37,478 nt of DNA from Chloroflexota bacterium (GTDB taxonomy: Bacteria > Chloroflexota > Anaerolineae > B4-G1 > SLSP01), in the NCBI GenBank assembly GCA_022707705.1, contig JAKJAC010000001.1, positions 43,356 through 80,833 on the forward strand. Direction: 5' to 3'. The notes under the pieces were generated by a model that saw only the letters and a program-made list of their open reading frames with translations, was not told the DNA's origin and did no database searches. A program made the position numbers and the translations under genes. Every line of letters begins with the position of its first letter. Within the stretch, counting starts at the first letter, position 1. Below, piece by piece: positions 1 through 37,478 of the stretch.

Positions 1-1
1 T

Positions 2-1477
2 CTGCGAACTGCTGATGCCGGTTATCTCACCCGCCGGTTGGTAGATACGGCGCAGGATATCATCATCAATGCCGTGGATTGCAATACGCGACGTGGTTTG
101 TGGATTCGCAAGGATGATGACATCGCTGGACAGTCGCTGTCTGACCGCATCATTGGTCGTATGGCTGCGGCGTCAGTGGTTCACCCGCAGACGGGTGAAA
201 TCATCGTCCAACGGAATCAGGAATTGGACGAGGAGCGCGTGGACGCGTTAGTGCGTGCGGGTGTCGCTGAGGTTTATGTGCGTTCACCCATGACGTGCGA
301 GATGCACTTCGGCATCTGCGCGATGTGTTACGGGCGTGATTTGGGACGTGGCAATCTGGTGCGCATCGGGACTGCGGTAGGTATTATTGCGGCGCAGTCT
401 ATCGGTGAGCCAGGTACGCAGCTGACGTTGCGCACGTTCCATACCGGTGGTACAGCGTCCTCGGGCGGTGACATCACCAGTGGTCTGCCGCGCGTGGAGG
501 AGTTGTTGGAGGCGCGCCGCATGCCCAAGGGTGAGGCGGAGATTTCCGATATTGCTGGCACCGTTCATATCACCCGGGATGGCGACTTATCGAAGGTCAC
601 GGTAACGCATTCGCAGTTGAAGACTGCTATCCATGAGGTCCTCGAAGGTTGGGAAATCCTCGTGGAAGATGGCGTGGAAGTGAAGCTGGGCGAATTACTC
701 GCTCGCGGCGAGGTTGAGGAAGTGCGCGCAAAAGCTCATGGTCGTATTGGCCTTGAGGGTCGCACGATTACTCTGACATACGAAGTCAAGGATGAGCGCG
801 AGTATGAGATGGCGCCTTCGGTGCGACTGCTGGTGGCTGAGGGGCAGCGGATTGAGGCAGGCACGCAGCTGTGTGAGGGTGTTCCCAATCCACACCGCAT
901 CCTGCAGGTTCAGGGCCGCGATGCTGTGCAGCGTTATCTGCTCAGCGAAGTGCAGCAAGTGTATCGCACCCAGGGTGTGAATATCTCAGATAAGCACTTT
1001 GAGATCATGATCCGCAAAATGCTCAGCAAAGTCATGGTGACCGAATCGGGCAGCACGGAATTCTTGCCGGGCGACCTGGTGGACAAAGTCAAGTTCGAGA
1101 AGAATAACCGCGAGATTATCGCTCAGGGTGGGCAGCCCGCGCGCGCGCGTCAGGTGCTGTTGGGAATCACCAAAGCTGCATTGGCGACGGATTCTTTCCT
1201 CTCGGCAGCCTCCTTCCAGCACACCATCAAAGTGCTCTCGAATGCAGCTGTTCAGGGTGATGAGGATTTGCTCTATGGTCTGAAGGAAAACGTCATCATC
1301 GGCAAGCTGATTCCTGCTGGTACGGGTTACCGGGGTGATGTCGAAGGCTCGGACGGTCCCATTGACGAGTTCGAAGGCGTGGTCATTGAGAAGGAGCTCC
1401 CCAAGGGCACGCTGCTCAGTGACGAGGAAGAAGAGCCGGATTCGTTCTTGCTCACCGATCTGCAGCGCCCCTTCTAG
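2..1477 (+). CDS. rpoC: DNA-directed RNA polymerase subunit beta' (3' part, partial)
   Basis: This is the C-terminal part of the beta' subunit of RNA polymerase, the catalytic core enzyme of transcription. The frame is open from base 2, so the gene starts outside the window. Visible family landmarks are GYLTRRLVDTAQD at the very start, a cysteine cluster (CEMHFGICAMCYGRDL) that belongs to the second zinc site, the bridge-helix/trigger-loop region motif GEPGTQLTLRTFHTGG, and the C-terminal ITKAALATDSFLSAASFQ and GLKENVIIGKLIPAGTG motifs. The acidic tail after the last motif is usual for the family. A strong intrinsic terminator follows, so the sigma factor gene downstream is probably a separate transcription unit. 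Identity is essentially certain; only the missing 5' part is unseen. Confidence 0.98.
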   Translation: MRTADAGYLTRRLVDTAQDIIINAVDCNTRRGLWIRKDDDIAGQSLSDRIIGRMAAASVVHPQTGEIIVQRNQELDEERVDALVRAGVAEVYVRSPMTCEMHFGICAMCYGRDLGRGNLVRIGTAVGIIAAQSIGEPGTQLTLRTFHTGGTASSGGDITSGLPRVEELLEARRMPKGEAEISDIAGTVHITRDGDLSKVTVTHSQLKTAIHEVLEGWEILVEDGVEVKLGELLARGEVEEVRAKAHGRIGLEGRTITLTYEVKDEREYEMAPSVRLLVAEGQRIEAGTQLCEGVPNPHRILQVQGRDAVQRYLLSEVQQVYRTQGVNISDKHFEIMIRKMLSKVMVTESGSTEFLPGDLVDKVKFEKNNREIIAQGGQPARARQVLLGITKAALATDSFLSAASFQHTIKVLSNAAVQGDEDLLYGLKENVIIGKLIPAGTGYRGDVEGSDGPIDEFEGVVIEKELPKGTLLSDEEEEPDSFLLTDLQRPF

Positions 1478-1530
1478 TGGTGGGGTGCCCGGGGCAAGCG
1501 CGTGTCGTTGCCCCACTCATGGTCCTGCAA

Positions 1531-1560
1531 GGGGCGACGTCATCCGTCGCCCCTTTTTTT
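1531..1560 (+). terminator. Intrinsic terminator after rpoC
   Basis: A 9-bp perfect stem (GGGGCGACG / CGTCGCCCC) with a 5-base loop is followed directly by seven T. A second, weaker hairpin (GGGGCAA / TTGCCCC, 1491-1514) lies between the stop codon and this terminator. Confidence 0.92.
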
Positions 1561-1607
1561 GCAACTTTGGCACAATCCATGCGTATTAGAAGACGAGGGA
1601 TGAGGCT

Positions 1608-2219
1608 GTGACCGAACAAGAATCAATCATCGCGGCCATGCACGGCGAGGAGTCTGCGATCAGCTGGTTGGTGGAAACCTACCAGCCGATGGTTTATGGG
1701 CTGTGTTATCGCATGTTGGGCAGCCCTACTGATGCTGAGGATGCCGCACAGGATGCACTGGTGAAGGCTGTGATGAGCTTGCAGTCTTTTGATTTGGAGC
1801 GTCCCTTCAAACCCTGGGTATTGCGTATCGCCTCAAACCTTTGTACCGATCGCTTGCGCCGGCGGCGCCCGGAAGTCTCCCTGGATGGTATGGGGGATGA
1901 TGGCGCCTGGGAGTGGCAGGCTGGTTCTGATCCTAGCCCGGAGCAGCAGCTGGAAGAGCGGGATCGGCAAAGGGCGATACAGGCTCTCTTGGAGGCGTTA
2001 TCGCCAGTGGATCGTTTGGTAGTGACCTTGTATTATTGGCAGGATCTTTCGTATGAGGAGATTGCCGAAGCGACGCATTTGAGCGTCTCGGCAGTGAAGT
2101 CGCGACTGTTTCGCGCACGCCGTGGCATGGCAGAATGTTGGGCACAGAACCAGGGCGATGGGGGCAGTCAATGTAATACTGGAATGCGGGAGGCGCATTA
2201 TGTGGGACATGCACAGTGA
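1608..2219 (+). CDS. RNA polymerase ECF-type sigma-70 factor
   Basis: This 203-residue protein is an extracytoplasmic-function sigma factor, which redirects RNA polymerase to a specific promoter set. Region 2 is visible around residues 25-90 (DAEDAAQDALVKAV, then RPFKPWVLRIASNLCTDRLRRR, the -10 recognition and core-binding part). Region 4 lies near residues 135-190 (DLSYEEIAEATHLSVSAVKSRLFRARR, a helix-turn-helix for the -35 element). There is no region 1 or 3, as expected for the ECF class. The start is a GTG with GAGGG eight bases upstream; no in-frame ATG fits. The next gene overlaps its 3' end by 20 bases and encodes a zinc-finger membrane protein, the classic cognate anti-sigma factor arrangement. 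The signal it answers to is not visible; the downstream envelope-type genes suggest envelope stress. Confidence 0.93.
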   Translation: MTEQESIIAAMHGEESAISWLVETYQPMVYGLCYRMLGSPTDAEDAAQDALVKAVMSLQSFDLERPFKPWVLRIASNLCTDRLRRRRPEVSLDGMGDDGAWEWQAGSDPSPEQQLEERDRQRAIQALLEALSPVDRLVVTLYYWQDLSYEEIAEATHLSVSAVKSRLFRARRGMAECWAQNQGDGGSQCNTGMREAHYVGHAQ

Positions 2220-2733
2220 AGCATGGTGGATCAAAGCGCTGGATGGGGAGATGACCTCACCGGAGCAGGCACTCTGGGAGCAGCATTTGCGCGAATGCTC
2301 AACTTGCCGGACGGAATGGGCAGCGCTGGCGCAGCTGGAAATGGTTTTACGCGTGGCGCCAGAAATCACACCGCCTGCAGGTCTGGCGGCGAAGACGACC
2401 GCGCGTGCGGTCACGATGCGCCGGCAGCGGCGGTTGTGGATGCTGCTGGGGATATCGTTCCTGACGGTGTTGCTTGGCGCGGGTGTCCTGGTGGCGTTGG
2501 GCACAGTCTACTGGGATTTCAACCGTCTGCTCGCGGCGATGGTTTTCTCAAAGGACATGCTGGTACAGGTGCTGATGCGGACGTTGGTCGGATTGATGGT
2601 AGCGGGGCGTTCGTTCTCACCGTTAGTGCTGGCGCTGGCGGCGGGACTGTTATTCCTGTTTATGCCGCACGGGGTCCTGGCAACAGTCGCGGTAGTGATG
2701 GTGCGCCGGCAACGGGCCGTTGTGGAGGCATGA
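2200..2733 (+). CDS. Membrane anti-sigma factor with zinc-finger (zf-HC2) N-terminus
   Basis: This 177-residue protein is the likely partner that holds the upstream ECF sigma factor inactive at the membrane. The N-terminus carries HLRECSTC, the HxxxCxxC signature of zinc-binding anti-sigma domains. Two or three hydrophobic stretches follow: one at LWMLLGISFLTVLLGAGVLV, then a pair near the C-terminus. The reading frame is open further upstream to 2122, but the ATG at 2200 has a good GGGAGG site just before it and yields the usual start of the family (MWDMHSEAW), so it is preferred. Its overlap with the sigma gene suggests translational coupling. The zinc motif and gene order make the role likely; regulation by proteolysis is not readable from sequence. 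Confidence 0.85.
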   Translation: MWDMHSEAWWIKALDGEMTSPEQALWEQHLRECSTCRTEWAALAQLEMVLRVAPEITPPAGLAAKTTARAVTMRRQRRLWMLLGISFLTVLLGAGVLVALGTVYWDFNRLLAAMVFSKDMLVQVLMRTLVGLMVAGRSFSPLVLALAAGLLFLFMPHGVLATVAVVMVRRQRAVVEA

Positions 2734-2784
2734 GCCTGACTGCTCCGATTCGGCTCATAGGGTCTTCTTCTCGAAGGAGGAGTG

Positions 2785-3738
2785 ATGGGAGGCATTGATT
2801 TGCAGACGCTTTCCCGAGTGGTGATTGTCACTGGTGCGAGCACGGGTATCGGAGAAGCAACAGCGCAGCGCTTTGCGCGTGAGGGTTGGAGTGTGGTGCT
2901 TGCTGCACGGTCTGAAGAGAAGTTGACGCAGCTGCAGGCAACCATCGAGGCGGAAGGCGGGCGAGCTTTGGCAGTGCGGGCAGACGTCACTCACCGGGAG
3001 GATGTGACCCGTATCGTTGAGCAAACCTTGACTGCCTTTGGGCGGATTGATGTGCTGGTTAATAACGCTGGTGTGGGTATTTCTGGCACGCTGGACTCGC
3101 TGGACCTGGATGTGTTTGAGTATGCACTTAAGTTGAATGTGCTTGCGCCCATCGCCATGTTGCAGGCGGTGATTCCAACGATGAAGTCTCAGGGTGGTGG
3201 GGTCATCGTCAATGTGTCCTCGATGATTGAGGCTGCTGCGGTACCTTACATGGCAGGCTATGGCGCGAGCAAGGTGGCGCTCGGATATCTTTCGGATGCG
3301 GCAGCAATTGAGCTGGATGAATACGACATTGCTGTAGTCAGGGTGCTGCCGGGCATCACAGAAACGAACTTCAATGCGAATTTGCTCAAGACTGGTGAGG
3401 CGACCTCGCTGGAGACGCTTTTTGAGCGCGCGGGTTTGCTCAAGTCGGTATCGCCCGAGCGGGTGGCAGATGCTATTTGGGATGCTGTGCTTGCACGTCG
3501 CCGGATTACGTACGTCACGATGGAGGATGGCCTGCTGGCGCAAGCTGCCGGTGCAAATCCGGGGGGCACAAATCGTTTTCTGCGTTTCGCTGTCCGGCGC
3601 TATGCGCCGCGAAGAGGGACGGCGAGCGGCGTCTCGATCAAGGAAGATATCACTCGTCTGGGATGGGGGACCGGGCTGCTGCTCGCCGGTGCGGCGATTG
3701 GCGCCGGTGTGTGGATGGTGAAGAGGATTAAGCGGTAG
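2785..3738 (+). CDS. Short-chain dehydrogenase/reductase with C-terminal membrane anchor
   Basis: This 317-residue protein is an NAD(P)-dependent oxidoreductase of the classical SDR family. The cofactor motif TGASTGIG lies near residues 12-20, NNAG near residue 94, the catalytic Ser in NVSSMIEAAAVPY, and the active-site YxxxK in YGASK. Classical SDRs are about 250 residues; the extra C-terminal part ends in a hydrophobic segment (GLLLAGAAIGAGVWM) followed by KRIKR, so the enzyme is probably tethered to the membrane facing the cytoplasm. ATG 2785 is chosen over the adjoining GTG 2782 because AGGAGG lies four bases upstream. It follows the anti-sigma gene by about 50 bases and may be in the same operon. 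The substrate cannot be named. Confidence 0.9.
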   Translation: MGGIDLQTLSRVVIVTGASTGIGEATAQRFAREGWSVVLAARSEEKLTQLQATIEAEGGRALAVRADVTHREDVTRIVEQTLTAFGRIDVLVNNAGVGISGTLDSLDLDVFEYALKLNVLAPIAMLQAVIPTMKSQGGGVIVNVSSMIEAAAVPYMAGYGASKVALGYLSDAAAIELDEYDIAVVRVLPGITETNFNANLLKTGEATSLETLFERAGLLKSVSPERVADAIWDAVLARRRITYVTMEDGLLAQAAGANPGGTNRFLRFAVRRYAPRRGTASGVSIKEDITRLGWGTGLLLAGAAIGAGVWMVKRIKR

Positions 3739-3783
3739 TTGCCTGGATTCTTATTCCAAGAAGCACTAGAAAAGGAGATGGTC

Positions 3784-4980
3784 ATGTTGAAGCGATGGAT
3801 TCATGCAAGTGTATTGGCTTTGTTGCTGCTGCTCACGGCTCTGCCCGTTTTGGCGGCGCAGGGGGGGATCGGCGGCGTTCACTTTGGTCCGTACAATCTG
3901 GCAGCAGAGGATAGCGTCACCGGAGATCTGGTGGTTTTTGGTCCCGTGACGTTGGGACGCGACTCAAGCCTCACCGGTGATCTGGCAGCTTTTGGTGCAC
4001 TGGAGATGCGTGAGGGGGCAACCGTGCACGGCGATGTGGCGATTTTCGGCGCGGCGACGATTGCCGGTACAGTCGAAGGTCAGGTCTTCTCTGCCGGAGA
4101 GCTGCAGCTGCGCGCCGCTGCGCGTGTAGAGGGTAACGTATCCTCTGCGGGTCAGATTACTCAGGAAGAGGGCGCCATCGTTGAGGGTGAAATTCAGAGA
4201 GTGGATAGCATTCGAGGTTTCAACTGGGATTTCCCTTTTGATCCGGTCAATGTGGACGGTGGGGATGGACCCTGGTTGCCCGGCGTTGAGGTACAACCAT
4301 CACAGCCGTTTTGGCTGCAGATGCTCTGGAAGTCGGTGCGCGGTTTCTTGACGATTCTTGCGTTGGGATTGTTCGCGCTCTTCTTTGCGAGCCTTTGGCC
4401 CCGGCATGTCGAACGTGTAGCGGAAACGATTGTCAATGTGCCCCTGCCTTCATTTGGCGTGGGATTGCTAGTTTTCATCGGCGCCGGGCTGGTTCTTGTG
4501 ATTCTGACAATCACTATCTGCCTCAGCCCATTCGCGTTGATTGGCGGGATCATTGTGGGGCTAGGTGCGGTACTGGGTTGGGTGGCGCTCGGATCAGTGC
4601 TGGGCGACCAGGTGCTGCGAGGGTTGTTCAAGGCTGAGAAGGTAACACCTGTGGCTGCGGCGGTGCTGGGCACGGTGTTGCTGACGACGTTAGCCGTATT
4701 GGTGCATGTAATTTCAGATTGTCTGTATGCGGTTCTCATCTGGCCCGTGATCGCATTTGCGGCGGGCGCGGTGGCGCTTACGCGGTTTGGGACGATGCCG
4801 TATGCGGCGACGGGAAATGTACGCCCTCCTGTCGCGCCGCCGGTAGCGCCGTCACGTCGCCCGATTGCGCCTGTTCCGCCGGCAGCGCCAGCCGCGCCTG
4901 TTCCGGCAGAACCTGCAGCGGTGCCAGAGGAGCCTGATTTGGAGGAATTGCCTTCGCCTCTTGGCGAGGATGCAGTTTGA
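3784..4980 (+). CDS. Bactofilin-like (polymer-forming) secreted/membrane protein
   Basis: This 398-residue protein begins with a signal peptide (MLKRWIHASVLALLLLL... ALPVLAA). Residues about 35-135 form a right-handed beta-helix-like repeat in which short strands with Gly and Val recur (DLVVFGPVTLG, DLAAFGALEM, DVAIFGAATIAG, QVFSAGELQL), as in polymer-forming bactofilin domains. The second half has about four transmembrane helices (ILALGLFALFFASLW; GVGLLVFIGAGLVLV; GGIIVGLGAVLGWVAL; AVLIWPVIAFAAGAVAL) and then a Pro/Ala-rich tail ending in acidic residues. ATG 3784 is chosen because AAAGGAG lies seven bases upstream; the ATG at 3778 abuts that site. It sits downstream of the sigma/anti-sigma pair and could be a target or partner in envelope maintenance. 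Function beyond the fold is unknown. Confidence 0.75.
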   Translation: MLKRWIHASVLALLLLLTALPVLAAQGGIGGVHFGPYNLAAEDSVTGDLVVFGPVTLGRDSSLTGDLAAFGALEMREGATVHGDVAIFGAATIAGTVEGQVFSAGELQLRAAARVEGNVSSAGQITQEEGAIVEGEIQRVDSIRGFNWDFPFDPVNVDGGDGPWLPGVEVQPSQPFWLQMLWKSVRGFLTILALGLFALFFASLWPRHVERVAETIVNVPLPSFGVGLLVFIGAGLVLVILTITICLSPFALIGGIIVGLGAVLGWVALGSVLGDQVLRGLFKAEKVTPVAAAVLGTVLLTTLAVLVHVISDCLYAVLIWPVIAFAAGAVALTRFGTMPYAATGNVRPPVAPPVAPSRRPIAPVPPAAPAAPVPAEPAAVPEEPDLEELPSPLGEDAV

Positions 4981-5035
4981 GACAAAGCGCTAGAGCGGCG
5001 CAGTAGCGGCGCCATGGCGCGTGCGCAACGCATAA

Positions 5036-5072
5036 GAGACGCCGCCGAAGGGAACTCCTTCGGCGGCGTCTC
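5036..5072. terminator. Bidirectional hairpin terminator between convergent genes
   Basis: A perfect 16-bp inverted repeat (GAGACGCCGCCGAAGG and its complement) with a 5-base loop lies between the plus-strand bactofilin-like gene and the minus-strand phosphoglucomutase gene. It lacks a long T-run on either side, but its position and stability fit a shared terminator. Confidence 0.8.
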
Positions 5073-5093
5073 AATATGCAAGCGTGCCAGGTG

Positions 5094-6752
5094 TTACTGC
5101 GCAGCAACTCCCGCAGCGACAAAAGCTGCATTGACGATGGCGCGAGCTTCCTCCTGAATCTGGCGCAGATGCTCCGCTCCCCGGAAACTCTCGGCGTAAA
5201 TCTTGTATACATCCTCGGTGCCCGAGGGGCGTGCGGCGAACCATCCCTGAGCTGTGACGACTTTCAAACCCCCGATGGCGGCGTTGTTCCCAGGTGCGCG
5301 GGTGAGTTTGGCAATGATGGGATCGCCAGCGAGGGTTTCTGCCTGTACCAGTTCGGGTGAGAGGTCTTTGAGCACGGCGCGCTGGGGGGCAGCGGCGGGC
5401 GCATCAATCCGTTCGTAGCTGGGGCTGCCGAAAAGCACTTCGAGATCTTGATAATGTTTTCCAGGGTCTTTGCCCGTGATTGCCGTAATCTCGGCTGAGA
5501 GCAGATTGAGAATCATACCGTCCTTGTCCGTCGTCCAAACTGTGCCATCTCGACGCAAGAACGAGGCGCCGGCACTCTCCTCGCCGCCGAAGCCGAAGGA
5601 GCCGTCCACCAGACCCTCGACGAACCATTTGAAACCTACGGGCGTTTCGCTGAGCCGGCGTCCCAGGTGTGCGGCGACCCGGTCAATCATGGAGCTGGAG
5701 ACCAGAGTCTTGCCGACGGCAGCATCCGCGCGCCAACCAGGGCGATGCTGGAACAGGTAATGGATGGCAACCGCGAGGTAATGATTAGGGTTCATCAGCC
5801 CTACACTGGGCGTGACAATGCCGTGTCGGTCATAATCGGGGTCGTTGCCGAAAGCGATATCGAAGCGGTCCTTTAGCCCGATTAGGCTTGCCATGGCATA
5901 GGGCGAGGAGCAATCCATGCGAATCTTGCCGTCCCAGTCAATGGTCATAAAAGCAAACGTGGGATCCACATAGGGGTTGACGATTTCCATATTGAGGTGG
6001 TAGGTCTCGGCGATGCGAGGCCAGAAGGCAATCCCCGATCCCCCCATAGGATCCACGCCGATTTTCAGCCCGGCAGCGGTGATGGCATCCATATCCACGA
6101 CGTGCCGCAGGTCTTCCACATACGGGGTGACATAATCGTATAGATGTGTCGTCTCCGCCTTGAGCGCGCGTTCAAAGGGGATGCGTCGTACCGCGCGCAA
6201 CCCATCCGCGATGATGGCGTTGGCGCGTGCTTGAATGACACTTGTGATCTCCGGGTCTGCGGGACCGCCCGTGGGCGGATTGTATTTGAAACCTCCATCT
6301 GTAGGGGGATTGTGCGAGGGTGTGATGACTACACCATCCGCCGAGATGCCCGTGTGCGAGCGGTTGAAACTGAGGATGGCATGCGAGATAACCGGTGTGG
6401 GGGTGTAACCCATGCCTTCCTGGAGCATAATTTCGACGCCGTTGGCGGCAAAGACCTCGACTGCAGTTACCAGAGCCGGCTCTGAGAGGGCGTGCGTATC
6501 CATGCCGATGAAGAGAGGCCCGGTGATGCCGTGCGCTTGCCGGTATTCGACGATAGCCTGGCTGATAGCCAGCACGTGATCTTCATTGAAGCTGCGCTTG
6601 AGCGAGACCCCGCGATGTCCCGATGTGCCAAAGGCGACTCGCTCCGATGGCTGCGCTGGATCAGGGTGGTAGGCGTAGTATCCCGCTACCAAACGGGGAA
6701 TGTTCACCAGCATCTCTCGGGGCGCTGGTTTTCCTGCTAATGGGTGCACCAT
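5094..6752 (-). CDS. pgm: Phosphoglucomutase (alpha-D-glucose-phosphate specific)
   Basis: This 552-residue enzyme interconverts glucose 1-phosphate and glucose 6-phosphate, linking glycogen and sugar-nucleotide metabolism to glycolysis in the cytoplasm. The phosphoserine loop TPSHNP places the catalytic Ser at residue 146, the magnesium loop is DPDYDRHG, the sugar-recognition loop is GEESAGAS, and the C-terminal phosphate-binding part is [15 protein letters not shown]. Length and the N-terminal pattern ([20 protein letters not shown]) match the bacterial Pgm type rather than ManB/GlmM enzymes. The ATG has GGAG nine bases upstream. The gene ahead of it on the same strand is 71 bases away, and a promoter before that gene could serve both. 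Confidence 0.96.
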
Positions 6753-6823
6753 GACTGTGTTCTCCTTTCCAACTCTATGGTCTGATTTGATGGTTCGTGG
6801 AGCCGCGGCGCGATGTATTAGGT

Positions 6824-7486
6824 TTACACCTTGCCCGCCTCCACGCGTGGACGGTAGAGCCCGGCAGGATTGACAACAAGCATTCCTGCCTGGTAAGTGA
6901 GGGGGTCCACCGGTTGCAGCTGCGCCGTCATTTCTGGCGTGATGAGAGGGATTGACTTCAGGCTGTAGAGATGCCGCTCAACGATTTCGACACCGGTTTC
7001 GTCCCACATCCAGTTGTGACGATCAAAGCGCGCCAGGTCGAAAATACGAGTGTAGGTGCGTAGGGTCTTTTTGCCGTTGACGTTGTAGTAGGCTTCAAAA
7101 TACGAGAGGACTAGCTCACGCACGGTGCGGTAGATCGGCTCGCGGTAGCGAAGCCCGACGAAGTTGGATTTGGCAACAGCGCCCAGGCACCCATGCTCTT
7201 TGAAGATTGCCAGAACATGATCGTCATCCGTCTCTGGTTCTGGCAGCATATCCACGAGCAGGGGTGGGTACCCCAAGCGGCGCAACGCCGCAGCGGCAAA
7301 TAGCCCGCCATCCAGACAGTGCGCCACGCGGTCGCGCATCACATTCAAGGGGGAACGTGTGCGTTCCTCAGCGCTATAAGGCGTTTCGTCGAGATAGGCT
7401 TGAATTGCGGCTGGGCTGTTGAGGTTGCGGAAGGCTTGTAGCTCCTCAAGTGTGAGTAGACTCTCAAACTGGTCTAGTAGGTCCAT
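6824..7486 (-). CDS. Conserved hypothetical protein, transglutaminase-like fold
   Basis: This 220-residue protein has no function I can name. The middle part (residues about 50-130) has a Cys in [19 protein letters not shown], a His in DDDHVLAIF and an Asn in AKSNF. That order and spacing resemble the Cys-His-Asn/Asp site of transglutaminase-like or papain-fold proteins. No signal peptide or membrane segment is seen, so it should be cytoplasmic. It is the first gene behind a good promoter at 7529-7557 and is followed by pgm. The catalytic reading is an inference from motif order only. Confidence 0.6.
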
Positions 7487-7528
7487 CAGTTAGCGCTATC
7501 CTTTTGCTTCGATTCGCTGAACACCCTT

Positions 7529-7557
7529 ATTGTATCATGGGGCGTAGCGGCGTGCAA
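7529..7557 (-). promoter_or_regulatory. Sigma-70-type promoter for the transglutaminase-like gene (and perhaps pgm)
   Basis: On the minus strand TTGCAC (7557-7552) and TACAAT (7534-7529) are separated by exactly 17 bases. The -10 element ends about 42 bases before the ATG at 7486. Confidence 0.7.
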
Positions 7558-7586
7558 CCGATTTTCACAACAATAGGGACTATTCC

Positions 7587-8162
7587 TTACAGTATCTGCG
7601 CCAGGCATCGAAAGGCGCCTGGCGCAGCCCCATGCTCGAGCCGTTCTTTGATTTGTGCGGCGCATTCCTCAGCAGTAAGCTTGGATGTATCCACTTCCAG
7701 GTCGTAGATGCCGTGTGCATGTACGAGCGGATACTGCGCGCGCGCCTGACCGAGTGTGCGATCCCGGCGCGCCGCTTCACGTTGCTCGAGCACTTCCAGA
7801 GGACAGCGCACGCCGACGAACAGAGCTGGCAGGACGCTAAACAGCTCAGCACATTCTCTTAGCCATGATTTCTCGACCAATACGTGATCCGCCACGATGT
7901 GATTGCCAGCCCGGGAAAGCGTGGCGATGGTGTGGTGCATTCCCGCTATCAGGCGATGTCCCACAGGGCCTGCCTCTGTCGCAAGCCCCAACACCTCATC
8001 CCACAAAGGGCGGTCAAGGTAGCGATGGGGCAGCATCCAGATGAATTTGTCAATTCCGGCATCCAGAAAGGGCTCTTCGAGGCTATCTTGTAAGGCGCGG
8101 ACGATGCTGGTTTTGCCAGAACTCGAAGTGCCGTTGAGGAGAATGATGGTGCCAGGAATCAT
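7587..8162 (-). CDS. Chloramphenicol phosphotransferase-like P-loop kinase
   Basis: This 191-residue protein starts with IILLNGTSSSGKTS, the Walker A of the CPT-like kinase family. A conserved acidic region follows (DAGIDKFIWMLP), then HIVADHVL and the typical C-terminal half (FVGVRCPLEVLEQREAARRDR, HAHGIYDLEVDTS). In one family member the enzyme phosphorylates chloramphenicol; most genomic relatives have unknown substrates, so resistance should not be assumed. The frame is open to 8279, but ATG 8162 is chosen because it puts the P-loop at the N-terminus, as in the family, and the upstream residues overlap the preceding gene and look non-coding. It lies 35 bases after the ADP-ribosylglycohydrolase gene and is probably co-transcribed with it. 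Confidence 0.82.
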   Translation of the reverse strand: MIPGTIILLNGTSSSGKTSIVRALQDSLEEPFLDAGIDKFIWMLPHRYLDRPLWDEVLGLATEAGPVGHRLIAGMHHTIATLSRAGNHIVADHVLVEKSWLRECAELFSVLPALFVGVRCPLEVLEQREAARRDRTLGQARAQYPLVHAHGIYDLEVDTSKLTAEECAAQIKERLEHGAAPGAFRCLAQIL

Positions 8163-8197
8163 AGTGTTTAACCTTCCAGAGGACTCTGGGTGTCTCT

Positions 8198-9109
8198 TCA
8201 GGTTGCGGTGACGCCGTGGGCGGCAAGGCGCTCTGCCAATTCGCCGATTTCCTGGCGCATGACCAGGCGCTCCAGCCATGCTTTAGGAATCCCTGATTCG
8301 CCATAGAATGCGCCCGCCAGCTGTCCGCAGATAGCGGCGGTGGTATCCGCATCATCACCGAGGTTGGCAGCACAGAGCACGGCATCCCGAAAGGTCTCGG
8401 TGTGCACAAAGCACCACAAGGCTGCCTCCAGGCTTGCGACAACGTAACCAGAGCCTCTAATCTCCGCTTCGGTCTTACGCCAGTACTCACCGCGAGCGAT
8501 GGCGACAATCTTAGGACTTCCGGAAAAGTCTTCGCTAGCGCCAAAAGCCACAGACTCTTTGGATTGCCCTGCCAGAGCGCGAACTAACATGCGCGCCAGC
8601 AGACGACTTGCGTCCACGCATTCCCCCGCACCATGGGTGGTCCTGGAGCTATCGGCGGCAAAGGCTTCGGCGGCAGCACTATCTGGATAGTAGAACAAGG
8701 GAATGGGCGCCAGGCGCATGATGCAGCCATTCCCGGCTGAATGCGGGTCGTGTGATCCGGAGAAAGGCTCGCCGGTCTGGCGGAAACGGTTCAACGCAGC
8801 GCTTACCGTGCCGCCGATGTCGAAACATGTGCCGTTGCTGCTCAGATAGCCCGTTTCTGCCCAGCGGCAGTACCGCTCCATCTGGTCGCGCGCGTCGAAG
8901 TTCCCACACTCCACGAGGCTGGTCGCCAGACACAGTGCCATGGAGGTGTCATCCGTCCACTGCCCCGGCTGAAGGTGGAAGGGTCCGCCACCGACCATAT
9001 CTGTCAGTGGGGTAAAGCTCCCCCGTGGACGGAACTCCACGGTCGTGCCGACGGCGTCGCCTGCCGCAAGCCCAAGCAGACATCCACGAAAGCGGTTTGA
9101 TGCTAGCAT
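8198..9109 (-). CDS. ADP-ribosylglycohydrolase family protein
   Basis: This 303-residue protein belongs to the DraG/ARH family, which removes ADP-ribose from proteins or small molecules using two metal ions. The metal ligands are seen in GDAVG near residue 17, WTDDTSM at 51-57 and GDDADTT at 251-257, all intact. Length is normal and there is no signal peptide, so it acts in the cytoplasm. The ATG has GGAG nine bases upstream. Only 16 bases separate it from the GNAT gene before it and 35 from the kinase gene after it, so the three look like an operon. No ADP-ribosyltransferase gene is seen nearby, so the substrate is open. Confidence 0.92.
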   Translation of the reverse strand: MLASNRFRGCLLGLAAGDAVGTTVEFRPRGSFTPLTDMVGGGPFHLQPGQWTDDTSMALCLATSLVECGNFDARDQMERYCRWAETGYLSSNGTCFDIGGTVSAALNRFRQTGEPFSGSHDPHSAGNGCIMRLAPIPLFYYPDSAAAEAFAADSSRTTHGAGECVDASRLLARMLVRALAGQSKESVAFGASEDFSGSPKIVAIARGEYWRKTEAEIRGSGYVVASLEAALWCFVHTETFRDAVLCAANLGDDADTTAAICGQLAGAFYGESGIPKAWLERLVMRQEIGELAERLAAHGVTAT

Positions 9110-9125
9110 GTGAGGCCGCTCCGTA

Positions 9126-10055
9126 TCAGGCTGGCGTCACCGGGCGGGCGAACCAGAACGTGGTAGATGCCACGTGGAATCCGACAGACTCAGCCGTGCG
9201 TTGCATTGCGATATTCTCGCCGCTGGTGCCGAGCACGGCGAAATCCATACCCCGTTGCTTCAGCGCCTGCAAGCCGGTGAGCATTAACGCCCGCGCCAAT
9301 CCTCGCCGTTGGAAATCGGGATGTGTTCCCACCGGGTCCGTGTAACCTTCCTTACGTCCCGTGGCTGCGTTTTCCTCTTCACTGATACTGCACATGCAAT
9401 AGGCGACGAGCCGTCCATCGGGCGCCACAGCCAGCAGGTCTAGCTTCGCATCATATTCCGGCACACTCATCATTGCCAGACGCTCCTCAACCGTCATGTG
9501 CTCGGTGCCCACGGCTGCACGGTGTAGCGCAACCAGGGCTTCGACCTCTTCCTCTCCCAATACATGCCGGATGGCGAACCCTTCTGGCAACTGCGGCGCG
9601 GGAATGGGTTGGTCGAGAGGACGCACCATATATACGGAATAGCCCTCTTGTTGCTCAAAACCATGTCGGGTGAGAAAGGCGATTTTCTCGGTATCACCGG
9701 CGCGGCAGCTGGCATCCAGCGTCAGTGTCTCACCCTCCTCCTGCATCGCCCGTTGGATGCATGCAACCCCCAACGCGATAATCTCTGCTTCGATTTCAGG
9801 TGTAAACGCTTGCGGTTCGAACTCGAAGAGCAGATTGTTGTAATGGTCTACCAGGGCATATCCAATCATGTGGTTTCCGGCATCGAACCAAAGCCGCGTG
9901 TTGTCTTGCACTTGTTGCAGAGCAAACATCTCATGCAAATCAACCGGGCTGGGATAACTCGCCACGCGCTCAGCCGGGCGTACCGCGAGTAAAAGCTCCA
10001 ATATGGCTTGCAGGTCTTCATCTGCAGAATAGGGACGACTGGTGTAACTTTGCAT
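9126..10055 (-). CDS. GNAT family N-acetyltransferase (tandem GNAT domains)
   Basis: This 309-residue protein has the size and layout of tandem GNAT proteins such as mycothiol-synthase-type enzymes. The C-terminal domain holds the acetyl-CoA signature (DPVGTHPDFQRRGLARALM, the RRGLA loop), followed by VLGTSGENIAMQRTAESVGF. The N-terminal domain is weaker (residues about 10-140) and may be degenerate. The frame extends to 10088, but ATG 10055 sits eight bases after GGAGG and is preferred. It is the first gene of the apparent operon with the ADP-ribosylglycohydrolase and the CPT-like kinase. The acceptor is unknown. Confidence 0.85.
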   Translation of the reverse strand: MQSYTSRPYSADEDLQAILELLLAVRPAERVASYPSPVDLHEMFALQQVQDNTRLWFDAGNHMIGYALVDHYNNLLFEFEPQAFTPEIEAEIIALGVACIQRAMQEEGETLTLDASCRAGDTEKIAFLTRHGFEQQEGYSVYMVRPLDQPIPAPQLPEGFAIRHVLGEEEVEALVALHRAAVGTEHMTVEERLAMMSVPEYDAKLDLLAVAPDGRLVAYCMCSISEEENAATGRKEGYTDPVGTHPDFQRRGLARALMLTGLQALKQRGMDFAVLGTSGENIAMQRTAESVGFHVASTTFWFARPVTPA

Positions 10056-10551
10056 GAACATCTCCTCCTTACCCGTGTTTTGAATCAAAGCCAGGCTGCA
10101 CCGTTTGCCCTCAACGAGCGCTGCCGATCAAGTTGGCACAGTTTGAGTTTCTATGCTTGAACGTAGCGTAGAGTCTACGGTATTGAGTCTATCCTGTTCC
10201 AGGGAGGTGTCATGATAGGATAGTATGGATCAGGATCTGGCGTTTTGTGTTTCAGGATGGCGACCACTGAGGGGTTGGAATGCCGATTGCCACGTGGTCT
10301 TCATCTTCAATAAACATAAATACCCATTATATGCTGTCGAATGGGGGTGTCAATTTGCAATCGTTCCGCGCAGCAATTGCAAATATAGCAGTTTCATAGG
10401 GATGATATCCCCGTTAAAAGTCATAGCTCTTGCTCCACAATTGCCTTATTTGTACCGGTTGTTTAGGGTTAACTAATGTCAAAGGGTAACTGTTCAGATT
10501 TCCATTGTAAGCCTGTCTGTTTTCTAAAACTTCAGCAATCGGTCGTTGTCA

Positions 10552-10580
10552 TTGATAAATAAAAATCATGATCGTATAAT
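10552..10580 (+). promoter_or_regulatory. Near-consensus sigma-70 promoter with no evident gene behind it
   Basis: TTGATA (10552-10557) and TATAAT (10575-10580) are spaced by 17 bases in an AT-rich stretch. No credible coding frame begins downstream; the next real gene starts about 560 bases away at 11145. Confidence 0.6.
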
Positions 10581-10686
10581 TATTGCAATGTTTTTTGTTA
10601 GCAGTCAGACATGGGACCGTGTCAAGAAGCTGTCGGACCGTAACGCTTCAGATTTCCAGCGCCGGGCGCAGAGTCCGGGCTCAAGA

Positions 10687-10766
10687 CTTTTCGGTGATTT
10701 CGGTGATCGAAAAACCGCCCAACCGAACACCGAAAATCACCGAAAAACACCGAAACACACCGAAAG
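10687..10766. repeat. CACCGAAA short direct repeats with an inverted arm
   Basis: CACCGAAA occurs four times at intervals of 9-10 bases (about 10729-10765), and an inverted arm with TTTTCGGTGATTTCGGTGAT lies at 10688-10707. The two arms are complementary apart from one base, so the block can form a long stem as well as being tandemly repetitive. It is too short in period and too irregular to be a CRISPR array. Confidence 0.7.
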
Positions 10767-11144
10767 AAGCAGCAAGTGCCGGGGGCAGAGAGCTTGGGTG
10801 TGCCGTGGGTCACACCTGGTGCATGTCTAGATTTCCACTGGCAAGCATGCCACCGCCAGGCAAAGCTCGCCATCGCGGCTTTGGCCTCTCTTGTTGTAGC
10901 AGGCGGGAGAACGCTGAACAGTTATGTCAAAGGCTTCATATTGGGAATTGCTGCGTTCCGCGTTCTCTCGTCTGATATAACAGAATGTGACTAAAGGGGT
11001 ACTCTCCTGGTGGCTTCAACCCGAAATTCACGTCTTGTGATAGAAGCGTGAACAGTAACTGTGCCTGTTTCAATTGCTTGATCAGCCAAGCGGGTGCATA
11101 ATGGTAGCAGGATTGCAGGTAAAAGACGCATAAGGAGATGATTC

Positions 11145-13544
11145 ATGGAAGATATCAAAGCGCTCGTTCAACAGATGTCCTTGGAAGAAAAGGCTTCTCT
11201 CTGTTCTGGATTGAATTTTTGGTATTTGAAGGGCATCGAAAGGCTGGGCATTCGGTCAATCATGGTCACGGATGGTCCCCATGGGCTACGCAAACAAGCG
11301 GGCGCCGCGGACCACGTGGGGCTGAATGAGAGCGTGCCTGCTACTTGCTTCCCGACCGCTTCGGCGCTGGCGGCGACCTGGAATCGTGACCTGGTTTACC
11401 AGGTGGGGGTCGCGTTAGGCGAGGAATGCCGTCAGGAGAAGGTCGCCGTGATTCTCGGTCCGGGCGCGAACATCAAGCGCTCGCCGCTCTGCGGTCGCAA
11501 CTTCGAGTATTTCTCCGAGGATCCCTACCTGACCGGCGAAATCGCCAAAAGCCACATCAAGGGCGTGCAGAGCCAGGGCGTTGGCACGTCCATCAAACAC
11601 TATGCCGCTAACAACCAGGAAACGCGCCGCATGACGACCGATTCCATCGTGGATGAACGTGCTCTGCGAGAGATTTACCTGGCGGGCTTTGAGATTGCCG
11701 TCAGAGAAGCTCAGCCCTGGACGGTGATGTGTTCCTATAATCGCGTCAATGGCACCTATGCCAGCGATAACCAGATTTTGATGCGTAACATTTTGAAAGA
11801 AGAATGGGGGCATCAGGGGCTGGTCGTTACCGATTGGGGCGCCATGAACGAGCGCGCGGTGGCGTTGAAGGCGGGCGTTGAACTAGAGATGCCTGGCACG
11901 CCCAGTGGCAACGATGCCAGTATTGTCGCTGCGGTTCGGGCGGGCCAACTCGACGAAGCTGTGTTGGATGGCGCTGTCGAACGCATCCTGACCCTGATTC
12001 AGAGGGCTGAAGCGTCCCTGACGCAGGATTTTGCCTATGACTCGCAGGCGCATCATGCTTTGGCTCGGCGTGTGGCGGGCGAAGGCGCCGTGCTGCTCAA
12101 GAACGAAGGTGGGCTCCTGCCCCTGCCGGTGGGCGCGAAGATTGCCTTGATCGGGGGTTTCGCCAAAATGCCACGTTATCAGGGCGCGGGAAGTTCATTG
12201 ATGAACCCTACCCGCCTCGATAATCTCTATGAGGAGCTGGCGAAACTGATTGGCGAAACGAATTTGACCTACGCCCCGGGTTACACTGAAAAGGGCGAGG
12301 TCGCTGATGAAGCCCTGATCCAGGAAGCGCTTGACGTCGCAGGAAAAGCCGAATTGGTGGTAGTTTGCGCCGGGTTGACCGATATGCACGAGATTGAAGG
12401 GCTTGACCGCCAACACCTGCGGCTTCCTGCCGGACACGCGGCGTTGATTCAGCGGTTGGCTGCGGCGCATCGAAAAGTGGTAGTGGTGTTGAGCAATGGT
12501 TCCCCGGTTGAAATGCCCTGGTTGGGTGATGTGCCTGCTATCCTCGAGGGCTATCTCGGCGGGCAGGCAGGCGCCGGCGCCATCGCCGATATCCTGACCG
12601 GCAGGGTCAACCCTAGCGGCAAACTGGCAGAAACTTTCCCTCTCCAGCTCGAGGATACGCCTGCTCAACCGTATCCCGGTGGACCTGCCACTGTGGAATA
12701 CCGTGAGAGCCTCTACGTCGGCTACCGCTGGTACGATACCGCCAAAGTCGAGGTGCTATTCCCCTTTGGTTACGGTTTGAGCTACACCACCTTTGCCTAT
12801 AGCGATTTGGTCGTGAAGCGGGATGACGCTATCGTGGCCGTTACTTTCAAGGTTAAGAACACGGGCGCAGTTTTCGGAAAAGAGATAGCCCAGCTCTACG
12901 TGCGCGATGTGCAGTCCACCGTTTTCCGTCCTGATAAGGAGCTGAAAGGCTTTGCGAAGGTTGAACTGCAACCCGGTCAGGAGACGGAAGTGACTCTCAC
13001 CCTTGGTCGCCGCGCCTTTGGTTATTATGATGTGGGCAATCGGGATTGGGTGGTCGAAGCCGGCGATTTCGAGATTCTGGTGGGGGCTTCCTCCCGCGAC
13101 ATCCGGTTGAGCGCGCTCTTGCACATCGCGAAAGGGAGTGGAACGGTCTCGCCGGTGGATAAGGGCAAGCTTGCTTCCTATTACAATCCGTCTAAAGACC
13201 GCCGTTTTGGCAAGGCGGAATTCGAATCCCTGTTGGGGCGTCCTCTTCCCGCGGATGCCCTGCCGCAAAAAGGCAGCTATGACCTCAATACACCCCTTTC
13301 TGAAATGAGCGGCTCATTCATCGGCCGGCAGCTCTACAAGCTGTTGAGCAAACAGATGCGCAAGATGGTCGAGGGCAAAGAAGACACCCCTACCGGCATG
13401 TTGATGCTCTCCATGGTGAAGGAGATGCCATTGCGCACTATTCTGATGATGGGGGGCTCCCTCAACCGGCGGAAGCTGGAAGCGCTGTTGTTGATCATCA
13501 ATGGGCATGTCCTCAAGGGCTTGGGGGCTTTAATCAGAAGTTGA
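11145..13544 (+). CDS. Glycoside hydrolase family 3 beta-glucosidase-type enzyme
   Basis: This 799-residue enzyme hydrolyses terminal beta-linked sugars. The GH3 N-terminal barrel covers about residues 1-290 with MVTDGPHGLR, the substrate-binding KHYAANN, and the nucleophile Asp230 in VVTDWGA. The GH3 C-terminal alpha/beta domain follows (AVLLKNEGGLLPLP, LVVVCAGLTD, PFGYGLSYTTF), then a fibronectin-III-like domain (residues about 560-660: QLYVRDVQST, ELKGFAKVEL). A further region of about 115 residues after this (ending RKLEALLLIINGHVLKG) is helical and Met-rich and is found in some GH3 enzymes. No signal peptide is seen, so it probably acts in the cytoplasm on imported oligosaccharides. ATG 11145 is preceded by AAGGAG. 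Confidence 0.93.
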   Translation: MEDIKALVQQMSLEEKASLCSGLNFWYLKGIERLGIRSIMVTDGPHGLRKQAGAADHVGLNESVPATCFPTASALAATWNRDLVYQVGVALGEECRQEKVAVILGPGANIKRSPLCGRNFEYFSEDPYLTGEIAKSHIKGVQSQGVGTSIKHYAANNQETRRMTTDSIVDERALREIYLAGFEIAVREAQPWTVMCSYNRVNGTYASDNQILMRNILKEEWGHQGLVVTDWGAMNERAVALKAGVELEMPGTPSGNDASIVAAVRAGQLDEAVLDGAVERILTLIQRAEASLTQDFAYDSQAHHALARRVAGEGAVLLKNEGGLLPLPVGAKIALIGGFAKMPRYQGAGSSLMNPTRLDNLYEELAKLIGETNLTYAPGYTEKGEVADEALIQEALDVAGKAELVVVCAGLTDMHEIEGLDRQHLRLPAGHAALIQRLAAAHRKVVVVLSNGSPVEMPWLGDVPAILEGYLGGQAGAGAIADILTGRVNPSGKLAETFPLQLEDTPAQPYPGGPATVEYRESLYVGYRWYDTAKVEVLFPFGYGLSYTTFAYSDLVVKRDDAIVAVTFKVKNTGAVFGKEIAQLYVRDVQSTVFRPDKELKGFAKVELQPGQETEVTLTLGRRAFGYYDVGNRDWVVEAGDFEILVGASSRDIRLSALLHIAKGSGTVSPVDKGKLASYYNPSKDRRFGKAEFESLLGRPLPADALPQKGSYDLNTPLSEMSGSFIGRQLYKLLSKQMRKMVEGKEDTPTGMLMLSMVKEMPLRTILMMGGSLNRRKLEALLLIINGHVLKGLGALIRS

Positions 13545-13640
13545 CCCTGGAAGAGGACGAGGATTCGCTAGAATGGTGTGTGCTGACCTACCGTAAAATC
13601 CCTAGACTTAAGTAAAAACCCTATCAAGCGAGGTGTGCTT

Positions 13641-15464
13641 ATGACAAAGTTACCGTCCGATGCTCCCATCCTGACGCAGGATGGCCTCACCTTTCGCGAC
13701 CTGAACAAGAACGGTCGCCTGGATGTTTACGAGGACCCACGCCGTCCGATTGAGGAGCGCGTGGAGGACCTTCTGCAGCAGATGACGCTGGAAGAGAAAG
13801 TCGGATTGATGTTTCACAATGTCATTCCGGTCGGGATGGATGGTGAACTATTTCATGGGATGCACTGGATGTGGGAATACTCTACCACTCACAATGTGCT
13901 CGATTTGAAGATGAGCCACTACAATGTGCATGCTCTGCCCGAACCACGGTTGGCAGTTGCCTGGTACAACAAACTCCAGAAGCTGGCGGAGCGCACACGT
14001 CTTGGAATTCCCGTCACGCTCTCCTCAGATCCGCGCCACGGCTACAATCAGATGGCTGGAGCATCGGAGGTGACGGATGCCTTCTCGCGTTGGCCCGAGC
14101 CTATCGGTTTGGGGGCAACTGACGACCCGGAGCTGGTGCAGGAATTCGGCGATATCGCCCGCCAGGAGTACCGTGCGGTGGGCATCTCAGTCGCGTTGCA
14201 CCCGATGGCGGATCTGGCGACTGAGCCGCGCTGGGCGCGTATCGAGGGCACGTTTGGCGAGGATGCGGAGCTCTCATCGCGGATGGTCGGGGCTTATATC
14301 CGCGGTTTCCAGGGCGCGGAGATTGGTCCCTCCTCCGTGATTTGTATGACTAAGCATTTCCCGGGCGGCGGTCCGCAGAAAGATGGACACGACCCGCATT
14401 TCTCCTACGGCAAGGAACAGGTCTATCCCGGTGCGAACTTCGACTATCACCTGATTCCCTTCGAAGCGGCTTTCCGTGCTGGCACCGGACAGATCATGCC
14501 CTACTACGGTCAACCGATTGGCGTGCCGGGGATTGACGAGGTGGGCTTTAGCTACAATAAGCCGGTGATCACGGGCTTGCTCCGTGGAAAATATGGCTTC
14601 GATGGCGTGGTCTGCACGGACTGGAGTCTCATCACCGCGAGAGTGCATGGCGACAAGGTGTTTATGGAGGCGCGCGCCTGGGGAGTGGAGCACCTCTCGA
14701 ACCTTGAACGGGCAAAGCGACTCCTGGATGCTGGGGTGGATCAATTCGGTGGGGAAGAGTGTCCCGGGTTGCTGATTGAACTGGTTCAGACCGGGCAGGT
14801 CAGCGAGACGCGCATTGATACATCGGTGCGGCGACTGCTGCGAGACAAGTTCCGTCTGGGCTTGTTCGATCATCCTTATCTCGATCCCGAGGTATCCGCA
14901 GAAATTGTGGGTAACCCTGCCTTCCGAGAAGCGGGTGCGCGTGCGCAGCGCAAGTCGCTGGTGTTGCTCAAACGCGAGGCGCTGCCCCTTGCCGGGCGCC
15001 CCAAGGTCTACATTGAAGGCTATCAACCTGAATCTCTGGCGCCTTATGCGGATGTGGTAGCGTCCCCTGAGGTGGCGGATTTTGCGTTACTGCGCCTGGT
15101 TGCGCCCTACCAGACGATTGGCGAAGGTTTTTCTGCCATTTTCCACTACGACGACCTGGACTTCAAAAGTCCCGAGAAAGAACGGTTGCTGCACTTGATG
15201 GTGCAGGTCCCCACCATCGTCTCCATTCACCTTGACCGCCCTGCCGTGATCCCTGAGATAGCCGAAGCCTGCAAAGGCTTGATCGGTAGCTTTGGAGCGG
15301 AAGATGCGGCGGTACTGGATGTCATCTTCGGTCGCTGGAATCCGACCGGCAAATTGCCTTTCGAATTACCTTGCTCGATGGAAGCGGTGAAGAACCAGAA
15401 ATCGGATGTTCCGTACGATAGCGGCGCTCCGCTGTTTCCTTTCGGTTTTGGGCTGAGCTATTGA
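13641..15464 (+). CDS. Glycoside hydrolase family 3 protein, short form
   Basis: This 607-residue enzyme is a second GH3 hydrolase, only distantly like its neighbour. A 12-residue EF-hand-like loop (D20-LNKNGRLDVY-E31) opens the protein. The barrel shows LSSDPRHGYN, CMTKHFPGGGPQKDGHDPH and the nucleophile Asp327 in VVCTDWS. The C-terminal domain ends at PLFPFGFGLSY and there is no fibronectin-III domain, as in a subgroup of beta-xylosidase or exo-glucanase-like GH3 proteins, so I read it as complete rather than truncated. ATG 13641 is chosen over GTG 13635 because GAGG lies seven bases upstream. No signal peptide is seen. A strong terminator follows. Substrate specificity cannot be read from sequence. 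Confidence 0.9.
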   Translation: MTKLPSDAPILTQDGLTFRDLNKNGRLDVYEDPRRPIEERVEDLLQQMTLEEKVGLMFHNVIPVGMDGELFHGMHWMWEYSTTHNVLDLKMSHYNVHALPEPRLAVAWYNKLQKLAERTRLGIPVTLSSDPRHGYNQMAGASEVTDAFSRWPEPIGLGATDDPELVQEFGDIARQEYRAVGISVALHPMADLATEPRWARIEGTFGEDAELSSRMVGAYIRGFQGAEIGPSSVICMTKHFPGGGPQKDGHDPHFSYGKEQVYPGANFDYHLIPFEAAFRAGTGQIMPYYGQPIGVPGIDEVGFSYNKPVITGLLRGKYGFDGVVCTDWSLITARVHGDKVFMEARAWGVEHLSNLERAKRLLDAGVDQFGGEECPGLLIELVQTGQVSETRIDTSVRRLLRDKFRLGLFDHPYLDPEVSAEIVGNPAFREAGARAQRKSLVLLKREALPLAGRPKVYIEGYQPESLAPYADVVASPEVADFALLRLVAPYQTIGEGFSAIFHYDDLDFKSPEKERLLHLMVQVPTIVSIHLDRPAVIPEIAEACKGLIGSFGAEDAAVLDVIFGRWNPTGKLPFELPCSMEAVKNQKSDVPYDSGAPLFPFGFGLSY

Positions 15465-15488
15465 TGCTTGCCGGTTGAGCTGACCGAA

Positions 15489-15530
15489 GGACTGTGTGGC
15501 GATGCTGAGGTTGCCACACAGTCCCTTTTT
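15489..15530 (+). terminator. Intrinsic terminator after the second GH3 gene
   Basis: A 12-bp perfect stem (GGACTGTGTGGC / GCCACACAGTCC) with a 12-base loop is followed by a T-run at 15526-15530. Confidence 0.88.
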
Positions 15531-15560
15531 CTCTTGCCCGGCGCAATCCAGGAGCAGAAT

Positions 15561-15960
15561 ATGTGCCCGCCCGAAGTTGGTGTGTCCCGAGTTTGGCTCG
15601 AGTATCTGCGTGAGACTTTGGGCATCGGTGTGCCCTGCCCTCGCCTCTCGTGGCAGGTTGAGACCTCCCTCACGAACTGGCAGTAGGTTGGCTATGAAAT
15701 CGAATGCACCAGCATGGAAGGCTTGCGCACGCGGCAGGTTGAATGTAGTGCCTCGCCACAATCGGTGCTGGTGGATTGGCTTTTCGCACCGCTCATATCA
15801 CGCGAACAGGTGTCCTTGCGGGTGCGCGTCTGGGGCGCGGATGGTAGCACTTCCGCGTGGAGCGAACCGCTAGCCGTGGAGGTGGGGTTGCTCCAAGCTT
15901 GCGATTGGAGCGCAAATTTCATCTCTCCGGCGTGGGAGGAAGGCGGTACAACTCTACGCC
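15561..15960 (+). pseudogene. Alpha-L-rhamnosidase (GH78) N-terminal remnant
   Basis: The frame starting at ATG 15561, with AGGAG in front, reads as the N-terminal domain of a GH78 alpha-L-rhamnosidase: EYLRETLGIGVPCPRLSW, then a Trp-rich beta domain with LRVRVWGADGSTSAWSE and ACDWSANFISPAWEE. An in-frame TAG at 15684-15686 interrupts it exactly where the next residues (VGYEIE) continue the family pattern in the same frame, consistent with a CAG-to-TAG change. After about residue 133 the similarity stops abruptly and the sequence becomes the 3' end of a broken methyltransferase gene on the other strand. About 85% of a normal GH78 gene is missing. It follows two GH3 genes, so a larger glycan-degradation cluster probably existed here. 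Confidence 0.8.
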
Positions 15961-16367
15961 TATTGTATGCCGGGCGCATTGCGGTTGCACTCCCGCTGCC
16001 TTTAGTATCTGCTCTTTGTGTGTGAGCTCCTGAGGTTGGTCTAGCTCAAATATCCGGGTACCGGGGATCCAGTTCAACCGAAAACCGCGCGTGTCCAGAC
16101 CGGCGCCCACCAGAATCACCTGCTGTATTCCTTCCTGAGCCACGATACGCCGGAGAAAATCGTCGAAATAGCGTGTGCGGATGATAATCGGCACGACACT
16201 TGCGGGGGTGCGTTGCTCGATCCACGCTTTGCCTTCCAGTCCTGCCAGGGCAGCTGCTCAGGGATCGTGAGACAAGCAATCGGGTTGTTGGCTTTCCATG
16301 GCGCGCACAGCAGCTGTCCATTGTGAGGTCAAGTCCACTGTCTCGTTGGGTGCAAGTTTTTCTACAT
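15960..16367 (-). pseudogene. Class I SAM-dependent methyltransferase (leucine carboxyl methyltransferase-like) remnant
   Basis: Read on the minus strand from an ATG at 16367 behind AGGAGG, this is the N-terminal half of a methyltransferase of the TIGR00027/leucine carboxyl methyltransferase-like type. Clear segments are SQWTAAVRAMES, ALAGLEGKAWIEQRTP, IIIRTRYFDDFL and the SAM-binding QVILVGAGLDTRGFRL, then IFELDQP. It is broken in at least three ways: codon 2 is TAG (16362-16364), a one-base deletion shifts the frame near 16345-16350, and TGA (16258-16260) replaces a Trp codon. The C-terminal half is absent; the sequence runs into the rhamnosidase remnant near 15960. Its ribosome binding site is still good, so decay looks recent. 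Confidence 0.8.
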
Positions 16368-16413
16368 TTCGGCGCCTCCTTTTCGATTCATGGGTTGTCG
16401 CCTTGGAATCCGG

Positions 16414-17391
16414 TCAGTTCTGCGGAACATCGCTATTCGGAGCGCCTCGCCTCAATCCCTGCTGCACACCATGATACTGTTCCTGAAGTTCTGGAATATC
16501 GTGCGTGAAGAGATAGTCACCGAATTCAAGATAATCGAATCCTTCCACTGCCGGAATCCATCCTGCCAGCTGCATCCCGTGTTGCGCCAGCGCCCATGCT
16601 CCAGTAAACAGCATCAGCATGAACTTCATCCCGGAAAGCCGCCTGTATTGAAATGTGGAGACGGACCCGAAGTATTCGTCGAGCATCTCATTTTCGAGTG
16701 ACGGCGGGATGGGACCGTCGGAATCGTGGGTATAGACGATTGTAGCAAGGTCATAGTAGATATCGCCTAGTCCGGAGAATTCCCAATCGAGTACTTTGAT
16801 AGTGGCTTCCTGCTCGACGAAGAGATAATTCACTGATACAAGGTCATTATGGCAAAAGCGTTGCCAATCCGATGTATCACCCTGTTGGTCTCCGGCGACT
16901 GCGTGCAGTGTTTCCCAGAACGGTTCGAGATTCTGTGGCATTTTCACCCCGAGTTGTTGCGCCGTCTTCATGAACGAGCTGACGCGTTGAAAGGGGGAAA
17001 AAACGGCTCCGTTCGAGGGCAGGGTGTGGAGTCGTTTGACGACGCGAGTCAGGAGGCGCACATGCTCCGGGGTTCGGAATTCATCGGTGGTCCAATGACG
17101 ACCTTCCACCCAACGTGTAACCAGATGCCCCTCCGGTTCCAGAAACGCTAGTATCTCTGGGGCGATTCCTGCCGCTCCTGCTGCTTGCAGGGCAGCGACT
17201 TCGTGCCGGCGGTTGATACCCAGATGGGCGGTGTTTGGTCCGCTGATACGTAGCACGAAGTGCTCATCTGCGACGGTCACACGGTAGTTAGCATTCGTGA
17301 GTCCTGCGATACGCTCCACCTGGATTCCTGATACCCCCTGCCAGGCTGGAATACGGGCAATCACTGCCCGCAGCTCATTCAGCCCTGACAT
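16414..17391 (-). CDS. Choline kinase/aminoglycoside phosphotransferase-family kinase
   Basis: This 325-residue protein has the protein-kinase-like fold of small-molecule phosphotransferases. GLTNANYRV near residue 25 is the nucleotide-loop pattern of choline/ethanolamine kinases, FCHNDLVSVNYLF holds the catalytic Asp and metal-binding Asn, and KVLDWEFSGLGDIYYDLA holds the metal-binding Asp. The pattern favours the choline/ethanolamine/thiamine kinase branch over antibiotic resistance enzymes. ATG 17391 has GGAGG eight bases upstream and overlaps the preceding methyltransferase gene by 17 bases, so the two are probably translationally coupled; a TTG at 17406 is less likely. The substrate is not proven. 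Confidence 0.85.
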   Translation of the reverse strand: MSGLNELRAVIARIPAWQGVSGIQVERIAGLTNANYRVTVADEHFVLRISGPNTAHLGINRRHEVAALQAAGAAGIAPEILAFLEPEGHLVTRWVEGRHWTTDEFRTPEHVRLLTRVVKRLHTLPSNGAVFSPFQRVSSFMKTAQQLGVKMPQNLEPFWETLHAVAGDQQGDTSDWQRFCHNDLVSVNYLFVEQEATIKVLDWEFSGLGDIYYDLATIVYTHDSDGPIPPSLENEMLDEYFGSVSTFQYRRLSGMKFMLMLFTGAWALAQHGMQLAGWIPAVEGFDYLEFGDYLFTHDIPELQEQYHGVQQGLRRGAPNSDVPQN

Positions 17392-18097
17392 GCGGCTTGC
17401 CTCCAAGGGCGACCATTGTGGTGGCGCTGTGAAAACCAGCGATTAGCACCCGCTCGCGCAATTCTGCGCCGCGTGCTTGTAGCTCGGGATGCCCTGCGGC
17501 GCGCTGAAGGTAGCGGTCGAAGACTGGGTCTAGTTGGGTGAGAAGCGTTGGGTCTTTGGGGTCCTCGCTCGTGTCCGCAAGGTCGTAGAATATCAGCTTC
17601 TCTAACCCTAGATTTTCAACTATGGCGACGAGCGCTTCCCGTTGGTAGGTCTCATGGTGGGTGGTGCCATTGAGGGTATCTATTGCCGCCCACCAGTGGT
17701 GCAAGTAGACGTGAGTTAGTTGTGTCTCAGTCTGTCCGTCCCGGATCATTTCTGCCACCAGCAGGTGCCCGCCAGGACGCAACACGCGCAGCATTTGCTG
17801 CAGGAGCGCTGCTGGATCATCGAAGTGATGGAGCGAGTTGGCGATACAGACCAGGTCGAAGGAGGAAGCGTCGAAACTCAGAGCCATTGCATCTCCTGGC
17901 ACAAAACGGATAGCCGGTTTGTCGGAGAAGGCGGTCGCAAAGGCGGTTGCTGCGCGTTCGTTGACATCGAGCCCGATGATCTCGGTGTAGGTGGGCAAAC
18001 CCTCCAGCAAAAAATGGATGAAGCTGCCGCTACCCGTAGCCACATCGAGAATCCGACCTCCAGGAAGATGACCGAGGATATCTTTTGAAGTGACCAA
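17375..18097 (-). CDS. Class I SAM-dependent methyltransferase
   Basis: This protein of about 240 residues has a Rossmann-type methyltransferase core: motif I RILDVATGSGSF, the acidic strand IIGLDVNE, motif III-like GDAMALSF, then FDLVCIANSLHHFDDP and LRVLRPGGHLLVAE, as in UbiE/Methyltransf_11 enzymes. The start is uncertain. A TTG at 18097 lies seven bases after AAAGGA and begins close to the conserved core; the frame is open to a GTG at 18175 with 26 extra basic residues of low family likeness. It overlaps the kinase-like gene downstream. The substrate cannot be told; the pairing with a choline-kinase-like gene suggests a small metabolite or lipid head group, as inference only. Confidence 0.82.
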   Translation of the reverse strand: MVTSKDILGHLPGGRILDVATGSGSFIHFLLEGLPTYTEIIGLDVNERAATAFATAFSDKPAIRFVPGDAMALSFDASSFDLVCIANSLHHFDDPAALLQQMLRVLRPGGHLLVAEMIRDGQTETQLTHVYLHHWWAAIDTLNGTTHHETYQREALVAIVENLGLEKLIFYDLADTSEDPKDPTLLTQLDPVFDRYLQRAAGHPELQARGAELRERVLIAGFHSATTMVALGGKPHVRAE

Positions 18098-18187
18098 TGC
18101 GTTATCCTTTCGTTTCTTGCGCTGCCAGCGTGATTGCTTATAGATAGCACTGCCAGATGCTTTGCCTTGGAGCACCTTTGATGTCGT

Positions 18188-18847
18188 TCACGGTGCTGTT
18201 TCGAATAACGTCACAATCTCACTCGCCAGACCAACGGCTTGTTTGCCGGCATCAATGAGGGTGTACAGACGTTTGGGACCAGGTGATGCGTCTTCTCGGG
18301 CTTGCTTAGTCAGCCGCCAGAGGTTTTGCTCGAAACTCCATTTGTTTGAGCGCGGCATGGTATACCAACGCTCGCTGCCGATTCTCGCCGCGTACCAGCG
18401 CAAATCATCAATAATGGTAAGAAGTCGTTGGGCTTCGTCGGGGAGCGCGTTCGCGGAAGAGATAAGTACCCGGTAAGCTGTTTCCAATTGCTCCAGCATT
18501 GTCTCTACTTTTGGTCTCGGCTCAGGTTCGACAATTTTTGTCACCCTCCCAAGGATATCTGGCGCTGCAACCCAACCATTGATTTTGCCCAGACTGTTGA
18601 CGATCAGGAATTGCCCATCCTGAATATCTCCAACGATATGGAAGATGTCGCTTTGATGCCACTTCACCAGGACTAGGTCCCCAACCCGAATCCCGCTGGG
18701 ATCCGTTATGGGTGACATTGTGAGCGTCTGTCCATGTTTGAGGGCGGCGCGCATCGAAGCCAGGTTGCCGCCATCGGGGACAGTCCAGGTATAGGATTGG
18801 CCTTCCTTTAGGGCTTCCAGCAAAGGGTCTTTCTTGTGTTTTGACAT
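18188..18847 (-). CDS. Uncharacterised protein, S24-peptidase-like N-terminus and DinB-like C-terminus
   Basis: I do not recognise this 219-residue protein as a named family. Residues about 45-105 (IRVGDLVLVKW, IFHIVGDIQDGQFLIVNS, DILGRVTKI) resemble the beta domain of S24/S26 peptidases, but no Ser-Lys pair is evident. Residues about 120-215 are helical, with SNKWSFEQNLWRLTKQA like the core helix of DinB-superfamily proteins. There is no signal peptide or membrane segment. ATG 18847 has GGGAG six bases upstream. It sits in a unidirectional array with methyltransferases and kinases. Both domain readings are weak. Confidence 0.6.
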   Translation of the reverse strand: MSKHKKDPLLEALKEGQSYTWTVPDGGNLASMRAALKHGQTLTMSPITDPSGIRVGDLVLVKWHQSDIFHIVGDIQDGQFLIVNSLGKINGWVAAPDILGRVTKIVEPEPRPKVETMLEQLETAYRVLISSANALPDEAQRLLTIIDDLRWYAARIGSERWYTMPRSNKWSFEQNLWRLTKQAREDASPGPKRLYTLIDAGKQAVGLASEIVTLFETAP

Positions 18848-18936
18848 TGGTATCTCCCTTGGTCATCAAGTTTGCTTGCCAGTAGTTTCGGTCTGTGGCT
18901 TGCCACCCAAGGCTTGGGAACTGGATCTGCGGATTA

Positions 18937-19482
18937 TCAGGTTGGCCCCGGAACGCTGGCTTGAGAAAGATTTGCGATCTCGGCAGCTATTTTCTCGATC
19001 AATTCCTCAATACACGCGTCAGATTCTCTTCCTGCCGTGTCAATTTGAATGATCTCTTTGTCCCACGCGTGGTAATCCCGAGCCTCGATCTCTGACCAGG
19101 TGGGTAGGTCAAAGTTGGGGATATCTGCTTCTCGGCTTTCGGCTCTGCGCCGGTGCTCTGCCCTATCTGAACACACGACCTCAATGTTGATGATATCGCC
19201 GCCATGCTCGAGCGCCAGAGCTTCCCACTCGTTGCGCGTCAATGCCCACGGATTGCAGCAATCTACAACAACGGCGTTCCCGATCTGTAAATTGTCCGCG
19301 ACTATCCTGTGGGTAAGGTGATATCCCTCTCCTTGAACAGTCATGGAACAAAGCTCTCGCAACCCTTGTTCGATAGTGTCGAGACGGAAATAGGCGGCTT
19401 TGTAGGTTCGCGCCAGGCTCCTTGCCAGCATCGTCTTTCCTGTGCCGGGCAACCCGGAGAAGATGAACAGAATGGCATCCAT
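18937..19482 (-). CDS. AAA-type P-loop kinase (small-molecule kinase-like)
   Basis: This 181-residue protein carries Walker A GLPGTGKTMLA at residues about 10-20 and a Walker B-like strand NAVVVDCCNP, with the later basic region RAEHRRRAESRE forming the lid. The layout matches the AAA_33/gluconate-kinase-like family, many of which phosphorylate small molecules or carry resistance functions. ATG 19482 has AGAGGA five bases upstream. Membership in the P-loop kinase superfamily is clear; the substrate is not. Confidence 0.8.
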   Translation of the reverse strand: MDAILFIFSGLPGTGKTMLARSLARTYKAAYFRLDTIEQGLRELCSMTVQGEGYHLTHRIVADNLQIGNAVVVDCCNPWALTRNEWEALALEHGGDIINIEVVCSDRAEHRRRAESREADIPNFDLPTWSEIEARDYHAWDKEIIQIDTAGRESDACIEELIEKIAAEIANLSQASVPGPT

Positions 19483-19572
19483 GCGATTCCTCTGATAGGC
19501 GACTTTTTGTACTGAAACTAGGTTGACGCAGAGCTTTGTGGGGCGCCAAGCAACCCGCGCTTGCGATGCGAT

Positions 19573-20376
19573 TTAGTCGCCGACCTTCCTGGAGACAACG
19601 ATCAATTCCCCTGGGTATTTGGAACCATAAGGGCTCTTATCAAAGTCTGCGTAGATGGCCTCTACCTCAAAACCGGTCCGCGCTAGAAGGTGTTCTACTT
19701 CAAAGCGGAACAGATACCGCATGGGGAATGCATGGACGAGGCGTTCGGTATCCCCATTGGAAGTGGTGACATAGTAAATCAGTTCCACATAGTTGATCTG
19801 GTTGAAATAATCCCGTTCCACCGTTCTGTAACGCCGTAGCACCCGCCGCCCATCAGGCATCACGAATTCGGGTTCGTCGCCCAATTCGTCGCCGACGTTC
19901 TGGTTGGTCAACGCCGGCAGTGAGGGGTTGAAGAGATCAAGGATCAGGGTACCCTCGGGGACTAGATGACGATGAATACACTTTAAGCAGGAGAGTTGAT
20001 CTCCAACGGTTGTGAGATGCTGGAAGGGGCGGAAGGGTGCTGTCACTAACTTGAAGCGCTGTGGGAATTTGAACTCACGCATATCGCTCTGGACTAGCTG
20101 GACCCTGTTCTGAACCTCTTGGGGTGTCTTCAGAAGCTGTTCCTGGCATACGGCTAACATGCGTTCGGAGAGGTCCAGTCCGACGATGTCAATGCCTGCT
20201 CTGGCTGTCGGAATTAGGATCCGGCCCGTGCCGCAACCAATCTCCAGCACTGGGCTGCCCGATTTCTGGGCTGCTTCCACGAAGAAAGCCACATCAGGAC
20301 GGTCACGATATGGGATAACATGATCGTACAATTCTGCGGTCAAGGTATACTCATCATATTCACCGGCGTGGTCCAT
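19573..20376 (-). CDS. Class I SAM-dependent methyltransferase
   Basis: This 267-residue protein has motif I VLEIGCGTGRILIP, the acidic strand DIVGLDLSERML, VQSDMREFKF and a post-core strand (GTLILDLFNP), typical of Methyltransf_25-type enzymes. The C-terminal half (RRYRTVERDYFNQI, AFPMRYLFRFEVEHLLARTGF) is the usual substrate-side part with a late strand pair. ATG 20376 has GAGG five bases upstream; the GTG at 20382 overlaps that site. Only 12 bases separate it from the CrtC/AttH-like gene upstream, so they are likely co-transcribed and may act on the same compound class. Substrate unknown. Confidence 0.87.
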   Translation of the reverse strand: MDHAGEYDEYTLTAELYDHVIPYRDRPDVAFFVEAAQKSGSPVLEIGCGTGRILIPTARAGIDIVGLDLSERMLAVCQEQLLKTPQEVQNRVQLVQSDMREFKFPQRFKLVTAPFRPFQHLTTVGDQLSCLKCIHRHLVPEGTLILDLFNPSLPALTNQNVGDELGDEPEFVMPDGRRVLRRYRTVERDYFNQINYVELIYYVTTSNGDTERLVHAFPMRYLFRFEVEHLLARTGFEVEAIYADFDKSPYGSKYPGELIVVSRKVGD

Positions 20377-20388
20377 GGTCACCTCACT

Positions 20389-21387
20389 CTACACCTTTCT
20401 GAAAAGATTCAGGAAATTAATCTTGCGCTGTGGGTTTCGAGCTCCCGGCAGCAATTCTACTACGCAGAGACCGACTTGCTCACCTGCGGGGTTGTAAATT
20501 CCGCCGAGGAGTTCGAAATAAGCCAGATTAAGCTGTCCATCGGTCAGGGGTCGGATTTCATAGCGTTCCTCTTTGACTCCTGGTATGACTAGATCCCAGC
20601 CTTTGGAGAAGATCATCTTTGCAGCCTCAGTATAGGCTTTGGGTGTGCAGGTGTAGTCGCGAAGTCGCCGGTGTTCGCCGTTCTTGCTGATATATGTGCC
20701 ATCTTGATACGGGCATTGTGGAAAGGAAAACAACATCACCTCTTCATCATCATAAAAACGTAGGGAAAACCACTCCCAATGGGTATTAGCTTTGATGAGC
20801 GCATAGGGTCCCCACTGCCGGTCGAACCAAGACTTTCCGGTGACCTGCATGTTTTTGGGTTTCCCTTCTGAGCTATGAATGGTCAGCATGCCGGTAGTGG
20901 GCATGTTAGTATAGGAATAGTAGACCGTGCGGCGCAGCGGGTCCTTTGTTCCGCCCATCACCAGCACCCCGTTGTCGCCATGCCAGAATGCACCTTTGCC
21001 TTTTTCCAGCGCCAGATCGAACCCAAAGCTATCTGTCCTGGCAGTCAGCACCATCTGGTCGGCTCCGCGTTGCAGGCGAGCCAATGCCAGGTAATTGACC
21101 GTATCCTCGGTGACATAGATGTCGTTTCTCCACAGCATCATCCGTTGTGTGAATTCATGTTTGCCCGTGTGCACATCGGTGAGCGCCAGTTGCAGGATGT
21201 AAGGGGAAAATCCAAAGATATGAGGCTTGATCACCGTGAACTGATAAGAATAGAGATGTTGAGGAGCTGTAGTCTCTGAAAAATACCCGGTGATGTACCA
21301 CCAACCTGATACTCCCCGTTGAATGGGCCATTCGGCATCGAAGTCACCATGGTCTGCTTGACGATAGGGAATGATTACGCTTCGCAT
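20389..21387 (-). CDS. CrtC/AttH-like lipocalin-fold protein
   Basis: This 332-residue protein matches the double-lipocalin family that includes hydroxyneurosporene synthase (carotenoid 1,2-hydratase CrtC) and AttH. Family marks are GWWYITGYF near residue 28, YSYTNMPTTGMLTI, the strongly conserved VTGKSWFDRQWG and WEWFSLRFYDDEEVMLFSF. Characterised members bind or hydrate long hydrophobic isoprenoids, but no carotenoid genes lie in this window, so a carotenoid role is not supported here. No signal peptide is evident, unlike many AttH proteins. ATG 21387 has AGGAG ten bases upstream. The methyltransferase just downstream suggests a joint role on a hydrophobic metabolite, as inference. Confidence 0.82.
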   Translation of the reverse strand: MRSVIIPYRQADHGDFDAEWPIQRGVSGWWYITGYFSETTAPQHLYSYQFTVIKPHIFGFSPYILQLALTDVHTGKHEFTQRMMLWRNDIYVTEDTVNYLALARLQRGADQMVLTARTDSFGFDLALEKGKGAFWHGDNGVLVMGGTKDPLRRTVYYSYTNMPTTGMLTIHSSEGKPKNMQVTGKSWFDRQWGPYALIKANTHWEWFSLRFYDDEEVMLFSFPQCPYQDGTYISKNGEHRRLRDYTCTPKAYTEAAKMIFSKGWDLVIPGVKEERYEIRPLTDGQLNLAYFELLGGIYNPAGEQVGLCVVELLPGARNPQRKINFLNLFRKV

Positions 21388-21459
21388 GTCACTCTTGCTC
21401 CTCTTTCTGGAAACCTTCGAACGGTAGCGTTGATCACGCTACGGGAAGTGAGTTCAACC

Positions 21460-21693
21460 TTACTTCCCGAAATACTTGAAGAAGAGCTCTTTCGAGAGTT
21501 TGGCACCTTCAGGGGTGACTTCTACTGAGGCGGATTTGCCTCTGGGATCGCCAATGTAGCCCTTCTGGTGTAGCCGGTCCATGGCTTGCCAATCCAATCC
21601 CTTCCAGGCTCTGGTGGCGTATTTGTCTTGTGAGCTGGTGAGATATAGCAATGCGAGAATCATCTCATCCACTTTGTCCCTGTCATATTCCAT
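21460..21693 (-). CDS. DUF6429 family small protein
   Basis: This 77-residue protein begins MEYDRDKVDEMILALLYLT and continues with RAWKGLDWQAMDRLHQKGYI and a C-terminal EGAKLSKELFFKYFG, the pattern I know from DUF6429. It looks like a small winged-helix-like protein (a helix-rich front, then DPRGKSASVEVTPEGAK as a possible wing), but no function is established. Either ATG at 21693 or 21696 can be the start; AGAGG is six bases ahead of the former. The frame is open to 21915, but that extension overlaps the acetate kinase gene and is not credible. Confidence 0.8.
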   Translation of the reverse strand: MEYDRDKVDEMILALLYLTSSQDKYATRAWKGLDWQAMDRLHQKGYIGDPRGKSASVEVTPEGAKLSKELFFKYFGK

Positions 21694-21760
21694 CATACAC
21701 CTCTTTGAGCGGGGTTTGTTCGCGGCGCATTGTCGGAAAGCTGCCCTAGAAAACCTGGCT

Positions 21761-22963
21761 TCACATGGCCTTCTGCAGCAGGCGCAGCCCTTCTGCAGCA
21801 ATGATACGTTCCTCATCGTTAGGGATGACCAGCACCTGCACGCGGTCTGCCCCGATTTCGGCGACGGTCTCGCCGTGCGCGGCTTCATTTTTCTCCGAGT
21901 CGAGGCGGATCCCACACCACTCCATGCCAGTGCAGACGGCAGCGCGTACCTCTGGCACCTTTAATCCCACGTCATCGGTGAAAATCAGCACATCGAGGCC
22001 TCCCAGCACGGCGATAAGGCTACCCACCGCCAGTTTTAGCCGGTGACTGTAAGCGGCAAAAGCCAGCGCTGCGCGCGCATCTCCCTGCTCATCACGGTGA
22101 CGTAGGATGTCGCGGATGTCGCTGGAGAAACCTGAGATGCCTAACAGCCCACTCTCGTGGTTTAGCATTTGTGTGACTTGTGCAGGGGTGTAGCCGTGCT
22201 GGGCGCACAGTTCCAGTGCAATGGTGGGGTCCAGGTCTCCGCTACGAGTGCTCATAATCAACCCAGGCAAGGGGGAATAGCCCATGGTGGTTTCGATAGA
22301 TTTTCCATTCTGAATTGCAGCAGCGCTGGCGCCGCCCGTGCCCAGATGACAGGCGACGACTTTGAGTCCCACCAGATTGCGATTCAGATAACGCGCGGCG
22401 GATTCGGTTACCGACTGGTAGCTTAGCCCGTGGAAGCCGTATTTGCGAAAGCCATAGCGCTCTGCGATTGCGTATGGCAGCGCGTAGGTGATGGCTTCCG
22501 GTGGCAGCGTAGCATGAAAGGCAGTGTCGAAGGTGACGTATTCTGGGACGCCAGGGTAGGCATCGAGCGCGACGTGAATCACTGCCATCGAATTGGGGTT
22601 GTGTAGCGGCGCCAATGGCAGGCAGCACTCGAGCGCCGCTAACGTCTCTGGGGTCAACTGCGTGGTGCGGTCAAACAGCGTTCCCCCGTGCACAAAACGG
22701 TGTCCAATGGCTTCTATTGTCAGATTTCGGGTACGCACAAAATCGAAAACGAGTGCCGCAGCCTGCAAGTGATCGCGGATGGGTGTGACCGACCGGATTT
22801 GCTCCGCTCCATAGCGATGTTCGATGAATGCAGCCTCAGTGCCGGTCACTCCTACGCGATGTGCCTTGCCTGAGCCAACCATGTACAACGCCTCCGGGGT
22901 CTCTCCGGTGAAGAGCTTGTAGGATAGTGAAGAGCTGCCACAGTTGAAAACCAGAATTTGCAC
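21761..22963 (-). CDS. ackA: Acetate kinase family protein with altered nucleotide-site motif
   Basis: This 400-residue protein has the length and order of the acetate/propionate kinase family: VFNCGSSSLSYKLF at the start, HRFVHGG (Arg89), LAPLHNP (His121), TFDTAFH (Asp146), KYGFHG (His178), HLGTGG (His206), TRSGDLDP (Arg240) and PNDEERIIA near the end. Several usually constant residues differ: the second His of GTSH is Tyr182, the Asn of HLGNG is Thr209, and the adenosine-pocket motif GIGEN is replaced by DVGLK. Normal enzymes make ATP from acetyl phosphate and ADP. The altered pocket leaves open a different phosphoryl donor or acyl substrate. The start is GTG with GGAGG seven bases upstream. 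No phosphotransacetylase gene is adjacent. The gene symbol is assigned by family only. Confidence 0.85.
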   Translation of the reverse strand: MQILVFNCGSSSLSYKLFTGETPEALYMVGSGKAHRVGVTGTEAAFIEHRYGAEQIRSVTPIRDHLQAAALVFDFVRTRNLTIEAIGHRFVHGGTLFDRTTQLTPETLAALECCLPLAPLHNPNSMAVIHVALDAYPGVPEYVTFDTAFHATLPPEAITYALPYAIAERYGFRKYGFHGLSYQSVTESAARYLNRNLVGLKVVACHLGTGGASAAAIQNGKSIETTMGYSPLPGLIMSTRSGDLDPTIALELCAQHGYTPAQVTQMLNHESGLLGISGFSSDIRDILRHRDEQGDARAALAFAAYSHRLKLAVGSLIAVLGGLDVLIFTDDVGLKVPEVRAAVCTGMEWCGIRLDSEKNEAAHGETVAEIGADRVQVLVIPNDEERIIAAEGLRLLQKAM

Positions 22964-23296
22964 CTTTGAGCCTCCCGGGCGATTTCCACCATTTATTCAT
23001 TTCCCTGGACTGGATTTGCATGACTGCCAGGTGCCTTTCTGTGTTGGGATGGTGACCAGATCAAGATGGTTTTGTTATCGAGGCGCGAATCCAGCCCCCG
23101 CTGTAACAACTCTAGTGTACATCAAGTCTGGGTTATGGGCAACGGGTGTGCTTGGGAACGAAGCCCGGCTGCAGCTGGAATTCGCGGCTTGTGATGGAAA
23201 TTTGGACAATTATCAAAATCTGGTAATTTGACAAATATCAATCTTCTTTATATAATAATCTTATTCGAAAGAGAAAACTGAAGTGTGAGGGGAAAT
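22964..23296. other. Divergent intergenic region with promoter
   Basis: This 333-base stretch separates the minus-strand acetate kinase homologue from the plus-strand truncated secreted-protein gene. No gene is seen. The last 100 bases are AT-rich and carry the consensus promoter at 23228-23256; the rest shows nothing I can name. Confidence 0.5.
23228..23256 (+). promoter_or_regulatory. Perfect consensus sigma-70 promoter
   Basis: TTGACA (23228-23233) and TATAAT (23251-23256) are separated by exactly 17 bases in an AT-rich context, 40 bases before ATG 23297. It drives the gene that IS21 has cut short. Confidence 0.88.
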
Positions 23297-23461
23297 ATGA
23301 AACTTCGAACGATGCTCTTACTGTTGTTGTTGGGGTCACTTTTGGGAACGCTAGGACATGCGCTACCGGCGTTGGCTCAGGGAACAGATTTGCCGACAGA
23401 TGAGGTGCGCGTCGTGTATTTCACCTCGCCCCTTTGCTCTTTCTGTTTACAGGTTGAAGAA
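23297..23461 (+). pseudogene. Secreted thioredoxin-like CxxC protein, truncated by the IS21 element
   Basis: ATG 23297, with AGGGGA upstream, opens a signal peptide (MKLRTMLLLLLLGSLLGT... ALPALAQ) followed by VRVVYFTSPLCSFCLQVEE. The strand-then-CxxC arrangement (CSFC) is the start of a thioredoxin-fold domain of an exported protein. Similar exported thioredoxin-like proteins exist in Chloroflexota, from memory. The frame then enters the IS end and stops 10 codons later. The distal sequence is missing: what follows the other IS end is not an obvious continuation. The active-site motif survives but the fold cannot, so this is a broken gene. Confidence 0.75.
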
Positions 23462-23520
23462 TGTCAAGCGACAATTAGAAATGGACACTGACGACAATTA
23501 GAAATGCCCATGCCAGAGGG

Positions 23521-24312
23521 CTACCCCTCGGCGTTCTGGGCTGCAGGGCTTGCAGCCAGGACAATCCCATTGCGTCGAGCGGCTTCTTCTGCCCGCACGC
23601 TTTTCACGTCTTTACCGAATTCGATAATCAGGCTGTGATGCACCACCCGGTCAATCGCCGCCGCAGTCGTGAGGGGATTTTTGAAGATTTGATCCCACTC
23701 GGAGAAGACCAGGTTGGAGGTAATGACGACACTCCGGCGTTCGTAACGCTCAGCCAGAAAAGTGAACAACACTTCCATCTCTTCACGGCTTTGTTGTACA
23801 TAACCCAAGTCGTCGAGAATAACCACCTGGAAGGTATCGAGGTGGCGCAGTTCGCGTTCAAGTTCATGGTCACGCTTGGCACGTAACAAGGCACCGACTA
23901 ACTTGTAGGTTGGGGTAAAGAGGACTGTGAAGTCGTGCTCAATCCAGGCATAGCCCAACGCGGCCGCGAGATGGGTCTTGCCAGTTCCGGGCAAACCGAA
24001 GAGCAAAACATTATCGCCCCGCGGGATGAATTCACCGGTGGCAAGTTGCGCAAGTTGACGGCATACGCGAAGTGGCAGGCGCTGTTGCTCAAAGGTCTCC
24101 AGGGTCTTGCCTGGGGGCAGATGCGCAGCTTTCAGCAGGCGGGTGATACGGCGCGTTTGGCGCCCGTCGAGTTCTTGTTCCAGGAGGTGTGTCAGGAACG
24201 TTTCTAGAGACCAGGCCTCGCGCTGGGCGGTCTCCAGGGTGGCGCCCACGACCGCGGCGACTGTGGGTAGGCGCAATTGATGACAGTGGGCGCGGATCGT
24301 GTCAAGCGCCAT
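23521..24312 (-). CDS. istB: IS21-family helper ATPase IstB
   Basis: This 263-residue AAA+ ATPase of the DnaC/IstB class helps the IstA transposase choose and stabilise target DNA. The Walker A is LLFGLPGTGKTHLA near residues 103-115, the Walker B is VVILDDLGY, and sensor motif SVVITSNLVFSEW and an arginine-bearing C-terminal part follow. Length is normal. The ATG lies inside the end of istA with an 11-base overlap, the standard coupled arrangement. Confidence 0.95.
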   Translation of the reverse strand: MALDTIRAHCHQLRLPTVAAVVGATLETAQREAWSLETFLTHLLEQELDGRQTRRITRLLKAAHLPPGKTLETFEQQRLPLRVCRQLAQLATGEFIPRGDNVLLFGLPGTGKTHLAAALGYAWIEHDFTVLFTPTYKLVGALLRAKRDHELERELRHLDTFQVVILDDLGYVQQSREEMEVLFTFLAERYERRSVVITSNLVFSEWDQIFKNPLTTAAAIDRVVHHSLIIEFGKDVKSVRAEEAARRNGIVLAASPAAQNAEG

Positions 24313-25804
24313 GCGCCACCTCCACTAGCAGTTGATCGTAGGGTTGCAGATCGACAGCCAGAGGTGCCAGGGTCGGGGTCTCAGGCCGAGGGGGCTGGAC
24401 CAGTTCCGCTACCGTGGTGTCGTCCCAGTGTGCTGGGGTTTCTAGTAGACAGGTTAGAGCTACGGCGACATCCGCTTCCAAGTGTTGGGCGGACAGGTGG
24501 AGGATGCGCAGGTAGATCAAATCTGCCTTGCGCGGGGCATAAACCTGCTGCAGATACTCCCAGGCCCGCTGGAAAACCAACGTGGGGAATAGAGCGTCAC
24601 GGTAGCGATAGTCGCGAAAGCCGCCGGGCTTGCGCAGCAGACTGCCGATCACGTGGCGATAGTTAATGCGGTACTGGCGGGTACCGATCAGGCGTGGCAC
24701 TTGGAGCACACAGCGCGACTGGTAGTAAACCTCCAGATGCCACTCGTGAATATGCACATTCACATACTGCCCAATCAGGCTGGTGGGCACGGAGTAAGCG
24801 TTGTTCTGCACGCGGATCAGGCTGGTGCGGGCGACACGCACGCGCTGGTGAGTATGGGTAACTAGCTGGGTGGCGGGTAACGGACGCATGACCGCTAGTT
24901 CCTCAGCCAGCCGGGCTTGGCGGGCCTGGTTACGCTGCTGTAGGACGCGCTGCACAAAAGCTTCGTAGTCGGCAAGGGTGGCGAAATCACGGCTGCCCCG
25001 CAAGAGCAACTGCTGCTCCAGGGCGCGTTTCAGTCCGCCATTGCTGCTCTCCACGTCACCGTTTTCCTGGGGCGAGCGCCGGTGCGTCGTACGCGGTTGC
25101 ATCCCGTAATGGTCGAGCAACTGCAGATAGCCTTCGGTGTAGGCCCGCTCGCCATTTCCGGTCTCCGCTTCTGCTCCGGGACGGCAGGTTGCAGCACTCC
25201 CGTTGTCGGTCTGGTGAGACTGCGGCACGGCACCTAACTTCTGCACTGTACTCTGTACACCATTACGGAGGGCGTTCAACGATTCGGATTGTGCTATTAC
25301 ACCCCACTCCCAGTTCGAGTAAGACAATACCGAGTGGATCAGTAAGTGCGGCAGCGCAACGCCTTGGATCGTAATGCCGAGCTCCGTCAGCCACACACCG
25401 TCCGTCTGCAACACTTCACCCGGACGGTGCACTTGTTCCAATACAGCGACTTGTTCCTGGTTCAGCGCACGCCACTGCGCCACCCGGCGTTGCAAGGTGC
25501 GGAGTTGGCCCTCCTCGTACTTGCCGGGATGCTGCTCACACAGCCAGGTGAACAGCGTTTTGGCTTCTAGATGTGGAGCGGCTTGCAGCATAGCTTCCAA
25601 CGTGGGCCAGTCTTCGACAAAGACATCCTGGCGGGTGCGATATTGGCGTGGCTGTACCAATTCGCTAGGCAACTGCTCGAGGCGCTCGTACTTGGCTACC
25701 GTCTTACGACTGCGTACGTTGGCGCTGACCGCGGCCTGTTCTTGTGTTCGTCCTTTCTTTCGTTCGCGCATCATAATCCTCACTTGAGCGTCGGTTGTCG
25801 TCAT
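24302..25804 (-). CDS. istA: IS21-family transposase IstA
   Basis: This 500-residue DDE transposase carries out cutting and joining of the element ends. An N-terminal helix-turn-helix is seen around residues 10-45 (MMRERKKGRTQEQAAVSANV). The catalytic acidic residues are visible in LQTDGVWL, SHQTDNGSA and SPQENGDVESSNG. A C-terminal beta-rich part (RVQNNAYSVPTSLIGQYV) is typical of IstA. No frameshift is seen. It overlaps istB by 11 bases. Confidence 0.95.
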   Translation of the reverse strand: MTTTDAQVRIMMRERKKGRTQEQAAVSANVRSRKTVAKYERLEQLPSELVQPRQYRTRQDVFVEDWPTLEAMLQAAPHLEAKTLFTWLCEQHPGKYEEGQLRTLQRRVAQWRALNQEQVAVLEQVHRPGEVLQTDGVWLTELGITIQGVALPHLLIHSVLSYSNWEWGVIAQSESLNALRNGVQSTVQKLGAVPQSHQTDNGSAATCRPGAEAETGNGERAYTEGYLQLLDHYGMQPRTTHRRSPQENGDVESSNGGLKRALEQQLLLRGSRDFATLADYEAFVQRVLQQRNQARQARLAEELAVMRPLPATQLVTHTHQRVRVARTSLIRVQNNAYSVPTSLIGQYVNVHIHEWHLEVYYQSRCVLQVPRLIGTRQYRINYRHVIGSLLRKPGGFRDYRYRDALFPTLVFQRAWEYLQQVYAPRKADLIYLRILHLSAQHLEADVAVALTCLLETPAHWDDTTVAELVQPPRPETPTLAPLAVDLQPYDQLLVEVAHGA

Positions 25805-25904
25805 TTCTGGGCCTCCTATGGCCCAGTTTACTTCGACTTCCCCGAACTCCGAGTGGGTATTTCTAATTGTCGCTGATGGGTAATTCTAATTGTCGTTGAA
25901 CACA

Positions 25905-26066
25905 GACTCATACATCGAGCACCTCCTGTCCAAAGAGATGCTCTGATATTTACACAAAGATGCCGTGGGGGCTAATCTGCCGCGCTGCAACTGTGGGGTT
26001 GATGGCAGACCGTTTACCTGCTACGAATGCCCCATAGCTTCACGCCTTGCCCGTTCCAGCACTTAA
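25905..26066 (+). pseudogene. Possible coding remnant to the right of the IS element
   Basis: Directly beyond the IS end one frame reads DSYIEHLLSKEML, then TGA, then YLHKDAVGANLPRCNCGVDG and RPFTCYECPIASRLARSST before a TAA. The composition, the Cys-rich CNCG/CYEC pair and the single in-frame TGA (possibly from CGA) suggest the 3' end of a lost gene. I do not recognise the family, and it does not look like the rest of the CxxC protein cut on the left side. Confidence 0.35.
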
Positions 26067-26126
26067 AGTTATACTTCTTCCAGGTGATCATCAACCACCC
26101 CATCTCCATGATCTGAGAGGTATGAT

Positions 26127-26522
26127 ATGCAGTCATCAAGCAATAAGAGAATGATCCTTATCATGCTGGTAAGCCTGGGATTTCTGCTATGCATTTCAGG
26201 AATTGCGCTGGCAGTCCTGCTCTTGAAGACTGCCACACAAGTGCCGGGTGAAGGGAAGAAAGCGGAACAGGGCTATGCACTCTGCGCGCCTGTTATTGCG
26301 GCATTGGAAAGCTACTATGGGACAGAAGGCAGCTACCCTCAAAACCTGGAGGAGCTTAGCCCCAATTACCTCACCGATTTGCCCATTCAAGAAGATGGTT
26401 CAGACCTGGAATATTCTGCAGCAGACGGCAGTTACGCACTTGGCTTCCACTATAGCGGTCCTGGCTTCAACGAATGCACTTACCGTCCCGAAAGCGGTTG
26501 GGACTGTGAAGGCTACTATTGA
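26127..26522 (+). CDS. Small membrane-anchored protein with pseudopilin-like domain
   Basis: This 131-residue protein has one N-terminal transmembrane helix (ILIMLVSLGFLLCISGIALAVLLL) and an extracytoplasmic part with ALESYYGTEGSYPQNLEELSPNYLTDLP, which resembles the globular start of GspG/PilE-type pseudopilins. It lacks the class III signal peptide (no GFTLIE-type cleavage site), so it is probably a fixed membrane protein rather than a fibre subunit. Two cysteines near the C-terminus (NECTYRPESGWDCEGY) could form a disulfide. ATG 26127 follows GAGAGG at six bases. Function unknown. Confidence 0.7.
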   Translation: MQSSSNKRMILIMLVSLGFLLCISGIALAVLLLKTATQVPGEGKKAEQGYALCAPVIAALESYYGTEGSYPQNLEELSPNYLTDLPIQEDGSDLEYSAADGSYALGFHYSGPGFNECTYRPESGWDCEGYY

Positions 26523-26536
26523 GGTACCCATCCTCT

Positions 26537-26564
26537 TTGCCTCGCTTGCGTCACGGTGTACAAT
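26537..26564 (+). promoter_or_regulatory. Candidate promoter for the aldo/keto reductase gene
   Basis: TTGCCT (26537-26542) and TACAAT (26559-26564) are spaced by 16 bases, 40 bases before ATG 26605. Confidence 0.45.
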
Positions 26565-26604
26565 AGAGATGGACTTCACAATCCCAACACTCTGGAGGGG
26601 AAAG

Positions 26605-27750
26605 ATGCAATACCGCACATTCGGCAAACTCGATTGGCAGCCCTCGGCGCTGGGCTTTGGCGCGATGCGCCTGCCGATTCTCAACGAGGATTCAGGTCAG
26701 ATCAATGAACCCCTGGCAACCGCTATGATCCGGTACGCGATTGACCAGGGCGTTACCTATGTAGATACCGCCTGGCCCTATCACAAGGGGACCAGCGAGC
26801 CTTTCCTGGCAAAAGCGCTTGCCGATGGCTACCGCGCAAAGGTTAAACTAGCGACCAAGATGCCCACCTGGCTCATCAAATCCCTCGATGACTGCGACAG
26901 CTATCTCGACCAGCAACTTGAGCGCCTGCAGACCGATACCATTGACTTCTACCTGCTCCATGCCCTGCACGCAGAGCGCTGGCACGCCTTGCGCGATCTC
27001 AACGTCACCGCCTGGGCTGAGAAGCAAATCGCCTCCGGAAAGATACGTCATATCGGTTTCTCCTTCCATGACCGGTACGAAGCCTTCCAGGAAATCATTG
27101 ATGACTACGATGGTTGGGACTTCTGCCAAATCCAGTACAACTTCATGGATGTGAATGAACAAGCTGGAACGAAGGGATTGCATTACGCCGCCGATAAGGG
27201 GTTGGGAGTAGTTATTATGGAGCCGTTACGGGGCGGCAAACTGGCAAAGAATCCACCGCCGCCCGCCGTCGCCGCGCTATGGGAGCAAGCGTCCGTCAAG
27301 CGCACGCCTGCGGATTGGGCGCTGCAATGGCTGTGGAACCAACCCGAGGTTTCGCTCATCCTGAGCGGCATGAGCACGCTGCAGCAAGTAGAGGAAAACG
27401 TTGCCAGCGCGGAGCGCTCCAGCAGCGGCAGTTTCAGCGCCGAGGAGCTCGCGCTCGTAGATAAGGCGCGCGCCGCCTATCAGAGCCTCGTTCCCATTCC
27501 CTGCACCGCTTGCGAATACTGTCTGCCCTGCCCACAGGGTGTCGCCATCCCCCGCATTTTCGGCGTGTACAATGAGGCAATCATGTACGACGACGTGAAA
27601 GGCGCGCGCGACACCTATCTCAACTGGTTGGATGCTAAAGAGCGCGCCGACCTGTGTGTGGAGTGCCGGCAGTGCGAGGAGCAATGTCCACAAGCGATTG
27701 AAATCACCGATTGGCTCAAGAAAGCTCATGCGATGCTGATGGCAAGTTAG
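26605..27750 (+). CDS. Aldo/keto reductase with C-terminal ferredoxin-type 4Fe-4S domain
   Basis: This 381-residue protein joins an aldo/keto reductase barrel to an iron-sulfur tail. The catalytic residues are Asp54 and Tyr59 in VDTAWPYH, Lys85 in LATKMP and His119 in YLLHAL. The tail has two Cys clusters: C300-C303-C306-C309 (CTACEYCLPCPQG) and C351-C354-C357-C361 (CVECRQCEEQC), which can hold one or two 4Fe-4S clusters. Such fusions are common in anaerobes and are thought to be redox enzymes of unknown substrate. The frame is open to 26248, but that part overlaps the preceding gene; ATG 26605 has GGAGGGG four bases upstream and starts at the canonical MQYRTFGKLDW. Confidence 0.93.
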   Translation: MQYRTFGKLDWQPSALGFGAMRLPILNEDSGQINEPLATAMIRYAIDQGVTYVDTAWPYHKGTSEPFLAKALADGYRAKVKLATKMPTWLIKSLDDCDSYLDQQLERLQTDTIDFYLLHALHAERWHALRDLNVTAWAEKQIASGKIRHIGFSFHDRYEAFQEIIDDYDGWDFCQIQYNFMDVNEQAGTKGLHYAADKGLGVVIMEPLRGGKLAKNPPPPAVAALWEQASVKRTPADWALQWLWNQPEVSLILSGMSTLQQVEENVASAERSSSGSFSAEELALVDKARAAYQSLVPIPCTACEYCLPCPQGVAIPRIFGVYNEAIMYDDVKGARDTYLNWLDAKERADLCVECRQCEEQCPQAIEITDWLKKAHAMLMAS

Positions 27751-27802
27751 AAGACACGGCTGAAGCCAACTCTTTCACTGGCACCATAAGGAGGCGCCCA
27801 CC

Positions 27803-28627
27803 ATGGAGACGAATGAGACATCCCTGCAAGCTCAGGTACATCTAGCACAAGCCGCGGCGCTCGAAACTGAAGGCGCCCTGGATGCGGCACTGGGTGAATG
27901 CGATGCGGCGCTAGCGCTGCTCCCCGATTGGGCAGATGCCCACTATCTGCGGGGGACACTGCTCGCAGCGCTGGAGCGACTGCCAGAAGCTATTGCCGCA
28001 TTCGAGAGCGCCCTTGCCCTGGATGCGGAGCTACACGATGCGCGCGAGGCATGGGTTGCCGCGCAGCTGCAGCAAGCCGCTCACGAACACCTCGAGCGCG
28101 CACAACACCTGCAAGCAGAGGGCAATGGTGAGCAAGCTTATCTGGAATGCCACTTCGCGCTCACGCTACAACCTGAATGGGCTGCCGCGCACAATCTCCA
28201 GGGCTTGCTCCTGGAAAACTTCGGTGAATATGCCCGTGCGCTCGATGCCTTCCGCACCGCGCTCGACCTCGACCCGGAGCTTGAGGATGCCCAGCAAAAT
28301 GCGCAACGGGTGAGCACGCAACTGGAGGAGGAAGAGCTTATCGCAGTAGCCCGCTACATCAATCCAGCGCAGGCGCACATCGCGCGCGACCTGCTCATCA
28401 TGGAAGGGATTGATGCCATCGTCACAGATGAGAGCATGGGCAATCTTCTGGGAATGCTGAGCATCGGCGGCGGGCGTGTGATGGTGCGCGCCAGTGACGC
28501 CGACCGCGCGCAGGAAATCCTCGAAGCAGCTTTCGAAACCGCTGAGGGTGAAGAGGGCTTCGCGGACGAAGACTCCGAAGAAGAAGGGGATCTCGAAAGC
28601 GAGGCTGATTCCGAAACGGACAATTAA
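27803..28627 (+). CDS. TPR-repeat protein with C-terminal DUF2007 domain
   Basis: This 274-residue protein has about four tetratricopeptide repeats in residues 8-175 (for example WADAHYLRGTLLAALERLPE and WAAAHNLQGLLLENFGEYAR), which form a helical scaffold for protein contacts. Residues about 180-245 (LIAVARYINPAQAHIARDLL, IDAIVTDE, GGGRVMVRASDADRAQEILE) match DUF2007, a small putative signal-transduction domain. The last 30 residues are almost all acidic. No signal peptide is seen. ATG 27803 follows AAGGAGG. Its role is unknown; TPR plus DUF2007 suggests an adaptor. Confidence 0.85.
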   Translation: METNETSLQAQVHLAQAAALETEGALDAALGECDAALALLPDWADAHYLRGTLLAALERLPEAIAAFESALALDAELHDAREAWVAAQLQQAAHEHLERAQHLQAEGNGEQAYLECHFALTLQPEWAAAHNLQGLLLENFGEYARALDAFRTALDLDPELEDAQQNAQRVSTQLEEEELIAVARYINPAQAHIARDLLIMEGIDAIVTDESMGNLLGMLSIGGGRVMVRASDADRAQEILEAAFETAEGEEGFADEDSEEEGDLESEADSETDN

Positions 28628-28638
28628 GTCGCCAGCAA

Positions 28639-28677
28639 GTCCCCACCTGAGCAAGGCTTTCTTACTCAGGCGGGGAC
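28639..28677. terminator. Bidirectional terminator between convergent genes
   Basis: GTCCCC-A-CCTGAG pairs with CTCAGG-C-GGGGAC around a 14-base loop, one mismatch in a 13-bp stem, between the TPR gene and the ECF transporter gene. Confidence 0.8.
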
Positions 28678-28691
28678 CCTGATTCGAAACC

Positions 28692-31418
28692 TCAAGTGTT
28701 CCGCGAAGCCAAGAGCTGCTGCACCTGCCCAACGGTAAGCAAGCCGGCGCCGGGCAAGAGCTGGAGCATCTGCGGCGTAAAAGTCTCGCGCAACCTCAAC
28801 ACTGCTGCCGGCGCCCCTTCTGCGGCAATGACACCCGCCTCAAGCAACGCCACACGGTCGGCAAACTGCGCCACCCACTCCACATCGTGCGTCACCAGCA
28901 ACACGGAGCGCCCTCTGGCACACCAGCTTTGCAGGAGCTCCCCCAATGCCACCTTGAGCGCCATATCCAACCCGCGGGTGGGTTCATCCAGTAATAGCAC
29001 TTCCGGCTCGACCACGGCAATTGCTCCCAGCGCCACCCGCTGGCGTTCTCCCACCGACAGGTCGCGCGGATAAGCCTCAGCATGAGCTGCCAGGCCCAAA
29101 TGCGCCAGCAGCGGCGACACGCGCCCATCTAACATGCCGTGATTGCGCAAGGTCACCTCAAGTTCGGCGCGGACCGTCTCCGAGAAGAGCAACAAATCCG
29201 GCTCCTGTGGGAGATAGCCGATGCGGCGACAGCGCGCGGGCAAATCCCAAGAGGTGATATCCTCCTCTCGCAACCGAATGCGCCCTTCTTGCAAAGGTAA
29301 CGCGCCCACCACAGTCTTGAGCAACGTCGTCTTCCCTGCCCCATTGGGTCCAATCAACGCCAGGAGTTCGCCCGCGCCCAATGTGAGCGTGACGCCGCGA
29401 AGAACCGGTTGCCCATTGTAGGCAGCCTGCAAATCCGCAAGGTGCAACAACGGGGCGGGCGTCGAGACCGGCTCCGAGCGCGCCGCAATGATGGCTTGCA
29501 GAGCTGGCGCCGATTCGCCGAAGCGCACCCGCGCCTCAGCCACACTCAACGCCGGCGGCGTCCATCCCATCACCGCGCTCAGCGCCACCACCGGCGGCGG
29601 TGAAGGCAAGCGTGGCGCGGCGCCGCGCGGCGTCTCATGCCACAAGCCGCCATCACCCGGCAGGAAAATCACATCCGTTGCCAGCGGCAACACACGCTCC
29701 AGGCGATGCTCTGTCATCACAATCGTCATCCCCTCTGCGTGTAGCTGCTGCAAGAACACTAGCAGGTCTTCAGCCCCTTGTGGGTCGAGCTGGCTCAGCG
29801 GCTCATCCAGCAACAATATGGGTGGGCGCAATGCCAGCGCTGCCGCCAGGGCTACCCGCTGCCGCTCGCCCCCGGAGAGTTGCGCCAACGGGCATTCCCG
29901 CAGCTGCGCTACCCCCACGCGAGCCAACGTCTCCTCAAGCCGGGCGGTCAGCGCCTCCGGCGTAACGGATTGCCCCGCGCCCCCGCGGAGTTGATTTTCC
30001 AAAGAGAAAGCGACCTCATCTTCGACCCGGTCCGCTACAAAACCCGCCTCAGGGCTTTGGACAACGAAACCGACCTGCCGCGCCATGATACGCGGACCGG
30101 CACGCAGCGCATCCGCTTCACCCACCCATACGTGCCCGCCGATACGCCCGCCGGTCGCCTGTGGGACTAAGCCGTTGATGCAACGCAACAAGGTGCTTTT
30201 GCCCACGCCCGAGGGACCGGTCACCAACACGAATGCGCCCGGCTCAATGACACAGTGCACATTTCGCAACAACGGCGCTGCTGTTCCAGGATAGGCGAAG
30301 GTGACTCTCTCAAAAACGATACGGGGCGGTTGCGCTGCTCTGGTCACCGGCGCGGGCGCTAACGCACGCGGCTGTGGCAGCAAAGCGGCGCGCCCCACCC
30401 GCGTGAAAGCCGGCGCCAGCAGCAGCAATAGCGCGAGAATTGCCCAAGCCGAAAGCGACGGCGCGGTTGGATACGGGTAAACTTCGTAGGCAAGCGCCTG
30501 CGGCTGAGTGAACAGTAACATACCCCACAAGAGGAATGCCGCTACTGTTCCTCCTAACATCAGCCATGCACCCGGCGTCAACGCAGCACGCCGGGAAGCC
30601 CGGGGGTCACTACCAGACGTCATAGCGCCAGTACGCCCAATCCCCCAACCCACTGCCAGAACACCGGTGAGAAGCAAGCCACTGTTGATCCAGGAGGACC
30701 ACCCCAACAAAGCGCCGCCGCTTCCCAACAGTAACGCCAACAACGCCACGACAAATAGCGCTGACGTGCGCCGGGATTCCCTGCCGCGCCAGGAGGTGAA
30801 ACCACGCGCCTCCATCGCTTCTGCCAGCTGCAAAGCCCGCTCCAGTGCGGTGATGAGCAAAGGCAATAGCAGGGGTAAGAGGTCGCGCAAACCTTTAACA
30901 CGATGCCCGCGGACTGCCTGCGCCTGCCGAATCTCCTCCAGGGTTTCACGCCCCTGGGGCAGGAACGTCAGCGCTACCGAGAGCACCAGACCCGCCTCGT
31001 ATAGCGCGGGCGGCGTCAGGCGAATCAAATCGCGCGGTGAGAGTTGCACCATCAGAAAGCCAAAAGTGCTGAGGATCAACGCTAATGCCAAACCGTTCAG
31101 AGCGCCGTACAGCGCCGCTTCTAGCGTATACGGACCGCCGATGAGGAACCATGTCCCCGGCAAAGCGAATAGGACAGTATCGCCCACATGCACGGTGACG
31201 AAGTTCCACACCGTCCCCAGCAGCAGCACCGTGAGGAAGAGGCGCAGCGAGAGTCGCTGCGCGTGCGCCTCCACGGTCGCCCACAGCACGATGCACGCCA
31301 ACACCAGATACAGAGGGTTGCGGGTAGTGTAGCTCACCACGAGGAAAGCCAGCGCCCAAAGCAACCACGGGACCGGAGCAGGTTTCGTCGAAGTTCGTGA
31401 TTTTGAATACTCTAGCAT
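28692..31418 (-). CDS. Fused ECF transporter energising module: EcfT plus two EcfA ATPases
   Basis: This 908-residue protein combines parts that are usually three genes. Residues about 1-265 are the EcfT membrane scaffold with two Ala-Arg-Gly-type coupling motifs (QAQAVRG, 165-171, and AEAMEARG, 199-206). About 284-339 adds two more hydrophobic segments not typical of EcfT. The first ATPase has Walker A GPSGVGKST at 401-409, signature LSGGERQR at 514-521 and LLLDEP; the second has Walker A GPNGAGKTT near 690, signature LSVGERQR and LLLDEPTRGLD. Together these energise uptake through a substrate-binding S component, which is absent here. The riboswitch upstream points to cobalamin. ATG 31418 is chosen because the protein then starts right before the membrane part; no strong ribosome binding site is seen, so coupling to the gene 25 bases upstream is likely. 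Confidence 0.92.
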   Translation of the reverse strand: MLEYSKSRTSTKPAPVPWLLWALAFLVVSYTTRNPLYLVLACIVLWATVEAHAQRLSLRLFLTVLLLGTVWNFVTVHVGDTVLFALPGTWFLIGGPYTLEAALYGALNGLALALILSTFGFLMVQLSPRDLIRLTPPALYEAGLVLSVALTFLPQGRETLEEIRQAQAVRGHRVKGLRDLLPLLLPLLITALERALQLAEAMEARGFTSWRGRESRRTSALFVVALLALLLGSGGALLGWSSWINSGLLLTGVLAVGWGIGRTGAMTSGSDPRASRRAALTPGAWLMLGGTVAAFLLWGMLLFTQPQALAYEVYPYPTAPSLSAWAILALLLLLAPAFTRVGRAALLPQPRALAPAPVTRAAQPPRIVFERVTFAYPGTAAPLLRNVHCVIEPGAFVLVTGPSGVGKSTLLRCINGLVPQATGGRIGGHVWVGEADALRAGPRIMARQVGFVVQSPEAGFVADRVEDEVAFSLENQLRGGAGQSVTPEALTARLEETLARVGVAQLRECPLAQLSGGERQRVALAAALALRPPILLLDEPLSQLDPQGAEDLLVFLQQLHAEGMTIVMTEHRLERVLPLATDVIFLPGDGGLWHETPRGAAPRLPSPPPVVALSAVMGWTPPALSVAEARVRFGESAPALQAIIAARSEPVSTPAPLLHLADLQAAYNGQPVLRGVTLTLGAGELLALIGPNGAGKTTLLKTVVGALPLQEGRIRLREEDITSWDLPARCRRIGYLPQEPDLLLFSETVRAELEVTLRNHGMLDGRVSPLLAHLGLAAHAEAYPRDLSVGERQRVALGAIAVVEPEVLLLDEPTRGLDMALKVALGELLQSWCARGRSVLLVTHDVEWVAQFADRVALLEAGVIAAEGAPAAVLRLRETFTPQMLQLLPGAGLLTVGQVQQLLASRNT

Positions 31419-31443
31419 GTGGTGCCAATCATTGGCGCACGAT

Positions 31444-32175
31444 TCACCGGCGGCGCGCGCGCTGGACGAAGATGATTGCCAGGAGCGCAAGCAGGAGCAA
31501 GCCAAACAGCCCGTAGCCGGTGAAAGCTGTGGCTGTGGACTTCGCCGCGAGCGGAGCAGGTGTTACCGCAGGCTCAGGCAATGACGGCGTTTCCAAAGGT
31601 GACGTTGCCAGCGCTGGAGAGAGTGTCACAGAGGGCGTGGGTGTAGTAGTTGCGGCGGGCGCACAGATTTCCGCAACGCTGAGGTCTGGGGGGGATACCG
31701 TACCATCCCCCCACACCCAGGCATCTACAGCACCGGCAACGATGGACCAGCTATCCGCACCGCGCGCAGAATAGCTCCATGCGCCATCGGCTTCACGGTG
31801 GAAATATGACCAATACTGGCAGGGCGCAGTTTTGCACCGGCAGAAACAATCCGTTGGAGGACAACCGAGCCCGTCAATCCCACAAATCGCGGTACCGCCG
31901 CCGCCCGAACGCACCGTGAGCGCAGCTCCTGCACGTTCCAGCAGGGAAAGCCCGGTGAGCTCCGGTTCGGTGAAGGTCACGCAAACCGTGGTTACGGCGC
32001 CTCCCTCGCCCACGATCATTAATCCCGCCTGTTGCGAGTCAGGCTGTTGGGCTGAAACCATACCTGCTGCTACCAGAAGCCAAAGCAGCACAGCGCCTGA
32101 TATCCACCGCCCGCGATGTCCCAAGACCATTCTCATCGCTCGCCGAAGTCGTTCCGCTGCAACACGCCCACTCAT
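31444..32175 (-). CDS. Secreted DUF4430 (transcobalamin/intrinsic factor beta-domain-like) protein with membrane anchor
   Basis: This 243-residue protein has a signal peptide (hydrophobic stretch at about 24-42, cleavage near VSA), a DUF4430-type domain at about 52-158, a Pro/Thr/Ser linker, and a C-terminal transmembrane helix followed by RARRR. DUF4430 is the fold of the C-terminal beta domain of transcobalamin and intrinsic factor. The region includes CVTFTEPELTGLSLLERAG, a Cys-rich insert (Cys98, 105, 110, 112, 114, 119) and YWSYFHREADGAWSYS with WVWGDG. ATG 32175 overlaps the stop of the gene before it as ATGA, a sign of translational coupling. I infer that it sits outside the membrane beside the barrel protein as half of a B12 binder. 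Confidence 0.85.
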   Translation of the reverse strand: MSGRVAAERLRRAMRMVLGHRGRWISGAVLLWLLVAAGMVSAQQPDSQQAGLMIVGEGGAVTTVCVTFTEPELTGLSLLERAGAALTVRSGGGGTAICGIDGLGCPPTDCFCRCKTAPCQYWSYFHREADGAWSYSARGADSWSIVAGAVDAWVWGDGTVSPPDLSVAEICAPAATTTPTPSVTLSPALATSPLETPSLPEPAVTPAPLAAKSTATAFTGYGLFGLLLLALLAIIFVQRARRR

Positions 32176-33278
32176 GCCTGGTGCCGGCGCAGGAGCAAGC
32201 CGGTGCCCAACAGCGCTGCGCCCGCCCACAACAGCAAGACTCCCGGAGCGTGACCGCCCGATGCGGGCAACACCGGCACAGGGGCTAGCGTCACCGCCGG
32301 CGCCGGCGTCGCAACTGGCGCAGTCGCCGTAGCCGCAAACAACGGTGTTTTCGGAGCAGAGAAGTCGAGCAGCGTCATTCCGCTCAATGCCTGCACCGCT
32401 TGAGCCGTTGCCAGGACGTTGGCGCCCGGCATCGCCAGCTGCCAGTTATAGGCGCCACTTTCCGCATCCCACAACGCCAGCAGCGCATTCACCGGCGAAA
32501 CGCCCTCCGGCGCCCAATTTGCCAGATCCTCACCCAGTGCTACCAGTGTCTGCAACACCACCGCCGTGGAGTTAGCGTCCGTATCGGTCCCATAGGGCGA
32601 AGGGTTCTGCCAGGGAAATCCACCATCCGGGTTTTGTACGCTTTTGAAGTAAGCGATTGCCTTCTTTGCCGCAGGTTCCTCACCCGCCGCAAGCAAAGCC
32701 TGAACCGCCAGGGAGGTCGTGTTGGTATCCGCGACTTCATCGCCGCCGAGCATAGCCCAACCGCCCGCCTCTTGCTGTTCGTTAATGAGTAACTCGACAG
32801 CAGCTGCGGGCAAAGACTCGCCAGCATTGTGCAGGGCGAGCAACGCATAAGCGTGCGCGTAGAGCGAGTCGCCGAAGCGTCCCGTAGCCTTATCCTGCGT
32901 GCCAAGCAATGCCGCAACCAAATTTTTGCCGCCAATGGCGCGTGGGTCTGCCGCCAACGCCTTTGCCATCATCACGGCGCGGCTAAGCCCCGCAGCGTCG
33001 CTTAGCGTTCCGGAAGCTACCTGCGTCTCCAGATATGCCAGCGGTGAAGTGTCCGCATCTGGATTCACACCTGCCGCCGCAAAAGCCAGGACTGCCTCAG
33101 TCGTCGCCCCAAGATCAGAGCCGTCACTGAAACCGCTGGTAAAGCCACCATCCGCCTGCTGGTTGGTCGACAGCCACTCCAGCGCGCGGTCCACTTGTGG
33201 AATGCCTTCAGCACGCGCCGGTACGCTCCAGCTCAATATCAATGCCAGCACCATCGTCAAAACTGCCAACTTACGCAT
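32172..33278 (-). CDS. Secreted alpha/alpha-barrel (prenyltransferase-repeat) protein, intrinsic-factor-like, LPASG-anchored
   Basis: This 368-residue protein has a signal peptide (KLAVLTMVLALILSWSVPARA), six helical-pair repeats of prenyltransferase/squalene-oxidase type in residues about 28-310 (QQADGGFTSG, LLGTQDKATGRFGD, EQQEAGGWAML, VQNPDGGFPW and others), a Pro/Ala linker and a C-terminal sorting-like signal: LPASGG near 337, a hydrophobic helix and RRHQA. The secreted alpha/alpha barrel is the fold of the N-terminal half of intrinsic factor and transcobalamin, and its partner beta domain is the next gene. ATG 33278 has AGGAG six bases upstream. It is the first gene behind a cobalamin riboswitch. 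A role in capturing B12 at the cell surface is inference; a plain squalene-cyclase-like enzyme is unlikely because the catalytic Asp-rich motif is missing. Confidence 0.87.
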   Translation of the reverse strand: MRKLAVLTMVLALILSWSVPARAEGIPQVDRALEWLSTNQQADGGFTSGFSDGSDLGATTEAVLAFAAAGVNPDADTSPLAYLETQVASGTLSDAAGLSRAVMMAKALAADPRAIGGKNLVAALLGTQDKATGRFGDSLYAHAYALLALHNAGESLPAAAVELLINEQQEAGGWAMLGGDEVADTNTTSLAVQALLAAGEEPAAKKAIAYFKSVQNPDGGFPWQNPSPYGTDTDANSTAVVLQTLVALGEDLANWAPEGVSPVNALLALWDAESGAYNWQLAMPGANVLATAQAVQALSGMTLLDFSAPKTPLFAATATAPVATPAPAVTLAPVPVLPASGGHAPGVLLLWAGAALLGTGLLLRRHQA

Positions 33279-33346
33279 CACAAGCTCCTGAGAATATAGT
33301 TAAAGAAACCACAAACTGGCAAGACTATCCACGGATTATGCCCAAC

Positions 33347-33385
33347 AAAAAACCCCTCTCCGCCGAAAAGGGCGCCAGAGAGGGG
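33347..33385 (-). terminator. Riboswitch-associated intrinsic terminator
   Basis: On the minus strand CCCCTCTC pairs with GAGAGGGG, with an inner CGCC/GGCG stem, followed by six T (33352-33347). It lies between the cobalamin aptamer and the first gene, so it is the likely transcription-control switch. Confidence 0.88.
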
Positions 33386-33434
33386 TCTTGCATTACCTCA
33401 CTGTGCCGAACCTTTCCGCGAAGGTTGTCGCACG

Positions 33435-33562
33435 GATCTGGGCGGAGTATCGGACTTCCCACAAAGCGCATGGCTTTGAGGGCTACCGTTGCGGGACAGT
33501 GCCGGACTCTGACCGGACTTCCTCGCTTTAAGCCCCATTGCAAGAACAGAGGCACCCAAATC
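33435..33562 (-). ncRNA. Cobalamin riboswitch aptamer
   Basis: The minus strand carries the conserved cobalamin aptamer core: GGAAGTCCGGTCAGAGTCC continuing into GGCACTGTCCCGCAACGGTA, close to the family consensus (CCGGTG...ATCCGGC...GGTCCCGC(C/A)AC). The 3' part has AAGTCCGATACTCCGCC, the AGYC...ACC.GCC side. The ends GATTTGGG (33562-33555) and CCCAGATC (33442-33435) pair as an 8-bp closing stem with one G-U. A further hairpin (AACCTT/AAGGTT near 33427-33410) and the terminator at 33347-33385 follow. The aptamer is short, closer to the compact class. It should repress the barrel/DUF4430/ECF operon when cobalamin is abundant. Confidence 0.9.
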
Positions 33563-33641
33563 ACGATTAGCGATTGTTAAAGAGGCAAGGATAACGATCA
33601 GAAATGATCAAATAGACCGTTATTCCAGAGCCACAGGAATA

Positions 33642-34625
33642 TCATACCACGGGATTGACAAAAGTCGAACGTGGCGTGTACTCAGCGAGGGTTGCTTCAA
33701 GTGCCACACGCCCATAACGCCACCGCACCCAGAGCACAATCAGCAGCGAACCGGCAAGCATGGCGAAAATGCCCAACAACCCCGCCTCCGGTCCAAAGGC
33801 GCCCCCGGTCCACAGAACTGGTCCACCCTGCTCGATGACCCAAAAGGAGGTTGCCGCCGCGCCGCCACTCACCGGAAAGCCAAAAACCGTCCCCTGAAAG
33901 AAATTCCAGGTGATGTGCAAGCCAATCGGCAATGCCATGCTGCCACTCAACACATAAGCCAGGCCCAGGAAGATACCGGCAAACACAATGTTGAGGGTGC
34001 TGATAAGACTGGCGTTGGGATTGAGTGCATGCGCCAATCCGAAAACCGCCGACGTCAGGAACCAGCTGAGCAGCAGCGCGCCCCGATTGCTCAAACCCGG
34101 TAGGCGCAATCCCTCAGCCAGGTTGCGCAGGAAATAACCACGGAAGAGCAATTCCTCATAGATGCCTACCGCAAGGTAGAGCAAGATGCTGAAGAACACG
34201 GCTACCGGGAAATTGCCGCCGAAGGAATCGGCGCGCAATGTCCCCGTGACGGTGATCCAGCCCGCTGCCTTTTCCACCAGGAAAATCGCCGCCATCAACA
34301 CTGCCCCAAGCGTCAAGCCTGCGCCGAGGTCAAGCACCCACGCCCAATTCAGGCGCATCCCGAAATCAGAAAACCGCCGTCGGTCCAGGAAATACCCGGC
34401 AAGCCCAACGCTCAGCAGCGTCGCCGGCAACATTGCCAGATTCGCCAAACGGAATGTCGCTTCCTCGATCTGAGGCTCCAGATTGCCGAAGACCATGCCG
34501 GGCAGCAAGAAGACCGCACTCAGGCAGCTGGAGAACGCGACAAGTAACAGAATCTGACCCACCAAACGCCACAGCGTCCTCAGGCGGTGTTGTTGTGGAT
34601 TCCAAAACAGTTCTTGTAGCTTCAT
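33642..34625 (-). CDS. CPBP family intramembrane metalloprotease
   Basis: This 327-residue membrane protein has about eight hydrophobic segments and the three CPBP/Rce1 motifs: EELLFRGYFLRNL near residues 158-170 (Glu-Glu-x-x-x-Arg), FGLAHALNP near 197-205 and HITWNF near 237-242. These residues bind metal and cut substrates within the membrane. Bacterial members act in peptide or protein maturation and immunity; the substrate is unknown here. Its ATG overlaps the stop of the gene upstream as ATGA, so it is coupled to the repeat membrane protein. The cobalamin riboswitch unit begins just downstream of its stop codon and appears independent. Confidence 0.9.
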   Translation of the reverse strand: MKLQELFWNPQQHRLRTLWRLVGQILLLVAFSSCLSAVFLLPGMVFGNLEPQIEEATFRLANLAMLPATLLSVGLAGYFLDRRRFSDFGMRLNWAWVLDLGAGLTLGAVLMAAIFLVEKAAGWITVTGTLRADSFGGNFPVAVFFSILLYLAVGIYEELLFRGYFLRNLAEGLRLPGLSNRGALLLSWFLTSAVFGLAHALNPNASLISTLNIVFAGIFLGLAYVLSGSMALPIGLHITWNFFQGTVFGFPVSGGAAATSFWVIEQGGPVLWTGGAFGPEAGLLGIFAMLAGSLLIVLWVRWRYGRVALEATLAEYTPRSTFVNPVV

Positions 34626-35428
34626 GCACGTGCCCGCAATGAGCGGTAGATGAAATATCCGCCGCCCAGAATCAACGCCGCAGGGAGAAGGTATGCGGCG
34701 ATCCGTGTTGCCGCCGCGACAAAGAGCACTCCCATGACCGCCAGAATCGCGGCAGGTATGAACGCCCAGCGACGCGGTTCCTCACGCGGAGCAAGGAGCG
34801 CCACCAAAGCGAAAGTCACCGCCAACACCAGCATCATCACGCCGACTGCCGCCTCACCGCGCAGAATTGGCGTGAGACTAATCAGCGCTGCCACAGAAGC
34901 CAATGCGCCACCGGGAATGAGCGCCCACCACTCGCGCCCCCTGGTGACGAGGAAAATCGCGACGAACGATAAGCCAATCATGCCCATGAAGATACCGACA
35001 CCGAGCTCATCCGGCAGTGCGGGGAAAAGGGAAGGCAAGCCAATAAGCGCCGCCAAACCCAATAGCGAAAACCCAGGAATCAACGCCCACCATTCGCGGG
35101 CAGCGGTGATGAGAAAAATCGCCACGAACGATAAGCCAATCATACCCATGAAAATCGCCGCACCGGCAGCATCAGGAAATTCAGGTAACAACGATGGCAA
35201 ACCAATCAGCGCCGCCAATCCGAGCAACGCAAAAGCCGGGATCAGAAACCACCATTGCTGCGTATCGGTGATAAATGCATACAAAAACACCACGCCACTG
35301 AGCGCAAAGACTGCCACCCAGAGTAAGGGCATGTCAGCCGGAATGATGTCGAAATTCTGCAGCAAGAACAAGCCGCCCAGACACACCAACAAGAGACCAA
35401 ACACCACCCGCATGTCAAAACGTTTCAT
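34622..35428 (-). CDS. Membrane protein built of about 54-residue tandem repeats
   Basis: This 268-residue protein is almost entirely hydrophobic, with about nine or ten membrane segments. After an N-terminal pair (VVFGLLLVCLGGLFLLQNF) it contains two nearly identical 54-residue units (starting QQWWFLIPAF and REWWALIPGF, each with LLGLAALIGLPSL and IFMGMIGLSFVAIFL), a third more diverged unit (REWWALIPGG) and a partial fourth. The DNA repeats with a 162-base period. ATG 35428 has GGAGGG eight bases upstream; the open frame to 35470 is not preferred. It lies between the FAD oxidoreductase and the CPBP protease in one probable operon. Function unknown; the repeated WW-LIPG pattern suggests duplication of a helical hairpin pair. 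Confidence 0.75.
   Translation of the reverse strand: MKRFDMRVVFGLLLVCLGGLFLLQNFDIIPADMPLLWVAVFALSGVVFLYAFITDTQQWWFLIPAFALLGLAALIGLPSLLPEFPDAAGAAIFMGMIGLSFVAIFLITAAREWWALIPGFSLLGLAALIGLPSLFPALPDELGVGIFMGMIGLSFVAIFLVTRGREWWALIPGGALASVAALISLTPILRGEAAVGVMMLVLAVTFALVALLAPREEPRRWAFIPAAILAVMGVLFVAAATRIAAYLLPAALILGGGYFIYRSLRARA
34926..35250. repeat. 162-bp tandem duplication inside the repeat membrane protein gene
   Basis: The segment with ACGAACGATAAGCCAATCAT at 34962 recurs at 35124, and the flanking sequence matches over most of the 162-base unit with scattered, mostly synonymous changes. It encodes the two near-identical 54-residue units. Confidence 0.85.
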
Positions 35429-35480
35429 TTTCACTTCCCTCCAAACAGAACAGCTCTTCAGAAAAGCCAACCCAACCAGG

Positions 35481-36677
35481 TCATTTACCTTCCACCAGAC
35501 CCTGGGCTTCTGCAGGGGTCATGGGGGCGCGTTGCTCGATGAGCGCGCCCAGTTTCTTTGCCAGCAGTTTATCATTGATGGTAATAGCGCCCGCAATCAC
35601 GCTGCTGTGACCTTCGTAACGCAGGACAATCTTTCTATACACGGAGGCATCAGCAGTCGTGTATTGAAAAGCTTCACAGGATGCATCGGGTGGATTGATC
35701 ACCCCCATGGAGTTGACCTCAATGCCGACAACTTTGAGTGCTGTCACCGGAGCGAGATTCTCGTAACGTGCATCCTGCCCGAGGATATTGGCGACAGCAA
35801 TCCGCGCCTGCGCCTGCGCCGTAGGCACGATGGCCCAACAAATACCCTCAAAGCGCGCGACATCGCCGGCAGCGTAGATATCCGGTGCGCTCGTCTGCAT
35901 CCGCTCATCAACCAGGACACCACGGTCCACACTCAGACCCGCTTCCTGCGCCAGGCGACTATTGGGGCGCACCCCTGCCGCGACTATCATAATTTGAGCT
36001 GGAACGGTCTCGCCAGTTGAGAGCGTCACCCCTTCAACTTTGCCTTCACCAAGCACAGCTTTCGCAGCTGCACCCAGGAAAACATGATAGCCCTGCGCTT
36101 CAACGAAGCCCTGCAGAATCGCAGCGCCCTCTGTATCCAGCTGCACGGGCATCAGGCGAGGCATGAACTCAACAATCGTGACTTCCAGCCCCATGCCTTT
36201 GAGCGCACGCGCCGCTTCCAGGCCCAACAAGCCGCCGCCTACCACCAAGCCTTGGGTGCAGTTCGCGGCAAAATCCTTGATTGCCAGCGCATCGGCGAGC
36301 GTGCGAATGGTGAAGACGCCGGCTTTCTGAACGCCCTCGATAGGCGGCACGAAGGGGCAGCTGCCGGTGGTCAACAACAACTTGTCGTAAGCCACCGCCG
36401 TGCCATCCTCGAGAATAATGCGTTTTTGATCCGGCTCCAGACGCGCCACGGGCGAATCCAGATGCATGCGCACGCCACGCTCTTCATACCAGGAGAGTGG
36501 ATGTAAGAAAACGCGCTCCAGGGGCATCACGCCCGCCAGAAAGTTGGTTACCTGAGGACGATAATAGTAAGGGTGCACCTCATCGGTGTAAAGGTCTACT
36601 TCGACGCCCTCCACTTTTACCAGATCGAGCGCCGCTGTCATTCCAGCCACACCGCTACCAATAATCACGCATTTCAT
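35481..36677 (-). CDS. NAD(P)/FAD-dependent oxidoreductase (rubredoxin/nitrite reductase-like)
   Basis: This 398-residue protein is a pyridine-nucleotide disulfide-type flavoprotein. The FAD-binding IIGSGVAGM lies at residues 4-12, the NAD(P)-binding VVGGGLLGLEAA near 155-166, and the second FAD contact IYAAGDVA near 275. The LLTTGSCPFVPPI and GVRPNSRLAQEAG segments fit the NADH:rubredoxin reductase / nitrite reductase FAD domain family; no redox-active Cys pair is seen. It probably passes electrons from NAD(P)H to a small redox protein not encoded nearby. ATG 36677 has GGAG seven bases upstream. A promoter candidate lies at 36716-36744. The repeat membrane protein follows 52 bases after it. 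Confidence 0.9.
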   Translation of the reverse strand: MKCVIIGSGVAGMTAALDLVKVEGVEVDLYTDEVHPYYYRPQVTNFLAGVMPLERVFLHPLSWYEERGVRMHLDSPVARLEPDQKRIILEDGTAVAYDKLLLTTGSCPFVPPIEGVQKAGVFTIRTLADALAIKDFAANCTQGLVVGGGLLGLEAARALKGMGLEVTIVEFMPRLMPVQLDTEGAAILQGFVEAQGYHVFLGAAAKAVLGEGKVEGVTLSTGETVPAQIMIVAAGVRPNSRLAQEAGLSVDRGVLVDERMQTSAPDIYAAGDVARFEGICWAIVPTAQAQARIAVANILGQDARYENLAPVTALKVVGIEVNSMGVINPPDASCEAFQYTTADASVYRKIVLRYEGHSSVIAGAITINDKLLAKKLGALIEQRAPMTPAEAQGLVEGK

Positions 36678-36715
36678 AGGGCTGCTCCTTCCATGTGGGA
36701 TCATCGAACGCCTAT

Positions 36716-36744
36716 ATTGTACAACGGATGTGGAAAGCTGGAAA
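36716..36744 (-). promoter_or_regulatory. Candidate promoter for the FAD oxidoreductase operon
   Basis: On the minus strand TTTCCA (36744-36739) and TACAAT (36721-36716) are spaced by 17 bases, 39 bases before the ATG. Confidence 0.5.
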
Positions 36745-36822
36745 ATGGGGGCACCTGTTTGATGGAAATCTGAACACTACCAAACTTCTCGCGTTTTGCG
36801 CAACTTCAGGTATAGTGAAGCT

Positions 36823-37478
36823 GTGAACACAAAGCACTGTTTGAGAACCTGGATGCTGATAGTTCTAGGACCGGCACTGCTCTTAGCCAGCGCCTGCACG
36901 AAACAGGCACCGCCCATGTTGACGCCCGCCGTGGAGGCTGTAATACAGCCCCCCACAGCCACGCTTACCTACCTGAGCCTGCCAACTGTTACGCCTACGC
37001 CAGCGTCGGACATCGTCATCACCGAGGCAGTTACAGTTGCTGCCGCCGAAGCGACTATCGCGCCCGAAAACGCGGCTGCAGAATCGCCTGCCACCAGCAC
37101 AGCCGCGACCATCCAGCCCGGTGATACGCTCCTGGCGCTCGCCATGCGCCACAATTTGCCTATGGCAGCCATCCAGATGGCGAATCAGATGGGCGCCAGC
37201 ACCGACCTGTACGCGGGGCAGACTCTCGTCCTCCCAAATGCTGAAGCCTGGCGCGGCGCATCGCCATTCTGGGTTGCCTACGAAGTGCTAAGTGGCGATA
37301 CCGTCACCGGTATTGCCAATCAATACGGGTTGGATTTCGTCGCGCTCGTCGCGGTCAACGAACTCACCGATGCAGATGACCTTTCCATCGGGCAAGCGCT
37401 GATTCTGCCCCTGGAGGTTCCGGCGGAGATTGCTGCACGCAATGCCGGCGCCCCCGAAGTTGCGGCCGCTGCGGCGGC
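36823..37478 (+). CDS. LysM-domain lipoprotein (5' part, partial)
   Basis: The frame from GTG 36823 stays open to the window end (218 codons). It starts with a basic n-region and hydrophobic core ending in LLLASAC, a lipobox, so the protein should be lipid-anchored on the outer face of the membrane. A Thr/Pro/Ala-rich linker follows, then two LysM domains: one at about residues 96-138 (IQPGDTLLALAMRHNLP ... GQTLVLPN) and one at about 152-195 (VLSGDTVTGIANQYGLD ... GQALILP). LysM binds peptidoglycan. Such proteins often continue into an M23 peptidase or another wall enzyme; that part would lie outside the window. A TATAGT hexamer ends only six bases before the GTG and no ribosome binding site is seen, which would fit leaderless translation. 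Confidence 0.8.
   Translation, partial: MNTKHCLRTWMLIVLGPALLLASACTKQAPPMLTPAVEAVIQPPTATLTYLSLPTVTPTPASDIVITEAVTVAAAEATIAPENAAAESPATSTAATIQPGDTLLALAMRHNLPMAAIQMANQMGASTDLYAGQTLVLPNAEAWRGASPFWVAYEVLSGDTVTGIANQYGLDFVALVAVNELTDADDLSIGQALILPLEVPAEIAARNAGAPEVAAAAA

Follow-up and report, generated by a model that had tools for sequence, protein, structure and literature searches.

An operon behind a cobalamin riboswitch in a Chloroflexota genome, predicted to encode a two-chain, intrinsic-factor-like corrinoid binder and an ECF module

Organization of the operon and its riboswitch

The window (the whole stretch of 37,478 nucleotides that was analysed) belongs to a 4.8-Mb MAG of the phylum Chloroflexota that is 78% complete. 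It contains three minus-strand genes behind one cobalamin riboswitch, encoding a barrel protein, a beta protein and an EcfT-EcfA-EcfA fusion. This tightly packed arrangement, described in the earlier note, is confirmed by riboswitch, domain and overlap readings. The features are as follows.

33424..33574, minus strand: cobalamin riboswitch aptamer RF00174 (44.2 bits, gathering cut-off 31.5; full-length, model positions 1-189 of 189)
33352..33387, minus strand: intrinsic-terminator-like hairpin with a T-run (core stem 33373-33352; the fold shows longer paired arms)
32172..33278, minus strand: exported alpha/alpha-toroid (barrel) protein, 368 aa (Pfam SQHop_cyclase/Prenyltrans toroid)
31444..32175, minus strand: beta protein, exported and of the transcobalamin beta-domain type, with a C-terminal TM anchor (its gene overlaps that of the barrel at ATGA)
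31651..32040, minus strand: modelled beta domain, 130 aa with a Cys-rich loop (pLDDT 93.5)
28692..31418 (about), minus strand: EcfT-EcfA-EcfA single-chain energy-coupling module (CbiQ/EcfT, then two ABC ATPases, ABC_tran)

The aptamer is assigned to RF00174 by a full-length covariance-model match above the gathering cut-off. It begins 12 nt beyond the range given in the earlier note (28692-33562), and no other cobalamin riboswitch was found in the 4.8-Mb, 78% complete host MAG. The terminator-like hairpin (MFE -28.7 kcal/mol, z = -3.05) is, from its position, the probable expression platform of the riboswitch.

The gene order is kept in ~40 genome loci and, among named MAGs, in 80 loci (the two sets overlap in part), and because of this conservation the arrangement is more than chance. 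In the genome survey for co-occurring barrel, beta protein, ECF and riboswitch, an RF00174 or RF01482 riboswitch lies upstream on the operon strand in 37 of 40 relative loci, at a median of 265 nt ahead of the first domain of the operon. Of the three loci lacking it, two start at a contig end, inside the first gene. The earlier note had held that riboswitches for another ligand regularly lying ahead of homologous operons would count against its reading; the cobalamin riboswitches found in these loci favour it instead. Relatives of the operon were not found in the plasmid collection or in the viral contigs searched.

The barrel and beta proteins

The barrel gene starts with ATG (an alternative GTG lies 3 nt upstream). 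Its product has a signal-like N-terminus, one toroid of ~280 aa, a Pro/Ala/Thr linker, and an LPASGG motif followed by a hydrophobic segment and an RRHQA tail, predicted to form a sortase-like anchor. The Pfam toroid families on this protein agree with the exported alpha/alpha barrel seen earlier, and 12 helices, taken as a six-hairpin toroid, are present in the structure model of a fused relative (L040). Among the barrel's sequence and whole-model matches, including those from Foldseek, squalene-hopene cyclases and related terpene cyclases rank first and transcobalamin and intrinsic factor lower, so B12 is not identified by the barrel on its own. These leading matches would fit a terpene-cyclase-like enzyme that lies in a B12-regulated operon by happenstance. 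However, the alpha/alpha toroid is common to cyclases and B12 carriers, and the barrel is a single toroid with a signal and an anchor, outside the cell, whose relatives are fused to transcobalamin-type beta domains. A cyclase is therefore extremely improbable, and this reading is rejected.

The beta gene overlaps the barrel gene through the ATGA stop/start recorded in the earlier note, read directly at 32175-32172. The element order of the beta-domain model, E-E-H-[E41-46,E49-55]-E-E-E, is that of a beta-grasp fold with a hairpin inserted after the helix. Its top 12 Foldseek matches in the PDB are the beta domains of transcobalamin, haptocorrin and intrinsic factor together with R. gnavus 3u7z, and the nearest folds have TM values of 0.55-0.60 by query length. 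In animals, intrinsic factor and transcobalamin consist of an alpha/alpha barrel and a DUF4430-type beta domain that clamp B12 between them. The DUF4430 label previously given to the beta protein holds as fold and as remote homology (hhalign of its profile against six DUF4430 sequences; E-value: 1.6e-5, probability 79%; controls with unrelated profiles: 0.2-0.4), but not as membership of the Pfam family: DUF4430 (PF14478) has no match in the protein at E<10, in its own genome or in 60 genomes of the class. Alignment to a single DUF4430 sequence was uninformative, and PDB sequence searches with the protein and its profile gave nothing relevant. Both the beta-grasp fold with a post-helix hairpin and the sequence homology that characterize the SLBB transcobalamin-like clade are found in the beta protein. 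The genome scan was run with alignment A5, as alignment A1 lacked a sufficiently conserved stretch.

The beta protein also has a Cys-rich insert of the GC-x4-CFC type, with four invariant cysteines in 51 sequences and up to eight in all; in the window its Cys codons lie at about 31884, 31863, 31848, 31842, 31836 and 31821. Alignment with DUF4430 places the insert just past the hairpin through which transcobalamin contacts B12. It is conceivable, though quite unlikely, that the insert acts on the bound corrinoid, either through a thiolate that coordinates cobalt or through a redox change that opens the clamp. Such action would explain how a carrier of this kind releases B12 without proteolysis.

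In several relatives the two domains form one chain. Beta-barrel fusions are encoded by L021, L022, L023, L038, L039, L040 and others, and the barrel-beta order of the animal carriers occurs once (L151). The L040 protein, whose domain order is the reverse of that in animals, was modelled confidently with both domains together (pTM 0.89). The two genes are almost constantly paired: a barrel is present in 71 of the 80 named-MAG loci, and several of the others are cut at contig ends. Repeated fusion in both orders and this pairing argue for a two-sided clamp and against binding of B12 by the beta protein alone (or the barrel alone) with its partner as a scaffold or docking piece. Binding by a single protein would accord with the barrel:beta stoichiometry, which is not 1:1 because in many loci there are two genes for the beta protein and a single chain with as many as three barrels, and with the crystallization of the isolated human transcobalamin beta domain with cyanocobalamin (5np4), but it is considered unlikely.

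The ECF module, a CbrT-related S-component and the B12 supply of the host

The third gene (its ATG start at 31418 was picked by eye) encodes CbiQ/EcfT and two ABC_tran ATPase stretches in one chain, as the earlier note had proposed. ECF importers are usually described with an S-component as the only substrate binder. An S-component gene was not found in the window, but a homologue is present on another contig of the host genome (G000:C434:17182-17943; 49% identical to one that is encoded in an operon). This gene, which the earlier note overlooked, adjoins the operon in most relatives and is unlinked in the host genus. The relatives' S-component belongs to PF12822 (ECF_trnsprt). The only significant PDB match of its profile is 6fnp_A (ECF-CbrT; E-value: 4.5e-6), followed by FolT-type and similar entries (0.56-1.6), and by homology it is related to CbrT, a B12 S-component that has been characterised. 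Among 60 genomes, 30 have both the beta protein and the S-component, 6 are beta-positive without a detected S-component, 3 have the S-component without the beta protein and 21 have neither (Fisher p 5e-8, descriptive only, as relatedness is ignored).

CbiC, a marker of de novo synthesis, was not found in 60 genomes, while the same search was positive in 7 of 14 controls. The host has nine B12-binding domain matches, eight of them above the cut-off, and apparently cannot make vitamin B12.

These results bear on whether the substrate could be cobalt or another metal, taken up by a CbiQ/CbiO-type module with Cys-rich surface proteins. The ECF fusion carries the Pfam label CbiQ and the NCBIfam label cbiO, the beta protein has six to eight conserved cysteines, 3u7z, one of its relatives in the PDB, is described in its deposition as a putative metal-binding protein, and genes for cobalt import, too, can be regulated by cobalamin riboswitches. 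However, the names CbiQ and CbiO apply to all ECF modules, the S-component belongs to PF12822 and its profile is nearest to CbrT and then FolT, the beta protein has the fold of B12 carriers and, because CbiC is absent, cobalt would be unusable for making corrin de novo along the usual route. A cobalt importer is therefore very unlikely and is rejected.

It is possible, though less probable than not, that what the operon takes up is not B12 itself but corrinoid precursors or other cobamides (cobinamide, incomplete corrinoids), by the same mechanics. The riboswitch senses cobalamin and is silent on the imported form. According to the available part of PMC5997447, CbrT transports cobinamide as well as cobalamin, and the animal carriers and BtuF are similarly broad. 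Such import would be a variation of the corrinoid-scavenging model given below.

Proposed model and relation to known systems

The operon is best explained, with a probability of about 0.8, as a scavenging operon in which a two-chain, surface-anchored, intrinsic-factor-like B12 (corrinoid) binder feeds a CbrT-type ECF importer. The beta fold, the fusions, the frequent cobalamin riboswitches, the CbrT-related S-component and the absence of CbiC all support the split binder serving an ECF importer that the earlier note had put forward. The proposed model is as follows. When B12 is scarce, the riboswitch would let transcription of the operon run on. The barrel and beta proteins, both anchored outside the membrane, would close on one corrinoid as the domains of intrinsic factor and transcobalamin do. 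The pair would then hand the corrinoid to the CbrT-like S-component, which would topple in the membrane and free it into the cell, with the fused ECF module powering this step.

The general idea is not new, because Burroughs et al. 2007 (PMC1796856, available part) predicted B12 scavenging by toroid, SLBB and CbiO/CbiQ proteins in other bacteria, with low-GC Gram-positives, planctomycetes and euryarchaea as hosts. That part of the paper mentions neither Chloroflexota nor riboswitches, and an experimental test of the prediction was not found in the literature. The SLBB transcobalamin-like clade, as presented there, resembles the present system in its secreted or surface proteins, its toroid and beta-grasp domain with a post-helix hairpin, its CbiO/CbiQ operons and its hosts without B12 synthesis genes. 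In contrast, the present system mostly has two separate chains, a conserved Cys-rich loop, a domain that Pfam DUF4430 does not recognise, a CbrT-related S-component and, in 37/40 loci, an upstream cobalamin riboswitch. New relative to the 2007 prediction are the split chains, the Cys-rich character and the Chloroflexota hosts.

The animal proteins intrinsic factor, transcobalamin and haptocorrin share the alpha/alpha toroid and beta-grasp domain but are one soluble chain, whereas here two anchored chains and a Cys-rich loop are present. Animal carriers free B12 by proteolysis after endocytosis (PMC5997447, available part); here the ligand is presumably handed over to the ECF importer. The same source describes ECF-CbrT of Lactobacillus delbrueckii (6fnp), which likewise has an ECF module and a related S-component, with B12 as the presumed shared substrate. 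The part available describes no extracellular binder, which is predicted here, and one ECF module common to several S-components, whereas here the T-A-A module lies within the B12-switched operon. It also states that S-components bind B12 unaided with nanomolar affinity, so it is not evident why an outside binder would be needed.

Two NCBIfam families of Streptomyces without a functional name are matched as well, SCO2321_fam by the barrel (E-value: 3e-33) and SCO2322_fam weakly by the beta protein (E-value: 2e-4), both far below the curated cut-offs. The SCO2322 model has no match in any control genome. The locus tags of the two are consecutive, which suggests that the genes are adjacent and that Actinobacteria have this barrel/beta pair too. 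Apart from the 2007 prediction, literature on SCO2322, or joining transcobalamin-like or SLBB proteins with ECF, was not found.

If the model is correct, the coupling of an external two-part binder with a CbrT-type ECF importer would add another strategy of B12 acquisition, one that is apparently common in a single phylum whose members are mostly uncultured. The 2007 proposal that animal B12 carriers are of bacterial origin (PMC1796856, available part) becomes testable, because separate chains and fusions in either order are found within this one family. The model would also pose a mechanistic question: how a clamp hands its ligand over rather than holding it until digested.

Organization and conservation of the operon

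The operon encodes an exported alpha/alpha-toroid protein (the barrel), an exported protein with a transcobalamin-type beta domain (the beta protein) and an EcfT-EcfA-EcfA fusion. Its features in the window are as follows.

33424-33574, minus strand: cobalamin riboswitch RF00174 (44.2 bits)
~33387-33350, minus strand: GC-rich, terminator-like hairpin with a T-run
32172-33278, minus strand: barrel gene
31444-32175, minus strand: beta-protein gene, ATGA overlap with the barrel gene
28692-31418, minus strand: EcfT-EcfA-EcfA gene

The riboswitch is the only one for cobalamin detected in this incomplete MAG (4.8 Mb, 77.6% completeness). Immediately upstream of it, on the same strand, is a CAAX-type (Rce1-like) protease gene (33642-34625); the window also carries an IS21-type istB/istA pair (23524-25804) and two adjoining GH3 glycoside hydrolase genes (11145-15464).

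Named relatives belong to Anaerolineae/Thermoflexales and other Chloroflexota. The beta protein is present in 57 of 99 genomes searched and, by profile search, in 50 of 201 genomes sampled phylum-wide. Gene order is near-constant in 40 fetched loci (barrel, beta, S-component where present, EcfT, EcfA-EcfA), the S-component gene lying between beta and EcfT in some loci and at the operon end in others. Rfam places a cobalamin riboswitch in 37 of these loci, always on the operon strand and a median of 265 nt (maximum 711) from the first downstream operon domain. Loci L031 and L039, which have none, begin within the first gene; none was found in L022 at gathering score. A GTDB scan gave 80 loci, partly overlapping in genomes with the other set and often on contigs that end early, with the barrel in 71, EcfT in 54 and the S-component in 50. 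L038 carries a tandem riboswitch pair (6307-6767), and in L052 the riboswitch (2134-2284) sits between the beta and S-component genes rather than at the operon start. In L027 (5697-8615; a one-contig genome, 77% complete) the beta genes are broken across overlapping frames, probably through sequencing indels or decay.

Barrel and beta protein

The beta protein has no Pfam match, DUF4430 included, and DUF4430 was not found in 60 genomes sampled from the class; NCBIfam gives a weak match to SCO2322. Its AlphaFold2 model (51-row alignment, pLDDT 93.5) has the strand and helix order of the transcobalamin-like clade, defined as a beta-grasp with a hairpin following the helix (PMC1796856). In a Foldseek search of the PDB, ranks 1-12 go to chains of transcobalamin, haptocorrin and intrinsic factor, to the transcobalamin beta domain on its own and to R. 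gnavus 3u7z. Only the first has E < 0.001, but the probability is 1.00 for all twelve and drops to 0.84 for the next match, an unrelated protein. A profile of six true DUF4430 proteins from other Chloroflexota matches the family (E-value: 1.6e-5, probability 79%, 83 columns; unrelated profile pairs: 0.23-0.4). The family is thus a distant relative of DUF4430 without being a member as Pfam defines it. The label "DUF4430 protein" in the earlier note holds as remote homology and fold and fails as Pfam membership. A Cys-rich insert sets the family apart from DUF4430; of its cysteines, four are conserved without exception in the 51 aligned sequences and another four are present in 37-41.

The barrel matches terpene-cyclase and prenyltransferase toroid families, as well as NCBIfam SCO2321. 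Since cyclases and B12 carriers share the toroid fold, it gives by itself no indication of the ligand.

Both domains occur in a single chain, beta before barrel, in L021, L022, L023, L038, L039, L040 and other loci. In L151 (Chloroflexi bacterium 44-23), where S-component and EcfT genes come next, the chain runs barrel then beta, as in the animal B12 carriers. The L040 fusion model (pLDDT 92.4, pTM 0.89) has 12 toroid helices. Cyclases lead its PDB matches; the beta domain of transcobalamin and whole transcobalamin/intrinsic factor chains (TM 0.40-0.45 for the latter) rank lower, at E ~1e-3. These matches are no test of a pocket, because the domain order is reversed and a sequential aligner cannot span both domains. 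Close to the animal layout is a 658-aa chain of another Chloroflexota lineage (L167:820-2793, minus strand), with a toroid and a true Pfam DUF4430. Chains with three tandem barrels (L026, L159, L096, L104, L127) could possibly allow multi-site binding.

The N-terminus of both barrel and beta protein is hydrophobic, and near the C-terminus of each a hydrophobic segment is followed by a basic tail; these features suggest surface anchoring. The barrel's segment is preceded by a sortase-signal-like LPASGG (LPETGG, LPVTGG or LPESGG in relatives). Across the operon family three putative anchor types occur: LPxTG-like tails on single barrels, plain TM anchors on main beta proteins, and PEP-CTERM-like C-termini in second beta-protein genes of L025, L028, L029, L032 and L055 (e.g. 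EIPEPATLLLLGSGLAGLAGYIRRRR).

S-component and probable host need for B12

The relatives' gene between beta and EcfT belongs to PF12822. The window's own genome carries one such S-component gene on another contig, unlinked to the operon (G000:C434:17182-17943; L065:6195-7010). The gene is likewise outside the operon in four genus mates, and no cobalamin riboswitch lies near it. The only significant PDB match of the family profile is 6fnp_A (E-value: 4.5e-6; other S-components at least 0.56), which is the S-component in ECF-CbrT, a B12 transporter that carries both cobalamin and cobinamide (PMC5997447). Among 60 genomes, beta protein and S-component occur together in 30, alone in 6 and 3, respectively, and 21 have neither.

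The de novo corrin synthesis marker CbiC was not found in any of 60 genomes searched (detected in 7 of 14 controls), and the window's own genome has nine B12-binding domain matches, eight above cut-off. For these reasons the host probably uses B12 without making it; with a single marker and a genome 78% complete, this could be in error.

Relation to known systems and proposed model

Burroughs, Balaji, Iyer and Aravind (2007) described bacterial SLBB and toroid proteins in both domain orders, with genes in operons with CbiO/CbiQ in bacteria without B12 synthesis genes, and already suggested that these systems scavenge B12 and that the animal carriers came from bacteria (PMC1796856). The Chloroflexota operon is a variant of the same predicted kind. 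As far as the open-access literature shows, what is new is that the family lies beyond Pfam's reach, that the two domains are mostly on separate chains, that the beta protein has a Cys-rich insert, that the S-component is of CbrT type and that a riboswitch is systematically present. That literature yielded no experimental work on a bacterial pair of this sort.

The proposed model, which goes beyond the established parts, order, folds and conservation of the operon, is as follows. At low B12 the terminator would not form and the operon would be transcribed. Barrel and beta protein would clamp a corrinoid outside the cell, the S-component (unlinked here) would receive it, and the T-A-A module would power import.
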